Below the pieces are notes generated by a model. That model was not told the origin of the DNA and made no database searches. It saw only the letters and a program-made list of their open reading frames with translations. From Candidatus Brocadia sp. (GTDB taxonomy: Bacteria > Planctomycetota > Brocadiia > Brocadiales > Brocadiaceae), in the NCBI GenBank assembly GCA_011525665.1, contig WYAU01000088.1:1-64000 (forward strand): a stretch of DNA of 64,000 bases, in the 5' to 3' direction. Each line of letters begins with the position of its first letter. The stretch's first letter is position 1. Shown here piece by piece: positions 1-64,000 of the stretch. Both the position numbers and the translations under genes were made by a program.

Positions 1-116
1 GTTCCATGGAAATAAAATCGTGAAAACCAAGATTTTGCAGGCTATTCCGGCTATACCAACCTCACTTCCCTTACGGAGGGCTGGTTAGCTGGTGTTTGCT
101 CTATTTTTCACGCAAC

Positions 117-251
117 TTATGTGTAATCACCAACTTTATCTTCGACTAATTTTAATTCTTTTGCCGTTAGTTTTCTTTCCAATTCCTGTTCTGCAACATT
201 TTGAACATCTTCGATGTTGATGGAATAAATAATTTTTTCTGGATCGATCAT
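117..251 (-). CDS. small hypothetical protein (44 aa)
   Basis: Short ORF of 44 codons, with start MIDPEKIIYSINIEDV and end KLVEDKVGDYT. An AAAGAGG Shine-Dalgarno-like stretch lies about 8 bases before the ATG, which makes translation plausible. The composition is acidic and amphipathic, with a likely helical second half (residues 15-40), and there is no membrane segment or cysteine. I do not recognise the family. It lies downstream of the broken methyltransferase on the same strand, so it may be the last gene of that cassette. An equally possible reading is that it is an independent regulator-like peptide. Confidence 0.45.
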   Translation of the reverse strand: MIDPEKIIYSINIEDVQNVAEQELERKLTAKELKLVEDKVGDYT

Positions 252-382
252 ACCTGATACCTCTTTAGTTTTTTATCTTAAAGTTGCGTGTGTAGTGTTG
301 AGTGAGGTGAAGCCCAACAATTCAAATCATTCATGCTCCACCTTTGTCCCATGACTTAATTTACATGATTATAGATTACATA

Positions 383-404
383 ACCAACGTGATACCAACG
401 TGAT
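383..404. repeat. 11-bp tandem duplication
   Basis: The unit ACCAACGTGAT occurs twice in direct succession. It lies in the stretch where the methyltransferase reading frame has already been lost, and looks like a small slippage or rearrangement scar. Confidence 0.6.
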
Positions 405-479
405 ACAGACGCTATTTGGTTATCATCAGTTAAGTTTGCAGCATTTGAAAGTATACCCTTCTTGAGCAGATTCCATATT

Positions 480-1436
480 TCAACTGCCATTTTTGCCAGT
501 GCAACAAAACCAGCGCGAACTGCGTGTGTAATCATACCGATTGCAATATGGTGGTGAAGTAATGATAGCATCATAAGTACCTGTGGGGATAGTTGGCAAC
601 ACTTCAAGACACGAGCCACCATAGAGATTAATTGTACCTTTTGAATGCTTTGAGGTAAAAAGTGGTTTTTGTTTTCCTCTGGTTTGTAAGTCGAAGATGA
701 TTTCGTCTATTTTATCGCAAATAGCCTTCTCAAAACCAAGAATTGTTCCTTTGTTAAAAGGCTTTTTACCCTGTCGCCTTCCCGACCGATAATCCCACCG
801 TAGATATTGACCGTCTTTCCGTATATAGCTCACCGACTCTAAAATACATAGTAAAGCAAACCGCAAAACTGTCCGAACGCGTTCATTTTCTTGCTCACAT
901 GCGCCTAAGTATCTTTCGATTGCCTCTTTTGTTTGTTCTGGATATGCATCTTTCGTAATACGTAACTCGTTTAGTGGTATTTGTAACTCAGATTTTTTCC
1001 AGGGTTGTTCAAGCGACCACCGTTTGAGGGTAGAAAAATCATCTTTCGTGAATTCTAACGCTAGTATTTTTTTCGTGTTGATTATTTGTTGACCAATTGG
1101 CAACAATTCGATTCCATCGGCGTTTATCCCTTTTGCAATTGCCGCAAATAAGGCTGTTCCACTGTCAGCAAATGGGTCCAGGATTACGCCGTTAACGATC
1201 TTGTACTTTTCGAGCAGATATTCGACTAAGGAAGCGGAGAACGCTTCTTTGAATTTATACCATCGGTAAATTTCTCTGGTCTTATTAGCCTGAAAACTTA
1301 CGATCGAACGGGACAAAGAAGGGTCGAGGTGAAATGTGTCTTTGAAGTAATGATATAGTCCTTGATCAAGATGTTCAACTGCATTCAAAGTAGCCTTTTG
1401 TCGTAAGACTTTAACATTCTCGGACAGAGTTAACAT
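480..1436 (-). pseudogene. DNA methyltransferase, 3'-truncated
   Basis: Site-specific DNA methyltransferase of the amino-methylating (N4-C/N6-A) type. The AdoMet motif I region reads [10 protein letters not shown] near residue 89, and the catalytic motif IV reads [11 protein letters not shown] near residue 296, so the order is motif I before motif IV. The protein stops at residue 318, about 15 residues after motif IV, in a sequence unlike the family continuation, so the conserved C-terminal core is missing. The other frames down to base 356 stay open for a while but do not resemble the missing part. The gene is therefore truncated by a rearrangement rather than a simple frameshift. No cognate endonuclease is next to it. 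The start ATG at 1436 is the only good one, just before an intergenic gap. Probably inactive. Confidence 0.75.
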
Positions 1437-1584
1437 TCGGTTACGCCTTCTTTAGAATAGTATGTAGTACTACGTAATGATCCTGATTATTCAATATACA
1501 GAAATAATTTTGTAATCAAAACAAAAAGTGTTTTTTCGAGTCCATTGAATTTGTAGCCAACATAAAACTTAAAAAACTCCTTAT

Positions 1585-2109
1585 TTATGTTCCAATGTAT
1601 TCGTAATACATATCACTAAGCGCGTCGTGGAATCCCCACCCAATACCACTTGTATCTTCGATGATCTTTCTGCAGCGTACCTCGAACATGTTCTGCATGC
1701 TGTGACTGACAATAAACTTTATTGCACGTTCGTACATACTTTCCATACTGTTGTAAAAGGCTTCATGGATATCTCCATACTCATTTGTAAACCGTACTCC
1801 CATCTCAACGAAGAAAATCATAATGTCCGCTAAACTTTCTTTAGAACCAGACATTTTTTGATAATCTGAAACTGCCTTTCTTGCAACCGAGAGTCGCATC
1901 TTTCCAAATCCACGAGTCGGGAAGAACTCATCCTCTATGATGTCTTTATATTTTTGCAGAACCTGAGCATCGTTTTGTCCAAGTTTTGCCTGGTAATAAT
2001 CCCTTACATATTCAAACTTGGTAAAGAGGTCAGAAATTTCATTAATCAATTCTTCTTTAGAACGTTGTTTTAGATACTTTTTGAGGTTTTTAAGGCTAAT
2101 CTCTTTCAT
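1585..2109 (-). CDS. DUF6155-like protein
   Basis: A 174-residue, highly charged, probably all-helical soluble protein. The N-terminus (LKKYLKQRSKEELINEI) resembles the DUF6155 family as I remember it, whose function is unknown. There is no nuclease motif, signal peptide or membrane helix. It sits between a broken methyltransferase and a restriction endonuclease on the same strand, so it is part of the accessory island, but gaps of more than 100 bases on both sides argue against tight operon membership. Family assignment is tentative. Confidence 0.6.
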   Translation of the reverse strand: MKEISLKNLKKYLKQRSKEELINEISDLFTKFEYVRDYYQAKLGQNDAQVLQKYKDIIEDEFFPTRGFGKMRLSVARKAVSDYQKMSGSKESLADIMIFFVEMGVRFTNEYGDIHEAFYNSMESMYERAIKFIVSHSMQNMFEVRCRKIIEDTSGIGWGFHDALSDMYYEYIGT

Positions 2110-2283
2110 GCTCCTGTCCTACGACATTTTGAAAATATCCGATGATTAGTGGATTCAGTGGATATAAAGCTAATAGGTCTTTACCAAGCGGTTTCGAGTA
2201 TTCTTTTAGTGTAACAAATCATAATTGGGAATTTCGTAACAATTTAGTTTTTCGAAAAACATCCTGACTCGAGCAAGTGGGGA

Positions 2284-2336
2284 CATGTAGCACGATATTT
2301 ACGTCGATGTCCTGCGAACTGAAGTTCGCGCTACAC
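2284..2336. repeat. dispersed intergenic repeat, copy 1
   Basis: A 53-bp segment that reappears in diverged form at 42417-42465. Both begin with ATGTAGC(A/G)CGATATTTA and contain GAAGTTCGC. This copy has an inner perfect hairpin, GCGAACT-GA-AGTTCGC, and its ends can also pair (GTAGC with GCTAC). It is probably a non-autonomous hairpin repeat and lies downstream of the restriction endonuclease gene. Confidence 0.65.
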
Positions 2337-2367
2337 GGGCGGTTTATTTAAAGACAATTTTAAGCGG

Positions 2368-3129
2368 CTAAAATGTTACGGAATTTTTGATGGCTTCGGA
2401 ACCGGAATTTAGCTTAACGATTTTATCCCATAATATCTTGCTACCATCTGTAGTACAAAACTCATCCATAAATTGCTTGGTAAATTTATTTACCACCTTA
2501 TCATATTCTGTCAAAAATTCTTTGTTCTTTTCCTTTGCTTTATGACCGAGTGGTTCGATAATATCGGTATAAAGATTGTCGTTCCCAGATATAAAACTCC
2601 AAAAGCTCTGTCCACATTTTTTCAGATACTCACCTTTATCTTCTTTTCTGAGTTTTCCATAACAACATCCATTTACAGCAACAACATTAGTTTGTGAAAT
2701 GTTTGCCCTTCGTCTCTGCTTAGCTTTTTTGAAGTTATCTATCATTTTCTTGACTTGACCACTATTTCCCCAATTCGGCCCGGATTTAATTGAAACGATA
2801 TAAACAATCGAATCCTTTTCAAATTCCAAATCTATACCTTCACTCGATGATTTATGGCCACCATATACTTTGTTATTAATAAATACAGCCAATCCTTCAA
2901 GAAAATCACCAAAAATTCCCTCTTCCTGTGATGATAGATGTGCATCAAGCAGTCCTTTTACAAGTTCTCCAGCAATGGTAATATTTTTGGCTTTGAAAAG
3001 ATAAGGGTTTTTACGTTTTAAAACTATCTTCAATTTCAATTTGCTGAGACTTTCAAGACGCCGATGGTGAAAGCTTTCGATGTTCTTTTCAATGTAATTT
3101 GTTATTTCTTTTTCTGTTATGTTTCCCAT
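2368..3129 (-). CDS. PmeII-like type II restriction endonuclease
   Basis: A 253-residue type II restriction endonuclease resembling the PmeII family. It has a PD-(D/E)XK-type core in which EGIDLEF (Asp near residue 100) is followed by VSIKSGPNWGN (Lys near residue 115). The flanking LSSQEEGIFGDFLE and VVAVNGCCYG segments are typical of that family. I start it at the ATG at 3129, because the family begins at about MGNITEKEI; an upstream GTG at 3147 is possible. The gene overlaps the end of the methyltransferase gene (3089-3970) by about 41 bases, so the two are translationally coupled with the protective enzyme first. The target sequence cannot be read from the protein. Confidence 0.85.
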   Translation of the reverse strand: MGNITEKEITNYIEKNIESFHHRRLESLSKLKLKIVLKRKNPYLFKAKNITIAGELVKGLLDAHLSSQEEGIFGDFLEGLAVFINNKVYGGHKSSSEGIDLEFEKDSIVYIVSIKSGPNWGNSGQVKKMIDNFKKAKQRRRANISQTNVVAVNGCCYGKLRKEDKGEYLKKCGQSFWSFISGNDNLYTDIIEPLGHKAKEKNKEFLTEYDKVVNKFTKQFMDEFCTTDGSKILWDKIVKLNSGSEAIKNSVTF

Positions 3130-3970
3130 AGCTGGCACTTTCTTCACAAAGGAGCCTTTCTACCTCTTTGATTTTTGATTTAGCCATGTTGTAATATTCT
3201 GGCTTAATATCTATTCCCACGGAATTTCGCCCCATTTCTTGAGCAACTTCACATGTTGTTCCTGAACCCAAGAAAGGATCTAAAACCCAATCATCTTCCT
3301 CAGTAAATAATTTTATAAACCATTCGGGCAAAGATTTTGGGAACGTTGCACTATGATTTTTATTTCCCGTCTCCGTTGCAAGGTGAAGGACATTCGTAGG
3401 ATAAGCAAGATCCCTGTTCAACCAATTGGCAATATTTTTTCCGAATCCACTGCCTGCCTGTGAGTTAAATCGGATTATGTCGTTTTTCCCCAGACACTTT
3501 AGACGCGTATTTGCCCACTCTCCCATAGGGACCCTTACTGCGTCTTGAAACATCTTAAATTTACTTGATTTGTTAAACTGTAAACATCGTTCCCATGCAT
3601 CGCGAAAACGATTTGGCCATTTTCCAGGATAACAATTTTTTTTATGCCAGATAAATTCTTCTGTCCAGAGCCACCCCTGCCTGCGCAATGAAAGGATCAG
3701 TTCGAGGACATAGGTATGACGCTCGCCGTTAACTGCCTTTTCCTTAATATTTAAAATGAAGGTTCCTGTTGGCTTTAGAACGCGAAGAAACTCCAGCGAA
3801 CGCGGCAAAAACCACGCGACATAATCATCGGGTTTTATCCCTCCGTAAGTCTTGGAACGGCTATCGGCGTAAGGGGGGGAGGTGACTATCAAATCAAATG
3901 TGTTATCCGAAAACGTTTTGAGTACCTCAAGACAATCACCAAGACGGATGTCTGCTCTTATCTCGCGCAT
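3089..3970 (-). CDS. DNA methyltransferase of the PmeII-like system
   Basis: Beta-class amino-methyltransferase: catalytic motif IV TSPPYADSR lies near the N-terminus (about residue 30) and the AdoMet motif DPFLGSGTT near residue 232, followed by VGIDIKPEYY. An SPPY motif favours N4-cytosine methylation but does not prove it. The length of 293 residues is normal for the class. I use the ATG at 3970; a TTG at 3991 would add seven residues, and neither has a clear ribosome binding site. Its 3' end overlaps the endonuclease gene, so the pair forms a compact restriction-modification unit in which methylase translation precedes nuclease translation. Confidence 0.88.
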   Translation of the reverse strand: MREIRADIRLGDCLEVLKTFSDNTFDLIVTSPPYADSRSKTYGGIKPDDYVAWFLPRSLEFLRVLKPTGTFILNIKEKAVNGERHTYVLELILSLRRQGWLWTEEFIWHKKNCYPGKWPNRFRDAWERCLQFNKSSKFKMFQDAVRVPMGEWANTRLKCLGKNDIIRFNSQAGSGFGKNIANWLNRDLAYPTNVLHLATETGNKNHSATFPKSLPEWFIKLFTEEDDWVLDPFLGSGTTCEVAQEMGRNSVGIDIKPEYYNMAKSKIKEVERLLCEESASYGKHNRKRNNKLH

Positions 3971-4239
3971 AGGATTGATACGATTTACCAATGAAAGGAA
4001 AAATTTTTATTAGAAGGTAATTCTTTAAAACAGATATTAATATATCATCAATGAAAAACGAAAGCAAAACCAAAGAAGGTATTGTTAACTAGACATTCTA
4101 TGCTTATGGATCGGTACGAAAATACCCCTCACCCTGACCATCTCCCGCAAGGGGCGTAGGAACTTTCCCTCACTTCGTGGATTAAGTGGGTGACGTATTT
4201 TCATACCCTTTTGTGAGCCTTTGGTTCATGAATGTTTAT

Positions 4240-5190
4240 TCAATAGTTATTTTTAATGGTTCTTTTATTTAAAAACAACTCTAATAGTTTTCTATTTAAC
4301 ATTTTAATATTAATCATATCTTCTAATAATTTCTTCTGTCTTTCAGAAGATGCGTCAAATAAAAAACCACCTTCTTTTTCAAACCCACGTAATATTCCAT
4401 GGTGTAAAAAGGCAGATCTCAATTGCCCATAAAGACGTTTAATAAATTTAACATGATTGTTAACATTATTTCCCGTCAGTGAATCTTTAACAAGCTTTTC
4501 TATTTCAGATATACGGCTTGTTTCATGCTTCTTACTTATTTTTGTTCCACATTCTTCGCAGACAATGTTACCATTACAAATTATCTGAGAGGCATTTGCT
4601 AATTGATCAATTGAAGATAAATAAAGCATCATGTAAAAGGTATATTTTAAGTGAAAATTTGGAAGTTTTTCAATCTCTTGAGCCCATGTATATGTATTAA
4701 GAGCATTATCAAATTTCTTGAAATCCTCGCCCTTCAATTTTTGCAACAACATACTATAACTAGCTACTCGACGAATAGGGCTTCTATCAGATACAAGTCC
4801 ATGAATAATATTGGGATCGTAAAATATATTATACTTATAATCCTCATATAAACTTTCGAAGTTATTATACTCTTTGATATCTTCCGTTAAATATTCAACT
4901 GGGAGGCCTGTAGCAAGCCATATTAAGTTTAGCAGTCTTTGCACATTTTTATAATAATTGTCTTCATTTATTTCTTCTTCTGTCTCTAAATATAAACAAG
5001 TTGGACCTAAATTATCTGATGAAGTGATATTTTTTGAATATCTACCAGCAAATATTATAGACCCTTTGATATCTGAGTCTCGCAAAGGTATTATTTCAAA
5101 GAAGGGCCTTTCATTATTGTAAGTATTCAATGTAAATATAAATAAATTTCGTTTTCCACCTCCATATCTTTTCACAGACATTTTATTCAT
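4240..5190 (-). CDS. AT-rich HEPN-type protein, candidate defence RNase
   Basis: A 316-residue soluble protein that I do not recognise as a whole. Near the C-terminus it carries RSAFLHHG (Arg258 to His263), which fits the HEPN ribonuclease motif Rx4-6H within a helical context. A lone CEECGTK cysteine pair sits around residue 210. The N-terminal 130 residues look like a mixed alpha/beta domain without a known motif. The gene is strikingly AT-rich compared with the genes around it and stands alone between a restriction-modification pair and a helicase remnant. This suggests recent transfer and an abortive-infection role of the ApeA or related HEPN kind. The start could be the ATG at 5190 or at 5181; no ribosome binding site is visible. 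HEPN assignment is by motif only. Confidence 0.55.
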   Translation of the reverse strand: MNKMSVKRYGGGKRNLFIFTLNTYNNERPFFEIIPLRDSDIKGSIIFAGRYSKNITSSDNLGPTCLYLETEEEINEDNYYKNVQRLLNLIWLATGLPVEYLTEDIKEYNNFESLYEDYKYNIFYDPNIIHGLVSDRSPIRRVASYSMLLQKLKGEDFKKFDNALNTYTWAQEIEKLPNFHLKYTFYMMLYLSSIDQLANASQIICNGNIVCEECGTKISKKHETSRISEIEKLVKDSLTGNNVNNHVKFIKRLYGQLRSAFLHHGILRGFEKEGGFLFDASSERQKKLLEDMINIKMLNRKLLELFLNKRTIKNNY

Positions 5191-5295
5191 GCAAATTTTT
5201 GTAATTTAATGTTTACATTAAAGAAGAGAAGCAAATTTATTCTATTATCAATTTCAGATAAATTTACTTTATTTCTTATGGTAAATATTTTGTTT

Positions 5296-5502
5296 TCAAA
5301 ACGTCAACAACTCTATCAGTTCCTTCCTCGAAAATGTCTTGAACACGGCATCGTCTGACTCAACTACGGAATTCATGAGGGTGGCCTTTGTGGTGATCAT
5401 GGCACCGATCTTTCCCTCGGATGTACCTCTGGTGATAAGTTTGAAGACCTGGACTCCTCTGGTCTGGCCAATGCGGTGAACACAGCCGGTGGCCTGGTCT
5501 TC
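5296..5502 (-). pseudogene. remnant of SNF2 helicase 3' end, copy A
   Basis: 207 bases that align without a gap to the last 207 bases of the intact helicase gene (9074-9280), including the stop codon. The reading frame is still open for 68 codons and ends SRKELIELLTF. The helicase motif VI DRVHRIGQ has decayed to GCVHRIGQ. There is no start codon, and the homology ends abruptly at 5502, just before the toxin gene. This is a clear duplicated gene fragment. Confidence 0.92.
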
Positions 5503-5529
5503 CTAAATGGCATTTCACTACTTCAAATA

Positions 5530-5814
5530 TTAATCTAATTGTTTTGCACCATGACAGATTGCAACAATTTCAACAAATTCTTCTTTGAGACGATAGACAA
5601 TTCTGTAGTTTTCGTAGATTTTTTCCCGTATATTTTCATCTCCATATTCTGGAACAATTCTTCCGGTTTTAGGGAATTGAGGGAGGGTTTTAATAATGGC
5701 ATTTACTTTCTTTGCAAATAGTGAGGCATAGTATTTGGAATCTTTCCCAATGTAGTTGCAGATATCTTCAAAATTAGATGCGGCCCGCGGAGACCACTTT
5801 ATTTTGTAAGCCAT
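5530..5814 (-). CDS. RelE/ParE-family toxin
   Basis: A 94-residue toxin of the RelE/ParE superfamily. The N-terminus YKIKWSPRAASNFEDI, the central KTLPQFPKTGRIVPEY and the C-terminal YRIVYRLKEEFVEIVAICHG follow the family pattern. Members cleave ribosome-bound mRNA or poison gyrase, and the sequence does not decide which. Its start overlaps the end of the antitoxin gene by 16 bases, the usual antitoxin-first, toxin-second order. It directly abuts a helicase remnant, so the pair looks like an inserted cassette. Confidence 0.9.
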   Translation of the reverse strand: MAYKIKWSPRAASNFEDICNYIGKDSKYYASLFAKKVNAIIKTLPQFPKTGRIVPEYGDENIREKIYENYRIVYRLKEEFVEIVAICHGAKQLD

Positions 5815-5987
5815 TTGGACATCCTTTTTTCAACTTCCTCGTGGGATATCCCTTTCCCCTCATCCAATTCCTTTAAACCTGCATCCACCTGTAGTTTGAA
5901 ATACAATTCTGCCATAATATCATCAACAGTGACACTATCAGGCAGTGACTGAATCATTTGAATAACTTGCTGTTTTATTCCTGCCAT
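5799..5987 (-). CDS. antitoxin partner of the RelE/ParE toxin
   Basis: A 62-residue acidic protein starting MAGIKQQVIQMIQSLPDSV and containing GKGISHEEVEKRMSKWL. This is the pattern of small antitoxins paired with RelE/ParE toxins: an N-terminal dimerisation or DNA-binding part and a C-terminal toxin-binding helix. It precedes and overlaps the toxin gene. A GGGAGATCAATA sequence ahead of the ATG provides a ribosome binding site. It probably represses its own operon, as is common in such pairs. Confidence 0.82.
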   Translation of the reverse strand: MAGIKQQVIQMIQSLPDSVTVDDIMAELYFKLQVDAGLKELDEGKGISHEEVEKRMSKWLTK

Positions 5988-6151
5988 TATTGATCTCCCT
6001 TCTCTAATTGTTTATCAAAGTCTGGTTATTTTCTTGTTTGATCTGTATCGTTTTGTATGTCTATTTACGGGTAAATGTAAGCTACCCGGAGAATTTTCTC
6101 AAGATAAATTTGAAAATTATTACAGGTTTAAGAACATGATTGAGATATTAA

Positions 6152-6199
6152 CCTCATCAATCTCTTTTAATCCGTATCCACCTGTAGTTTGAAATACAA
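6152..6199 (-). pseudogene. decayed antitoxin fragment
   Basis: A 48-base segment matching the middle of the intact antitoxin gene (about 5858-5906), including 24 identical bases (6176-6199 against 5883-5906) that encode YFKLQVD. A one-base deletion after this core shifts the frame into a stop. It is the remnant of a second antitoxin copy, left between two toxin-like cassettes. Confidence 0.75.
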
Positions 6200-6213
6200 C
6201 TTTTTGATTTATT

Positions 6214-6738
6214 CTACATGCCTTTCATAAACTCTTTAATCCTATCTTCTACCCAATCAACTGGTATTTGTTCTTCCATGCAGCGTTTATAAATACCGCT
6301 ATCTTTCGTAAGCACAATAAATATTCTGCCTGATTTCGCGTGTGTTTTTGCAAGTTCGATGATACTCGTATCGACTGGTCCTAAATCTGTAAGAGTGTTT
6401 TTGGGCATATCAACGAGATGTTGGGTATCTTCATTGAATTTTAGATCTTTCATTTTGTTCTGGACAAGTGTCCAAAAGCGTTCCTGAAGCTCTTTGATTC
6501 TCCGATGGTGTGCTTTACTTACTGCACTTACTGCTCTGCAAATATGACGCTCAATCTCTGCAATTACCCCCGATGAAGTTAAAAGGCGTCCTTTATGATG
6601 TTCGAGAAAGCTGTGAAAAGCAGCTACCCATATCTTGTTTCGTGGGGTCACAGGAGAGATATGGGCACTGAGCCATGTTGAGTGATACTGGTCATCATAG
6701 AGTCGGACAAAGTAATCAAGAAGTGGTCCTGTGTCCAA
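6214..6738 (-). CDS. PIN-domain protein (putative toxin RNase)
   Basis: A 174-residue protein with PIN-domain features: the first strand FVLDTGPLLDYF carries the first acidic residue, GVIAEIERH the second, LGPVDTSIIELA the third and fourth, and VLTKDSGIYKRC matches the late TxD segment. PIN proteins are metal-dependent RNases. The start is uncertain. The frame is open upstream only to a stop at 6760-6762 and offers TTG (6738) or ATT (6747), while an ATG at 6763 is in another frame, so a small indel at the 5' end is possible. It follows the 223-residue partner gene by about 30 bases and is probably in the same operon. Confidence 0.7.
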   Translation of the reverse strand: MDTGPLLDYFVRLYDDQYHSTWLSAHISPVTPRNKIWVAAFHSFLEHHKGRLLTSSGVIAEIERHICRAVSAVSKAHHRRIKELQERFWTLVQNKMKDLKFNEDTQHLVDMPKNTLTDLGPVDTSIIELAKTHAKSGRIFIVLTKDSGIYKRCMEEQIPVDWVEDRIKEFMKGM

Positions 6739-6769
6739 TACAAAAATGTTCTGGCAGGATCATGATCGC

Positions 6770-7441
6770 TTATGAGAACGGGGTTGGTGCAGCAGGAATA
6801 TCATATTGTGTACAAAGTTTATAACTCTTTTCTTGTAACCAATCGATTAGTGCTTTATCGAATTCTAATAAAGTATAACAGGCATTATCAACCTTATCGA
6901 ATTCACTGCCTTTGCGGAATTTTAGAAATTCCTTGCCATATCGTGTCCAGAATAAGAAATCAGTAAAGTGTTCAGGCAGCGATTCAATCCGATTCACGAC
7001 GTGCTCGGCAACGAGATGTTGGAATTTTTCCTCTGGGTACGCGCCACCTGGGTATTTCTTTTGGACTGATTGGTACTCAGCCAAAGTGTAATTAACTTTT
7101 GCTACAAATTCTGGATTAGACGATAGAGCAATAAATGCTGCCTGAGCAGCAAGCTTAAGAGTGTCTGCAAGCTTGTCGTGGTCCGGTAAACGTTTGGTAG
7201 CATCAGCGTTTGCTTTCATAAAATCGCGGTAGATGTGTCGTGCAGATGGGGAGAGGTAGTTTTCTATTGATCGTATAAATTCTAACGTATTGTTAAAAAA
7301 TCGAAATGTTATATTACCTCTCTGGAGAAAGGATACTTCGATTGGAATTATCTCTAAAAGAGGGTTAATTACTTCGTAAACCCAACTTGCCACGCGTGGA
7401 GACTGCCTTTTGGGACTGGTTTTGCTTACCTTAGTAGTCAT
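6770..7441 (-). CDS. unknown protein paired with PIN protein
   Basis: A 223-residue protein not recognised. It begins with a basic segment (MTTKVSKTSPKRQSPR) and then looks mostly helical, with GNITFRFFNNTLEFI, a polar middle rich in Ala and Lys, and a C-terminal aromatic stretch (FTDFLFWTRYGKEFLKF). No signal peptide, membrane helix or catalytic motif is visible. It lies directly upstream of a PIN-domain gene on the same strand, the position an antitoxin or specificity partner would have, although it is far longer than common antitoxins. Its role is inferred only from this pairing. The ATG at 7441 follows an AT-rich leader. Confidence 0.6.
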   Translation of the reverse strand: MTTKVSKTSPKRQSPRVASWVYEVINPLLEIIPIEVSFLQRGNITFRFFNNTLEFIRSIENYLSPSARHIYRDFMKANADATKRLPDHDKLADTLKLAAQAAFIALSSNPEFVAKVNYTLAEYQSVQKKYPGGAYPEEKFQHLVAEHVVNRIESLPEHFTDFLFWTRYGKEFLKFRKGSEFDKVDNACYTLLEFDKALIDWLQEKSYKLCTQYDIPAAPTPFS

Positions 7442-7520
7442 GTATGTTCACTTTGCTATAGTGATTCTCTGTAGTAAGGTTTATAGGTAAATTACATCTT
7501 TGCAATTATAAAGTCAAGAA

Positions 7521-7570
7521 AATCATGGCATCAATCTTTTCCCCCAGTGTCCTCTGGTAATGAGCTTGAG
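7521..7570 (-). pseudogene. remnant of SNF2 helicase 3' region, copy B
   Basis: About 50 bases resembling the intact helicase gene at 9173-9224: AATCATGGCATC is shared, followed by TGAGCTTGA after roughly 30 diverged bases with one single-base gap. It is shorter and more diverged than copy A, but at the equivalent place relative to a cassette border. Confidence 0.65.
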
Positions 7571-7579
7571 GTTAAGTAA

Positions 7580-7614
7580 TTTGTTGGGTTTTCGCTTCGC
7601 TTAAAACCAACCTA
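7580..7614. repeat. GCTTCGCTT-type hairpin repeat, copy 1
   Basis: The imperfect hairpin TTGGGTTTTCGCTTCGCTTAAAACCAA is followed by CCTAC. A similar design (stem, GCTTCGCTT loop, stem, CCTAC) occurs at 24180-24213. It is an intergenic repeat located downstream of the MT-A70 methyltransferase gene. Confidence 0.5.
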
Positions 7615-7620
7615 CGTTTC

Positions 7621-8346
7621 TTAAACCAATTTGCGTTTCTTAGTGGAGGGTTTGTTCAATGCCTTGTTAACCCCATATTGAACTGGTCGTTCGAACAATC
7701 TCATCTGAGTTGCAATATGGCCTTTTCTTCGGGCAACACCATTTGAGCTGTTTTCCTCCACATCTTCGTTTCCCCACTGATCCCATTCCTCCCGCCTGAA
7801 TCTGGCGAACAATTCCAGGTAAGGGCCGGGCGAGCAGTTTTCGATAACGTCGTAAATCTGATTTGGTTTTCGTGAATGCTCCCTCTTCCGTGATGAGATG
7901 ATGTTCACCTGAGTCCGTCCAGGTTGAAGTGTTCTCATGTGTCCACGGACACCAAACAAGACGAGTTCTGTAACATTTCGAAAATAGAATCCAACCCCCC
8001 GACCGTCAGGACCTCCATCCTTTCTGATCTTATACCAGACGATGTTAGTTTTATATGTGAAACCCCAACGTTTCATCACTTCAAGGCCTTCGGCGAGCAA
8101 GGCATTTGGCACCCACAGATAAAGATGCGAGTTCGCTGCAGCAACTTGAGACACAGGAATTTCACAAATCTCTTCAATGGTCATTGTCGGATAGCGAAGA
8201 AGTCTCTGATGCTCCGGTGCCATCTTCCCGGTACGGTTTTCGAAACGCCAGGGAGGGTCGGCAAGAATCGTTGAATAAAGGCCACAGACCTTAGACATGA
8301 AATCCTGTGCTGCCGTGGGCTGAGTAATATTAACAATCTTCTGCAT
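7621..8346 (-). CDS. MT-A70 family adenine DNA methyltransferase
   Basis: A 241-residue protein with the MT-A70 catalytic motif DPPWRF (YSTILADPPWRFENR, about residue 30), then HLYLWVPNALL, TNIVWYKIRKDG and the C-terminal YLELFARFRREEWDQWGNE segment typical of this family. These enzymes make N6-methyladenine. I start it at the ATG at 8346 because AGGAGA lies eight bases upstream. The open frame itself runs further into the preceding gene. The start overlaps the true end of the BglII-type endonuclease gene (stop at 8330-8332), so nuclease and methylase form one restriction-modification unit, here with the nuclease first. The target is probably GATC-containing if the nuclease follows its relatives. 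Confidence 0.85.
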   Translation of the reverse strand: MQKIVNITQPTAAQDFMSKVCGLYSTILADPPWRFENRTGKMAPEHQRLLRYPTMTIEEICEIPVSQVAAANSHLYLWVPNALLAEGLEVMKRWGFTYKTNIVWYKIRKDGGPDGRGVGFYFRNVTELVLFGVRGHMRTLQPGRTQVNIISSRKREHSRKPNQIYDVIENCSPGPYLELFARFRREEWDQWGNEDVEENSSNGVARRKGHIATQMRLFERPVQYGVNKALNKPSTKKRKLV

Positions 8347-8922
8347 AAAGATTTCTCCTGATACCAAAAACAAGAAGAGGACATCCGGCACCTCCCCCAC
8401 CTTGTATTCTGGGAAGAAGTTTAGACATATGTGTGGTCGAGGCTCCATATGATGCCCCGCGACCGAGGCTATCAAAAAAATCTCCTGTAACTCATCGCAA
8501 CGTGTTATTATTACCCCAACGGAAATTGCACGAAGATCAAATAGCAAACGAAAATTGTTTAGATCACGGTCGAAGAATGGATCCTTGTTATTCCACTCTA
8601 TTTCAAGTGCAACCCGGTTCTTGAAACAATCGACTTCATGTGTGGGGGACTCCATTACTTTCTCATCGACAGTAATTTTCGTATCAAAATTCTTTGGTTT
8701 CCACCCTTTCTGAAGCAGTTCAATATCAATCCAATCGGCTACCTTCGACTTACGTCCTCCTCCAACGGTAATCCAACTCTTTCTTAAGCGAAACCGAGTC
8801 AAAACGTTACAGATGTCGTTATACTCGGACTTAAAATCTTGTCGGAGGATGGCCACGGCATGTCGCCACTCGTGAACCTCGTAGTGCTCTTTAATAAATT
8901 TAGGCAACTGGTCTACGGACAT
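8330..8922 (-). pseudogene. BglII/BstYI-family restriction endonuclease, frameshifted
   Basis: The first 150 residues match the BglII/BstYI endonuclease family: THEVDCFKNRVALEIEWNNK, DPFFDRDLNNFR and DLRAISVGVIITR. At a run of seven A on the plus strand (8474-8480) the frame slips. In the next frame the family C-terminus continues as GASYGASTTHMSKLLPRIQ, then GGGGAGCPLLVFGI, and ends at TAA 8330-8332. One extra A in the run would restore a roughly 197-residue enzyme. Relatives cut AGATCT or RGATCY. Either the assembly has a homopolymer error or the nuclease is truly inactivated, leaving a solitary methylase. Without the correction the ORF reads through into the methyltransferase and mimics a 433-residue fusion. 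Confidence 0.88.
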
Positions 8923-9073
8923 TTATCTCGTTTTACTGTAAACTGGGTGTGCATCAATTGTGATGATTTACAGCTAATTATTGTTTATAGAGAAATAATA
9001 CTGTAGTTAATATAAAATGCTTAAAATTCAGCATATCAGTATATTTTTGCCTGAGCATAATAACCTTTCAATC

Positions 9074-11815
9074 TCAAAACGTCAACAACTCAATCAATTC
9101 CTTCCTCGAAAATGACTTGAACACGGCATCGTCCGACTCGACTACGGAATTCATGAGGGTAGCCTTGGTGGTAATCATGGCATCGATCTTTTCTTCTAAT
9201 GTGCCTTTGGTGATGAGCTTGAAGACCTGTACACCCCTGGTCTGGCCGATGCGGTGGACGCGGTCGGTGGCCTGATCTTCACGTGCGGCGTTCCACCAGC
9301 GGTCGTAGTGGATGACCACAGAGGCAGAGGTGAGGTCGATGCCTAAACCTCCAGCCATGAGACTCCCCAGGAAGACGTTGCAGTCGGGATCGTTCTGGAA
9401 TCTCTCGACGACCTTACCGCGGTTCATTGTACTGCCGCGCAAGGTCTCATATCTGATGTTAATTTTTTTCAACCAGTCACCAATGATATCCAGCATCTCC
9501 AGATACTGAGAGAAGACTACGACCTTTTCTCCGGCCTCCAGCGTCTCTTCCATGATCTCCTTGAAGAGTTCGAATTTGCCCGAGGTAGCCCCTTTGGGGG
9601 AACTTCCGTTCAGAACCAGTTTGGGATGGTCACAGAGCCGTTTCAATTTGGTAAGCAGGGCGAAGATGTGGATATATTCCACAGGCTGGTTTTCATCCCT
9701 TAACTTCGCAATAAGTTTGCTTCCCCGCTCACTGATGATGTCTTTATACATAACAATTTGCGCCGGCACGAGTGTACAATACCGCTTCTCTTCTGTCTTT
9801 GGCGGGAGTTCTGTGAGCACGTCCTTCTTGAGTCTCCTTAATTTGAAGGGGTGGATGATCTTCTTTAACATCTCGCGCCTTTCATTATCCTGATATTTCG
9901 TGATGGGGTTCTCGTATCTTTTCCTGAAGTCATCCATGCTTCCCAGATAGCCCGGCATGAGGAAGTCGAAGATCGACCACAATTCCGTCAAACGGTTTTC
10001 AATGGGTGTGCCTGTCAGTGCCAGGCGGTGCTGTGCCTTGAGGAACTTTGTGGCCTTGCACATCTGTGTGTTATGGTTCTTGATCTTTTGTGCCTCGTCC
10101 AGTACTACGTAATTCCACTGAATCTTGCTGAGGCCTTCCACATCGCGGGAAAGGATGCTATAGGTGGTTAATACAACCGATGGGAGGTTGTCTGAAAAGA
10201 GGGTATTCCTTTCTTTTCCATAAAACAGGGCAATTTTTAATTCTGGTGCATAGGTCTGAAATTTGGATTTCCAGTGATCCAGCACGGATGTGGGACAGAT
10301 GACGAGGTTGGGCAGGTTTGGCTCGGTTTGTAACGCAGAGAGGATTACCACCATCGCCTGATGTGTCTTGCCCAGCCCCATCTCATCGGCCAGAATGCCG
10401 TTAAAGTTGTTCGCATGCAGGAACCAGAGCCAGTCATAGCCTGATTGCTGATAGGTGCGCAATTCCCCCTTGTATGAAGTAAGGGGTGGCGCTGGCTGTG
10501 GCGGTGTGATGCGATCAAAACTTTCCAAAAATTTTTGCGTCTCATGGCATGCTGTTACCTTCGCTTTCTTGCTGCATTCAGCCCGCGTGCGCAGGTATCC
10601 GAGTTTTGGCATCTTGATCCGTCCATTTTCAATAACACCGTTGCCACGTTGCCAGAGGTCCATGATATCCCTGGGAATTTCTATATAATCCGTGTCTTTT
10701 CTCATGCATCCGTTTTTATCAATGCATGACAAGATCTCAGAAAGGGTGACGGTGTGCCTTCCTACGGTATAGGTAGGATCCAGCCATAGCCAGTCAGTAT
10801 CGCAAGACTCCACCTGTACATGGGAAACATCCGGTTTGTCATGAACTTTTACGCCCTTCAATCGTTCTGAAGGTTTAAAGGAAGGATCATTGAGTAATTG
10901 ATTGAAATCGTATTTAAGGAAATCAATGGCATCCTTTTCTTTATAGACAAGCGATTTTTGTTTATTGAAATAGGGTTTCAGGTTGAAGGGGATGGGGTGG
11001 ACAGGTCTGTAGGAATTGTTATGCCATACCCATTCTTCACTGATCCGGTGCTCAGCTAATTGTTCCCACTGAAAGGCTTGCTCCTCTTTTTTACCGGAGC
11101 CCTTCAATTTCAGTACGGGTGACAACTCAACATGCCCATCGTCGTTTATATCGGCATGGAGATAAGGAACGAGGGGGCTCTTATAAAGCTTTGTCCGTCT
11201 TGCACGTTCGGACAATTCCACTGTACTACCGGAGAATCTCGTTAATTTTTGAAAAACATTTGGACTTTTTTCTGCGGAGAGGTGGAACACCGTTTCGCCT
11301 CCGCCATGAGGAGAAACCAGCTTGAGTTCGAGTCGTGGCCCGCCATCGAGCAAGTCAACTTTGATGTTAAAATGACCAAAGTCAGAAAAGATTTCGCCTA
11401 AAATATCCGCAGGGCCTGGTTCGTAAGAAGAAAGGGGCAGAATTCTCGTAAAAATATCGTCAGGGTCAAAAAGTGTTTTTTGTCGTGGGGGTAGCGGTCT
11501 ATAACGTTTCTCTTTATCCCTCTGGTCAATCCACTTTAATAAAGTGGCAACTATGTGCTTACATATCTCTCCGTCCGAGGCGTACAAACATTCACAATCC
11601 ATTTCGTAGATTTCTTCTCCATCTGAAAGGACGTAAACACTGTAAGGCACCGGTTCGCTGCCAGCAACTTCTGCCGTTAATTCTCCGTCGTTATCGTACC
11701 TGAGATCATGGACACGGCCGCTTTTGTAATAGGAAAATCCACGGTTGAAGACGCCATTGTCGGTAACGGATTTGATATATTCGAATGTAATGGAATCTAA
11801 AAATGATGTATTCAT
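9074..11815 (-). CDS. SWIM zinc-finger SNF2-family helicase
   Basis: A DNA-dependent ATPase of the SNF2/SWI2 superfamily, 913 residues from the ATG at 11815; the frame is open to an earlier ATG at 11884, which would add 23 atypical residues. Domain order: N-terminal SWIM zinc finger (CECLYASDGEICKH, about residues 77-90), a long linker domain, then the ATPase core with Walker A DEMGLGKT near residue 490, DEAQ, LTGTPIENR and the C-terminal lobe ending in DRVHRIGQ. Bacterial SWIM-SNF2 proteins are linked to nucleic-acid remodelling, and SNF2 ATPases occur in several phage-defence systems. It stands alone on its strand at the inner end of the defence island, and its 3' end has been copied twice into that island. 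Confidence 0.92.
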   Translation of the reverse strand: MNTSFLDSITFEYIKSVTDNGVFNRGFSYYKSGRVHDLRYDNDGELTAEVAGSEPVPYSVYVLSDGEEIYEMDCECLYASDGEICKHIVATLLKWIDQRDKEKRYRPLPPRQKTLFDPDDIFTRILPLSSYEPGPADILGEIFSDFGHFNIKVDLLDGGPRLELKLVSPHGGGETVFHLSAEKSPNVFQKLTRFSGSTVELSERARRTKLYKSPLVPYLHADINDDGHVELSPVLKLKGSGKKEEQAFQWEQLAEHRISEEWVWHNNSYRPVHPIPFNLKPYFNKQKSLVYKEKDAIDFLKYDFNQLLNDPSFKPSERLKGVKVHDKPDVSHVQVESCDTDWLWLDPTYTVGRHTVTLSEILSCIDKNGCMRKDTDYIEIPRDIMDLWQRGNGVIENGRIKMPKLGYLRTRAECSKKAKVTACHETQKFLESFDRITPPQPAPPLTSYKGELRTYQQSGYDWLWFLHANNFNGILADEMGLGKTHQAMVVILSALQTEPNLPNLVICPTSVLDHWKSKFQTYAPELKIALFYGKERNTLFSDNLPSVVLTTYSILSRDVEGLSKIQWNYVVLDEAQKIKNHNTQMCKATKFLKAQHRLALTGTPIENRLTELWSIFDFLMPGYLGSMDDFRKRYENPITKYQDNERREMLKKIIHPFKLRRLKKDVLTELPPKTEEKRYCTLVPAQIVMYKDIISERGSKLIAKLRDENQPVEYIHIFALLTKLKRLCDHPKLVLNGSSPKGATSGKFELFKEIMEETLEAGEKVVVFSQYLEMLDIIGDWLKKINIRYETLRGSTMNRGKVVERFQNDPDCNVFLGSLMAGGLGIDLTSASVVIHYDRWWNAAREDQATDRVHRIGQTRGVQVFKLITKGTLEEKIDAMITTKATLMNSVVESDDAVFKSFSRKELIELLTF

Positions 11816-12063
11816 AAATTCATAATTCTTGTAAAGAGGGTTTAAAAGATATGGGGGTATATACGGATACAACATATATATCAATTTGTAGGCAAAAAGT
11901 CAACTAATAGCGTCACGTTTCTTCCGTTTTTTGAAAACAGCAGGGCATGAGATAGAGGGGAAAAATGATTAAGGGTATTGAGTTCTCTTCGGGACACTAT
12001 ATAATGTCAAACAGAGAGGGGTCGTGTGGTGGACAGACAAAAAATAAAAAACAGGTGATTGCT

Positions 12064-12972
12064 ATGGAGATAAAAGTCAAATTTGAGCCGGAGAAAATAG
12101 ACGTCATTATTCAATTGGCTATTCAGGAGGATATTTTTACCGGCGACATTACGACGGAAAATCTTGTCCCGGACAACCTGATGGTGGAGGGGGTTTTTCT
12201 TGCAAAGGAAAGTGGGATTATTGCCGGATTACCCGTTGTTGAGTACTTTTTCTCAAAACTTGACAAGAACACTTTTTTTAAATGCTGGGTTCAGGAGGGG
12301 GTTTTTGTTCGCAAGGGGGAGATTGTTGCCGCCATACACGGCAGCGCAAAGGCCTTGCTCTCCGGAGAGCGGATTGCCTTAAACTTCCTTCAACGGCTTT
12401 CAGGGATTGCGACTCTGACTGCACAGTTTGTTGAGCGTATAAAACCACTAAAAACTGCCATTATGGATACGAGAAAGACTATCCCCGGGTGGCGGTATCT
12501 GGAAAAATATGCGGTAGCTGTGGGCGGTGGAGTCAACCACAGGCTGGGGCTCTATGACCACGTCCTTATAAAAGATAATCACCTGGATATTCTGAAAAAC
12601 AAATTGTTCTATGACGTTTCTCCCCCTCTCAGTATTATCGAAAAGGCAGTCTCCGTATTGCGGCAGAAGATAAAAAAGGGTATTTTGATTGAGGTAGAAA
12701 CAAGGACGCTGGAAGAAGTGAAGGACGCCCTTGCGGCAGGGGTAGACATAATCTTGTTTGATAATATGAGTATTCACCTGGTGAACGATGCGGTAAAATT
12801 AGTTAAAGAGTGGAAATATGATGCGGATAAACGACGGCCACTTACGGAGGCGTCCGGCAATATTACCCTGGAAAACGTGCATCTTGTAGCACAAACGGGA
12901 GTGGACAGGATTTCTGTCGGCGCCGTCACCCATTCAGCGGGGGCGCTCGATATTTCCCTGGAAATATCCTGA
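12064..12972 (+). CDS. nadC: nicotinate-nucleotide pyrophosphorylase (carboxylating)
   Basis: Quinolinate phosphoribosyltransferase of NAD biosynthesis: quinolinate plus PRPP gives nicotinate mononucleotide, CO2 and pyrophosphate. Family motifs are clear: ALQEDIFTGDIT-like AIQEDIFTGDITTEN, SGERIALNFLQRLSGIAT, DTRKTIPGWRYLEKYAV and GGGVNHRLGLYD, then VEVETRTLEE and DNMSI, ending SVGAVTHSAGALDISLEI. I start at the ATG at 12064, preceded by AGGTGA, giving a normal 302 residues. The frame is open from 11965, but that extension is not family-like. A strong hairpin follows the stop codon. It is a single gene with no other NAD genes alongside. Confidence 0.95.
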   Translation: MEIKVKFEPEKIDVIIQLAIQEDIFTGDITTENLVPDNLMVEGVFLAKESGIIAGLPVVEYFFSKLDKNTFFKCWVQEGVFVRKGEIVAAIHGSAKALLSGERIALNFLQRLSGIATLTAQFVERIKPLKTAIMDTRKTIPGWRYLEKYAVAVGGGVNHRLGLYDHVLIKDNHLDILKNKLFYDVSPPLSIIEKAVSVLRQKIKKGILIEVETRTLEEVKDALAAGVDIILFDNMSIHLVNDAVKLVKEWKYDADKRRPLTEASGNITLENVHLVAQTGVDRISVGAVTHSAGALDISLEIS

Positions 12973-12992
12973 TGGTTCGCAACGCATTGAGA

Positions 12993-13025
12993 GCTAACCC
13001 AACTTTCTGCGAAAGTTGGGTTAGC
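12993..13025 (+). terminator. hairpin terminator after nadC
   Basis: Perfect 14-bp inverted repeat: GCTAACCCAACTTT, loop CTGCG, AAAGTTGGGTTAGC, followed by the T-rich TGTTGTTTTCTGTTG. It begins 20 bases after the nadC stop codon. The T tract is interrupted, so it may be a bidirectional terminator or a hairpin repeat reused as one. Confidence 0.65.
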
Positions 13026-13049
13026 TGTTGTTTTCTGTTGCCCGTTCTC

Positions 13050-13345
13050 CCAGGCATATATCGTTAGCGTCTGCCCACGCTATTATCGATGGCCGTACTG
13101 CCGCACTAAAAAAACGAAAGTCAGTCCGGGTGGGAATAAGGCGCCTGGATAGTTATGACCGGGTTGTTCACATATACCACAACTCAGACACTAATCGGCC
13201 GATATAAAGGGCAGGTTGAATATTTACACCTTACCGTGAAGCGGAAAAACCGGTTTTTGCCTTTTAACAAAGACATGGACAACCCCGATGAAAAAAGAGG
13301 GTTTAAGGTAGCCTCCCATGATATATGACACCCTGCGGACTTATT
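13050..13345 (+). pseudogene. possible decayed gene, family unknown
   Basis: No intact gene lies between nadC and the toxin gene. One frame is open for about 48 codons (including AAHAII-like SLASAHAIIDGRTAALKK and VRVGIRRLDSYDRVVHIYH) and then a second frame for about 49 codons (YKGQVEYLHLTVKRKNRF). This looks like one coding sequence broken by a frameshift. I cannot name a family. It could also be chance open sequence. Confidence 0.3.
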
Positions 13346-13352
13346 TATCGTG

Positions 13353-13382
13353 TTGACATTTGTAATACATTTGCCATACAAT
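13353..13382 (+). promoter_or_regulatory. sigma70-type promoter of the PIN toxin, probably leaderless
   Basis: -35 TTGACA (13353-13358), 18-bp spacer, -10 TACAAT (13377-13382). The predicted transcription start falls at about 13389, exactly on the ATG of the PIN gene, so the mRNA would have no leader. Confidence 0.65.
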
Positions 13383-13388
13383 TGTGTT

Positions 13389-13889
13389 ATGATCGTTTTT
13401 GATTCATCGACAATGATTCTTCTTGCCAAAACAGACCTGCTTGATTTATTTATCACAAATTTTCACGACAAAGTTTTTATTTCAGGCAGAGTTATGGTGG
13501 AAGTATACAAAGAACACAGAGAAGAATCGCCTGCAATAGTAAAATTAATCAAGGATAAAAAATTTGAAGTCGTAAAGATCAGAAATGTTATGCAGATAAA
13601 GAGGTTGATGGAAGACTTTACTATAGACCAGGGCGAAGCAGAGACAATTACCCTTGCACTCAGAAAAGGGATAAATGTAATTGCAACGGATGACAGAAAT
13701 GCAATAAGGGCGTGTAAAATGTTAAAGATAAGTTTTACTACTGCAATTGCTGTTCTTGTAAGAGCATTTGAAAGGAACCTTATGGATAGGGAAGGAGCCT
13801 TTGTAAAGTTACAGAAACTGCAGGCTGCCGGCAGGTATAATAAGGCAATAATTAAGGATGCGACGAAACAATTAAAGGGAGGTAGGTAA
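13389..13889 (+). CDS. PIN-domain (DUF3368-like) toxin
   Basis: A 166-residue PIN-fold protein: IVFDSSTMILLAKTDLL at the N-terminus, the central DQGEAETITLAL and INVIATDDRNAIRACKML. These carry the acidic residues of a metal-dependent RNase, and the pattern is that of the DUF3368 subgroup. I start at the ATG at 13389 since the domain begins there; a GTG at 13350 overlaps the promoter. The next gene, one base downstream, encodes a UPF0175-type partner, a combination known for DUF3368 toxins. Toxin-first order is the reverse of most type II pairs. No ribosome binding site is seen, consistent with a leaderless start. Confidence 0.85.
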   Translation: MIVFDSSTMILLAKTDLLDLFITNFHDKVFISGRVMVEVYKEHREESPAIVKLIKDKKFEVVKIRNVMQIKRLMEDFTIDQGEAETITLALRKGINVIATDDRNAIRACKMLKISFTTAIAVLVRAFERNLMDREGAFVKLQKLQAAGRYNKAIIKDATKQLKGGR

Positions 13890-13890
13890 G

Positions 13891-14190
13891 ATGGCAACAA
13901 AGACCCTGAGCATACGCATAGATGACAATGACTACAAATTTCTCTCTTCTCTTGCCAGGGAGGAAAAAGAAGACGTTTCAAAGGCGATAAGGGAACTTGT
14001 TGACCTTGGCAGGGTAATGCTTGCCATAGAGAAATATAAAAAATCAGAGGCCTCTGTTGAAAAGGCCGCTCATATAGCCGGCGTTTCTATCTCACGGATG
14101 ATGGATATATTCAAAGAGTACGGGATAGAGGCAAACCTGGAATATGAGGACTATCTGGAAGGACTGAAGACACTGCGAGATATCTGGTAA
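13891..14190 (+). CDS. UPF0175-like antitoxin
   Basis: A 99-residue protein. An N-terminal ribbon-helix-helix-like strand (KTLSIRIDDNDYKFLSSLA) is followed by the UPF0175 signature segment SVEKAAHIAGVSISRMMDIFKE. This is the predicted DNA-binding antitoxin for the preceding PIN toxin. The ATG lies one base after the toxin stop codon, with GGGAGGTAGG inside the toxin 3' end as ribosome binding site. It may therefore be translated more strongly than the toxin, which would compensate for its second position. Confidence 0.85.
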   Translation: MATKTLSIRIDDNDYKFLSSLAREEKEDVSKAIRELVDLGRVMLAIEKYKKSEASVEKAAHIAGVSISRMMDIFKEYGIEANLEYEDYLEGLKTLRDIW

Positions 14191-14290
14191 TAGGTTTATA
14201 CAGAATAAAATCTTTGAATGGAAGAAACAGAGCTTACCCGCCGTGTGCAGGATAGTCATCAACGAAGTTCCCGGGCGATACAAAGTTCTT

Positions 14291-14319
14291 TTGAGTGACG
14301 TAGTTCTTTCTGTTAAAAT
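14291..14319 (+). promoter_or_regulatory. possible ftsH promoter
   Basis: -35 TTGAGT (14291-14296), 17-bp spacer, -10 TAAAAT (14314-14319). This would give ftsH a leader of about 140 bases. The rest of the 276-base gap holds no gene that I can support. Confidence 0.35.
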
Positions 14320-14466
14320 AACCTGAGTATATTACCAATGTTTCGATATTAAAGAATAAAGGTTTTTAAAATTCATTTCATGGGCAGGGAATGGTGTGCT
14401 CGGATGGGGAAATGGATTTTATCTCTACATATTTTACAATGTGTGGTTTCTATCTAAGGAGTTTTT

Positions 14467-16326
14467 ATGTTCAAGGATTTCAAAAAGATACAGTTTAAAA
14501 TGCCAAAAAAATTTTCCATCTGGCATATTATTATTGCCTTCGGATTCTTTATCATCCTCCAGATGTATTTGATGAATCCCGGCGTGAGGGATATCACGTA
14601 TAGTGATTTCAAAAAGCTGGTCAAAGAGGGAAATGTCCTGGAATGCCACATTACCCATACACTGATCCGCGGCAAGCTTCGGGAGATAGAGCGCGGCACA
14701 ACCAAAAATGCAATTTTTATTACAGCCCGTGTGGACGATCCTGACCTGGTAAAAGACCTGGAATCCATGGGTGTCAGGTATGCAGGGCATTATGAGAGTC
14801 CGTGGTTCAAGACGTTCTTTTTTTCCTGGGTAATGCCCTTGTTAATCTTGTTTGTGATCTGGCGCTTTGTGTTTAAACGGTTCGGTCCCGCCAGCAGCAT
14901 CATGACCTTTGGCAAAAGCAAGGGCCGTCTCTATGTACAAGAGGACCTGAACGTTACTTTCGATGACGTGGCGGGAATCGACGAGGCCAAGGAAGAATTG
15001 CAGGAGATTATCGAATTCTTAAAAACCCCGGAAAAATTTCGCGCCCTGGGGGGAAAGATACCGAAGGGCGTTTTGCTCGTGGGCGCCCCCGGAACAGGGA
15101 AAACACTCCTGGCAAAGGCCGTGGCCGGGGAGGCCGGAGTGCCTTTTTTTAATATGAGTGGCTCGGAATTTGTTGAGATGTTTGTCGGTGTCGGCGCCGC
15201 GCGGGTAAGGGATTTGTTTAGCCAGGCGGACCAGAAGGCGCCGTGCATTATCTTTATTGATGAACTCGATGCCCTTGGCAAGGCCCGGGGCTCCAACCCT
15301 ATGGGTGGGCACGATGAGCGGGAACAGACCCTAAACCAGTTATTGGTAGAGATGGACGGATTTGACTCCAATAAAGGGGTGATTATCATGGGTTCCACCA
15401 ATCGTCCCGAGATGCTGGACACCGCCCTTTTACGTCCCGGAAGATTCGATCGCCAGGTGGTTGTTGACCGCCCCGATCTTCATGGCCGTGAAGCGATACT
15501 GAAAGTGCATGTTAAAGAGGTAAAGCTGGAAAAAGAGATCAATTTGCATTCAATTGCCGCCATGACACCGGGGTTTGTCGGCGCAGACCTTGCCAATCTT
15601 GTGAACGAAGCGGCCTTGCTTGCGGCACGACGGAATAAGAAGGCCGTGGGCATGCCGGAATTTGAAGAGGCAATCGACCGCCTTATGGCAGGGCTTGAGA
15701 AGAAGAAGCGCCTGATGAATAAGAAGGAAAAGGAGATCGTCGCCCATCATGAATCAGGCCATGCGCTTGTCGCATGCTCCGTGCCGCATGCGGACCCTGT
15801 CCGCAAAATTTCTATGATCCCCCGTGGTATCGGGGCGTTGGGGTATACACTACAAAAGCCAACGGAAGACCGATACCTCATGACCAGGGCCGAACTACTG
15901 GACAGGATCGCAATATTGCTGGGAGGAAGGATCGCGGAGGAAATTGTTTTTAACGAAGTGTCCACAGGCGCTCAGAACGATCTGGAAAAGGCGACAGAGA
16001 TTGCCAAGCTGATGGTCAAGGAATATGGCATGAGCGACAAGATGGGTTTGGTGACCTTCGAGCAGGGCAACCGTCCGCTCTTTCTGAGCGGAGGGTTTGC
16101 CGCAAGTAAGGAATACAGCGAGGAAACGGCGCGGGAAATAGACATGGAAATCAAGAAGATCATGGACGAATCGTCCCATCGGGTTAAGACATTATTGACG
16201 GAAAAAAAGGAAATCTTGCGGGGCATGGCAAAGACACTGATGGAACAAGAGGTTATTGAGGGAGAAGAACTGAAGAAGCTCCTGGAGGAACTCCACAAAG
16301 CCAATGGGAAAAATGCGCCCGTGTGA
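14467..16326 (+). CDS. ftsH: ATP-dependent zinc metalloprotease FtsH
   Basis: Membrane-anchored AAA+ protease that degrades unassembled and regulatory membrane proteins. Two transmembrane helices lie at about residues 18-36 and 117-134, with a short exported loop between them. The AAA domain has Walker A GAPGTGKT (206-213), FIDELDALG and the second-region-of-homology RPGRFDR. The zinc protease site HESGH is near residue 429, with the third ligand in the NDLEKAT region. The length of 619 is standard. GTTTTTATG preceded by AAGGAG gives a good start. It heads a plus-strand cluster with a PAS/GGDEF protein, lon and a universal stress gene, suggesting a shared proteostasis or stress role. Confidence 0.97.
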
Positions 16327-16390
16327 CAGAAACGCTGAAGCTCTCTGGTGAGATAGTACGGTATTTTATGGTATTCTTGGGGAAAAAAGA

Positions 16391-17530
16391 ATGGCGGTGA
16401 AGACACTTATCAATAAATACAAGTATTGCGCTATGGGAATTTTGATTGCCCTGAATTGTTCCATTGTAAGTATTTTCAAACTGAATGGAATCACTTTTGG
16501 CCTGGTAGTTATGGCTTTTTGCTGCACCCTGCAGTTCCTGGTGAATGGTGAAGAGCACGATACGGAAACCGAAAAGGAATCGAATGCTATTTCTGAACGT
16601 TTATTTCACAGGGTCATGGATATTGTTCCGGAGATTGTGTACGTCTCTCTGTTTGATGGTTCCGTGAAATACATCAGCGACGGGATAGAAAGGCTGGCAG
16701 GATACAAACCGGATGAAATTTATAAAACACGAAATTTCCTGCTCCAGATGGTGCATCCCGACGACAGGGAAAAGGTGTTGAGACAAATCCAAGACCTGCA
16801 AAACGGAAGTGAAGCAATCCTCGAGTACCGATTATTAAAAAAAGACAGGACGTATGTCTGGGTCTCCGATCATCTCAATACCAACAGGAACGAATGGGGC
16901 AATGTAACCCACTATAACGGCATTCTCATTAATTCGGATGAGAGAAAAACAACCGATAAAAGCCTGCAAAGCTTAAATGCCAGGATACATCAGTTAAACG
17001 ATATGGTCAATCATCACGCGGTGCGGGATAGTTTGACTCATATTTACAACAGGCGATATTCGCTCGTCATACTGCAAAATGAGTTTAATCGGGCGCGGAC
17101 TCAAAACAAGGCATTATCATGCCTGCTGATGGACGTCGACCACCTGGAATCTCTCAACCAGCGATATGGATATTTTATGGGAGATCGTATTCTTACGGAA
17201 GTCTCAAAATGTCTTCAAAAATATATCAGGCCATCTGACGTGGTTTCCCGGTTTGGGGATGATGAGTTTTTGCTTATATTACCGGAGATTGATACCGGTG
17301 AACTGGGCAGGATATCGGGCGACCTGGTCAATGCCGTAGAGAAATGTTGTGTAAAGGACGAAGAAAAAAATCTGGATATTCATTTCGGGATAACGATAGG
17401 AACAAGCTCCATTACTCCACCGATAAAAAATATCACCGATTTAATTGAACAGGCAACCAAGTCGCTGCATGCCGCAAAAACCGCAAAGAAGGCGTCTTTG
17501 AAAGGGAGACCGGCTGCAGAATTGACATGA
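16391..17530 (+). CDS. PAS-GGDEF protein with altered GGDEF motif
   Basis: A 379-residue signalling protein. It has two predicted transmembrane segments at about residues 15-30 and 35-55, a PAS domain (about 75-185: IVPEIVYVSLFDGSVKYIS, then the HPDDREKV motif) and a GGDEF domain from about residue 210. The active-site motif reads GDDEF instead of GG(D/E)EF (RFGDDEFLLILPE), so the second glycine, which contacts GTP, is replaced by Asp. Diguanylate cyclase activity may be lost, leaving a GTP or effector sensor. Its stop overlaps the lon start (ATGA), so it is translationally coupled to the protease gene. Confidence 0.85.
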   Translation: MAVKTLINKYKYCAMGILIALNCSIVSIFKLNGITFGLVVMAFCCTLQFLVNGEEHDTETEKESNAISERLFHRVMDIVPEIVYVSLFDGSVKYISDGIERLAGYKPDEIYKTRNFLLQMVHPDDREKVLRQIQDLQNGSEAILEYRLLKKDRTYVWVSDHLNTNRNEWGNVTHYNGILINSDERKTTDKSLQSLNARIHQLNDMVNHHAVRDSLTHIYNRRYSLVILQNEFNRARTQNKALSCLLMDVDHLESLNQRYGYFMGDRILTEVSKCLQKYIRPSDVVSRFGDDEFLLILPEIDTGELGRISGDLVNAVEKCCVKDEEKNLDIHFGITIGTSSITPPIKNITDLIEQATKSLHAAKTAKKASLKGRPAAELT

Positions 17531-19881
17531 CGAAAGAAACCCAATTTTCTTTTCACAAGCGGGGCAATGAAACCTTGCCGGAAATCATCACCGTTATCCC
17601 GCTAAAAGATGATGTGGTTTTCCCGCACCTGATTATCCCGTTAGAGGTGACCGGTGAAGGACTGGCAAAGGCGGTAAATAACGCCGTCTCCCAGAATGAA
17701 TTTATGGGTATTGTAGCGCTGAAGTATGACGTCGTTTCACCAAAAACTACCGACTTTTACGAGATCGGCACTGCGGTAAAGGTCGTTCAGGTATTAGAAT
17801 CCGGTTCAGACCATGCAAATGCCCTCGTGGAAGGTGTAATGCGGATCAGGATCGCGGATTTTGTACAAACAGAACCCTATTACAGGGCGCGGGTAGAAGA
17901 AGTTCGGGAGTTTACAAAAAAATCAGAAACGATCGACGTGCTTGTGCAGAGCGTTATAACGCTCTTTAAACTGAGCGCCATGCTGGGAAAGACATTGCCC
18001 AAAGATATTATCTCTCTGATTGACAGCATCAGCAACCCGTCTATGCTGGCAGACCTGGTGGCGATTTATCTGGAATTGCCCGTGAACGAAAAGCAGAAAC
18101 TGTTGGAGATGATTGACCCCCGGAAACGATTGAGAGTCGTATTCCACTACCTGAACAAGGAAGTCCAGTTGAAAGAGGTTCGGGGAAAGATTGACGAAGA
18201 AGTCGCCAAAGAAATGTCAAAGACCCAGCGCGAATATTTTTTGCGGGAACAGTTAAGGGCTATCCAAAAGGAGTTGGGAAAAGAAGACCCTCACGCGGAA
18301 GAAATCAGTAAGCTGGAGGAAAAGATAAAAGAGGCACATATGCCCAAGGAGGTGGAAGAGGTGGCCATCAAAGAATTAGACAGATTGCGGGATATTAACC
18401 CGGTATCAGCCGAGTATCCGGTTTCCCGGACATATCTGGATTATCTCATTAATATCCCCTGGAACAAAAAGACGATTGACAATCTGGAAATCAACCAGGC
18501 AGAACGGATTCTGAATGAAGACCACTACGGTCTGGAGAAGGTTAAAGCGCGTATCCTTGAATTTCTGGCGGTACATAAATTAAAAGAAAAAATGAAAGGC
18601 CCCATACTCTGTTTCTGCGGCCCCCCGGGAACGGGTAAAACATCCCTGGGAAAATCGATTGCGCGTGCGCTGGGCAGGAAATTCATCCGTATCTCTTTGG
18701 GAGGTATCCGTGACGAAGCGGAAATCCGGGGACACCGGAGGACGTACGTAGGCGCATTGCCCGGTCGCATTATGCAGGAAATCTGTCGCGCAGGATCCAG
18801 CAACCCTGTATTCATGCTGGATGAGATTGATAAAATTGGCGCTGATTTTCGGGGAGACCCTGCTTCCGCCTTGCTGGAAGTCTTAGACCCGGGACAAAAC
18901 GTCAGTTTCGTGGACCACTACCTTGACGTTGCTTTTGACCTTTCACATGTGCTCTTCATCACAACGGCTAATATTCTCGATACCGTTCATACCGCACTGA
19001 AGGACCGTATGGAGGTCATTTATCTCCCCGGGTACAGTGAGGACGAGAAATTAAAAATAGCACACCAATTCCTGATTCCGAAGCAAATCAATGAAAATGG
19101 ATTAGAAAACCATTCCATCATCTTTCAGGACCAATCTGTTTATAAGATCATCCGGGAATATACCAGAGAGGCAGGGTTGAGAAACCTTGAGCGTGAGATC
19201 GCGTCGATCTGCAGAAAGATCGCCAAAGAGATCGTTGCCGGAGAACAGGTCACAAAAGAAATAAGGCCGGAGATCGTGGAGAAATTTCTCGGCCCAAGAA
19301 AATTTTTCTACCAGGTTACTGACGAAGAAGACCGGATTGGGGTAGTTACCGGCCTGGCGTGGACAGAAACGGGAGGGGATATCATCTTTGTAGAAGCTTC
19401 CCGTATGAAAGGAGAAAAGGAATTGACCCTGACAGGTCAATTGGGCGATGTTATGCAAGAATCCGCCATTGCCGCGCTCAGCTATGTCCGCAGTAATGCA
19501 AAGAGACTGGGAATCGATGAAAATTTCTACGATACCTCCGAGATACATATCCACGTCCCTTCCGGCGCTATACCAAAAGATGGCCCTTCTGCCGGCATTA
19601 CAATGTGTATGGCGCTCATATCGCTCCTGACAGGCAGACCGGCAAGAAGAGAGGCAGCGCTCACCGGAGAAATCACACTGACGGGAAATGTGTTACCGAT
19701 TGGAGGAGTGAAGGAAAAGGTACTTGCGGCCATAAGGGCCGGAGTAAAGACAATTGTGCTTCCCTTAAAGAATAAAGACGATTACGAGGAAATCGACAAG
19801 GAGATCCGCGATAAGATCCGGTGCGTTTATATTCAAAAGATTGACGATGCCATAGATACGGTGCTCATTCAAAAACAATAA
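17527..19881 (+). CDS. lon: ATP-dependent protease Lon
   Basis: Cytosolic AAA+ serine protease for damaged and regulatory proteins, 784 residues as in the classic LonA form. Order: N-terminal substrate-binding domain (ITVIPLKDDVVFPHLIIPL), central helical region (RAIQKELG), ATPase with Walker A GPPGTGKTS near 365-373 and the FMLDEIDKIG Walker B, then the protease domain with catalytic Ser in KDGPSAG (about residue 686) and Lys in GGVKEKV (about 729). The ATG overlaps the stop of the PAS/GGDEF gene. A universal stress gene follows after 17 bases, so all are likely on one transcript. Confidence 0.97.
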   Translation: MTKETQFSFHKRGNETLPEIITVIPLKDDVVFPHLIIPLEVTGEGLAKAVNNAVSQNEFMGIVALKYDVVSPKTTDFYEIGTAVKVVQVLESGSDHANALVEGVMRIRIADFVQTEPYYRARVEEVREFTKKSETIDVLVQSVITLFKLSAMLGKTLPKDIISLIDSISNPSMLADLVAIYLELPVNEKQKLLEMIDPRKRLRVVFHYLNKEVQLKEVRGKIDEEVAKEMSKTQREYFLREQLRAIQKELGKEDPHAEEISKLEEKIKEAHMPKEVEEVAIKELDRLRDINPVSAEYPVSRTYLDYLINIPWNKKTIDNLEINQAERILNEDHYGLEKVKARILEFLAVHKLKEKMKGPILCFCGPPGTGKTSLGKSIARALGRKFIRISLGGIRDEAEIRGHRRTYVGALPGRIMQEICRAGSSNPVFMLDEIDKIGADFRGDPASALLEVLDPGQNVSFVDHYLDVAFDLSHVLFITTANILDTVHTALKDRMEVIYLPGYSEDEKLKIAHQFLIPKQINENGLENHSIIFQDQSVYKIIREYTREAGLRNLEREIASICRKIAKEIVAGEQVTKEIRPEIVEKFLGPRKFFYQVTDEEDRIGVVTGLAWTETGGDIIFVEASRMKGEKELTLTGQLGDVMQESAIAALSYVRSNAKRLGIDENFYDTSEIHIHVPSGAIPKDGPSAGITMCMALISLLTGRPARREAALTGEITLTGNVLPIGGVKEKVLAAIRAGVKTIVLPLKNKDDYEEIDKEIRDKIRCVYIQKIDDAIDTVLIQKQ

Positions 19882-19898
19882 CAAGGAGGGGGGGACAC

Positions 19899-20360
19899 GT
19901 GATCAACATAAAAAACATACTTTGTCCGATCGACTACTCTGTTTATTCGGAAATGGCCTTAAAATATGCGATCGAATTTGCTGAAAAATACCAGGCAAAG
20001 CTTTACCTGATCCACGTACTGGATATTCGTATCTACGACATTGGCGATCCGGATCTCTACAACGTTACTATGGTAGACACAGAGACTATTGATAAGCTGA
20101 GAGAGAGGTTGCTCAAGTGTGTAAATGAAGATACGAAGGGCAGGATATCGGTTGAGGCTATTATTATCCAGGGAGTTCCCTTTGCCGAGATCATCAAGGC
20201 GTCCAGGGATTACAAAATTGACTTAATTGTGCTTGGCACGCATGGCAGGACGGGCCTGTCCCATGCGATTATGGGCAGCGTGGCAGAAAAAGTGGTTCGC
20301 AAGGCCTCCTGTCCGGTGCTTACGATCAGGCATCCTGAGCACGATTTTATCATGCCGTAG
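19899..20360 (+). CDS. universal stress protein (UspA family)
   Basis: A 153-residue UspA-fold protein with N-terminal KNILCPIDYSVYSEMAL and the ATP-binding signature GTHGRTGLSHAIMGSVAEKV, followed by SCPVLTIR. It is therefore of the nucleotide-binding subgroup. Start is GTG at 19899 behind a very strong AAGGAGGGGGG ribosome binding site. It follows lon by 17 bases and probably shares its transcript, fitting a stress-survival role; the exact target is unknown. Confidence 0.93.
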   Translation: MINIKNILCPIDYSVYSEMALKYAIEFAEKYQAKLYLIHVLDIRIYDIGDPDLYNVTMVDTETIDKLRERLLKCVNEDTKGRISVEAIIIQGVPFAEIIKASRDYKIDLIVLGTHGRTGLSHAIMGSVAEKVVRKASCPVLTIRHPEHDFIMP

Positions 20361-20396
20361 TGTATGAGTGTTTTAAACGAAAGAGGTAAATAAGCT

Positions 20397-20591
20397 ATGA
20401 AACATCCAGTTGTTGTCCATAAAAGTGAATACGGATATGATGTCCATTGTCCAATTTTTCCGGGCTGCCATAGCCAAGGGGATACTGTGGAAGAGGCATT
20501 GGAAAATATCAAGGATGCCATTATTACCTATCTTGAGGTAATATCAGAAGAAACCAAAGGGTCTATTTATGAGGTTGAAGTAACAGTATAA
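20397..20591 (+). CDS. hicB: HicB-family antitoxin
   Basis: A 64-residue protein with the HicB fold signature: a degenerate RNase H-like strand pattern, YDVHCPIFPGCHSQGDTVEEALENIKDAI. It lacks a C-terminal DNA-binding extension, as in short HicB forms. It precedes hicA by one base, the order found in part of this family. GAGGTAAATAAGCT ahead of the ATG is the ribosome binding site. It is predicted to neutralise HicA by direct binding. Confidence 0.88.
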   Translation: MKHPVVVHKSEYGYDVHCPIFPGCHSQGDTVEEALENIKDAIITYLEVISEETKGSIYEVEVTV

Positions 20592-20592
20592 A

Positions 20593-20772
20593 ATGTTATT
20601 TACGGATCTTTCTTCTGAACGTGTAGTCAATGCTTTATCAAAAGCCGGATTTAAGATAATTAAACAAGGAAAGCATATTGGTATGTCCGATGGGTTTCAC
20701 CGAATAATTATTCCTCGCCATAAGAGGATAAACCCTTATACACTTAAGGCAATAATTAAGGATGCAGGCTAG
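20593..20772 (+). CDS. hicA: HicA-family toxin, shortened by a stop codon
   Basis: Double-stranded RNA-binding-fold mRNA interferase, too short for many gene callers. The protein reads ALSKAGFKIIKQGKHIGMSD and IIIPRHKRINPYTLKAIIKDAG, keeping the HicA histidine in the GKH position. Translation ends at TAG (20770-20772) after 59 residues. Reading on in frame gives TDEEFKELI and a second stop at 20800-20802, which is the normal family ending. About ten C-terminal residues are therefore lost through one point mutation. Activity is uncertain, since the lost part is the edge of the last helix. Confidence 0.75.
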   Translation: MLFTDLSSERVVNALSKAGFKIIKQGKHIGMSDGFHRIIIPRHKRINPYTLKAIIKDAG

Positions 20773-20809
20773 ACTGACGAGGAATTTAAAGAATTGATTT
20801 AAGCAAAGC

Positions 20810-21226
20810 ATGATTAAATATATACTTATAGACCACACCGCAGATATTGGTATCGACGTCTTCGGGGGCTCATTACAGGAATTGTTCACCAATGCGGCGT
20901 TTGCATTATTTGATATCATTACGGACTTATCGAAAGTGGAAGGTACGGTCGAATATAAAATAAACATTTCCGGTATAGATAAAGAACAACTCCTGGTCAA
21001 TTGGTTAAGTGAATTATTATACTTACATGACGTCAAAAATCTCCTGTTCAAGGATTTTTGTATTACAGACATTAAGGACAATCAATTAAACGCATCCATA
21101 CGAGGTGAGGTATTTCGTGAGGATAAACATGTGATTAAAACCGAGATCAAAGCCGTTACCCATCATTGCTTATCAATCGTCCAGGAAGATCACCAATGGA
21201 AGGCACGGGTTATATTTGATATATGA
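20810..21226 (+). CDS. archease
   Basis: A 138-residue archease, the protein that activates the RNA ligase RtcB by helping metal and GTP loading. Signatures: the DHTADIGIDVFG N-terminus with the metal-binding Asp, LVNWLSELLYLHDVKNLLF, and the C-terminal KAVTHHCLSI. It is immediately followed, after an intergenic hairpin repeat, by rtcB, its functional partner. The start ATG at 20810 lies just after the hicA remnant end. Confidence 0.93.
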   Translation: MIKYILIDHTADIGIDVFGGSLQELFTNAAFALFDIITDLSKVEGTVEYKINISGIDKEQLLVNWLSELLYLHDVKNLLFKDFCITDIKDNQLNASIRGEVFREDKHVIKTEIKAVTHHCLSIVQEDHQWKARVIFDI

Positions 21227-21227
21227 T

Positions 21228-21362
21228 ATAAGCTGTCAGGAGGAAACTCCTGACAGCACAGAAAAGGTAAGGGCGGGGTTACACTACCCCTGTGTTACCC
21301 CTGTGTTACAATTTGCATTTTTCACTTTCCATTTTACACTTCCGACTTGTTCTGGTTAGGCA
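21228..21362 (+). repeat. dispersed hairpin repeat, copy 1
   Basis: About 135 bases sharing most of their sequence with 35057-35179. It starts with a perfect 11-bp stem closed by a GAAA tetraloop (GCTGTCAGGAG, GAAA, CTCCTGACAGC at 21232-21257), followed by AAAGGTAAGGGCGGGGT and ending in TTCCGACTTGTTCTGG. This copy has an extra tandem unit, CCCCTGTGTTA, repeated at 21287-21308. The hairpin begins six bases after the archease stop codon and could end or stabilise that transcript. Confidence 0.85.
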
Positions 21363-21470
21363 AGAAGTAGGAGCAAAAGGCCGTTCTCTCCTATATCGCT
21401 TATCCATTTAGCTGAATGCTGACCGCTGACAGATGAACACTTTCGTAGAGAGAAAAAGGGGTTTTTGGTT

Positions 21471-22922
21471 ATGACAAATGACAAATATAAAATTCAGAAG
21501 ATAGACGACTATCGCTGGCGAATTCCAAGGGAAGGCAAGATGCGGGTAGATGGCATCGTGTATGCCGATGCGCACATGCTGGAAGATATTCAAAAAGATG
21601 AAAGTTTACAGCAGGTGATTAACGTCTCTTTTCTTCCGGGGATAATACAACACTCGCTTGCAATGCCGGACATCCATTGGGGGTATGGTTTCCCCATCGG
21701 CGGTGTTGCGGCATTCGACATGGACGAGGGCGTGGTTTCCCCCGGCGGTGTGGGCTATGATATCAACTGCGGGGTGAGATTGCTGAGAACCGGACTGTAC
21801 CGTGTTGAGCTTGTCACAAAGTTGGAATCTATCGTGAATACCCTCTTTGCCAATATCCCGTCCGGTGTAGGGTCACATCGCAAGGATTTAAAACTTTCCC
21901 AACAGGAAGTAAAAAACGTACTTAAGAACGGAGCACGATGGGCGGTCTCGCAGGGTTACGGAACGAAAGAAGATCTGGAACATATCGAAGAAAAAGGGTG
22001 CATCCCGGGTGCTGACCCCGAACTGGTTTCAGATCGGGCGATACAGCGCGGACTGACACAATTGGGCACCCTTGGTTCCGGAAATCATTTCGTAGAAGTT
22101 GGCTATGTCTCGGAGGTCTATCAGGAGGAGATTGCCCGTACCCTGGGACTCGAAAAGGACGGTATTACCATCGTGGTGCACACGGGCTCACGAGGATTGG
22201 GTTATCAGGTGTGTGACGACTTCCTCCGGGTCATGATAAATGCCTCTCGAAAATATAATATAGAACTTCCCGATCGGCAACTCTGCTGTGCCCCCATTAA
22301 TTCTCCGGAAGGTCGGGAATACCTTGCTGCAATGGCCTGTGCAGCCAATTATGCATTTGCCAACCGGCAGATGATTACCCACTGGGTTCGGGAATCCTTT
22401 GAAAGGGCATTGCGCATTGGCCCAAAGGATTCCCAAATATCCCTAATCTATGATGTGTGTCATAATATCGCCAAATTTGAAGATCATATCGTGGAGGGTG
22501 AGAAAAAACGGTTATGTGTCCATCGGAAAGGGGCAACGCGCGCATTTCCTCCCTATCACCCCGATACCCCCGATGCATATAAAGCCGTAGGTCAACCCGT
22601 TTTGATACCAGGAGATATGGGGCGTTGTTCCTATGTGCTTGTAGGTACAGAGAAGGCATATGCTGATACCTTTGGCAGTACCTGTCATGGGGCAGGAAGG
22701 GTGATGAGCAGAGGTCAGGCGACGAGGACGGCCAAAGGCCGAAGTATTGCCCAGGAACTGAAGGAAAAGGGGATCCTTGTCCGTGCCGACAGCCGAGCGA
22801 CACTAGTCGAAGAGATACCAGAGGCATACAAGGATGTAACTGAAGTTGTGGATGTCGTCGAACACGCCGGCATCAGTAAAAAAGTCGTTCAACTAAAGCC
22901 GTTGTGCGTCATTAAGGGATAG
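21471..22922 (+). CDS. rtcB: RNA-splicing ligase RtcB
   Basis: GTP-dependent 3'-phosphate/5'-hydroxyl RNA ligase acting in RNA repair or tRNA splicing, 483 residues. Family motifs: MPDIHWGYGFPIGGVAAFD, GGVGYDINCGVRLLRT with the Mn-binding Cys, LGSGNHFVEV, HTGSRGLG, HRKGATRAFPP, and SCHGAGR-like STCHGAGRVMSRGQA, whose downstream His binds GMP. I start at the ATG at 21471 preceded by AAAAAGGGG; a TTG at 21465 is also in frame. Adjacent archease supports a working repair module. Confidence 0.96.
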   Translation: MTNDKYKIQKIDDYRWRIPREGKMRVDGIVYADAHMLEDIQKDESLQQVINVSFLPGIIQHSLAMPDIHWGYGFPIGGVAAFDMDEGVVSPGGVGYDINCGVRLLRTGLYRVELVTKLESIVNTLFANIPSGVGSHRKDLKLSQQEVKNVLKNGARWAVSQGYGTKEDLEHIEEKGCIPGADPELVSDRAIQRGLTQLGTLGSGNHFVEVGYVSEVYQEEIARTLGLEKDGITIVVHTGSRGLGYQVCDDFLRVMINASRKYNIELPDRQLCCAPINSPEGREYLAAMACAANYAFANRQMITHWVRESFERALRIGPKDSQISLIYDVCHNIAKFEDHIVEGEKKRLCVHRKGATRAFPPYHPDTPDAYKAVGQPVLIPGDMGRCSYVLVGTEKAYADTFGSTCHGAGRVMSRGQATRTAKGRSIAQELKEKGILVRADSRATLVEEIPEAYKDVTEVVDVVEHAGISKKVVQLKPLCVIKG

Positions 22923-23006
22923 CTTAATCATATAGGAATTTTTATTTATGCGGGTTTTCAGAACATTTTAATGGCGCACGTAATTACTCAATACTTGTTG
23001 GAAGAC

Positions 23007-23045
23007 CTCCCCTTTATCCCCTTGCGAAGGAGGGGAATGGGGTGG
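23007..23045. repeat. CCCCTTT/AATGGGG hairpin repeat
   Basis: An imperfect inverted repeat: CCCCTTTATCCCCTT, GCG, AAGGAGGGGAATGGGG. It is a common style of intergenic hairpin; a related, shorter hairpin lies inside the permease gene at 46503-46526. Confidence 0.5.
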
Positions 23046-23181
23046 TTGTAAATTGATTATCGAATTCCGCCTGATAGCTGGTTCAAAAGATTTATTTAAC
23101 TCAATCCACATAAGTAACAGAACCAGTGAGAACAGCTATTACGCCTGTCAATACAAGAATATTTTGAAAGAGGAAAAGATT

Positions 23182-23388
23182 ATGTATAAAACGATAGAGG
23201 CATATTACGAAAATGGTAAAATTATTTATAAAGAAGCCATGCCGCCTCTTAAAAAGGCAAAGCTACTCATAACCATTGTAGAAGAGGAGCCACGCAAAAT
23301 TCCAAAACTTTCTCGTTTCAAAGGTATATTTAAAAAAAGGGTTGACGGATTAGAGTATCAAAAAAAAATAAGAAACGAATGGAATTAA
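23182..23388 (+). CDS. VapB-type antitoxin
   Basis: A 68-residue protein starting MYKTIEAYYENGKIIYKEAMPP and ending in a basic tail. This is the style of small antitoxins (DUF104/DUF2281-like) paired with PIN toxins. I use the ATG at 23182 with AAAGAGGAAAAG as ribosome binding site, although the frame is open from 23053. The PIN gene starts one base after its stop codon. It probably binds its own promoter and the toxin. Confidence 0.75.
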   Translation: MYKTIEAYYENGKIIYKEAMPPLKKAKLLITIVEEEPRKIPKLSRFKGIFKKRVDGLEYQKKIRNEWN

Positions 23389-23389
23389 A

Positions 23390-23758
23390 ATGTCAGGATA
23401 CTTGCTGGATACCAATTCTGTAATCTATTTTTTTAATGGTGAGGAACCTATTTCAAAACTGATTAATGAGGCTGAAAACAATATAAGCATTTCTTTTATC
23501 ACAAAGATCGAATTGCTTTGTTTCGAAACAGAAAATGATATTGCAAAGAAAATTGCTGAATTTATAAGTGAAATCGAGGTTGTCTATATTAGTGACGAAA
23601 TTATCGAAAAGACAATAGACTACCGTAAAACATTAAAACTAAAGATACCTGACGCTATTATTGCAGCAACTGCAAAAGTTAAAGAGTTAACTCTGGTAAC
23701 TGCCGACAAATCGCTTACTCAGAAGCTAAAGGAACTAGCAATTGTAAGTCCAATTTAA
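23390..23758 (+). CDS. vapC: VapC-type PIN toxin
   Basis: A 122-residue PIN-domain RNase: GYLLDTNSVIYFFNG carries the first Asp, FITKIELLCF the Glu, and KLKIPDAIIAATA the third acidic site, followed by TLVTADKSL. All four acidic positions of an active PIN site are present. It directly follows the VapB-like gene, one base apart, giving a standard antitoxin-toxin operon. Confidence 0.9.
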   Translation: MSGYLLDTNSVIYFFNGEEPISKLINEAENNISISFITKIELLCFETENDIAKKIAEFISEIEVVYISDEIIEKTIDYRKTLKLKIPDAIIAATAKVKELTLVTADKSLTQKLKELAIVSPI

Positions 23759-23808
23759 GAGGTAAGAAAATTTTATAAAATATAATAAAGAAAGGAAAGG
23801 CAAAAACA

Positions 23809-24135
23809 GTAAACGTTTACGAAATATTTCCAGAATTAAGAAAGAAATGGCGAATTCAGGGTAGACCTAATTTTGATGGAAGCTTTAAAAGCCTTATAGG
23901 GTGGGTAAAAAATGAAAATATGTTTCAAGGAACGCCTATTGTTTTGCAAGAACTAACCATCCTGCTACAAGAAAATAAAAGGTGTGGAGATATAAGAGCA
24001 TCTTCTCAATTAGATTTAATACCAGATCTTCGCAATCAACTAATTCATATGGAACAAAATCTGATTTTTCGTCCAAGCTCTGCTATTGATGGGCTTAATC
24101 AAGCCGTACAGGTGATTAATCGTTTGTTTCCCTGA
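23809..24135 (+). CDS. HEPN-type protein, start codon apparently mutated
   Basis: A frame open from 23779 to 24135 encodes about 108 residues: NVYEIFPELRKKWRIQGRP, SLIGWVKNENMFQG and, near the C-terminus, RNQLIHME, which fits the HEPN Rx4H motif. The only in-frame ATG (23920) would cut away half the protein. An AAAGGAAAGG ribosome binding site is well placed for codon 23809, which is GTA, one base away from a GTG start. The gene therefore looks recently silenced or mis-called there. It precedes an MNT-type nucleotidyltransferase gene, the usual partner of HEPN toxins, although 106 bases separate them. Confidence 0.5.
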   Translation, partial: VNVYEIFPELRKKWRIQGRPNFDGSFKSLIGWVKNENMFQGTPIVLQELTILLQENKRCGDIRASSQLDLIPDLRNQLIHMEQNLIFRPSSAIDGLNQAVQVINRLFP

Positions 24136-24179
24136 GGCAATAAGTTTTGTTTAATATAACAAAATAGCTTTTTTAAATA

Positions 24180-24213
24180 ATCGATGGGTCTGCTTCGCTT
24201 GACCCATCCTACT
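24180..24213. repeat. GCTTCGCTT-type hairpin repeat, copy 2
   Basis: GATGGGTC, TGCTTCGCTT, GACCCATC, followed by CTACTG: a hairpin with a perfect 8-bp stem. It shares the loop and trailing CCTAC with the element at 7580-7614. It lies between the HEPN and nucleotidyltransferase genes. Confidence 0.5.
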
Positions 24214-24241
24214 GTTTAGTTAGAACCAGGGAGATTTTTCA

Positions 24242-24571
24242 ATGGATAAAAGATTGCATAAAATTATAAGGGATGTAAAGTTTGCTTTTGAAACCGTGGG
24301 AATCCATATTAATAAAATAATTTTGTTTGGTTCCTACGCTAAAGGAACTGCAAATAAATATAGTGATATTGATATTGCCGTAATTTCCAATGACTTTAAA
24401 GATATGAATTTGTTAAGACGGTTTGAGTTTATCGGTTTAGCTTTAGCAAAAGCCAAAATTATGGATCCAGTTGAAGTCAGAGTCTATACGGAAGAGGAGT
24501 TTGAAACAAAAAGGGAAGGCACATTTGTATGTGATGAAATTAAGGCCAAAGGAATAGAAGTCATGCTGTAA
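24242..24571 (+). CDS. mntA: MNT-type minimal nucleotidyltransferase
   Basis: A 109-residue nucleotidyltransferase of the pol-beta superfamily with the signature GSYAKGTANKYSDIDIAVIS (GSx10DxD). In HEPN-MNT modules the MNT protein acts as antitoxin by adding nucleotides to the HEPN RNase; this is family knowledge. Here the upstream gene has a HEPN motif but a defective-looking start, so the antitoxin may now be unpaired. GGGAG before the ATG is the ribosome binding site. The gene name is offered by analogy only. Confidence 0.8.
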   Translation: MDKRLHKIIRDVKFAFETVGIHINKIILFGSYAKGTANKYSDIDIAVISNDFKDMNLLRRFEFIGLALAKAKIMDPVEVRVYTEEEFETKREGTFVCDEIKAKGIEVML

Positions 24572-24635
24572 AGAAAAGGTATGAGGGATAAACTAAATAA
24601 ATACTTTTGAAAATGTTATTTACTCAAGGTGCACT

Positions 24636-25301
24636 GTGAATACTTCACAAAACACCGATACATATGCCACAGACCGGTTTCAGATGGTGCAATACCAGCT
24701 TGTCAGTCGCGGCATCCAGGACGAGCGAGTGCTAAAGGCAATGTCAGAAGTACCCAGACACCTGTTTGTACCTGAATTGTATAGACATGCAGCGTATGAG
24801 GATTGTCCATTACCCATAGGAGAAGGACAGACCATCTCACAACCCTATATGGTAGCCATCATGACGCAGTGTCTCGGACTAAAAGGGAAAGAAAAGGTGC
24901 TGGAAATAGGAACCGGCTCAGGATATCAGGCCGCGATACTGAGCAGGCTGGCAAGTTACGTTTACACCATCGAACGGCATGAAGGGCTTGCGTTAAGAGC
25001 AAAAAAGATTTTAAAACAAATGGGATATGATAATATAGAGGTGATCGTGGGAGATGGAAGCCTGGGCTTGCCCGAAAAGGCACCTTTCCACGGGATCATT
25101 GTCACAGCCTGTGCGCCTCATGTCCCTGAGCGTTTGTTAAATCAGCTTGAAACCGGCGGGCGATTGGTAATACCCATGGGGAATCCTTATAACCAAATAT
25201 TACAGCAGGTGATTAAGACGAAAAGTGAGATGAAAAGTAGGGATATCCTGGAGTGCGCCTTTGTGCCGTTAATTGGCGAAGAAGGCTGGAAGCAGGAATG
25301 A
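24636..25301 (+). CDS. pcm: protein-L-isoaspartate O-methyltransferase
   Basis: AdoMet-dependent repair enzyme for isoaspartyl residues in aged proteins, 221 residues. Motifs: VPRHLFVPELYRHAAYEDCPLP-type N-terminus, GQTISQPYMVA, the AdoMet loop VLEIGTGSGYQAA, and GDGSLGLPEKAPF with ACAPHVPERLL. Start is GTG at 24636 after AAGG. It is a monocistronic gene in a region rich in protein-quality functions. Confidence 0.95.
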   Translation: MNTSQNTDTYATDRFQMVQYQLVSRGIQDERVLKAMSEVPRHLFVPELYRHAAYEDCPLPIGEGQTISQPYMVAIMTQCLGLKGKEKVLEIGTGSGYQAAILSRLASYVYTIERHEGLALRAKKILKQMGYDNIEVIVGDGSLGLPEKAPFHGIIVTACAPHVPERLLNQLETGGRLVIPMGNPYNQILQQVIKTKSEMKSRDILECAFVPLIGEEGWKQE

Positions 25302-25415
25302 TAATTTTGTTTTGAGCAGAGTCTCGCTACAGTGAAAATTTACCGAAGGCCTGATTAAAGTGAAATCACCAAAGGCATAAAATTAAGAAAACAAAACACC
25401 TGAAAGAATACAGCG

Positions 25416-27743
25416 ATGCCCAGAGATATTCCCGTTGGTAACGGTTCATTATTGGTCGCATTTGATGCGGACTATACTATTCGTGATCTCTATTACCCGC
25501 GTGTAGGAAAGGAAAATCACGCCCTGGGGAATCCCAGCAGATTTGGTGTATGGACCATTGAGGGGTATTCGTGGGTCAATGCGCGGGATTGGAAGCTCTC
25601 CCTGGGATATCAAAAAGAGACCCTCGTAACCAACGTACGGGCGTTTCATGAAAATCTGGGCATCCAGCTCGCCTGTAACGACGTGGTTGATTTCGAGAAG
25701 AATATCTTTATGCGCAAGGTAATCGTCCGGAACCAAAAAAATAAGGAAAGAGATGTTCGTCTTTTTTTTCATCAGGATCTGAGTGTAATGGAAAACGAGA
25801 TTGGCGACACGGTATTTTATGATGCAAAGCTAAATTGTCTCATCCATTACAAAGGCCCCCGATACTTTTTGGTGAACTGTTCTGCAGGAGACGTATGGGG
25901 CGTGAGAGAATATGCAACGGGGATTAAGAGGCATCGTGGCGCTGAGGGGACTTGGCGCGATGCCGAGGATGGAATCCTGGGGGGAAACCCCATAGCACAG
26001 GGATCTGTAGATTCAACAATCGGTATTTCATTGAAAATCCAGGCCCTCGGAGAATCTGTTGTATATTACTGGATCACTGCCGGCAGGAATTACGGTGAGG
26101 TTGACGACCTGAATGACATTGTTTTAAGCGAAGAGCCACAAAAGATCATTGACAGGACGGCAAGTTACTGGTTCCACTGGGTGAATAAGGAGGAATTTAA
26201 TTTTGGAAACCTGCCAGCAGATGTGATTGATCTTTTTAAGAGGAGTCTGTTGGTCCTTATGACGCAGATCGATGGCGGAGGCGCCATTATCGCTGCAAAT
26301 GACTCGGATATCCGGCAATATGCAAAGGATACTTATAGTTATATGTGGCCCCGGGACGGTGCGCTGGTGTCCTATGCACTGATGAAGGCGGGATATACCA
26401 CTACATGCCGGAATTTCTTTAACTTTTGTGCAAATGTAATCACACCCTACAATTTCTGTGCAAGCGTTATGGTGCAGGATGGATTTCTGCTGCACAAGTA
26501 TAATCCGGACGGTTCTTTTGGGAGTTCCTGGCATCCCTGGGTAAAGGGGGAGGAGATACACGTTCCTATCCAGGAAGACGAAACGGCACTCCTTCTCTGG
26601 GCAATATGGCAATACTATGACCTGTATAGAAAAATCGATGAGATACGCCCCCTCTATCATTCCTTTATCGAAAAGGCAGCGGACTTTCTTGTGAGTTACC
26701 GGGATGAACAGACGGGGCTACCTCTTCCTTCTTATGACCTGTGGGAAGAAAGGCGTGGCGTCCTGTCCTTTACGGTAGCCACCGTATATGGCGGGCTGAT
26801 GGCCGCTGCAAACCTTTCTGACATATTTTATCATACCGAAAAGGCTGCATTATACAGACAGACCGCGGCGCAGATAAAAAAGGCAATCGATCAGCAGCTT
26901 TACAGCGAGAAACACAAGAGGTTTTTGCGCATGATCTATCCGGGAAAAGACGGTGAATATGAGATCGACGCAACAATTGATGCCAGTTTGTACGGGATGT
27001 TTGCCTTTGGTGTATATGACGCAAATGATGTCAGGATACAAAACACGATGAAGGCAATCGAAGAGGCCCTATGGGTCAGGACAAAAATCGGCGGAATTGC
27101 GCGGTATGAATATGACCAGTACCAGCGTGTCGGAAACGATGACACGATTCCGGGGAATCCTTGGATAATCTGTACCATGTGGTTGGCACAATACTATGTA
27201 TCAACAGCAAAGTCCGTTGAAGATCTCGAACGTGTAGTGAACTATTTACGATGGACTGTGTCCCGTGCATTGCCTTCCGGAGTGCTGGCAGAACAGATAA
27301 ATCCATTTACCGGAGAACCTGTTTCTGTTTCTCCGCTGACGTGGAGCCATGCTACCGTGGTACAAACGGTAATGGATTATCTTGAAAAGTTACAGGAATT
27401 ACATACCTGCGAGCAATGCGGGCGGTCGATATTCCGTTATGACCGTGCAGGGAGAAAACAAGTAAAAAAACATTCTCCGACGTATTTAGGTGTAATTTCA
27501 GATAAAGAACACATCCACTACCTTGATCACGTAAATGTTACAAGAGACAGTGAGACCATCAACGTGAGCATTGACCAAAGAAAGTGCGTGGGTTGTGGAA
27601 TCTGTGTCGAGAAATCAAATGGGGTTATGGATGTGGTCGAGGACAAGGCGAAGATTATTGCCGAGAAGGTTTCCGGCTGGGGTATCGAACCCGGATTCGA
27701 AAAGTGCTGCCCGTTAGGCGCAATTACGGTGGAGAAGAAATAA
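25416..27743 (+). CDS. GH15 glucoamylase-like enzyme fused to a ferredoxin domain
   Basis: A 775-residue cytosolic protein without signal peptide. Residues 1-660 are a GH15-type glycoside hydrolase: an N-terminal beta-sandwich domain (RDLYYPRVGKENH), then an (alpha/alpha)6 barrel with YMWPRDGALV, the catalytic-acid region IQEDETALLLWA, SYDLWEERRG and NPWIICTMWLAQYY. After a CEQCGRSIFRYDR zinc-ribbon-like pair comes a ferredoxin domain (about 715-775): CVGCGICVEKSNG, then FEKCCPLGAI, enough cysteines for a single [4Fe-4S] cluster. GH15 enzymes release glucose from alpha-glucans or trehalose. I know of no common reason for an iron-sulfur domain, so its role (redox gating or protein docking) is open. 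Frame continuity across the junction is clean. Confidence 0.88.
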   Translation: MPRDIPVGNGSLLVAFDADYTIRDLYYPRVGKENHALGNPSRFGVWTIEGYSWVNARDWKLSLGYQKETLVTNVRAFHENLGIQLACNDVVDFEKNIFMRKVIVRNQKNKERDVRLFFHQDLSVMENEIGDTVFYDAKLNCLIHYKGPRYFLVNCSAGDVWGVREYATGIKRHRGAEGTWRDAEDGILGGNPIAQGSVDSTIGISLKIQALGESVVYYWITAGRNYGEVDDLNDIVLSEEPQKIIDRTASYWFHWVNKEEFNFGNLPADVIDLFKRSLLVLMTQIDGGGAIIAANDSDIRQYAKDTYSYMWPRDGALVSYALMKAGYTTTCRNFFNFCANVITPYNFCASVMVQDGFLLHKYNPDGSFGSSWHPWVKGEEIHVPIQEDETALLLWAIWQYYDLYRKIDEIRPLYHSFIEKAADFLVSYRDEQTGLPLPSYDLWEERRGVLSFTVATVYGGLMAAANLSDIFYHTEKAALYRQTAAQIKKAIDQQLYSEKHKRFLRMIYPGKDGEYEIDATIDASLYGMFAFGVYDANDVRIQNTMKAIEEALWVRTKIGGIARYEYDQYQRVGNDDTIPGNPWIICTMWLAQYYVSTAKSVEDLERVVNYLRWTVSRALPSGVLAEQINPFTGEPVSVSPLTWSHATVVQTVMDYLEKLQELHTCEQCGRSIFRYDRAGRKQVKKHSPTYLGVISDKEHIHYLDHVNVTRDSETINVSIDQRKCVGCGICVEKSNGVMDVVEDKAKIIAEKVSGWGIEPGFEKCCPLGAITVEKK

Positions 27744-27751
27744 ATGGTCAA

Positions 27752-28071
27752 AATTCTACACGTGAACCGGGAGAGTGGCTTATTGCGATGATTGAAAAGG
27801 CGGCTGGGCTTCCGGCGCCACATGCCTTTGACAAACCCCGGGAATTCAAGAGTTCTGCAGGACAGGTCGTTTCATCGGCCAGAGGAGGACTGCATGATGC
27901 CGTGGAGCAGTTAAAACGCCTGGGAAAACCTTTTCTTAACTGGACGGGCAAGGCAGAGCGGTTGTCTTTTGAGTTGAGGCAGGCGAACATGGGCAAATTG
28001 CGGTAAAGGTGATCGATGATCGTGGAAATGAAGTGATGGTGGTGAAGAATCTGAAGGAGATAATGGAATGA
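27752..28071 (+). pseudogene. remnant of a DNA methyltransferase-like C-terminus
   Basis: One frame encodes EWLIAMIEKAAGLPAPHAFD to FLNWTGKAERLSFE, then a frameshift leads to HGQIAVKVIDDRGNEVMVVK and the stop at 28069-28071. The ending resembles C-termini of DNA methylases from type III-like systems, and it overlaps the next start codon (ATGA), as genes in an operon do. The 5' part is missing. Assignment is tentative and rests partly on the restriction-enzyme remnant downstream. Confidence 0.45.
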
Positions 28072-29573
28072 GTTATCGGCAAAAAACTCTTTTTGTATAT
28101 CTCAAAGAAGCATTGGAAGCTACTTTATATGATAGTAACCCCTGGTGGCGTGGCGAAAAACTATTCGGACTACCCAAAATGCGGCGCTGGGCATTTCAAC
28201 CTGCACTTCAGGGTATTCAAAAGGGCTTAGCGCCTGCAGTAGTTCTGCGTGGCCCAAGGCAAATTGGCAAGACAACACTTTTGGCCCAAATCATAGATTA
28301 TTTACTCAATAATAATATATCACCACACCGAATCTTTCGTATTCAATTCGATGACCTGCCGGAATTGAGAAGATTGAAAGATGTCAGCGTGATTCTTGAA
28401 TTGTGCAGGTGGTTTTCTGAAAAAATATTAAAGAAAACATTTAACAAGGCTGCACTTGATGGCGAGCAGGCGTATATTTTTCTTGATGAAGTCCAGAACC
28501 TGCCTGACTGGGCGCCACAACTAAAACACCTTGTAGATATGCATCCCGTGAGGGTTTTGGTTACAGGAAGTTCCGCCTTAAGGATTGAGGCAGGAAGGGA
28601 CAGTTTAGCCGGACGTATTACAACGCTGGAGATGGGACCCTTGCTGTTGCGTGAAATAGGTGAGATACGTGAATTTGGCAAGTGTGATCCCTATCTGCCT
28701 CCTAACGGAATAGCTCCTCTCAAACAAAAAGAATTCTGGCACGGGTTACGCAATTACGGAGAGAAACAATCCGAATTTCGCCAAAAAGCTTTTCTGGCTT
28801 TTTCCGAAAGAGGCGGGTATCCTGTTGCTCAGGCACATGCGGATATTCCCTGGGAACGAGTCGCGGACCAGTTGAATGAAACGGTAATTAAACGTGCTAT
28901 CCAGCATGATCTTCGTATGGGACCAAAAGGCAAAAAGCGCGACGAGCATTTACTCGAAGAAGTATTCCGGCTTGCATGCCGCTATATTGGACAATCGCCC
29001 GCACAAGCTTTTTATCTTGAAGAAATCCGCCGTGCTATGCACGCCAATATTGGATGGCAACGTATTCTCGCATATCTCAGATTTTTAGACGGAACATTAC
29101 TGCTTCGCCTCATCGAACCTTTGGAATTAAGGCTCAAACGACGCCGTGGGGCATCAAAGTTATGTCTGTGCGACCACGCACTGCGCGCTGCATGGCTTCA
29201 GGAAATTGTACCGCTTACACAAGAAGAACTGGAGAAGCAGGCACATCTTTCGGATTTGGCGGGGAGAATTGCAGAAAGCACCGTTGGTTATTTTCTGAGT
29301 ACGATCATTGGATTGGATATTGCCCATTTTCCTGAGCGTAGCGCAGAACCAGAAGTGGATTTTATACTTACCGTTGGAGAACAGAGGATTCCGGCAGAAA
29401 TTAAATACCGGCAATACATTGACTATAGAGATACCATCGGCTTAAGGTCTTTTATAGAAAAAGTACATTACAAAGCCCCCTTTGGTTTACTGATTACATT
29501 AACGGACACCCCTGCTACGGATGATCCCCGGATTATTTCCCTTCCTCTTTCAACCCTGCTTTTGCTGAGATAA
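28068..29573 (+). CDS. AAA (AAA_14) / DUF4143 ATPase
   Basis: A 501-residue P-loop ATPase: Walker A GPRQIGKTTL near residue 63, IFLDEVQNLPDW as Walker B, and VLVTGSSALRI as sensor. The C-terminal DUF4143 part ends with EVDFILTVGEQRIPAEIKYR (about residues 455-475), which has the look of a PD-(D/E)XK-like nuclease fold. The start overlaps the end of a methylase remnant by ATGA, and an endonuclease remnant follows after 10 bases. It was therefore the middle gene of a restriction-type operon and is the only one still intact. It may have been retained for another function or be next to decay. Confidence 0.85.
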   Translation: MSYRQKTLFVYLKEALEATLYDSNPWWRGEKLFGLPKMRRWAFQPALQGIQKGLAPAVVLRGPRQIGKTTLLAQIIDYLLNNNISPHRIFRIQFDDLPELRRLKDVSVILELCRWFSEKILKKTFNKAALDGEQAYIFLDEVQNLPDWAPQLKHLVDMHPVRVLVTGSSALRIEAGRDSLAGRITTLEMGPLLLREIGEIREFGKCDPYLPPNGIAPLKQKEFWHGLRNYGEKQSEFRQKAFLAFSERGGYPVAQAHADIPWERVADQLNETVIKRAIQHDLRMGPKGKKRDEHLLEEVFRLACRYIGQSPAQAFYLEEIRRAMHANIGWQRILAYLRFLDGTLLLRLIEPLELRLKRRRGASKLCLCDHALRAAWLQEIVPLTQEELEKQAHLSDLAGRIAESTVGYFLSTIIGLDIAHFPERSAEPEVDFILTVGEQRIPAEIKYRQYIDYRDTIGLRSFIEKVHYKAPFGLLITLTDTPATDDPRIISLPLSTLLLLR

Positions 29574-29583
29574 GGGATGACAT

Positions 29584-30214
29584 ATGAACAATTACAAAGT
29601 TGAAGAACCAATATTAAATTCACCTTCCGAAGAGCCTGCCGAGCACGGGCATATTGAGGAGGGACAACCACCGGAAAGGAGATCGGGACGTCGTCAGGCA
29701 GGGTATTTTTGCCGTGACCCAAAGGCCCCAATATCTTCCGGGGAACACGAGACGCGGCGGCAGGAAAGAAACTCCTAAGCCTGAGGCGATTCTCAAATGG
29801 GCGAATACGCCTAATAATCAAGGACGTTGTCCGCTTACAGGTCCGGGAAGAATTGAGAACGTGGACTTAAATCCGTATCGTTCGGCGCGGCGTTTCCAGG
29901 AACTGGTTTTTGAACTGGCTCGTGATCTGACAAGGGATTATACAAAACAGTCCAGATGCATAATACCTGCACATGTCCTTTTTCCACAAATAGCAAAAAT
30001 TGTGGATAAATATCTCAAGGAAAAAGTCCTGCCCATTCCACCAGCAAACATCCTCGGCGTGTGCCTTTCTCCCTATTATGGCTGGGTCATTGAGCGATTG
30101 ATGGAGGAGATCCAGCCGGATACATCGCTGGGAGAAGCGCCAGAGACACCACGTTATGAAACAACCCGTGGTCCAGGTTCTGCGGCCGAAGTGGATTTCA
30201 CCCCTTCGACTTAG
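29584..30214 (+). pseudogene. remnant of BPTD_3080-type restriction endonuclease
   Basis: Frame one (29584-29778) starts VEEPILNSPSEEPAEHGHIEEG, the characteristic N-terminus of BPTD_3080-type DEAD-helicase restriction enzymes. The frame then shifts, and a second frame (to 30214) shows internal parts: NPYRSARRFQELVFELAR, LSPYYGWVIERLMEEI and YETTRGPGSAAEVDF. Together these cover well under a quarter of a full enzyme, which normally exceeds 900 residues, and the helicase core is entirely missing. So the gene has suffered a large internal deletion and loss of the 3' end. Confidence 0.7.
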
Positions 30215-30299
30215 CTCTGGAAGGTATCAACTATGATCGTAACCACGTAAGTAAAGAATTGGACACAGGGGATTGAGCGTGTTAAAATAATGAACGTAA

Positions 30300-32717
30300 A
30301 TGAAGATCAGACATAAACTCGTAATACTATTGGCCGTGCTGCTGGTTACTTTAAACGGCGTGATTGCCTTTTCAATTTATAAACGGACACGCCAGGAATT
30401 TGTCAAAGAAGTTCGGGAAAAGGCCAAGTTGATTGCCTCGGAATTAGAAACCACCCGAAATTATCTTGCCTCTGCCCTGCAAACATCCAAAATAGAAATC
30501 AACGAACAGACAAAACTTTTTATTCCTGCCGTTTCCGGCCATGTCATCGGGATGAAATATGCCGAAAAGACAGGCTACATTATAAAGCAAACCAGCATGA
30601 GGTATCGGAATTTATTCAATAAGCCCGATCCCTTTGAGGAAAGGGTACTCAGGGAAATGGAAGGAAATCCGAATCTTCATGAGTACTGGGACGATGATAT
30701 CATAGATGGGAAGAGGGTTGAACGATACCTGTACGCCTTGCACGTAAAAGAGGATTGCCTCCTTTGCCACGGACCAAAGGAAAAAGCCCCTGAATTCATA
30801 CAAAAAAATTATGACGCAGGTTATGATTATAAGGTGGGAGAGCTGCGGGGGGCAATTAGTGTCATTATTCCAAAAGAGATAGCCGAACAGCGGTTTGCAG
30901 CCAACTTTATTTTTTTTGTTACCGTTGGTTCTATCAGTATTTTGCTCGTCGTGACAATTGTTTTCGTGATTACAGGAAAATTTATGAAGCCGATCGAGCG
31001 GTTAACTGCTGCTGTGGCTACCATTACAAAGACGGGTGATCTTACAACGACAGTGGATGTATCATCCAAGGACGAGGTTGGGCAACTGGGCAGGGCGTTT
31101 AATGATATGTCTGCCAAACTGCAATCTATATATGTCACGCTGGAGCAACGGATTGCCGAAAAAACTGCCCATTTGCAAGAGGCCGTTTTGGCCCTGGAAC
31201 GGGCAAACAAAATGAAATCGGAGTTTCTTGCCAATATGTCCCATGAACTACGAACGCCCCTTAACGCTATAATCGGCTTTGCAGAGGTACTCAGGGATAA
31301 GATTGCCGGAGACCTGAACGAAGAACAGACCGATTTTGTCACTGATATTCACAGCAGTGGTTGTCATCTCCTCCAGATGATCAATGATATCCTGGATCTG
31401 TCTAAAATTGAGGCGGGCAAGATGGAGCTCCAGTACGAAGTTTTTCCGGTGCACGATGCCATTGAAGAGGTGTACACCATTTTAAAAGGGCTTGCGAATA
31501 AAAAACATCTGGAATTAAAGACAGAAATCCTGACGGATGTAAAAAATATTGAAGCGGACAGGGTCAAATTCAAACAGATATTGTATAACCTGCTTTCGAA
31601 TGCCATAAAATTTACCCCGGAAAACGGGAAAATCGCCGTAGAGGCCGGCGTAGTGGATGATATGCTGCAGGTATCGGTTTCTGATACGGGCATTGGAATG
31701 AAATCCCAGGACCGGGAAAAGGTGTTTAAAGAATTCTGGCAGGCGGATAGTTCTTTTGCGCGGAAATATGAGGGTACGGGGCTGGGACTTGCCCTGACAA
31801 AAAGAATCGTTGAGATGCATGGTGGGAAAATCTGGTTTGAAAGTGAATACGGAAAGGGAAGTATATTTTATTTCGCCTTGCCCTTAAAGGCCTCCTTCAA
31901 GCCACCCAAACCGAAAGAGACCGAAGCCAGACCCCGTTTTGTGGCATCCGCCACAGCAGAAAGGGAGACAAAAAGTGTTTTGGTTGTTGAAGATGACCGG
32001 ATGGCAGCAGACCTTCTCACCCTGTATTTGACAAATGCAGGGTATAATGTTATCGTAGCCGTGGATGGAGAAGAGGCCATTAAAAAGGCGAAGGAATTCC
32101 ACCCGTTTTTGATCACCCTGGATATTATGTTACCGAAAATAGATGGATGGGACGTCCTCTCGGAACTGAAAAATTCACCGGATGTCGCCGATATACCGGT
32201 AATTATCGTGTCGATTGTCGATAATAAAGAACTTGGTTTCAGCCTGGGCGCAGTAGAGTATTTGATTAAACCCATCGAGAGGGAAAAGCTCATTACTACG
32301 GTAAACGCCTGCGTGCCAGCGGAAAAGCTTACGGGGAAACCTATGAAAGTTCTTGTCGTGGATGACGATGAAAAAGCCGTAAAATATATGAGCGCTGTTC
32401 TCGAAAGCGCAGGATTTGAGGTACTGAAGGCATATAGCGGCAAAGCAGGAATCAATCTTGCCATTCATAATGCCCCCGACCTCATGATACTCGATCTCAT
32501 GATGCCGGAAATCAGCGGTTTTGACGTCATTGAAAGGCTCAGGGTGCATCCAACGGCAAAGGGAATCCCCATTATTATATGCTCCGCAAAGGATATTACG
32601 GCGGAGGAAAAAAAAGTCCTGAACGGCAATATTCTGGCCATTGTCCAAAAAAGCAGCCACACAAAGGAAGACCTTCTTGCTGCAATCAGGAAGATAGAAC
32701 AACTGCATGTGAAATAA
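30300..32717 (+). CDS. haem-binding hybrid sensor histidine kinase
   Basis: An 805-residue membrane kinase. Transmembrane helix 1 (about 7-25) is followed by an exported Tll0287/DUF3365-like sensor domain with the c-type haem motif CLLCH (153-157). Then come transmembrane helix 2 (about 203-225), HAMP, a coiled linker, and the HisKA domain with MSHELRTPLNAI (phospho-acceptor His315). The ATPase domain has the TGIGMK and GTGLGLALTKR motifs, and two receiver domains follow (from about 557 and 681) containing VVEDDR and VVDDDE. The haem suggests sensing of redox state, NO or another gas; that is inference. Two response-regulator genes follow, giving a complete phosphorelay. Confidence 0.93.
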   Translation: MKIRHKLVILLAVLLVTLNGVIAFSIYKRTRQEFVKEVREKAKLIASELETTRNYLASALQTSKIEINEQTKLFIPAVSGHVIGMKYAEKTGYIIKQTSMRYRNLFNKPDPFEERVLREMEGNPNLHEYWDDDIIDGKRVERYLYALHVKEDCLLCHGPKEKAPEFIQKNYDAGYDYKVGELRGAISVIIPKEIAEQRFAANFIFFVTVGSISILLVVTIVFVITGKFMKPIERLTAAVATITKTGDLTTTVDVSSKDEVGQLGRAFNDMSAKLQSIYVTLEQRIAEKTAHLQEAVLALERANKMKSEFLANMSHELRTPLNAIIGFAEVLRDKIAGDLNEEQTDFVTDIHSSGCHLLQMINDILDLSKIEAGKMELQYEVFPVHDAIEEVYTILKGLANKKHLELKTEILTDVKNIEADRVKFKQILYNLLSNAIKFTPENGKIAVEAGVVDDMLQVSVSDTGIGMKSQDREKVFKEFWQADSSFARKYEGTGLGLALTKRIVEMHGGKIWFESEYGKGSIFYFALPLKASFKPPKPKETEARPRFVASATAERETKSVLVVEDDRMAADLLTLYLTNAGYNVIVAVDGEEAIKKAKEFHPFLITLDIMLPKIDGWDVLSELKNSPDVADIPVIIVSIVDNKELGFSLGAVEYLIKPIEREKLITTVNACVPAEKLTGKPMKVLVVDDDEKAVKYMSAVLESAGFEVLKAYSGKAGINLAIHNAPDLMILDLMMPEISGFDVIERLRVHPTAKGIPIIICSAKDITAEEKKVLNGNILAIVQKSSHTKEDLLAAIRKIEQLHVK

Positions 32718-32808
32718 AGAAACGACAGAAGCAGAGAGCGCACAATCAGCCTAAACTCTGATATCAGAATTTCCAACTGCTCCCTCACTCTTTCATTAAG
32801 GATAACAT

Positions 32809-33180
32809 ATGTCTGGCAAAAATGTAATGGTTGTTGAAGATAATGAAAAAAACCGAAAACTCATGCGCGTAGTGCTCAAGGCAAAAGGGTACAATGTGAT
32901 TGAAGCAACCACCGGGGAGGAGGCATTAAACATCTTAAAGAACCAGAAACCCGATATCATCCTTATGGACATCCAGCTTCCGGGAATAGACGGTCTCACA
33001 TTAGTAAAACAGATCAGGGCAGATACAATTACAAAGGACATCCCCATCATTGCCGTAACCGCATACGCTATGAAGGGAGACGAACAAAAGATATTAGAGA
33101 CGGGTTGTAACGCCTACGTCAGCAAACCCATCAATACACAAGAACTACCGCTCGTCATAGAAAAATACATAAAAAAATGA
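32809..33180 (+). CDS. single-domain response regulator (DivK/CheY type)
   Basis: A 123-residue receiver domain only: VMVVEDNEKN (acidic pocket), IILMDIQLPGIDG with the phosphorylated Asp, VTAYAM, and KPINTQEL with the conserved Lys. There is no output domain, so it relays phosphate. It sits 91 bases after the hybrid kinase, and its stop overlaps the start of the next regulator gene by ATGA. Confidence 0.93.
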   Translation: MSGKNVMVVEDNEKNRKLMRVVLKAKGYNVIEATTGEEALNILKNQKPDIILMDIQLPGIDGLTLVKQIRADTITKDIPIIAVTAYAMKGDEQKILETGCNAYVSKPINTQELPLVIEKYIKK

Positions 33181-33911
33181 ACAAGGCAAAAATATTAGTG
33201 GCTGATGACATCAGGCAGAATGTAAAACTGCTCAGAGTGATTCTGGCAGCGTCCGAGTACGATGTTATTGAAGCGTTCGACGGTCAAGAGGCATTAGAAA
33301 AGGCAAAAACGGAAAAACCTGATTTAATACTACTGGATATTATGATGCCCAGACTAACAGGATACGAGGTATGCCAGAAGTTACGTGAAGATGGAACGAC
33401 AAAAAACACCCCGATTATCATGATTACCGCCTTGCACGAAATGGACGACCGTATCAAAGGGATTGAAGCAGGCGCGGATGACTTCATCAGCAAACCCTTT
33501 AATAAAGCGGAACTTCTTGCCAGGGTAAAATCGCTGCTCCGCATGAGACAGCCGGTTGCGAAAAAGGACGAAATACCTGTATTGGATACGATCCTCTCCG
33601 GCCTGAGCGAAGGCGTAGTCGTTGCTGACGGGCAATGGAAAATCAAGAATATAAATCAGATAGCTCAGGAACTTTTAAACATCAGGACCGATACGAAAGA
33701 GACCGATCTCCTGGCACATTTATCACATATGAACTTATCAATATCCGTGGATACGCTTCTGAACACCCGGGAAAAAACCACCGATTTTCAGATACTGCCT
33801 TCAAATAACCAACATCCGCTCCCTACAAAAGCCAGAATAACAAAGATGCTTGATGCGGGAGGGAATATGGCGGGTATTACCTTGATTGTAAGGAGCGAAG
33901 AGAAGAAATAA
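33177..33911 (+). CDS. response regulator with PAS-like output
   Basis: A 244-residue protein: receiver domain (about 1-125: ILVADDIRQN, LILLDIMMPRLTG, ISKPFNKAEL) followed by a PAS-like segment (about 138-240: ILSGLSEGVVVADGQWKIKN). It lacks a DNA-binding or enzymatic domain, so output is probably through protein contact. The start overlaps the preceding regulator gene, placing it in the kinase operon. Confidence 0.88.
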   Translation: MNKAKILVADDIRQNVKLLRVILAASEYDVIEAFDGQEALEKAKTEKPDLILLDIMMPRLTGYEVCQKLREDGTTKNTPIIMITALHEMDDRIKGIEAGADDFISKPFNKAELLARVKSLLRMRQPVAKKDEIPVLDTILSGLSEGVVVADGQWKIKNINQIAQELLNIRTDTKETDLLAHLSHMNLSISVDTLLNTREKTTDFQILPSNNQHPLPTKARITKMLDAGGNMAGITLIVRSEEKK

Positions 33912-33961
33912 GTCCACAAAGCAGCGGTGGGTGAAAATCGCTGAATAATTACCATTTCTTT

Positions 33962-35026
33962 TCATAATCCCAATTGCGCATAAATGGTCTTAAAATCTAT
34001 TTCCCGCGCTACCACTTCGGTAGCGCGCTGTATCTTAGACCGTGAATGCAGGCTCACGTACCCGGAAAGGTTTTCGCAAGCCTCCAGTGTCGCTGCGGTA
34101 TCCGATCTCACCATAACGACCGGTACGCCGATCCCCTGAGCGCGCCCCAGGATAGAGGCGTCCGGATACAGTTCTCCCGTGAGGATAAGGCACTTTGTGG
34201 GGGTTTCGAGGGCTGCCAGCTGAATATCGCTCCGGTCGCCGCCGGTAATGACGGCCTTGTTCGGAACCCTTCGGAAATAACTCAGGGCGCTCTCGATATT
34301 CATGGCTCCGATCATGAAATGTTCAATCAGTTCATCTGCCTTGTCTTCGCAACAGAGGATCTTCCCGTGAAGGGTTTCGACAATTTCTCTGATTGGTACT
34401 GCGCTAAGCACCGGGTCTTTTGGAATAATTCCAAGGGGAGTAATACCGTGGTTTTTGAGAAAGGGAATCAGGAGCTCCCGTATATAACTTACTTTTGTTG
34501 AAGGGATCAAATTAAACACGACACCCAGCAATTGATCGCCTAACATTTTTGATGCATAGATAAATCCGTCAAGGGTGTCAATATAAGCCTGGAATTTATC
34601 CACGAAGATTACCTTTGCATGGGTTTCCTTGATAAAGTCCAATTCTGAAAACCCCAGACATGTGCCGCCCGAGAGCCTTCCCACGCCGCGCGTAATCATG
34701 ATGTCCTTTCCCCGGGAGGCAAGGGTGAAGGCCGTTACCGTCTTCTCCCGAATATTCAGTTCCTCGCCCCGTATCAGGCGTCCGATAATTTCATCGGTCA
34801 ACACTACAGGGCACACGGATTGGAGCGGCTCATCGACTTCCAATGCCTTTGACAGGAAGACGGCATCCTCATCGGTAAGCACGCCTTCAATAAGGGCGGG
34901 TGAAAATCCGATGGGTTTAAAGTAGCCGACGTTATATCCATCACTCTTGAATTTTAATCCAAGTCCCAGACAAATTAAATTCTTTCCGGCAAAGGGCGAA
35001 ACAGAGGCAATAAATACGGGTATCAT
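33962..35026 (-). CDS. P-loop/DRTGG protein (phosphotransacetylase N-terminal-like)
   Basis: A 354-residue protein. It has an N-terminal BioD-like P-loop domain (IASVSPFAGKNLICLGLG, AAA_26 type) and a C-terminal DRTGG domain (about 225-335, with NKAVITGGDRSDIQLAAL and CLILTGELYPDASIL). This pair makes up the regulatory N-terminal half of long phosphotransacetylases, but the catalytic transacetylase domain is absent. It follows an ADP-forming acyl-CoA synthetase gene on the same strand, with a dispersed repeat between them, so a regulatory link to acetyl-CoA/acetate metabolism is likely. Confidence 0.82.
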   Translation of the reverse strand: MIPVFIASVSPFAGKNLICLGLGLKFKSDGYNVGYFKPIGFSPALIEGVLTDEDAVFLSKALEVDEPLQSVCPVVLTDEIIGRLIRGEELNIREKTVTAFTLASRGKDIMITRGVGRLSGGTCLGFSELDFIKETHAKVIFVDKFQAYIDTLDGFIYASKMLGDQLLGVVFNLIPSTKVSYIRELLIPFLKNHGITPLGIIPKDPVLSAVPIREIVETLHGKILCCEDKADELIEHFMIGAMNIESALSYFRRVPNKAVITGGDRSDIQLAALETPTKCLILTGELYPDASILGRAQGIGVPVVMVRSDTAATLEACENLSGYVSLHSRSKIQRATEVVAREIDFKTIYAQLGL

Positions 35027-35056
35027 AGTAACCCCCTAGTATATGGTAAACATATT

Positions 35057-35179
35057 ATAAGCTGTCAGGAGGAAACTCCTGACAGCACAGGAAAGGTAAG
35101 GGCGGGGTAACACCGCCCCTGCGTTACAATTTGCGTTTTCACTTTCCATTTTCCACTTCCGACTTGTTCTGGGTAGGCA
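35057..35179 (+). repeat. dispersed hairpin repeat, copy 2
   Basis: Second copy of the element at 21228-21362, same orientation. The GAAA-tetraloop hairpin is at 35061-35086. It has a single CCCCTGCGTTA unit where copy 1 has two. It separates the acyl-CoA synthetase gene from the downstream P-loop/DRTGG gene, both transcribed from the minus strand. Confidence 0.85.
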
Positions 35180-35205
35180 GTTCTTGTTTCACGATTGTCT
35201 GCTGC

Positions 35206-37335
35206 CTACTGTTTGCTGCCCTTTTGTTGATAGTTTCCCGCTGTTTGCGAGATCGTCAGGCGCGCATCTATGGCCATGGTGCCCCCGTCTTCAGGGAAGA
35301 CAATCAGGGGGTTTATATCCATTTCCAGTATCTCGGGAAAGTCTGTTACCATCTGGGAAAGCCTTAAGATATTATCAACAAGGGCATTTATATCCACAGG
35401 TTTTTCGCCGCGCACACCTTTTAGCAGCGGCAGGGATCGAATGTCGTGGATCATCTCTTCTGCGTCATTCGCCCCTATAGGTGCAATGCGGAACGTGACG
35501 TCTTTTATCACTTCTATATAAATGCCACCAAGCCCAAACATCAATAGAGGGCCAAACTGGGGATCGCGGGACATACCGAGGACAACCTCTTTGCCGCCCG
35601 TTATCATCTGTTGTACCAGGACGCCCTTTATTTCTGCTGATGGCAGAAGTCTTTGCGCCTTCTGGGTGATGTCAGAAAAAAATCTCTGCACCTCTGACGC
35701 GTCTTTTATCCCAATTCTTACCCCGCCAAAATCGGATTTATGAAGGATATCCGGCGAGGAAATCTTGGCAACAACGGGGTATCCGATCTCTTCTGCGGCC
35801 CGCACTGCCTCTGCTTCCGAGGTGGCAAGGATGCTTTTCGGAATTTTGAAACCGTAGTGAGAAATGACCTGTTTTGCCTCATCTTCGCACAGGCATTGAC
35901 GTTCCCCATGTCTTATTTTTTCAAAGATTGATGCCACATTCTCTTTTTGTACAACAAATTTTTTTATTTCTGATGCGGATTTTTTTTGCCACAGGGTGTA
36001 TTTGTACATGGCCTCAACGGCTGATACTGCACGTTCGGGAAAGGGGTAATTCGGCACTCTGTTCCGGCACATGACCTTTAAGCCCGTTCCGACCCGTTTG
36101 CCACCCATAAAAGAGGTTACGATGGGTTTGTCGGTACGGTTTGAAATTTCACCGATTACTTCTGCCGTCTTTTCTATTTCCGTCATGGCCTGGGGCGTTA
36201 GAATAACAAGAATTACATCCACGCCGGGGTCTTCGATGACCTTTTCAATAACAAACTTGTACCGGTCTGCCTTTGCGTCACCCAGCACGTCAACGGGGTT
36301 ATATACATTTGCCATCGGCGGCAGGAAATTCCGGAGGAGGGTTACGGTATTTTTTGAGAAGGGCGCCATTTTCAGTTTCGACCGTTCCACCGCATCCGCT
36401 GCAATAATGCCAGGTCCGCCGGCATTTGTAATCACTGCAATGCGTGGTCCTGTGGGGAGCGGTTGATGGCTGAATATTCTGGCATAGTCAAACAATTCCT
36501 CTACTGTCTTTGCCCGCAGGATTCCAGACTGTTTAAATGCCGTATCATAGGCATTTTCGGCGCCGGCCAACGTTCCCGTATGCGATGAGGCCGCCCTTGC
36601 GCCTGCCGTCGTACCCCCTGCTTTTACGACAATCATGGGTTTTTTTTTCGTGATTCTTTTTGCGGCATTCATAAATGCCGTACCGTTTTTTACTCCCTCC
36701 AGGTAGCCAAGAACGACTTTTGTGTGGACGTCCTCATCGATGACGTGTATAAGGTCTACCTCATCAATGTCGGTTTTATTTCCCATACTGATAAATTTGG
36801 AGAACCCGACGCATTCGTCCACCGCCCAGTCCAGAACCGACGTGCAAAGCGCCCCGGACTGGGAAATGAAAGCGATGTTACCCTGCGCGGGCATATCGGC
36901 AGCAAAAGAGGCATTGAGGCATGATTGCGTATCGATCAGTCCGAGGCAGTTTGGCCCGAGCATGCGCATCGAATGGTGTTTGATTTTCTGATGTAATTCT
37001 CGCTCCCTTGCCGCCCCGTCAATACCGCTCTCTTTAAAACCGGCGCTGATAACAATAATCGAATCAATCCCTTTGGCGCTGCATTCGTCTACCACTTTCA
37101 GCACATGGGGAGCGGGTACAACAATTACGGCAAGATCAATCCTGTCGTTGATTTCCTCAAGGCTGGCGTATGCCCTGATGCCCAGGATATTATCTGCATG
37201 GGGGTTTACCGGGTAGACCTTCCCCTTGTACCCATAAGTGACCAGATTTTTGAGTAAATCGTATCCCACCTTCCCCTCTTCACGGGAGGCTCCGATGACC
37301 GCCACTGTTTTTGGTGAAAAGAAATGATCTAGCAT
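35206..37335 (-). CDS. ADP-forming acetyl/acyl-CoA synthetase (fused alpha-beta)
   Basis: A 709-residue fused enzyme of the acyl-CoA synthetase (NDP-forming) superfamily, interconverting acyl-CoA, ADP and phosphate with the acid, CoA and ATP. Order: CoA-binding domain (VAVIGASREEGKVGYDLLKN), ligase domains with GPNCLGLID and the catalytic-His region SSHTGTLAGAENAYD, then the ATP-grasp part (YPVVAKISSPDILHKSDFGGV, GVLVQQMITGGKEVVLGM). No acetyltransferase domain is attached, so it is the metabolic rather than the Pat type. It follows the AsmA-like gene by three bases and precedes the P-loop/DRTGG gene. Confidence 0.92.
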   Translation of the reverse strand: MLDHFFSPKTVAVIGASREEGKVGYDLLKNLVTYGYKGKVYPVNPHADNILGIRAYASLEEINDRIDLAVIVVPAPHVLKVVDECSAKGIDSIIVISAGFKESGIDGAARERELHQKIKHHSMRMLGPNCLGLIDTQSCLNASFAADMPAQGNIAFISQSGALCTSVLDWAVDECVGFSKFISMGNKTDIDEVDLIHVIDEDVHTKVVLGYLEGVKNGTAFMNAAKRITKKKPMIVVKAGGTTAGARAASSHTGTLAGAENAYDTAFKQSGILRAKTVEELFDYARIFSHQPLPTGPRIAVITNAGGPGIIAADAVERSKLKMAPFSKNTVTLLRNFLPPMANVYNPVDVLGDAKADRYKFVIEKVIEDPGVDVILVILTPQAMTEIEKTAEVIGEISNRTDKPIVTSFMGGKRVGTGLKVMCRNRVPNYPFPERAVSAVEAMYKYTLWQKKSASEIKKFVVQKENVASIFEKIRHGERQCLCEDEAKQVISHYGFKIPKSILATSEAEAVRAAEEIGYPVVAKISSPDILHKSDFGGVRIGIKDASEVQRFFSDITQKAQRLLPSAEIKGVLVQQMITGGKEVVLGMSRDPQFGPLLMFGLGGIYIEVIKDVTFRIAPIGANDAEEMIHDIRSLPLLKGVRGEKPVDINALVDNILRLSQMVTDFPEILEMDINPLIVFPEDGGTMAIDARLTISQTAGNYQQKGSKQ

Positions 37336-37338
37336 ACC

Positions 37339-39672
37339 TTAAAGCGTGTCGTTTCCTGTTTTCTTGTCTTCGGTGTCTGTGTTAATTTCATGTGCTTCCT
37401 TTGGTAATAATTCGAACATGTTTCTGATAGACCGGGTAAGGGGTTTAAAAGGGACTGCACGGCTTTCGGGATTTGAATACGTACCTTTGATCTCTACCAT
37501 CGTTAGCTGTTTTCGTACGCCACCCACCACAAGGTCAAAAAACTTTCCCACAATAGGAAGCTGAGAGAACAAGCCTTTGTTGAATCCGGCAACAACATCT
37601 ATGTGAATATCACCGTCAAAATTGATATTTCCACGGCCATCGAGTTCAATTGTATCGCTATAGACCCTTCCCTCCTCAACTCGAATTATGCCATCCTTAA
37701 CGATAAACTTTGCCTTAGCGCTGTGAAAACTTTCTTTTTTGGGCAGACGGAGGTTAAGAAAGTTAAAGACACTAAGGATGATAGGGACCTCGGTGAGGTA
37801 CCCTTCATTTACATTGATTCGCCCTTCAGCGTAAAAATTTTTGGGATCAGCGCCACTTCCCTGGAATTTTATGTTACCGTAGAGTAACCCGGACACTGAA
37901 TTTTCTGTTTTTGTGATCTTTTGGGCCAGTTCTTCCAGTGCAACCCGTGAAAAATTTAATTCTCCTTTATAGTGATATGGATCCGCATCCGTTGAAACAG
38001 AGAGTGTTCCTTCTACGTGACCCCCGCTGCATTTGGCGTTGATGTGCTTGCTCTGGACCCCCCCTTTATTAAACTCTAATCTTCCTTGTATCCCCCAGAG
38101 AGGGATCTTATAGGAGCCCACACGAATCTCGCAATCCTTGAGGTTAATTTCGATGGAATAATCGTCGTGCTTTTTTTCATTAAAACCCTGGAAGTTTGCG
38201 CTAATTTCCACCTTGCCCGCGGGATGCAGATTTGACCAAAGCTTTTCGCCGAGTTCCCTGTTGGGGAGGTTTTTCAAAAATGACTCCGTAATGGATAGAT
38301 TCGGGGCGCGAAAATTGAGTATCTTTCGGCCACTCTTCATGTCATACACACCGTTCATTTCGGTAAAAACGGACTGATCTCCGCAGTGTATAAGGCCGCT
38401 TGTGTTTTTAAACACGAGCACATTATTGGCTAGCTTAAATTCTCCGTTTACATACGAAACAGGGAGGGGAAAATCCGAGGGTTTCATTTCGAGCCCCTTG
38501 CAATTTACGGTCAGAAAATAACTGCGTTCCTGTCTTTCTCCTTCGTTATGCTGGAGGGTCAAACCCACTAGACCGGTAGGCTGTATTTTTGACCATACCT
38601 GTTCGCCGAATTCAGGTATATTTTTCAACAGTTCCTGATTTACAAATAAATTAGGGATCGTTATTACAAAGGTTTTTTGATAACCATACAGATCAAACTC
38701 TCCCTTGAATTCGGCCTGAGAGGTGCAGGTTCCACACTTGATATAACCCACAATCCCCTTGAGATACAGCTTTTCTGTATTCAATTCCACAGTGCCGTTT
38801 ACGTTATAAAGAAGAAATGGCCAATCGGTATATATAGCCTCCAGTCCATTGAGGTTGATGTTAATTCCATAGTCCATTTTTTTTTGCTGATCCCGATTTT
38901 GAAAATTCGCGTTACAGGATACGCTGACTTTTCCCACGGGTTTATAATCATTCCAGAGCATCTTGCCAATGTAGGGAAATCTAACCAAAAAATCTTCGTT
39001 CATCTCAATATTATTTGCATAGGCCTCAATATCAAGTCTGGGGATACCGGGATAGAGTTTCATGGCAAATGAGTAATTTCCCAAAAATTCATCTTTAATG
39101 TTTCCTTTGATAGTAATATCGTGAAACGAGCCTGCATACGGGAGAAAAGTGATGTCAATCCCGGATAGCCGGATTTCCGGACTGTTTGTCTGAAGGTCTT
39201 CTTTGATATGGATCTTCATGTCCCTGATCTCAACGCCTTGCCTTAAGGCGTCCGTATAGGCCGGCAATTTCAGATTATCAAAGTTTGTCTTGATCGCATC
39301 AAGGAGCGACCAGATATCTGTTGGTTTTTCTACGGTCATTTCAGGGGCGATGATAATAGCATTGATAATGTTGATCTGTCCTTTGAGGATGCTTTGGAGT
39401 CTGTGTTTTAATATGACCTTGGGAATTTTAAGAGACTTGCCCCGTGCATCCTCGGAGGTGCCGACAAATGACAGATTGTCGATTTCAATCCCCTCGAAAA
39501 AATCCATGTGCGCATGTCCAATTTCAGCGTCTCCAAAATCTTTCAGCATGCTTAGCAGACGGCCCTTTATTGCTTCATCAGAGGTTGCCCGTTTGACAAG
39601 AATATAACCGGTTGCTGTTATTCCGATTACAAAGCTGACGATGATCGCGATAATAATTCCCGTCTTTTTCAT
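37339..39672 (-). CDS. AsmA-like envelope protein
   Basis: A 777-residue protein anchored by one N-terminal helix (GIIIAIIVSFVIGITATGYI). The rest is exported beta-strand-rich sequence with repeated layouts of GxVEL, GxLxF and YxGELNFSRVALEELAQ type. The C-terminus KESFHSAKAKFIVKDGIIRVEEG is typical of AsmA/YhdP-like proteins, which bridge membranes and move lipids in diderm bacteria. The gene ends three bases before the start of the synthetase gene, so they share a transcript, though the functional link is unclear. Confidence 0.8.
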   Translation of the reverse strand: MKKTGIIIAIIVSFVIGITATGYILVKRATSDEAIKGRLLSMLKDFGDAEIGHAHMDFFEGIEIDNLSFVGTSEDARGKSLKIPKVILKHRLQSILKGQINIINAIIIAPEMTVEKPTDIWSLLDAIKTNFDNLKLPAYTDALRQGVEIRDMKIHIKEDLQTNSPEIRLSGIDITFLPYAGSFHDITIKGNIKDEFLGNYSFAMKLYPGIPRLDIEAYANNIEMNEDFLVRFPYIGKMLWNDYKPVGKVSVSCNANFQNRDQQKKMDYGININLNGLEAIYTDWPFLLYNVNGTVELNTEKLYLKGIVGYIKCGTCTSQAEFKGEFDLYGYQKTFVITIPNLFVNQELLKNIPEFGEQVWSKIQPTGLVGLTLQHNEGERQERSYFLTVNCKGLEMKPSDFPLPVSYVNGEFKLANNVLVFKNTSGLIHCGDQSVFTEMNGVYDMKSGRKILNFRAPNLSITESFLKNLPNRELGEKLWSNLHPAGKVEISANFQGFNEKKHDDYSIEINLKDCEIRVGSYKIPLWGIQGRLEFNKGGVQSKHINAKCSGGHVEGTLSVSTDADPYHYKGELNFSRVALEELAQKITKTENSVSGLLYGNIKFQGSGADPKNFYAEGRINVNEGYLTEVPIILSVFNFLNLRLPKKESFHSAKAKFIVKDGIIRVEEGRVYSDTIELDGRGNINFDGDIHIDVVAGFNKGLFSQLPIVGKFFDLVVGGVRKQLTMVEIKGTYSNPESRAVPFKPLTRSIRNMFELLPKEAHEINTDTEDKKTGNDTL

Positions 39673-40910
39673 TAAATATATCTTCTCTTGTTTTCCGATG
39701 GATAAATAATAATTGTCACCATTTTCTTAAGGTTACTGTTATTCCAGATGTATTTCAAGTGTTAATTTCTAAATAGGTTAAAACATGTACGGGCAATCTT
39801 TTGTGCCTTTTTGAGTAACTCTATGAAAGAGAGGGGGGGGATGAGAACTAAGTTGGACGCAGATGAACACAGTGTGGCAGAGTCACAACCAAAAATAGGA
39901 CACAGATTACGCAGATGAAACAGATTTACACAGGTTGTCAGGATGAAAAATTGACAGATTAGGTTGATAAAATACGTTAGTACAGAATATTTGCGTGTAT
40001 CTGCGAAATTTGCGTCCTATCTAAACGTTTTTTTATAATTTTTCAAGACTAGACCAGATAAGGGATGAATTATGAATATCGGGCGGATATGGATATGTAC
40101 ATTCGTATGTGCTGTGGCACTGGCAAATATCAGTAACAGTGTCAAAGGCAGTCCGACGACTGCCTGATTTCATCCAAAAAGAACACGATAACAATGTATA
40201 CCAAAGAAGGCAAGCGACAGGAACGCATTGTCATCAGGAATAACCAGATAACCGCGTATGACAGTATTTTCAGGTGAAAGATATCTTCATGCATCCCGTC
40301 CTTTCATCCATATAAAAATTCTTGCCGTTCGTGAGAAATACGCTATAATGCGTGATTGTATGTGAGCAAATCGATAGCTTTTAACTAGCAAAGGGGCGTA
40401 GAAAATAAAGGTAAGTTTTTTGCAGTTTGGGAGAGGAATAAACCCTTGCTTCAGATATTTTCTGAGAAACCTTTATTGTTCATCAGTGATTATGCCAAAT
40501 TACGCCAAAAGCAAACGGATAAGGTCAAGCCATTTTCTCCACCTGCACTTAATTTTGTTAAAAATAAGCCGTCAATTTTTTTCTTAGGATATTTCAAAGT
40601 TCCGTCTTAAGAGTGGCGTTTTTATAAAATTCTTAAAAATTCTGCCGATAATTTTCTTACGTGTTGTAAAAATTGTTCAAAAACTAGCCACTTATACAGG
40701 CGCGTGATTTCTTCCCGTTTTGTTGACTTTTTGAAAAACTGCGTCATTAATAACGCTGCAAGACCAAAGATGTCAATATATAGGTAGAAATAAATACCGA
40801 AAATGTGAAAATGCAAATCAGTGGTATACGTCGGACAGAAAATTATTGATATTCAATAAAGACCAGACAGGTATCTTTGTTTTATTAACTCGTTATCAGG
40901 AGAGGTACGC
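39673..40910. other. 1.2-kb intergenic stretch with a possible decayed exported gene
   Basis: No intact gene of convincing quality. A 31-codon ORF (40072-40167, plus strand, preceded by AAGGGATG) encodes a signal-peptide-like MNIGRIWICTFVCAVALANI and then stops. In another frame further on lies KKNTITMYTKEGKRQERIV, as in a frameshifted exported protein. A 64-codon minus-strand ORF at 40622-40816 looks like chance or a relic. The segment at 39890-40020 is low-complexity sequence of the ACACAGATTACGCAGATG kind. Confidence 0.5.
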
Positions 40911-42389
40911 ATGAATCTTCCTAATTCTCTTATTGATTCTCCCGTTAATAACAAAAGCATGAATGGAAAAACGCTGGAAAAAGAGTATCCGGCCTATAAA
41001 AGATATATTAAGAATGCCTTTGATGCGGGACAGGCTCATATCTTCAGGTGGTGGAATGAAATAACCCCTTCAGGAAAGGAGAACCTGCTCAACCAGATAT
41101 CATCTATTGATTTCCTCCTGATTAGGAACCTTGTCAGTGACGCCCTCATGAACAGCCCTCAACCCATGCAGGGCAATATAACCCCACCGCAAATTATACC
41201 AATTCCTGAAAGCGCTACGGAAAAACAAAAGGCACAAAAGGCAAGACACATTGGCGAAGTTTCTCTACGAAAAGAAGAGGTAGCCGTCCTTACTGTTGCG
41301 GGGGGGGACGGGACACGATTGGGGATCGGAGGGCCTAAAGGGACATTTCCCATTGCACCCATTACCAGAAAGAGCATCTTTCAATTACATGCGGAAAAAA
41401 TTCTTGCGATTCAACAAAGATATGGCGTCTGCATTCCCTGGTACATCATGACAAGCGAAACCAATGGCACGATGACGCAGGATTTCTTCCGGTCTCATCG
41501 GTTCTTTGGAATAGATCCTCAGCAGGTGTGCTTTTTTACCCAGGGTATGCTCCCCGTCGTAGACCTTCAGGGCAATTTACTCATGGATTCCAAATCAAAT
41601 ATTGTAATGAGCCCCAATGGCCACGGTGGGGTAATCATAGCCCTCAGAGAAAAGGGTATTCTTGATGATATGAAGAGACGCGGTATTAAGCATATCTTTT
41701 ACCATCAGGTAGATAACGTGTTGATAAAGATTGCCGATCCCGTTTTTGTTGGCTATCATCTCATGGACCACACAGAGATGTCATTAAAAGTTGTAAAAAA
41801 ATGCCACCCCGAAGAAAAGGTAGGCATTGTAGCGAACATCGATGGTCGCTTGCAGGTGATTGAATACAGTGAACTGAGCCGGGACGATATGTATGCAAAG
41901 GGTGCTGACGGTACATTAAAATATAATGCCGGAAATATTGCTATACATATGATGAGCATTGATTTTCTTGAAAAAGTTTACCAGAACGGAGGGGCGATTT
42001 CCTATCATACCGCAATAAAGAGGGTGCCGTATTTGAATGAAAACGGCATGACCATAGCGCCGGAGAATAACAATGCCATGAAATTTGAAAGTTTCATCTT
42101 TGACATACTGAAACATGTACAGAAAAGTGTGATCATGGAAGTTCTCCGGGAAGACGAGTTTTCGCCCGTAAAAAACAGGGAGGGGGAAAACTCCCCGGAG
42201 ACATCGAGACAGGATATGATTAATCAGTTCGGACGATGGCTGCGAAAAGCAGGCATTTCCATTCCTACAGACCCTCTGGGCAATGTTCTTGGCTTAATCG
42301 AAATCAGCCCTTACTTTGCCCTGGACGAAGAAGAACTGGGAAATAAGATCGATAAACACATGAGGTTCAACGGGCATTTAAGTTTGTAA
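40911..42389 (+). CDS. UDP-sugar pyrophosphorylase (UDPGP type 1)
   Basis: A 492-residue uridylyltransferase of the eukaryote-type UDPGP family (UDP-N-acetylglucosamine / UDP-glucose pyrophosphorylases). The nucleotide-binding loop AGGDGTRLGIGGPKGTFPI lies near residue 128, with YIMTSETNG, SPNGHGGVI and HQVDNVLIKIADP further on. The order and length fit UAP-like enzymes, which make UDP-GlcNAc from UTP and the sugar 1-phosphate; substrate choice cannot be decided here. AGGAGAGG is the ribosome binding site. A broken pgi follows on the same strand, so this was probably a sugar-phosphate operon. Confidence 0.9.
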   Translation: MNLPNSLIDSPVNNKSMNGKTLEKEYPAYKRYIKNAFDAGQAHIFRWWNEITPSGKENLLNQISSIDFLLIRNLVSDALMNSPQPMQGNITPPQIIPIPESATEKQKAQKARHIGEVSLRKEEVAVLTVAGGDGTRLGIGGPKGTFPIAPITRKSIFQLHAEKILAIQQRYGVCIPWYIMTSETNGTMTQDFFRSHRFFGIDPQQVCFFTQGMLPVVDLQGNLLMDSKSNIVMSPNGHGGVIIALREKGILDDMKRRGIKHIFYHQVDNVLIKIADPVFVGYHLMDHTEMSLKVVKKCHPEEKVGIVANIDGRLQVIEYSELSRDDMYAKGADGTLKYNAGNIAIHMMSIDFLEKVYQNGGAISYHTAIKRVPYLNENGMTIAPENNNAMKFESFIFDILKHVQKSVIMEVLREDEFSPVKNREGENSPETSRQDMINQFGRWLRKAGISIPTDPLGNVLGLIEISPYFALDEEELGNKIDKHMRFNGHLSL

Positions 42390-42416
42390 GCCATCCTGAA
42401 CCGAACGGGTCGAAAT

Positions 42417-42465
42417 ATGTAGCGCGATATTTATGTCGCTGCCCTTCGAAATGAAGTTCGCTCCC
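42417..42465. repeat. dispersed intergenic repeat, copy 2
   Basis: Diverged copy of 2284-2336, beginning ATGTAGCGCGATATTTATGT and containing GAAGTTCGC. The inner hairpin is degraded. It lies between the pyrophosphorylase gene and the pgi remnant. Confidence 0.6.
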
Positions 42466-42512
42466 AACCAGAAATATTTTCATTAAGAAACGAAAAGTTT
42501 TAAGAATAAGGA

Positions 42513-42970
42513 TATGAAAATGAAATGAAAGGCAAAACGAAGCATACACCTCGATTTTAACAATATGATGGCACAGGTGGTGGGGCCGGACATGGCATAA
42601 TTGAGCAGGAGTTAAAAGAAATAGAGACCCTTGACAGGTTCTTGAAACGACGAATGCCATCAGAGGAAAATTTAAAAACCTTGTCGTTATGGGCATCGGT
42701 GGTTCTGCGTTGGGCAATATTGCCATTCATGCGGCTCTGAACCACCCTTTTTACAATATTCTCGGTGAAAAAGAAAGGAATGTTTCCCCGCGTATCTTTG
42801 TGCTGGACAACATCGACCCGGATAGGCTTTCCGGTCTCATGGACGTCGTTAAGCCCGAAGAAACTTTGTTTAATTTCATTACAAAGTCCGGCACAACGGT
42901 GGAAACCATGTCCCAGTTCCTGATCATAATGAGACTTTTGCAGGATAAGCTTGGCAAGTATCGCCTTTAA
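42513..42970 (+). pseudogene. pgi: glucose-6-phosphate isomerase, broken
   Basis: Several frames in succession encode the N-terminal third of phosphoglucose isomerase: SIHLDFNNMMAQVVGP, then EQELKEIETLDRFL, then VVMGIGGSALGNIAIHAALN and NIDPDRLSGLMDVV, then FITKSGTTVETMSQFLII. At least two frameshifts and a stop (after GPDMA) separate them. The sequence ends at a stop after LQDKLGKY, and the remaining two thirds, including the catalytic Glu region, are absent. It is a pseudogene with a large 3' deletion. Confidence 0.88.
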
Positions 42971-43282
42971 TGCTCAGGTTACTCAGCAAATTGATTATCT
43001 GCCGGTGTTATCAAAAAGAGATACTCTTGAATTAGCGAAGAATATAATCCACAAGATTACTCACAGTAATTTGCTTCAACAAGCCGTGAAATTAAATATG
43101 TAAATGGAGTGGCAGGAATTTCCTTGGCAGTCGAAAAGATTGTTCCACAAGCACATAACAGGGAAAATAAAAGATAATGAAATTTATAGGGATTACCTTT
43201 ATTAGATGCTTATGAAAAGTTGATTATGAAGTTTATACATTGCAGATAAAACCAAATCAACTATAACAAATGAGAATCGTAT
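42971..43282. other. intergenic with an unrecognised relic
   Basis: A frame of about 45 codons (QVTQQIDYLPVLSKRDTLEL to QQAVKLNM) ends in a stop near 43100. It does not match phosphoglucose isomerase and I cannot place it. The rest shows nothing. Confidence 0.35.
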
Positions 43283-45274
43283 TTACTGTGATATCCGAAG
43301 TTCTTCAATAGTTTTCCTTATTGCCTCCGCCTCCTTATTGTTTGGATCCAGTCTCAGAAACTCACGAAACAGGTATAAAGCCTTTTGAACATCTTTTTTA
43401 TAATTGAGATAGATTATCCCCAGGTTTTTATGTGCATTGGGATAATTGGGCCTTAGCCGTAAGGCCTCCTCGATTTCCATAATTGCCTTATCGAATAAGC
43501 CCTTATTGGCATAGACGGTACCCAGGCAGCTATGTGCTTCGGCATGATCGGGTTCGTAATGGATGGCCAGTTTAAATTCTTCCATCGAAGCGTCTAAAAG
43601 CCCCTTTCTGAAATAGGCAAGCCCCAGATTGAAGTGGGCATCATAATAATGTGGTTTTAACTGAATGGCCTCTTTAAATTTTGAAATTCCTTCATCAAGA
43701 CTTCCTTTGTCGATAAAGATATTACCCATATTATTACGGGTAATAGCAGAATTGGGATTTACTGCCAAAACACGGTGGTATTCTTCCAACGCTTCTTTTT
43801 GCATACCTTTCTTCTGATAAGCCATCCCTAAATTGTGGTGGTATTCAGGATCAGGCTCCAGAGCTATTGCCGCCTGAAACTCACGAATTGCTAAATCTAT
43901 TTTATCTTCCTGAAGGTAAATCATGCCCAAATTATTATGAGCCCGGGAACTATCCGGAGAAGCCTCGATGGTTTTTGACCAGAATGTAAACTGGTCCCTC
44001 CAGCTTTTATTTCTCTTCATTGCAGACAGCGAATAGAGGACAACCGGGATCAGTATCAGGCAATTTAGGAATACGGAAAATGGACTGCGGTGATTGGAAT
44101 GTGAGAGATTGTGAAGGTGTGAGGGTGCGAAATTAGGGCTCCCCCTTTTCCCGGCTTTCCCTATAACAACCGCGCATGCCTGTCTCCAGGTTTCCAGTAA
44201 AATGCATGATAGTACCGTGCAAAAACCTACCGAAGGGAGATACAGGTATCTCTCGGCCATGATGTTGGCTATCGGGAGGATATTCATCGTAGGTATCAGG
44301 GTAACGAAAAACCAGAGGATAAAGAAAAATAGCTGTTTTGCATGGCTATACAATCTGTAGGTGATTACTCCGATTGTGCTTAAAAGTGCGATGCTGCAGA
44401 CAAAATTCGCGGCAAGCGGGGTTTTGGGGTGTGGTATAATATAGTCTGCATTAAAGCTGATGGGAAAGAATAAGAGTTTTATATATGCCCCAAGAATCTT
44501 TGGCATGATTATCAGATTTACAAGGAAGCTATTGCCGGGATACATCAACTGATTTTCCAGGGGATTGTGGAGCCACACGAACCTTATAAATAAATAAAAA
44601 ACGCTGACAAAGATAAATCCCGCATAAGAGACAACGATATTTTTTTTCATTCTTTCCGTGCCGCCGAAGACCCAGTCAAAAATACAGATAATAAAAGGTA
44701 AGGTAATCGCCATTTCCTTGGAACAGAGCGCCAAAAGGTATGAAAACAGAGAAAGGGGATACAGGTAATTGCGGATTTTAGATTCTGGATTTCGGAGCGT
44801 TGATTGAATGAACAACAAAAAAGAAGCAAGGAAAAAGATGGTGGCCAAGAGATCCTCCCTGTAGCTAACGGCGTTTACCACTTCTGTTAAGAGAGGATGG
44901 GTGGCAAATAAGATACCCGCCAGAAAAGGAACGGGACGGTTCCTGACCAAGCGGGAAAGCAGTGTATAAACAAGTATCGCGCTTACGGTGTGGAGCAGGA
45001 TATTGGTCAGGTGAAACCCAAAAGGATTAAGACGCCATATCGAGTAATCGATGAAGTAGGAAAGGGTAACGACTGGACGATAGGTAACTTCTCCGGAGCT
45101 GTCAAAATACTTGTGAGTAAATAAGGCCGGAAAATTTCCCCAATCCCGGATGAAGTAATTATCACTGATGGTAAAGACATCATCATAGACAAAGGCGTTG
45201 TCCAGGGAATTAAGAAAAGTTATAACCGCCAGTGCACTAATGAGTAGTATGTGTAAAATCCTTATCATGATCAA
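43283..45274 (-). CDS. TMTC-like membrane protein with TPR repeats
   Basis: A 663-residue protein. The N-terminal 430 residues form a polytopic GT-C-type membrane domain with the early motif DNAFVYDDVFTISDN (the DD pair is typical of GT-C glycosyltransferases) and about ten helices; ATHPLLTEVVNAVSYREDL resembles the TMTC/DUF1736 family. The C-terminal 230 residues are about six TPR repeats (AHNNLGMIYLQEDKIDLAI, YHHNLGMAYQKKG and others). In eukaryotes TMTC proteins are O-mannosyltransferases; in bacteria the substrate is unknown. It probably glycosylates exported proteins or lipids. Confidence 0.85.
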   Translation of the reverse strand: MIMIRILHILLISALAVITFLNSLDNAFVYDDVFTISDNYFIRDWGNFPALFTHKYFDSSGEVTYRPVVTLSYFIDYSIWRLNPFGFHLTNILLHTVSAILVYTLLSRLVRNRPVPFLAGILFATHPLLTEVVNAVSYREDLLATIFFLASFLLFIQSTLRNPESKIRNYLYPLSLFSYLLALCSKEMAITLPFIICIFDWVFGGTERMKKNIVVSYAGFIFVSVFYLFIRFVWLHNPLENQLMYPGNSFLVNLIIMPKILGAYIKLLFFPISFNADYIIPHPKTPLAANFVCSIALLSTIGVITYRLYSHAKQLFFFILWFFVTLIPTMNILPIANIMAERYLYLPSVGFCTVLSCILLETWRQACAVVIGKAGKRGSPNFAPSHLHNLSHSNHRSPFSVFLNCLILIPVVLYSLSAMKRNKSWRDQFTFWSKTIEASPDSSRAHNNLGMIYLQEDKIDLAIREFQAAIALEPDPEYHHNLGMAYQKKGMQKEALEEYHRVLAVNPNSAITRNNMGNIFIDKGSLDEGISKFKEAIQLKPHYYDAHFNLGLAYFRKGLLDASMEEFKLAIHYEPDHAEAHSCLGTVYANKGLFDKAIMEIEEALRLRPNYPNAHKNLGIIYLNYKKDVQKALYLFREFLRLDPNNKEAEAIRKTIEELRISQ

Positions 45275-45282
45275 TGGGGCAC

Positions 45283-45684
45283 TTAAAATTCATAGAAATT
45301 CAACCCGGTTTCTTTTCCAATGACCTCGAAATGTCTATCCAGAGTTAAGAGTTTTGCATTATTTGAACTTGCAGTTACCGAAATGTAACAGTCCGAAAGT
45401 CCAACTACCTTTCCTTTCTGTCGGAGTAAAGAGGATAACTCGCCGGCTTTTCTCCACAGTTCTATAGTTTCTGGAAGAAAATCAAACACGTACAAAAACT
45501 CCTTTAAGACGTCAAACCCCTTTCGGGACTTTGCACCCTGTAACAACTCAGCAAGCACAATTCCCACACAACAAACCCTGGCATCATCTGTTAACTCCAG
45601 AACCACCCTATAATAGGGGTCTTTTTTCCTAAAAAACTCAATCCATGCCGATGTGTCGACCAAAACCTTATCCGAGTCTTTCAT
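45283..45684 (-). CDS. orphan VapC-type PIN protein
   Basis: A 133-residue PIN RNase with VLVDTSAWIEFFR, VGIVLAELLQGA, LSDCYISVTA and LLTLDRHFEVI, so the acidic site residues appear complete. The start is the ATG at 45684 or a GTG at 45708. No antitoxin gene lies on either side: the permease gene ends the upstream side, with only a short AT-rich gap. Its antitoxin is either elsewhere or lost. Confidence 0.85.
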   Translation of the reverse strand: MKDSDKVLVDTSAWIEFFRKKDPYYRVVLELTDDARVCCVGIVLAELLQGAKSRKGFDVLKEFLYVFDFLPETIELWRKAGELSSLLRQKGKVVGLSDCYISVTASSNNAKLLTLDRHFEVIGKETGLNFYEF

Positions 45685-45752
45685 CTTCGTGCCTGAGTTT
45701 GTCTGCACATTTTATGAATATTTATGCTACCTTTCAAGCGAATTCATGTAAC

Positions 45753-47063
45753 TCATTTCCTCTTAAAATAAAACGGTAACGACACAACGATTGCTATCGC
45801 CGTGGCCGCTATTACCGCTAGTTCTACATGGAATATCAACCAACCGCAGATTGCCAATGCAAGGAGGGGAACCGAGTACCCCCCGGGTATCTTGTAGCCC
45901 CTCTCCCGCTCCGGCCTCCTCCTCAGGATAATGACGGCCAGGCAGGTGGGGATATACTGAAGGATACTTACCATAACGCTTGCCGCTATCAGGTAGTGAA
46001 AACTTCCTGTCAGGCTTAATAAAAGTGTTAAGCCGGTATTAACCGCAATAGCCATGTAGGGGGTATGGTATGTAGGGTGTATTTTGGAAAATATTCCGGG
46101 AAGAAATCCATCAGCAGAAAGCACATAAAGACTCCGGGGACTGGTCAGGGCAATTCCGGCGTTAACACCGCCGATAGAGAGTATTGCGCCTGTGCTGATA
46201 ATTACGCCGCCCGTGGTCCCCATAAAATATCTTGCCGCGTCGGCTAACGGTTTATCCGATGTGGCTAGCCCCGGGAATGTCTCCGTAGCCACAATCTGAA
46301 TGATAAGATATAAACCCGTAACGATCATCAGCACCCAAAACAATACGCGCGGAATGTCCCTTTGCGGATGCCGCATTTCTCCGGCGGGCACTGCGACAAA
46401 CTCGAATCCCGTATAGGCATATAAAGCCATAAGAACCGCTACACTGAAATTGCCATGGGTGAATTCTTTCAGGCCTCCGCCGGTGAAAAGGGACTTGCCG
46501 TATTCCCCTCTTTCTGGAGAGGGGAAGGGGGGGGACGCGCTCTGCATAAAAAATAATCCCACGCCAACAAAGATAAGCAGGGACAGGAGCTTCCCGATGG
46601 TAAAAAAATTAATGGTTTTTGCCCCGGGTTTTACCCCAAAATAATTAATAGCCCCCAATCCTATAATAAGGAATGCAACGATTGGTTTACTTACCCACGC
46701 ATTGTCTGTGGGGAGGAAATAGCTGAGATACAGTCCAAAGCCGCTGGCAACCGAGGACCATCCAATAAGAGACGAAAGCCACATTATCCATCCTATCAAA
46801 AAACCTGCAAACGGGCCAAATGTATCTTTTGCATAGAGATATGCCCCCCCCGTTGTGGCGTACATACTTCCCATCTCTGCAAAGCAAAGGGCAATGGCAA
46901 AGCAAAGTGCTCCACACAGGGGAAAAACCCAGAGCGCTGCGTTTCCGGCAAGGGAATAGAGTTGTCCGGGCAACAAAAAAATGCCGGCCCCTATCACACT
47001 GTTAATCCCTAAACAAATTACATCAAAAAACCCTAAAGTCCTGATTAAAACATGTTTTTGCAT
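45753..47063 (-). CDS. APC-family amino acid permease
   Basis: A 436-residue transporter with about 12 membrane helices. The first, DVICLGINSVIGAGIFLLPG, is the APC substrate-binding signature, and later GFEFVAVPAGEMRHPQRDIP matches the family. Between about residues 172 and 192 is an odd hydrophilic insert, SASPPFPSPERGEYG, encoded by a hairpin repeat (46503-46526) plus a run of eight G. Family proteins have a short loop there. The insert keeps the frame, so the protein may still work. The substrate is unknown. Confidence 0.88.
   Translation of the reverse strand: MQKHVLIRTLGFFDVICLGINSVIGAGIFLLPGQLYSLAGNAALWVFPLCGALCFAIALCFAEMGSMYATTGGAYLYAKDTFGPFAGFLIGWIMWLSSLIGWSSVASGFGLYLSYFLPTDNAWVSKPIVAFLIIGLGAINYFGVKPGAKTINFFTIGKLLSLLIFVGVGLFFMQSASPPFPSPERGEYGKSLFTGGGLKEFTHGNFSVAVLMALYAYTGFEFVAVPAGEMRHPQRDIPRVLFWVLMIVTGLYLIIQIVATETFPGLATSDKPLADAARYFMGTTGGVIISTGAILSIGGVNAGIALTSPRSLYVLSADGFLPGIFSKIHPTYHTPYMAIAVNTGLTLLLSLTGSFHYLIAASVMVSILQYIPTCLAVIILRRRPERERGYKIPGGYSVPLLALAICGWLIFHVELAVIAATAIAIVVSLPFYFKRK
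46503..46534. repeat. hairpin repeat inside the permease gene
   Basis: TTCCCCTCT, TTCTGG, AGAGGGGAA: a perfect 9-bp stem, followed by eight G. It is translated in frame as the PPFPSPERGEY part of the permease. It is the same style as the intergenic hairpin at 23007-23045. Confidence 0.65.
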
Positions 47064-47098
47064 AAAGGCGGTTTTGTTTGATGGTTTATAATTTCGGG

Positions 47099-47126
47099 TT
47101 GACGGATAGCCATTATGCTATATAAT
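47099..47126 (+). promoter_or_regulatory. sigma70-type promoter for the TPR-anmK operon
   Basis: -35 TTGACG (47099-47104), 16-bp spacer, perfect -10 TATAAT (47121-47126). The predicted start near 47133 gives a leader of about 195 bases before the TPR gene at 47329; nothing else in that leader is recognised. Confidence 0.5.
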
Positions 47127-47328
47127 TTGTTCTTACGTGTTTGCTTTGGGGATAAAAAATGAAACATCTATGAGTCTCCGGCACACAAAGAGACAGAGTA
47201 ATTTAAAATTCAAAATTACCTTATTGTAATATTTATTTGTGGGTTTTGCCTGTAATTTTTATTTTTTCCTTTTGAATTTTCATTGTGCTTAACCATGTTA
47301 ACTTTTTTACGAAAGATAGCGAATCTTT

Positions 47329-48270
47329 ATGGCCTGTTATAAACGTTACATCTGCTTCCTGTTTTTCCTCCCCGTATTTCTTTTCTGCAGTAATCTTGGT
47401 TGCGGGAAAAAAGAATCCGATACACAATCCGCCCCCCCCCATGCGGCCGCCATCGGGCGTGAAGGAGAAAATCCTTCTGTCCATAAGAAAACGATGGTAG
47501 ACGAAGAAATTGAAAGAAACCAAAGGCTTCTGAAAACCAACCCGAACGATGCGGTGGCTTATTATAATCTGGGGTTATTGTATAATGAGAAGGGCATGCT
47601 CGATGAATCCCTGTCTGCTTACCGGAAGGCATCAGAACTCAATCCCGCAATGATAGAATCCCTTATTGGGCAGGGGAATATTCTCAATAAGAAAGGGAAA
47701 TCTGATGAAGCAATTGCCTTCTTTCAAAAAGCCCTCGATATTGATTCCCATTATGCAGAGGCACATGAGGGATTGGGGCTTGTATATGTACACAAAAAGC
47801 AGGAGGAGGATGCGATCAGGTCATTTCGCAGGGCTATTGATCTGAATCCCGGCCTTGTGAATTCACGGTACAATCTTGGCATCCTTTATACAAAAAAGGC
47901 TCAATTCAGTGATGCTGTGGCAGAATGGACAAAGGCCATCGAAATTAACCCGCAAAAGATAGAGATATATTACAATTTGGGTATAGCCTATACGAAACTT
48001 GGAAAGCTGGATGACGCTATTTCTGTGTGGCAAAAGGCATTGACGATACGTCCCGAAATGGCAGACCTTCATTATGCCATAGGGCTTGTATACAAAGAAA
48101 AAGGAGACTTTACGAATGCGGAGGCGTCTCTTAAAAAGACGCTTGAGGTCAATCCCAATTTGGCGGAGGTTCACAAGGTGCTGGAAGAATTATATCGTTC
48201 GAAGGGGATGTACGGTGATGCTGACCGCGAGGCGGAGCTTTACAAAAGCAGATCCAGCCCGCACCACTAA
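47329..48270 (+). CDS. TPR lipoprotein
   Basis: A 313-residue predicted lipoprotein: signal peptide with FFLPVFLFCSNLGC, where Cys25 is the lipidated residue, then about seven TPR repeats (AVAYYNLGLLYNEKGML, AEAHEGLGLVYVHKK, IYYNLGIAYTKLGKLDDAI and others) up to the C-terminus. It probably scaffolds protein complexes at a membrane. It precedes anmK by eight bases, so they form an operon. Confidence 0.88.
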   Translation: MACYKRYICFLFFLPVFLFCSNLGCGKKESDTQSAPPHAAAIGREGENPSVHKKTMVDEEIERNQRLLKTNPNDAVAYYNLGLLYNEKGMLDESLSAYRKASELNPAMIESLIGQGNILNKKGKSDEAIAFFQKALDIDSHYAEAHEGLGLVYVHKKQEEDAIRSFRRAIDLNPGLVNSRYNLGILYTKKAQFSDAVAEWTKAIEINPQKIEIYYNLGIAYTKLGKLDDAISVWQKALTIRPEMADLHYAIGLVYKEKGDFTNAEASLKKTLEVNPNLAEVHKVLEELYRSKGMYGDADREAELYKSRSSPHH

Positions 48271-48278
48271 ACCCAAAG

Positions 48279-49544
48279 ATGTCACATCAACTCCTGCGGT
48301 TACAGCGTAAAAACCCCAAAAGAATAATCGGTCTCATGGCGGGCACATCGGTGGACGGTATTGATGCCTGTCTTGCGGAAATTACGGGGAACGGAACGGA
48401 TACAAAGACAAACATACTGGATTTTGAGACCTATCCGTATCACGCGGCAACCCGTAGCGCCATCCTTGAAGCCTGTAATCCTGAAACGGGCACCGTAGAT
48501 AAGATTTGCCGGCTCAATTTTTACCTCGGAAAACTCTTTGCAGATGCGGCTAAATCCATTGCAAACAAGGCGCGGGTTCCTCTCGCGGATATTGATCTTA
48601 TCGGCTCACACGGGCAGACGATCTACCACGTGCCTGATTCACCGGCGAAATGTCCTTCACCACAGCATGAAAATGAGATCGGATGGCAGGGGTCAGGGGA
48701 AAGAGGGAAGGCATGGGCGTCCGGATACAGAGGCCGTTCTACCCTTCAAATCGGTGAACCTTCCGTCATTGCTCAGGAAACGGGCGTTACTACCGTTGCT
48801 GACTTTCGCCCGCGGGACATAGCGGCCGGGGGGCAAGGCGCACCCCTCGTTCCGTACGTCGATTTCATTCTCTTTCGGGACAGGGATAAGGGACGCGCCT
48901 TGCAAAATATCGGGGGGATCGCCAACGTTACCTTTTTGCCTCCTGACTGTGGCATTCACGATGTTATTGCCTTTGACACGGGTCCCGGAAACATGATAAT
49001 TGATCGCATCACGGAACTTATCACAAACAACGCATCTCACTTCGATGAGGGTGGCAGGCTTGCTGCAACAGGTTTGGTAAACAAAAGGCTTTTGGATTCC
49101 CTTCTTGCGCATCCGTATCTTGTAAAGCCGCCTCCGAAAACTACCGGAAGGGAGGAGTTCGGGCGGCCATATGCGGATAACCTTTACAGAGATGCCGTAT
49201 GCTCAGGCATTGAAGGACCGGATATCCTGGCAACCGTTACCGTGTTTACGACGCGCACCATTGCGGACAGTTACGCGCGGTGGATTTTACCAAGGCATCC
49301 CATATCAGAAATAATTATTTCTGGTGGCGGAACTTATAATACGACCCTTATGAAATTTCTTGTCCAATATTTTCCGTCTTCCGTTACAATACATTCCATC
49401 AGTACCTTTGGTATTGCGCCCAACGCAAAGGAGGCTCTTGCATTTGCTATCCTGGCCAACGAGACAATTTCCGGAAATCCCAACAATATCCCCGGCGCTA
49501 CGGGGGCAAAGGGAGCGGTGATTATGGGAAAGATTATACCATAA
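48279..49544 (+). CDS. anmK: anhydro-N-acetylmuramic acid kinase
   Basis: Peptidoglycan-recycling kinase that opens and phosphorylates 1,6-anhydro-MurNAc to MurNAc-6-phosphate. Motifs: GLMAGTSVDGIDACLAEI (ATP loop), IGSHGQTIYH, LQIGEPSVIAQETG, QGAPLVPYVD, FDTGPGNMIID and ISGGGTYN. The protein is 421 residues, longer than the usual 370 or so, mainly because of a roughly 30-residue insert (about residues 124-152) between the HGQTIYH and LQIGEP motifs. Start at ATG 48279. This indicates cell-wall turnover. Confidence 0.94.
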   Translation: MSHQLLRLQRKNPKRIIGLMAGTSVDGIDACLAEITGNGTDTKTNILDFETYPYHAATRSAILEACNPETGTVDKICRLNFYLGKLFADAAKSIANKARVPLADIDLIGSHGQTIYHVPDSPAKCPSPQHENEIGWQGSGERGKAWASGYRGRSTLQIGEPSVIAQETGVTTVADFRPRDIAAGGQGAPLVPYVDFILFRDRDKGRALQNIGGIANVTFLPPDCGIHDVIAFDTGPGNMIIDRITELITNNASHFDEGGRLAATGLVNKRLLDSLLAHPYLVKPPPKTTGREEFGRPYADNLYRDAVCSGIEGPDILATVTVFTTRTIADSYARWILPRHPISEIIISGGGTYNTTLMKFLVQYFPSSVTIHSISTFGIAPNAKEALAFAILANETISGNPNNIPGATGAKGAVIMGKIIP

Positions 49545-49738
49545 GTATTTCCTTGCTAAATATTTCTCCTGTTTATTATACTTGTTTTATAGCGAAAGAC
49601 AAACGAAAGCGGCCTGCGGAAGAAAAAGTCTTGGAAAAAATACCCCCGCGCCGGATGAATTAAGTAAGGGAAAAGGGGTACCGCGCTTTTTCTGTGGATA
49701 ATTATGTTTATATCATTTTTCGACAAAAGGGATCTCGC

Positions 49739-52700
49739 ATGAAATCAAAATTTACCTTTAACTATTTGCCGACAATATTCTTTTCCTTATTTTCTATTTT
49801 CTTCCTTTTCACGGGCTTCCATACGGCCTTTGCTCTTGAACAACGGTTTGAAAAGCGGGCGACAAAAGAAGATGCGGGTTATAAATTCCGTTTGCCCGGG
49901 ATTGTAAGTTCCTATGTCAACCGGCTGTATGTAGACCCTGAACGCATTAAAACCGTCGAAATGCTCAAAGAGGCGCTTTCGTGGGAGGAAAGGATTATAC
50001 CCGAAGTATTGGTTGACTTTCCTGAAGGCGCCAAGACGGGAAAGGTGACCGTGGATGATGTTTCAAAGGCCTATGATTTGGCCAAAATTAATCGCCCCAA
50101 GGACATGATCGAGATTCTCCAGGATGCCCTTACCTTCATAAACACAAACCGCCAGACTACAGAAATCCTTACTGCCAGTGATATTGAATATACTGCAATT
50201 AACGGTATGCTGACACAACTGGATCCGCACTCCGTTATCCTGCCGCCTAAGGAATTCAGCGAATTCAAGATAGGCACGACAGGCAAATTTGGGGGGTTGG
50301 GGATGGTGGTCGGTTTACGGGAAGGCGTACTTACGGTAATATCACCGATTGAGGGCACCCCGGCAGCGAGGGCCGGCATGAAGGCTGGAGACAAGATTAT
50401 TGAAATTGACGGGGAGTCCACCGTCAACATGAACCTCACGGAATCGGTTGGAAAATTACGCGGCGATCCGGGAACAACCGTTACGCTCTCCGTTGTAACC
50501 GAAAAGTCAGCACAACCTGCGCTGTTTACTCTCAAACGGGAAATTATTGTTATCCCTACGGTAGAGTCTGCATCCCTGGAGGATAATTTGGGCTATATAA
50601 AGATAAGAAATTTTCAGGACGATACCTCTCAGTGTCTCAATGAACACCTGAAACATTTGAAAGCATCCAATAATAAGTTGAAGGGATTAATTATTGACAT
50701 GAGAAATAACTCCGGGGGGCTCCTGGATCAGGCAATAGAAGTTGCAGATAAATTTCTCGAGAGCGGCACAATTGTCGTTACGGTTGGTCCAAGTGGCCAC
50801 CCCAGGGAGATACAGGATGCGAGAAAAACGGATACTGACGAGGCCCTTTACCCCATTGTCGTGCTCGTCGATGCCGGAAGCGCCTCGGGCGCAGAAATTG
50901 TCGCAGGGGCGCTGAAAGAAAACGACCGTGCCGTAATTGTAGGCGACAGGAGCTTTGGCAAGGGTTCCGTGCAGCAGCTTATTGAGCTTATGGATGGTTC
51001 GGCGTTAAAATTAACCATTGCCAAATACCTTACCCCTTTGTCCACAGATATTCAGTCGGTTGGCATTACGCCGGATATAAAGCTCGTTCCTGTAACCGTT
51101 GCAAAAGACAATATTAATCTCTTTCGCGGCATCGTCGCCCTTCGGGAAGAAGACCTCAAGCAGCATCTCGATGAACACCGCAAAGACGAGGCTCCGTTTG
51201 CCATAGTCAAGTATTATTTGGAGACCAAGGAAAAGGATAAGGCAGAAGAACCGGAAGAAGAGGCGGGAGATCCTTACAAACTGCCTGATTTTAATACGGA
51301 CTTCCATGTCATTTTTGCCAAAAAATTGCTTGTGAACGCACCTGCCTGGCAGCGTGAGACATTTTTGCGAAATTCTTCATCCACGATAGAGGAAATTGCC
51401 CGGTCAGAGGAAGAGAAAATTGCCCGGGAGCTTCAAAAATTTGATATTGATTGGTCTACCGGCACAAGCACGGGAAAGGCAAAAACGAATGTCTCATTTT
51501 CCACAAATCCCGCAAACGGGAAGGTAAAGGCCGGCGACAAGATCACCCTTACCATAAATGTGTCAAATGTTGGAGAAACACCCTTGTATCAGTTGCGGGG
51601 GATCTCGACGAGTAAAAACGGGCTCTTCGACAAGCTCGAATTTATCCTCGGCAAGGTCGGGCCGGGAAGCGTGAAATCGTATTCCACAACGATTGAAATT
51701 CCCAAAAACTCTCTTGATAGAGAAGACGAAGTTATCGTCAAATTCGAAGAATTGAACGGCAGGAACCCTAAGGACGTTAAATTTAACATCATTACGGAAG
51801 CGCTCCTGAGGCCGCTTTTTGCATATTCCTATCAGATTCTGGATACCGTAAAGGACTCTTCAAAGAACAACGGTGACGGGTTAATACAGACAGGTGAGGA
51901 TATTGACCTCCTTGTCTTCGTAAAAAACATGGGAGAAGGAACTGCTGAAAAAAATGTAGTTACCCTTAAAGACCTGAGCAATAAAGAAGTTTTTATAAAA
52001 AATGGCAGGGCTGAGATAGGGACATTGGAACCCGGAGAGATAAAAGAGGCGAAACTGTCTTTCATTGTAAAAGAAACAATGCATTCGGATAAGTTCAGTG
52101 TGGATGTGGTTGTTTCCGAGATGATTTTTGGGACGTTCCTAACCAACAAACTTACCTTCCCCGTCGTAGCAAACAAATCTAAAATAATACAGGCTTCGGG
52201 TTTTGTGAAAGTGGCGAAAAATCGTACTTCACTTTACGGCGGCATGTCGTTTGATTCGCCGATATTGTCCATCATGAAAGAAGGCGCTTGTCTGGCGTAT
52301 AATGCAAAAAATCCGGAATGGTTCCGAATAACCCTTCCGGGCGATCGCTACGGATGGGTATCAGCAAAAGATGTTGCCGAAGTGGATGACGCGGTGGTCG
52401 AACCGGGCGCTTTAGAGCCCTTTCTGCAACGAGTGCCGCCGGTAATTACCTTGAGCAAATCCTTGTCGAATGTATTATTTGGAAACGAACAGTTACCGTT
52501 ATCAGCTACGATCGAGGATGATAGCTACGTGAAACATGCCTACGTGCTGATTAACAATGATAAGGTCTTTTTCAAATCCAATAAATTTCTTACACTGAAA
52601 GGGCAGGCGCGGCTGGAAATAACCACAGAACTCCCTCTCAAGGAAGGACCTAACGTTGTAACGATCGTCGCGCGCGATGATCATGACCTTGTTACCGTCA

Positions 52701-52747
52701 AGTCATTTATTGCGACACGAGGCATCACTGTCGCAAAAGGGCTATGA
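49739..52747 (+). CDS. large C-terminal processing protease (S41) with added C-terminal domains
   Basis: A 1002-residue exported protease starting at the ATG at 49739 (AGGG before it; the frame is open from 49694). Signal peptide (TIFFSLFSIFFLFTGFHTAFA), then a PDZ domain (TGKFGGLGMVVGLREGVL to about residue 260), then the S41 domain with YIKIRNFQDDTS, the catalytic Ser in GSASGAEIVAGAL and Lys in FGKGSVQQL. The C-terminal 450 residues add CARDB/COG1361-like beta domains and an SH3-like module (FVKVAKNRTSLYGGMSFDS). Ctp proteases trim envelope proteins. The large tail suggests surface or cell-wall anchoring. Confidence 0.9.
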   Translation: MKSKFTFNYLPTIFFSLFSIFFLFTGFHTAFALEQRFEKRATKEDAGYKFRLPGIVSSYVNRLYVDPERIKTVEMLKEALSWEERIIPEVLVDFPEGAKTGKVTVDDVSKAYDLAKINRPKDMIEILQDALTFINTNRQTTEILTASDIEYTAINGMLTQLDPHSVILPPKEFSEFKIGTTGKFGGLGMVVGLREGVLTVISPIEGTPAARAGMKAGDKIIEIDGESTVNMNLTESVGKLRGDPGTTVTLSVVTEKSAQPALFTLKREIIVIPTVESASLEDNLGYIKIRNFQDDTSQCLNEHLKHLKASNNKLKGLIIDMRNNSGGLLDQAIEVADKFLESGTIVVTVGPSGHPREIQDARKTDTDEALYPIVVLVDAGSASGAEIVAGALKENDRAVIVGDRSFGKGSVQQLIELMDGSALKLTIAKYLTPLSTDIQSVGITPDIKLVPVTVAKDNINLFRGIVALREEDLKQHLDEHRKDEAPFAIVKYYLETKEKDKAEEPEEEAGDPYKLPDFNTDFHVIFAKKLLVNAPAWQRETFLRNSSSTIEEIARSEEEKIARELQKFDIDWSTGTSTGKAKTNVSFSTNPANGKVKAGDKITLTINVSNVGETPLYQLRGISTSKNGLFDKLEFILGKVGPGSVKSYSTTIEIPKNSLDREDEVIVKFEELNGRNPKDVKFNIITEALLRPLFAYSYQILDTVKDSSKNNGDGLIQTGEDIDLLVFVKNMGEGTAEKNVVTLKDLSNKEVFIKNGRAEIGTLEPGEIKEAKLSFIVKETMHSDKFSVDVVVSEMIFGTFLTNKLTFPVVANKSKIIQASGFVKVAKNRTSLYGGMSFDSPILSIMKEGACLAYNAKNPEWFRITLPGDRYGWVSAKDVAEVDDAVVEPGALEPFLQRVPPVITLSKSLSNVLFGNEQLPLSATIEDDSYVKHAYVLINNDKVFFKSNKFLTLKGQARLEITTELPLKEGPNVVTIVARDDHDLVTVKSFIATRGITVAKGL

Positions 52748-52774
52748 CCGCCATTCCCCATAATTCTTTACTGT

Positions 52775-52820
52775 CCCAACGTGCGGGAGTGAGAATGTCC
52801 GTTCATCCTCGCACGTTGGG
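52775..52820. terminator. possible bidirectional terminator hairpin
   Basis: Inverted repeat CCCAACGTGCG (52775-52785) and CGCACGTTGGG (52810-52820) with a 24-base loop, between the convergent S41 protease and sat genes. There is no clear T tract, so termination is inferred from position. Confidence 0.5.
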
Positions 52821-52881
52821 GCAAGAATTGCATCATCATCGCGCAGGGTCTGTGGGCAGTTGGCAAAGTGATTATTGACGG

Positions 52882-54051
52882 CTATTTTAACTTCTGGTAA
52901 TATTCGCTCAATACCCGTGCAACCTCCGCTCTTGTAAAGGTCGGCGGTGGAGCTTGCCCCGCGCTTAACATCTTACGAACTTCCGTTCCACTTAAGATGA
53001 CATGGCTTGATGAATCATGGGGGCATGTTTTGTAGGAAGCCATACCGTTACAGGATTTACAGTAAAATGTATGATCAAAAAATAACGGTGTAATTCCTAT
53101 CTCCTGCGGATCAAATTCATCAAAGATATAATGAGCGTCAAATGTTCCGTAATAATTCCCTACTCCCGCATGATCGCGGCCCACAATGAAGTGTGTGCAG
53201 CCATAATTTTTTCTTACGATAGCATGAAAGATGGCCTCTCTCGGCCCCGCGTACCGCATGGCGGCGGGAAAAACCGAAAGCATTGCCCTGTCCTTTGGAT
53301 AATAGTTCTCCAAAAGGATTTCATAACTCTTAATCCTTACATCTGCCGGTACATCGTCACTTTTTGTTTCCCCTACCAAAGGGTGCAAAAGGATGGCGTC
53401 TACGATTTCGAGGGCACATTTCTGGATATATTCATGGGCGCGATGCACGGGGTTACGGGTTTGGAATCCGACCACGCGCCTCCAGCCTTTTTTTACAAAC
53501 ACCTCCCTCGTCTCGTGGGGGTCCAGCCGATAGGGTAAAAAATCGGCTGGCTTTGTCCGGTTGACTACGCTAACCTTGCCACCCAGAAGATATTCTCCCA
53601 TTTTATAAACATACTCCACGCCGGGATGTTTTCTGTCATCTACGCCATAGACTTCTAAAGATTCCTTCGGTTTATCGTGATGAAAGATTTCTTCCAGATG
53701 TAAGATGGCAATCACTTCGTCCGCCTGATCCGTAAGGGCAACATCCTTGCCTGGCTTGAGCCCTTCAACCTCTGCCTTCGTGGCTGCGAGAACGATCGGA
53801 ATAGACCATGGCAATCCGTTGGCCAACCGCATATTGTCAACCACATTATCGTAATCGGCCTTGCACATGAATCCTTCCAGCGGGCTCATTGCCCCAACCG
53901 CAATCATATCGACATCCGACATTTCGCGGGAGTCCAAACGGATTTTTTTCATATCGTAATGAGTGGCTTTATCCAGCAATACTGCCCGTTCTTCCATGGA
54001 AACAATTCTGTTTACAAGCTTCCCCCCGTGGGGAGCAATGTTTTTCACCAT
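52882..54051 (-). CDS. sat: sulfate adenylyltransferase
   Basis: ATP sulfurylase, 389 residues, interconverting sulfate plus ATP with APS plus pyrophosphate. Motifs: the nucleotide-binding [11 protein letters not shown] near residue 199 and [12 protein letters not shown] near 292, with [18 protein letters not shown], a CxxC..C pair typical of the dissimilatory-style homologues. It follows aprB by six bases in an operon aprA-aprB-sat, so it works with APS reductase, in either direction depending on the sulfur balance. Confidence 0.95.
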
Positions 54052-54057
54052 TTTTCT

Positions 54058-54387
54058 TTAATCTCCTTTCCAACTCCGTGCCTGAATAATAAATTCTTCC
54101 TGATGCCCCTCGGCATCCCATACCGTCCAGATCGTTTTGTCTTGCTTCAGCCGCGCCTTCAGGGAAGAACCGTCGCTGCACACCTGAAAGGGCAGCCGCA
54201 GTTCAATCGCCTGCACCGGGCATTCCTTCACACAGCATGCACAGGTCCAGCAGGCAGATTGATCACGAATTATGGCCTTTGTATTTTCCCTGCGATAACA
54301 CAGGTTTCCGGGGCAGATGCGTTCGCATCGCGCCTCGGGCAATCCCTTGCAGCCATTACAAATGTTTTCATCGATGAAGATACTCAT
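54058..54387 (-). CDS. aprB: adenylylsulfate reductase subunit beta, short form
   Basis: A 109-residue iron-sulfur subunit with two [4Fe-4S] clusters: CNGCKGLPEARCERICPGNL and CWTCACCVKECPVQAI. It transfers electrons to the FAD of AprA. Classic AprB proteins of sulfate reducers run to about 150 residues with a C-terminal tail that wraps around AprA; this one ends soon after the second cluster segment, so the tail is missing. Its start overlaps the aprA stop by four bases and sat follows. Confidence 0.92.
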   Translation of the reverse strand: MSIFIDENICNGCKGLPEARCERICPGNLCYRRENTKAIIRDQSACWTCACCVKECPVQAIELRLPFQVCSDGSSLKARLKQDKTIWTVWDAEGHQEEFIIQARSWKGD

Positions 54388-56060
54388 GAATTCAAAGGGC
54401 GCTCCACCATTTTTATTTCGTCCGTGTTCGGATCATAAATAGAGTTAACAAAGGTGAGCCACCGGCTATCATCTTTTTCCGGATAATCCAGCCGGGTCTG
54501 GTAGCATGCCCACCGCGTTTCTTTTCGGTAAATCAGATGTTCTACCAATACCCTTGCGACATCGATTCTATCTACACATTCTAACGCCTCAACCAAATGA
54601 TAATTATCGGCGGCTGCTATATCTTTCAGGCGTCCTTTCAGACACGTCAGCAACCGTCTTGCCTCCAGCAGTCTTTCTTCGTGAAGCGTATAATTCATGG
54701 AAATGCCTCCGGCATATTCATCCATAATCTTTTGGAGCCGTTCCCGCACATCGAGTGGCGATATGCCCGTTTTTTTCGTTAAAGGGGCCAAGACCCTGCC
54801 TTTTTCACCCAGAATGATCTCGTTGTCTATGTCGTTCCAGGGAGCGTCTTTTATCTCTTTTACTGCTGTCGCTGCTGCAATACGCCCTTCTACCCAGCTG
54901 CCGCTTACGTATTTTTTCGGCGCGCCACCCGCTACCTCTCCGGCAGCATAGAGACCGGGAATCGTTGTCCTTCTTTCTTTATCTATCCAATATCCTGCCT
55001 GGCAATGACCACCCACAATAAAAGGCTCCGTCCCCTGAATTTCTACGGGTTTGCATCGGGGGTTCATATCCCTGCTTGCCCACAAAAGAATAATCGGGGG
55101 GTTCATATTCAGGAAATCTTCTTTCAGTTTCCTTTCAACCGCCTCGTTCACAGTCGTTGTATCCAAATAGCATGGCCCCCGCCCTGCTTTCTTTTCCTCT
55201 AATGTCGCCAAAAGTCTGTGTTGTGTCAGGCATTTGTTGCCGCCCAGATGGTGATAATAGCGTTCCAGGTAATCTTCCCCGCGTGCATTAATCTGCTTCG
55301 ACCGCGCCCCTACGGCAATGGTACCTGTTGGCGCATTCACATCCTTTACCCGTAATGCGATGAACCGGTTCTCGAAGCTCGTCATCTCCGCGCCGATACG
55401 TATTCCCATGGCGTATCCTGCCCCCGCGTTCCAGGGACAATACCATATCAGGTGCCTTGCCTCTCCCGTATTATGGGGTTTATAGATACCCGATGCTCCT
55501 CCCGTTGCAACAATAACGGTCTTTGCCCTGACCACATAAAACATGCCATTTCTGATACCGTAGCCAAACGCCCCGCAGACGCGTGTGCCATCGTAAATAA
55601 AATTGGTTGCTACAACACGATTTAAGACCCGGGCGGGGGTTTTTTGTACTGCCTCCGCAAGAATGGGTTTCAACCGCTCGCCAAAAATACGGATACTGCG
55701 TTTTCCCCGCATCTTGTATGTGCCGTCTTCGTTTTTTTCTATGGGAAGCCCCATCTCTTCCACATCTTTGACGACGTCATTCAGTCCCTGTACAATGCTA
55801 TAAACAAGGTCTTTTCTGATAATACCTTCAAACTGCCGTTCGATAAACGAAATATAGGAATCGGGAGACTGCCCCGAATGCAAATAAGCATTGATGGCGT
55901 TCAAACCCATGGCCAGACAACCGCTGCGCTCGATATGTGCCTTTTCCATCACAACCACCCTGCAGGCGGGAGATTTTTTGTAAATCTCCACAGCTGCAAA
56001 GCATCCCGCCGCCCCGCCGCCGACAATTAATATGTCGGTATCTATGTGCAAAGTCCTCAT
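54384..56060 (-). CDS. aprA: adenylylsulfate reductase subunit alpha
   Basis: A 558-residue flavoprotein that reduces APS to AMP and sulfite, or the reverse. The FAD site is ILIVGGGAAGCFAAVEIY at the N-terminus; AMGLNAINAYLHSG, TVIVATGGASGIYKPHNTGEARH and the GRGPCYLDTTT and CYQTRLDYPEKDDSRW segments match AprA. It is somewhat shorter than the 610-660 residues of sulfate reducers. First gene of aprA-aprB-sat, with a promoter just upstream. No qmoABC electron-transfer genes are in the window. Confidence 0.94.
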   Translation of the reverse strand: MRTLHIDTDILIVGGGAAGCFAAVEIYKKSPACRVVVMEKAHIERSGCLAMGLNAINAYLHSGQSPDSYISFIERQFEGIIRKDLVYSIVQGLNDVVKDVEEMGLPIEKNEDGTYKMRGKRSIRIFGERLKPILAEAVQKTPARVLNRVVATNFIYDGTRVCGAFGYGIRNGMFYVVRAKTVIVATGGASGIYKPHNTGEARHLIWYCPWNAGAGYAMGIRIGAEMTSFENRFIALRVKDVNAPTGTIAVGARSKQINARGEDYLERYYHHLGGNKCLTQHRLLATLEEKKAGRGPCYLDTTTVNEAVERKLKEDFLNMNPPIILLWASRDMNPRCKPVEIQGTEPFIVGGHCQAGYWIDKERRTTIPGLYAAGEVAGGAPKKYVSGSWVEGRIAAATAVKEIKDAPWNDIDNEIILGEKGRVLAPLTKKTGISPLDVRERLQKIMDEYAGGISMNYTLHEERLLEARRLLTCLKGRLKDIAAADNYHLVEALECVDRIDVARVLVEHLIYRKETRWACYQTRLDYPEKDDSRWLTFVNSIYDPNTDEIKMVERPLNS

Positions 56061-56093
56061 ATAGGTAAAAATCGATAATTCATAAAAAAAATT

Positions 56094-56122
56094 ATACTAC
56101 TCATTATTTATTCCTCTGTCAA
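56094..56122 (-). promoter_or_regulatory. promoter of aprA-aprB-sat
   Basis: Read on the minus strand: -35 TTGACA (56122-56117), 17-bp spacer, -10 TAGTAT (56099-56094), overlapping a TATAAT (56096-56091) at spacing 20. Transcription would start about 25-30 bases before the aprA ATG at 56060. The remainder of the gap to 56338 shows nothing recognisable. Confidence 0.5.
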
Positions 56123-56338
56123 TTTTAAAAACGGATGAGAGAAAAACAACGGAGGAAATCAAGGGGAAAGGGGTTAGCGATTATAAGCGAAAAACGTTTT
56201 TTTGTAAGTTATTAAGATACAGTCCTTCTGTTCGTTTCAGTGGGTAGTCCAGTTAGCGGAGGATTGCTTAGTTCCCGCTGTCAACAGCCTCCTGTCAACC
56301 GCATACTGTATATTTGCCTTGGTTATGCCTCGCCGGGT

Positions 56339-58021
56339 TTACATATCCCTGTTTGAAACAAAAAGGATATCCCTGTGTCCGACGGAATCTTTTCCCAGCA
56401 CAAACAGGGGTATTTCAAGAGATTTTGATACGTCCCTGAAATCTCTTTCCTGCATAAAAACAAAGACCCGTTCGTTTGAATTCAGGAATTGTTTTAGATT
56501 GCTTAGTCCAGTTATCACCTCGAGAAAATTCCTGTTTGTATAGAACAGGTATGGATCCCGGAAGAAATTGTACAAGGCCAGTTTATCCGAGGGTTTCATC
56601 ACGGAGTTGGCCTTATCACAAATTTCTTTGGCCGATTTATACCGGTTCAGAACAGGGATAGCTTGCACGGTGCTCAGCGTAAAGACGGCAAAAATAACAA
56701 AAGTGGTGGTAAACAGAAAAGGGATTATTCTGGCGCACCTCACAAATCGCAGCATAATAAGTCCGCCAACCAAAAGAATCATGGCAAACGGAATTGTTAT
56801 GGCCGTATACTGGGGGAGAAGTGTGTAGACCGTAATCGGCAAGAGAATTCCTGATGCCAGTGAGATGCAGCACAGCGTATAGCAGGGATAATATCCTATT
56901 TTTTTAAAAGGCTTTTCGCGGAACCGCTCAATGAATTCATTCAAAAACCAGGCGGTAAGCAAAGCTGCTCCGGGATAGAGAGGAAGTACGTAAATGTCTC
57001 TTTTCCCTGATACAAGGGAAAAGAAAACAAAAATAACGGCAAACCAGACGAGAGGCAGCAGGATACTGCGTATCTTTTCCTGTCCTTTTTTTGAAAACAG
57101 ATAGAGTACAATGCTTGGAATGAAGACACTCCAGGGCAAAAAGTTAATTGGAAAATGGATGAAATAATAATAAAAAGGCCGTTTATGGGCAAAAGAACTG
57201 GCAAATCGTCCGACGTTCTGTTTGAAAAGGATTTGGTAGGTATATTCTTTGCCGCCGTAAATGCCTGCCAGAGAGACCCATGTGAATACGATAAAGGCAA
57301 ATATCAGCCCCCCTGTCCAGGGGTGCATTTCTTTTACTATTCCGGTGTTTTTTTTCAGGAGGAGATACGTGAGTACGACGCAAAAAGGCAGGATAAAACC
57401 AACCGGCCCCTTCGTAAGGACTCCCAGCGCCATGAAAATATAAAAAAGCACGTAATACCAACCCGCGTATTTTTTTACTATCCCCGTATCTCCCCCGTGC
57501 GACGGGGAAGGAGCCACGCTGCGATCATGCCGTGCTGCGTATCCTTTAGAGAAGCAGAATACTGCCATGGTTACAAAAAACGTAAGGAGAATATCGAAGG
57601 CCACACGATGAGCCATCCAGAGGAACTTTGAACTGGTGGCAAGAATGAGCGCAGATAGCAAGCCGATCCGTGTGTTCCGATATAAACTTTTACCGAGATA
57701 AAATAGCGCCAGACAGCAACCGATTCCTGCAAGGGCTGAAGGCAGGCGGGAAGATAATGCCGTAATCCTTCCGAAAGGGATGGAAAATACATTGATGAGC
57801 CAAAACAAGAGGGGGGGTTTGTCCGGATAGGGGGCGCTGTTTAAATGAGGAACAATAAAGTTGCCGCTATCCCGCATTTCTTTGGAAACTTGTGCGTATC
57901 GTGGTTCGTCTGGCGCCCACAGGTCACGTTTCCCTATATTGAACAGAAAGAGAAATGCCGTAAAGAGTATAATGCATGTCGCTATTACGCGGGTGTTGTT
58001 CCCAGCGGTTGCCAAGCTCAT
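56339..58021 (-). CDS. ArnT-like membrane glycosyltransferase (GT-C)
   Basis: A 560-residue integral membrane protein with about 12 helices. The first exported loop carries KRDLWAPDEPRYAQVSKEM, the ArnT/PMT catalytic motif (Asp and DEPRYA), followed by NSAPYPDKPPLLFW. These enzymes move a sugar from a polyprenyl carrier to lipid A, protein or other envelope acceptors; the sugar cannot be read here. Its start overlaps the end of the adjoining glycosyltransferase gene by four bases. Confidence 0.9.
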   Translation of the reverse strand: MSLATAGNNTRVIATCIILFTAFLFLFNIGKRDLWAPDEPRYAQVSKEMRDSGNFIVPHLNSAPYPDKPPLLFWLINVFSIPFGRITALSSRLPSALAGIGCCLALFYLGKSLYRNTRIGLLSALILATSSKFLWMAHRVAFDILLTFFVTMAVFCFSKGYAARHDRSVAPSPSHGGDTGIVKKYAGWYYVLFYIFMALGVLTKGPVGFILPFCVVLTYLLLKKNTGIVKEMHPWTGGLIFAFIVFTWVSLAGIYGGKEYTYQILFKQNVGRFASSFAHKRPFYYYFIHFPINFLPWSVFIPSIVLYLFSKKGQEKIRSILLPLVWFAVIFVFFSLVSGKRDIYVLPLYPGAALLTAWFLNEFIERFREKPFKKIGYYPCYTLCCISLASGILLPITVYTLLPQYTAITIPFAMILLVGGLIMLRFVRCARIIPFLFTTTFVIFAVFTLSTVQAIPVLNRYKSAKEICDKANSVMKPSDKLALYNFFRDPYLFYTNRNFLEVITGLSNLKQFLNSNERVFVFMQERDFRDVSKSLEIPLFVLGKDSVGHRDILFVSNRDM

Positions 58022-59340
58022 TTCACCGTCTCCTCATGTGCAGGCGCCGCCCTTAATTGCCGCAACTTCCAGCCAAGTCCTGCCAGCAATAAGACGCAAG
58101 CCCAAAAAGTGTTGCCCATCGCCTTGAATATGTCAAATCCAGGCGCGGGCAGCGTAAGGCCAAGAAGAAGCAAACAAGCGATAAGCCAGAGTGACGTTAT
58201 GGTCCTCGTTCGGGACGGGTTTGGTGAAGTAAGCCGGATATTCAAGGCAACGGTGAGGGGGCACAAAAGCCAGACATAAAAGTACGTGAAAGAAAGCGGT
58301 GTAAAGATCAGGATTAATAACAACAACATTGCGTACTCGATTGAATTACTGTATTCCGTTCGTTGCGTGTAGCGTGGCATTGATGCAATGTAAAAGGAAC
58401 ACAGAGAAAGACCTATGACCGCAATGATCAGATTAACGTACGTGAAGTCAAGATTTGCTATGTTTATGTAGCGCGGATTATCTTTTGACCGGAAGGCATC
58501 CACGGGGCGCAGTAGTCGATTGGCGACAGCTATCAGCGACTGGTTCTTCCCGCTGTACCCGCGGCTGGGACGCTGGGCAATTGAATCTGCGTCATAATGA
58601 AATACCATGCCTTCACTCCAGGTCATAAGATCCTGAAGGTTGCGCTGAAATCCGCGTAAAGGGGCCGGTAAAAGCACGAGAAAAAAGATTAGAAACGCAA
58701 ACGTGGAGAGTGTTGCCTTCCAATGACGGCGATACACGAAATATGCAATGGAAAGTATAGGGAACGCCTTGATTGACACGGCCGCCGCAATCAATGCCCC
58801 CGCCCACCATTCTTTTTTCACGTGAAGACAGGTAAATGCTCCCAGCATACACGCCAGCAGCAATAAATTGGGTTGCCCCAGCAGGTAAATGTCCCAGACG
58901 TAAGGTGCGCAGCATGCGGTTGGTATCAGGTACAGGAGCGGATGTTGCCGGAGCGCCTTTCCTGTGGCAATATACACCGACAGGAGAACGCTTGCGACCC
59001 ATGCTGCTGAATTTACGAGCACAAGAGTCCCTATGAACGGTAAAAGTCCGCATGCGCTCAAAAGGGCAAAACAGAAGGCTGCGGGGGGAGGGTACATGAA
59101 ATGAAACATTTCATCTCCGCCTTTTTGGTATATATCGCCATGGTGAAGCGCAATCTGTCCGATTTCATACCATCTGCCGTAGTCCTTCATATGATCATGG
59201 GCTTGGCTGCGAAAATAGTTGCCGATGGGGATGGCAGACAACCCCATAATGGCAACTGCAAAGATGATGATCTGTAGCTTGTAGGTGTGAGTGCAAAGGG
59301 TATTTTTAATATTCATCCAATCACAGATCCTTTTCTCCAT
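58018..59340 (-). CDS. DUF2029/GT87-family membrane glycosyltransferase
   Basis: A 440-residue polytopic membrane protein with about 11 helices. MFHFMYPPPAAFCFALLS and LYLIPTACCAPYVWDIYLLGQPNLLLLACML follow the GT87 (DUF2029) pattern, whose known members are polyprenyl-phosphate-mannose-dependent mannosyltransferases. It overlaps the ArnT-like gene, so the two likely act in the same envelope glycan pathway. Confidence 0.85.
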   Translation of the reverse strand: MEKRICDWMNIKNTLCTHTYKLQIIIFAVAIMGLSAIPIGNYFRSQAHDHMKDYGRWYEIGQIALHHGDIYQKGGDEMFHFMYPPPAAFCFALLSACGLLPFIGTLVLVNSAAWVASVLLSVYIATGKALRQHPLLYLIPTACCAPYVWDIYLLGQPNLLLLACMLGAFTCLHVKKEWWAGALIAAAVSIKAFPILSIAYFVYRRHWKATLSTFAFLIFFLVLLPAPLRGFQRNLQDLMTWSEGMVFHYDADSIAQRPSRGYSGKNQSLIAVANRLLRPVDAFRSKDNPRYINIANLDFTYVNLIIAVIGLSLCSFYIASMPRYTQRTEYSNSIEYAMLLLLILIFTPLSFTYFYVWLLCPLTVALNIRLTSPNPSRTRTITSLWLIACLLLLGLTLPAPGFDIFKAMGNTFWACVLLLAGLGWKLRQLRAAPAHEETVK

Positions 59341-59711
59341 AAATCAATCATCAACCAACCATGGAGGGTTTGTTGGGCCGTAAAGATATAGTCGGGCAGA
59401 AAGATTTGAAGATAAATTTGTAGCATATTCTGCCAACGGTTGCAAATGTTTCCTTGTTCAGGGTTATGACACAGGGGTAAGGCTCAATTTTAATGTGAAT
59501 GGTACAGCAGCATCAAAAAATACTTGGATTACGTTCCGGGGTTCGTTACAATTACTGCTTTAAGTGCCTGATTACCGGCAATCAACGGACGGGCAGACGC
59601 TGATTGCCGATACGGATGGCGGATGTTTACAGGATTTTGTATCTGTTTTAAAAACTGAACTTATAAACCCATCTCTGAAAATGCAGTTACTGTATATTAT
59701 AGACCTGCGCC
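59341..59711. other. intergenic, nothing recognised
   Basis: 371 bases between the divergent glycosyltransferase and miaB genes. No reading frame of convincing quality, hairpin or repeat was found. It presumably holds the promoters of both genes. Confidence 0.5.
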
Positions 59712-61070
59712 ATGGCTGATTCTGTTAATTTTACGAATAAAGATCGACAACACAAAACAGTTTTTTTTGAAACCTTCGGCTGCCAGATGAATAAGCTCGA
59801 TGCCGAGCTTTCGCTGGGTCTGTTGCAGGAGGAAGGCTATAGAATTGTTGACAAAGCTGACGAAGCCGATGTCATCTTGTTTAATACGTGCAGCGTGCGT
59901 CAGCACGCCGAGGACAAGGTATATTCCCATCTGGGAGCGCTGAAAATGCTGAAGAAAAGACACCCCGAAGTCGTCGTGGGTGTGCTTGGATGTATGGCGC
60001 AAAAAGATGGTGAGGCAATATTTAAACGTATGCCCCATGTAGATCTTGTCTGCGGAACGCGCATGTTTTCGCGGTTGCCGGAATTGCTTCTAACCATCAA
60101 AAACCAGGGTTCGCATGTCCTTGCCATAGACGAGGATCAAATCGTTAGCGTGAAGAGGCCGGTGGCCTACCGGCCAAATTTTTATCAGGCATTCGTCACG
60201 GTTATGCGGGGGTGTGATAACTTTTGCTCTTATTGCATCGTGCCCTATGTGCGGGGCGGTGAAATCAGCCGGACAATTGCCGACGTGAAAGAAGAGGTGC
60301 AGTCCCTTGTATCAAATGGTTGTAAAGAGGTTACCCTGCTGGGTCAAAATATAAATTCCTACGGGAAGGGATTGGCTGGCGGCATAACGCTTGGCCATTT
60401 GCTTTCTGAATTGAATGATTTGGACGGACTCGAAAGAATTCGTTTTGTGACCTCTCATCCGGCAGACATGTCCCGCGATCTCATTCGTACCATGAGCCGT
60501 TTGAGCAAGGTCTGTGAACATTTACACATGCCCGCCCAGTCGGGTTCTGACCGGATCCTCCAAGAAATGCGGCGCGGTTACACAGCGGGTTACTACCGCG
60601 ATTTGATCTCTTATGCAAGGGAATTAATTCCTTATATTGCGGTAGCCAGCGACTTTATCGTTGGTTTCCCGGGAGAAATGGACGAGGATTTTCAGGAAAC
60701 AGTGCGTTTGATGGAAGATATCCGTTTCCAAAACTGTTTTATATTCAAATATTCTCCCCGTACAGGCACGAAGGCCGCAGAGTTGAAGGATGATGTTGTT
60801 GATGAGGTTAAAAGGGCAAGAAATATGAAGTTGCTGGAACTGCAAAAGAGCATCAGCCTGGAACAGAACAGGAAGATGATAGGGAGGAAAGTGGAGGTGC
60901 TTGTGGAAGGCGCCAGTAAATCCGATTCACACAAGTTGTCAGGCCGCACACGGCAAAACCATATTGTCGTTTTCAATGGCCCTGCGGTTCTGGTGGGAAG
61001 ACTGGTAAATGTCGTGATACATGAAGTAACGGATCTTACTCTTTATGGTAAGCCGGAGGATTGTTCCTGA
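59712..61070 (+). CDS. miaB: tRNA-2-methylthio-N6-dimethylallyladenosine synthase
   Basis: A 452-residue radical-SAM methylthiotransferase that adds a methylthio group to i6A37 of tRNA. N-terminal UPF0004 domain with cysteines in ETFGCQMNKLD, NTCSVRQHA and GVLGCMAQ (second [4Fe-4S] cluster), the radical-SAM CDNFCSYC motif near residue 165, then VTSHPADMSRDLI and LHMPAQSGSDRILQEMRR, with a C-terminal TRAM domain. QHAEDK after the Cys distinguishes MiaB from RimO and MtaB. The ATG at 59712 lies right after a GC-rich leader. Confidence 0.94.
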   Translation: MADSVNFTNKDRQHKTVFFETFGCQMNKLDAELSLGLLQEEGYRIVDKADEADVILFNTCSVRQHAEDKVYSHLGALKMLKKRHPEVVVGVLGCMAQKDGEAIFKRMPHVDLVCGTRMFSRLPELLLTIKNQGSHVLAIDEDQIVSVKRPVAYRPNFYQAFVTVMRGCDNFCSYCIVPYVRGGEISRTIADVKEEVQSLVSNGCKEVTLLGQNINSYGKGLAGGITLGHLLSELNDLDGLERIRFVTSHPADMSRDLIRTMSRLSKVCEHLHMPAQSGSDRILQEMRRGYTAGYYRDLISYARELIPYIAVASDFIVGFPGEMDEDFQETVRLMEDIRFQNCFIFKYSPRTGTKAAELKDDVVDEVKRARNMKLLELQKSISLEQNRKMIGRKVEVLVEGASKSDSHKLSGRTRQNHIVVFNGPAVLVGRLVNVVIHEVTDLTLYGKPEDCS

Positions 61071-61148
61071 TCCGAACGGACCGGGAGGAAAAGGTCTTTT
61101 TTTCGTCCGCGATTCCTGTGCGGTGCCTGTGAACAGGCACAGGAGTAA

Positions 61149-63374
61149 TTATTTTACCCGCTCCAGTTTTGCATATGCCAGCATGAGATGTTTTACCCCT
61201 CCAACAGTAAAATGAACCTTGACGCTTGCCTTTTCATTGCTGCCAGAGACCTCCAGTATCCTCCCAATGCCAAAAAGGGGGTGCCTGACTACTTCTCCGT
61301 TTAAAAACGCAGAGGAATTTCCTCCCGGAGAGACGCTTGTAACGTCAGGGGTGTCCGGGACAAAGTCATATGAGTATGATGTTTCCTGATGTGGCTGGTA
61401 ACTCTTTCCGGAGGAATACGGGTTTTTGGTGTAATGTGTGTTATAGGGGTAATTTTGGTTTGTTCTGTCAATTTTTACTAAAATTTCATCCGGTATCTCA
61501 TCCAAAAACCGGGAAGGCCTGCATACGTTCATCTGCCCGTACCGCATCCTGCGTTTGGCATGGGTAAGAAAGAGTTCCTTCATCGCCCGTGTAATGCCCA
61601 CGTAACAAAGCCTTCTTTCCTCTTCAATTTCCTCATCGACGTCGTCGGATTCGGAATGGGGCAATAACCCCTCCTCCATACCGGTAAGAAAGACAACGGG
61701 AAATTCCAGCCCCTTGGCCGTGTGGAGTGTCATGAGTGTGACCGCTTCAGCAGTGTCTTCCAGTTCATCCGCATCGGAAACGAGCGCCACTTCCTCTAAA
61801 AATCCCTGCAAGGTGCTTTCTTCATAGTGTATGTCGTATTCATGAGCGGCATTGGCCAGTTCTTCCACGTTGGCAATCCGGTCTTGTGATTCCTTTTCCC
61901 CCGACTCACGGAGGAATGAGAAATAATTTGTCTTCTCTATTACCCGTTTAATAATGTTTTCTACGGGTGATCTGGGCAGTTGCTGCAGCGCTGAGATGAG
62001 TTCGGAAAACCTCGTTATTGACAGGGCCGATTTGCGCGTAATCTCGGGTATTGAGTCGACCTGCTGCAGGGCATGAAAAAGATCGGTGCCGTGTGCTGCA
62101 GCCCATTCTTTCAGCCTTTTCACGGTGGTATTTCCAATGCCGCGTATGGGCGTATTGATGGTTCTTTCCAGGGCAACCTCGTCGTGCGGATTGATGCACA
62201 ATCTGAGATAGGAGAGGACGTCTTTTATTTCCTTTCTTTGATAAAATTCAACACCCCCGATGATCGTATAAGGGATTCCGGAGTTTTTTAAAGAGATTTC
62301 AAGTACACGGGATTGGGCATTGGTGCGGTAAAATAGTGCAATGTCGGAATATTTAATGCCCCTTTCTTTCAACCCTTTTATTAAAAGGGCGATTTCATCC
62401 GCTTCTCCGTGCTCGTCTTCACAGAAAATAACCCTGATCTTTTCTCCCAAGGTATTTTCCGTCCACAGGTCCTTCCGTCTTCGGTATTTGTTCTGCTGAA
62501 TTATGCTGGAAGCTGCATGGAGGATATGTTTTGTAGAGCGGTAATTCTGCTCCAGCAGCACAACCCTGGCATCAGGATAGTCCTTCTCAAAATCCATAAT
62601 GTTCCGGATATCTGCCCCGCGCCACCCATAGATGGACTGATCGGGATCCCCCGTTACGCAGATATTCCGGTATCTGCTTGCCAGGAGCCGTGTAATGGTG
62701 TACTGGGAGTAATTGGTGTCCTGATATTCGTCGATGAGGATAAACCTGAATTTGTCCTGATACATCTCTAAAATATCATGATGGTTTTTAAACAGTTCTA
62801 TGGTTTTTATCAGGAGGTCGTCAAAATCCAGGGCATTGTTGGCTTTTAGAAGGGCCTGGTATTTTTTATAAATCCGGGCAACGTTCTGATTGAAATAGCC
62901 CGAAGTAGTTGCGGCAAAGGTCTCCGGGTCAAGGAGCCTGTTTTTGGCATTGCTGAGGGCGCTTACAATGTTGCGGGGTTTCCACTGCGTGGTATCCATC
63001 TGAAGGTCGGCCATAATGGACTTAACGCGGTTCAACTGGTCAGTTGTGTCGTAAATACTGAAATCCCTTGAATATCCCAGCCGGTCGATGGAACTCCTCA
63101 GTATCCTCGAGCACATTTTATGAAATGTGGATACCCAGAGCCCTTTGTGTGACGAAAACTGTTTTACCCGCTCACACATCTCATCGGCGGCCTTGTTGGT
63201 AAAGGTAATAGCCAGGATGCTGTAGGGCCTTACGCCCTGCGACATCAGATAGCCGATACGGCGTGTAATTACCCGGGTTTTCCCGCTGCCAGCCCCTGCC
63301 ACGACCAAAAGAGGTCCTTCAATGTGGGTAATAGCCTCACGTTGTTTGTCGGTTACGTCTTCTAAGAGCAGCAT
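61149..63374 (-). CDS. UvrD/PcrA-type DNA helicase
   Basis: A 741-residue superfamily 1 helicase for repair and fork clearance. Motifs: Walker A VAGAGSGKTRV near residue 29, AITFTNKAADEM, LIDEYQDTNYSQ, VTGDPDQSIYGWRGAD, LEQNYRST, LMTLHTAKGLEFPVVFLTGMEEG and CYVGITRAMKELFLTHA. The C-terminal GEVVRHPLFGIGRILEV tail is the PcrA/UvrD beta-strand module. Length and order fit PcrA. Monocistronic, convergent with miaB. Confidence 0.95.
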   Translation of the reverse strand: MLLLEDVTDKQREAITHIEGPLLVVAGAGSGKTRVITRRIGYLMSQGVRPYSILAITFTNKAADEMCERVKQFSSHKGLWVSTFHKMCSRILRSSIDRLGYSRDFSIYDTTDQLNRVKSIMADLQMDTTQWKPRNIVSALSNAKNRLLDPETFAATTSGYFNQNVARIYKKYQALLKANNALDFDDLLIKTIELFKNHHDILEMYQDKFRFILIDEYQDTNYSQYTITRLLASRYRNICVTGDPDQSIYGWRGADIRNIMDFEKDYPDARVVLLEQNYRSTKHILHAASSIIQQNKYRRRKDLWTENTLGEKIRVIFCEDEHGEADEIALLIKGLKERGIKYSDIALFYRTNAQSRVLEISLKNSGIPYTIIGGVEFYQRKEIKDVLSYLRLCINPHDEVALERTINTPIRGIGNTTVKRLKEWAAAHGTDLFHALQQVDSIPEITRKSALSITRFSELISALQQLPRSPVENIIKRVIEKTNYFSFLRESGEKESQDRIANVEELANAAHEYDIHYEESTLQGFLEEVALVSDADELEDTAEAVTLMTLHTAKGLEFPVVFLTGMEEGLLPHSESDDVDEEIEEERRLCYVGITRAMKELFLTHAKRRMRYGQMNVCRPSRFLDEIPDEILVKIDRTNQNYPYNTHYTKNPYSSGKSYQPHQETSYSYDFVPDTPDVTSVSPGGNSSAFLNGEVVRHPLFGIGRILEVSGSNEKASVKVHFTVGGVKHLMLAYAKLERVK

Positions 63375-63573
63375 ATATTATTAAAGGTTCAAAGTTCTGA
63401 AAATTTAAAGTTTAAAATTTTTCATCGTTTCACTTTTCAGGATAACGGTGGAGAAACGTATTCCTGTTTGTAACGTGTGTAGTGTTAGGAGTTAACCCCA
63501 TGACGCCACAAAATCTGTGGAATTTAATCCAAAAAATCTGTGCAATCTGAGAAATCTGGGGTTCCAAACGTTT

Positions 63574-64000
63574 TTATTTTTTTGCAATCAGACTCGCAAC
63601 GGCCTTTTTGTTGTTTAAAATAAGTTCCCGGTAATAAATAATTTTCAGGTCTTTGAAAAGGTCTAAGAGTTCATTCGGTTTCAGTAAGTAATCCTTATTT
63701 TTCGGACCCTCGAACCCCCGCTCCCAGTTTTCTATAGTGTAGGTCTCATAGATAATCATGCCGCCCGGCTTCAGCGCCTCTTTCATCCGAGGGATAAGAT
63801 CGCGCTGCAGATAATAAAAGCATGCTATCACATCGTAGGTGTCTTTGGGCAATTGGTAGGTTTCCAGGTCAGCAACAAAGGCATGGATCGTTACATTATG
63901 CTCCTTTGCCAGCGCCACGGCTTTTCTGACGGCTATTTCAGAAATATCGCAGCCATCCACCTCATATCCGTTTTTCGCAAGGAACACGGCGTTACGCCCC
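63574..64000 (-). CDS. SAM-dependent methyltransferase (TehB-like), partial
   Basis: The 5' end lies beyond the window. The last about 142 residues are visible, in frame to base 64000, beginning GRNAVFLAKNGYEVDGCDIS, the end of AdoMet motif I, then ACFYYLQRDLIPRMKEALKPGGMIIYETYT. This is the TehB/Methyltransf_25-type fold. An ATG at 63987 is internal and not the start. Substrate unknown. Confidence 0.85.
   Translation of the reverse strand, partial: GRNAVFLAKNGYEVDGCDISEIAVRKAVALAKEHNVTIHAFVADLETYQLPKDTYDVIACFYYLQRDLIPRMKEALKPGGMIIYETYTIENWERGFEGPKNKDYLLKPNELLDLFKDLKIIYYRELILNNKKAVASLIAKK

Follow-up and report, generated by a model that had tools for sequence, protein, structure and literature searches.

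The window is a stretch of 64,000 nucleotides from a contig of the anammox bacterium Candidatus Brocadia, and its forward strand carries a gene in which a glucoamylase-like enzyme is followed by a ferredoxin domain (Fd). The open reading frame opens with ATG at 25416 and stays in a single frame to 27743 with zero internal stops. The encoded protein of 775 residues is built, from N- to C-terminus, of a beta-sandwich, an (alpha/alpha)6 barrel of glycoside hydrolase family 15 (GH15), a CxxC tail and a single-cluster ferredoxin domain:

25416-27743, + strand: GH15-ferredoxin fusion gene, 775 aa, a stop-free reading frame with orthologs in 28 relatives
25416-26207, + strand: N-terminal beta-sandwich domain, residues 1-264 (AlphaFold2 model, Foldseek match 1LF6)
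26208-27380, + strand: GH15 (alpha/alpha)6 catalytic barrel, residues 265-655 (Pfam PF00723 and fold match)
26745-26747, + strand: E444, predicted general acid
27291-27293, + strand: E626, predicted general base
27408-27419, + strand: CxxC tail, C665 and C668
27537-27740, + strand: single-cluster ferredoxin domain, residues 708-775 (pLDDT about 89, Fer4 motif)

The hydrolase and its ferredoxin domain

The assignment of the enzyme part to the GH15 hydrolases is well supported. Residues 276-651 match Pfam PF00723 (GH15) with an E value of 1.1e-31 and a score of 110.7 bits, where the cut-off is 22. AlphaFold2 gave a pLDDT of 49.6 when supplied with 22 close orthologs only; the model used here was built on a 117-sequence alignment (mean pLDDT 91, pTM 0.92), and its top Foldseek match is the bacterial glucoamylase 1LF6 (E 6.5e-29, 716 columns). 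The catalytic acid and base of 1LF6, E438 and E636, find their counterparts in E444 and E626; across the 117 homologs E626 is invariant and E444 nearly so. A score above the Pfam cut-off, the pair of catalytic glutamates and a beta-sandwich joined to an (alpha/alpha)6 barrel are marks of GH15 membership, and all three are present. In fold and catalytic pair the protein resembles the GH15 glucoamylases (1LF6; Sulfolobus Gaa), whereas a ferredoxin domain and a CxxC tail are not reported for those enzymes. The NCBIfam model for the oligosaccharide amylases, TIGR01577, aligns over nearly the full length of the enzyme (residues 12-656), yet it scores 337 bits where the curated threshold is 820.7, a wide shortfall, and by this measure the protein is not a member of that family. 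Glycogen, maltodextrin, trehalose and isomaltose are the candidate substrates, among which the sequence does not choose. The N-terminus, MPRDIPVGNG, runs straight into the beta-sandwich with no hydrophobic leader visible by eye, in line with the initial annotation of this DNA, which had remarked on the missing signal peptide; the fusion enzyme is apparently cytosolic.

The ferredoxin domain has the pattern C724-x2-C727-x2-C730 ... C764-C765-P, with C724, C727, C730 and C765 as the ligand set, and is predicted to be loaded with a [4Fe-4S] cluster. Taken as a single sequence, it scores 16.8 bits against a Pfam Fer4 cut-off of 21.1, with weak matches at residues 717-732. Relatives lie above curated cut-offs: L176 reaches 28.2 against 21.1 for Fer4, and L052 reaches 31.3 against 27 for Fer4_7. 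With the C-terminal tail as query, phmmer recovers the ferredoxins of Thermotoga (E 5e-4) and Pyrococcus (E 7e-4), and the family profile matches polyferredoxins at E 5e-8. The Pfam match of the barrel and the four ligand cysteines bear out the initial reading of this gene as a glucoamylase-like GH15 enzyme joined to a [4Fe-4S]-type ferredoxin domain.

That reading also placed a CxxC ribbon between the two parts. The order stands, and the pair is present in 26 of 26 fused anammox proteins; as a piece of the redox module, however, the ribbon has to be rejected, being found in 36 of 80 non-fused homologs and in the paralog of the window's own genome. Since so many homologs without the fusion already have it, the CxxC tail predates the Fd.

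Distribution and descent of the fusion

Of 59 genomes searched, 28, the window's included, have the full-length, stop-free fusion, with relatives 75-93% identical; a contig-cut copy that retains the Fd in one further genome brings the number in the window's order to 29. Ca. Jettenia ecosi has the fusion (L039). A scan with the C-terminal part returned a version with a two-cluster Fd, carried, among the matches listed, by Phycisphaerales, Humisphaera, Planctomycetaceae and another Planctomycetota record. When 248 genomes were sampled around one Phycisphaerae-side record, 22 had the fusion, again with the two-cluster Fd. Around Nitrospirae, Acidobacteria and deltaproteobacterial records, 890 genomes were covered, and none of the 102 with a GH15 homolog carries an Fd on it.

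A lost stop codon or a chimeric assembly could in principle have merged separate glucoamylase and ferredoxin genes, and the initial annotation had raised doubts about the frame at 27380-27600. The domain-pair search that it proposed removes them: the same in-frame, stop-free pair occurs in the 29 genomes of the order and the 22 around Phycisphaerae, several of the copies lying on single or very long contigs (in G467, a single contig of 7.19 Mb). No stop is missing between the domains, the relatives share the fusion, and nothing in favour of an artefact was found in these genomes. Frameshift, missing stop and chimeric assembly are ruled out by these 51 genomes, and the artefact explanation is refuted. 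The suggested tie of the fusion to an anaerobic way of life fared less well: with Phycisphaerales, Humisphaera and Planctomycetaceae records among its bearers, an anaerobe-specific fusion is not supported.

No published description of a GH15 enzyme with a ferredoxin domain was found in the literature searched, which agrees with the earlier remark that the fusion lacks precedent. It is a confirmed and conserved, and apparently undescribed, domain architecture on a known enzyme family. Glycoside hydrolases are not known to have Fe-S domains, and none that does was met in the literature searched.

The ferredoxin domain comes in three forms, all of which retain cluster I. The 8-Cys form is found in L042, L153-L157 and L177. 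In the 7-Cys form, found in Phycisphaerae and L046, the sixth cysteine is replaced by Asp (12 cases) or Asn (3). The 4-Cys form is that of the anammox bacteria, in which cluster II is gone. Within the anammox clade the Fd has been lost in frame in L027/L133 and in L041, with the enzyme and the overlap with a downstream kinase gene kept; L054, apparently without an Fd, switches reading frame immediately ahead of the domain and was left out of these losses. The GH15 tree does not resolve the anammox clade, and the AU test does not reject (p 0.61) a single clade made up of the fused sequences and the lineages that fall among them. A single origin of the fusion is tentatively favoured by a linker motif, CxxCGRS-[IV]FR-DR-GR-Q[IV]-HS, that the 4-Cys and 8-Cys forms have in common. 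In two places (L011:4675-4764; G031:C630:13403-13492) part of the 3' end of the Fd coding region recurs downstream of the full gene, as if duplicated by an insertion.

The anammox family also has a GH15 paralog without an Fd, about 54% identical to the fusion protein. The copy in the window's genome (G000:C108, L122) is 55% identical over residues 1-683. It shares the GH15 enzyme and the CxxC tail with the fusion and differs from it in lacking the Fd and in its neighbours, which are genes for aldehyde dehydrogenase, 6-phosphogluconolactonase and glucose-6-phosphate dehydrogenase. A ferritin-like gene also adjoins this paralog.

Conservation within the anammox orthologs separates the two parts of the protein. 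The four ligands, the extra C764 and both cysteines of the CxxC tail stay unchanged in all 26 aligned sequences, and mean identity is 67% in the Fd against 88% in the barrel. Pairwise dN/dS is lowest in the barrel (0.047), followed by the beta-sandwich (0.061) and the CxxC tail (0.069); the Fd stands at 0.185 and the linker at 0.371. These ratios are rough because dS is near 1. The Fd is under purifying selection, looser than that on the enzyme part. Invariant ligands and purifying selection together mean that the domain is used. A vestigial or neutral Fd, kept by drift, is very unlikely: it would suit a dN/dS four times that of the barrel, the losses in L027 and L041 and the missing cluster II of the anammox bacteria, but it sits badly with ligand cysteines that never vary, with a ratio this low even at such a dS, and with the retention of the fusion in two distant planctomycete groups.

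Gene neighbourhoods

The genes downstream of the fusion in the window are:

28068-30214, + strand: DUF4143 AAA ATPase gene and a 186-aa reading frame, inserted between the fusion gene and its usual downstream partner
30300-32717, + strand: Tll0287-like (heme c motif CLLCH)-HAMP-histidine kinase-REC-REC gene, the usual operon partner (Pfam)
32809-33180, + strand: stand-alone response regulator of 123 aa, in the same cluster as the response regulators of L124, L126-L128, L131 and L132
33177-33911, + strand: REC-PAS response regulator of the same cluster (Pfam, gene order)

Many anammox genomes share a common arrangement, in which RtcB (with or without pcm) is followed by the fusion gene, the Tll0287-HAMP-histidine kinase-REC-REC gene and two response regulators. 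Among 11 loci of relatives, 8 have the stop of the fusion gene overlapping the start of the kinase gene, with 4, 11 or 17 bp shared. The window has no such overlap; the ATPase gene and the 186-aa reading frame intervene, and the kinase starts at 30300. The overlap is independent of the Fd, since genes that lack the domain keep it, as in L133. Beside the Phycisphaerae fusion genes no Tll0287 kinase was found, and a PAS-type kinase stands beside one of them. Between RtcB and pcm, an antitoxin/PIN-toxin pair and an MNT-type nucleotidyltransferase are likely, as judged by eye (window 23053-23758 and 24242-24571).

In the 8-Cys branch the neighbours are those of glycogen breakdown. A glycogen debranching enzyme (GDE_N/GDE_C) is encoded directly downstream of the fusion in L042/L180, L173, L174, L175 and L176, and L176 has a GH57 gene nearby upstream. 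Another GH57 gene (L177:5163-6416) lies directly upstream of a degenerate copy of the fusion; in this copy (L177:6416-8629) both the catalytic acid and the WPRD motif are gone and the 8-Cys Fd is intact, which makes it a GH15-like pseudoenzyme candidate. The genome from which the window comes also encodes GDE_C, GH57 and glycogen synthase, at other sites. For Ca. Jettenia ecosi, genes of glycogen synthesis and hydrolysis have been annotated, and carbohydrate-active enzymes with signal peptides for hydrolysis of extracellular polysaccharides are reportedly absent (PMC6828613). In Sulfolobus, mutant work gives the GH15 enzyme Gaa a part in the breakdown of stored glycogen (PMC8158581). Family, catalytic residues, missing leader, gene partners and the Sulfolobus precedent are the grounds for reading a storage glucan as the probable substrate, and make the initial annotation's proposal of storage-glucan breakdown plausible.

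Possible roles of the ferredoxin domain

The tentatively preferred explanation, first among those weighed, is a cytosolic exo-glucosidase on storage glucan whose Fd is a regulatory and docking module responsive to redox state or oxygen. The enzyme would be an inverting GH15 exo-alpha-glucosidase that frees glucose from intracellular alpha-glucan, either glycogen itself or the maltodextrins left after debranching. The C-terminal [4Fe-4S] domain would regulate and dock: the state of its cluster, loaded and reduced or else oxidised and lost, would set the activity, the stability or the partner binding of the enzyme, and the cell would draw on its sugar reserve as redox or oxygen conditions dictate. 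Anammox bacteria would produce the enzyme along with the histidine kinase that senses redox state through heme c, and with the response regulators of that kinase, an arrangement that would fit a module tuning the use of reserves to redox state. Enzyme activity, substrate, cluster loading and the effect of the cluster on the enzyme are what we infer from the sequence, and the proposed coupling of glucan breakdown to redox state draws some genetic support from the kinase-gene overlap.

The kinase partner speaks for a redox-responsive role of the Fd; yet the overlap outlives the loss of the domain. Three further points count against such a role. Hydrolysis of a glucan uses no electrons, so that the Fd could be structural; the domain is dispensable in some lineages, L027/L133 and L041 having lost it and kept the enzyme; and the Phycisphaerae genes were not found to have the Tll0287 kinase as a neighbour. 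The more specific proposal of direct Fe-S control, in which the fused Fd itself would sense redox state or oxygen and gate storage-glucan hydrolysis, forming in anammox bacteria a two-gene module with the heme-c histidine kinase, is possible, and somewhat less probable than the broader regulatory reading.

Ranked second, and somewhat unlikely on present evidence, is a purely structural or docking role, in which the Fe-S domain would be a platform for a partner debranching enzyme, a GH57 amylase or the glycogen particle and would have no redox function. The working analogy is ABCE1/Rli1, whose reaction is not a redox one and which nonetheless has a ferredoxin-like domain with two [4Fe-4S] clusters (PMC4523923); it differs from the fusion in being an unrelated enzyme, with its two-cluster domain at the N-terminus and a function in ribosome recycling. 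The reduction of cluster II, from 8 Cys through 7 Cys plus Asp or Asn to 4 Cys, with cluster I strictly kept, looks scaffold-like. The near-neutral charge of the fused domain, and the intact 8-Cys Fd that L177 holds on a barrel without its catalytic acid, next to GH57, point the same way. A scaffold does not account for the anammox operon with a heme-c redox-sensor kinase, nor for the presence of a cluster sensitive to oxygen when a domain without one would serve.

Net charge bears on whether the Fd could act as a carrier. It is near 0 in the fused domains (median 0 in anammox, -3 in the 7-Cys form and +2 in the 8-Cys form), and a count of charges shows clearly acidic carrier ferredoxins in T. 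maritima and P. furiosus. The fused domain shares with these ferredoxins the CxxCxxC ... CP layout and the single cluster; unlike them, it stands behind a hydrolase, is near-neutral and has an extra invariant cysteine before that of the CP pair. Such a charge favours a putative built-in role over that of a freely docking carrier. As an electron conduit, the Fd would accept electrons from a partner oxidoreductase that oxidises the freed glucose, or would supply electrons to a partner. The ferredoxin motif and all four ligands are kept, as this would require, and ferredoxin-dependent sugar oxidoreductases exist, the glucose:ferredoxin oxidoreductase of Pyrococcus being one. No oxidoreductase gene recurs beside the fusion in the loci examined, however, and the paralog that does lie near glucose-6-phosphate dehydrogenase, 6-phosphogluconolactonase and aldehyde dehydrogenase is the one without an Fd. 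Together with the near-neutral charge and the loss of cluster II, the lack of such a neighbour speaks against a classical electron carrier, and the conduit, third in order, is unlikely.

If the regulatory reading holds, the presence of the fusion across Planctomycetota and beside glycogen-breakdown genes would connect redox or oxygen state with the consumption of stored sugar in a way open to direct test. Glycogen genes are present in anammox bacteria, which meet oxygen stress in wastewater plants, where the fusion could bear on the spending of reserves. The 8-, 7- and 4-Cys forms and the revertants without an Fd make up a natural comparison set.
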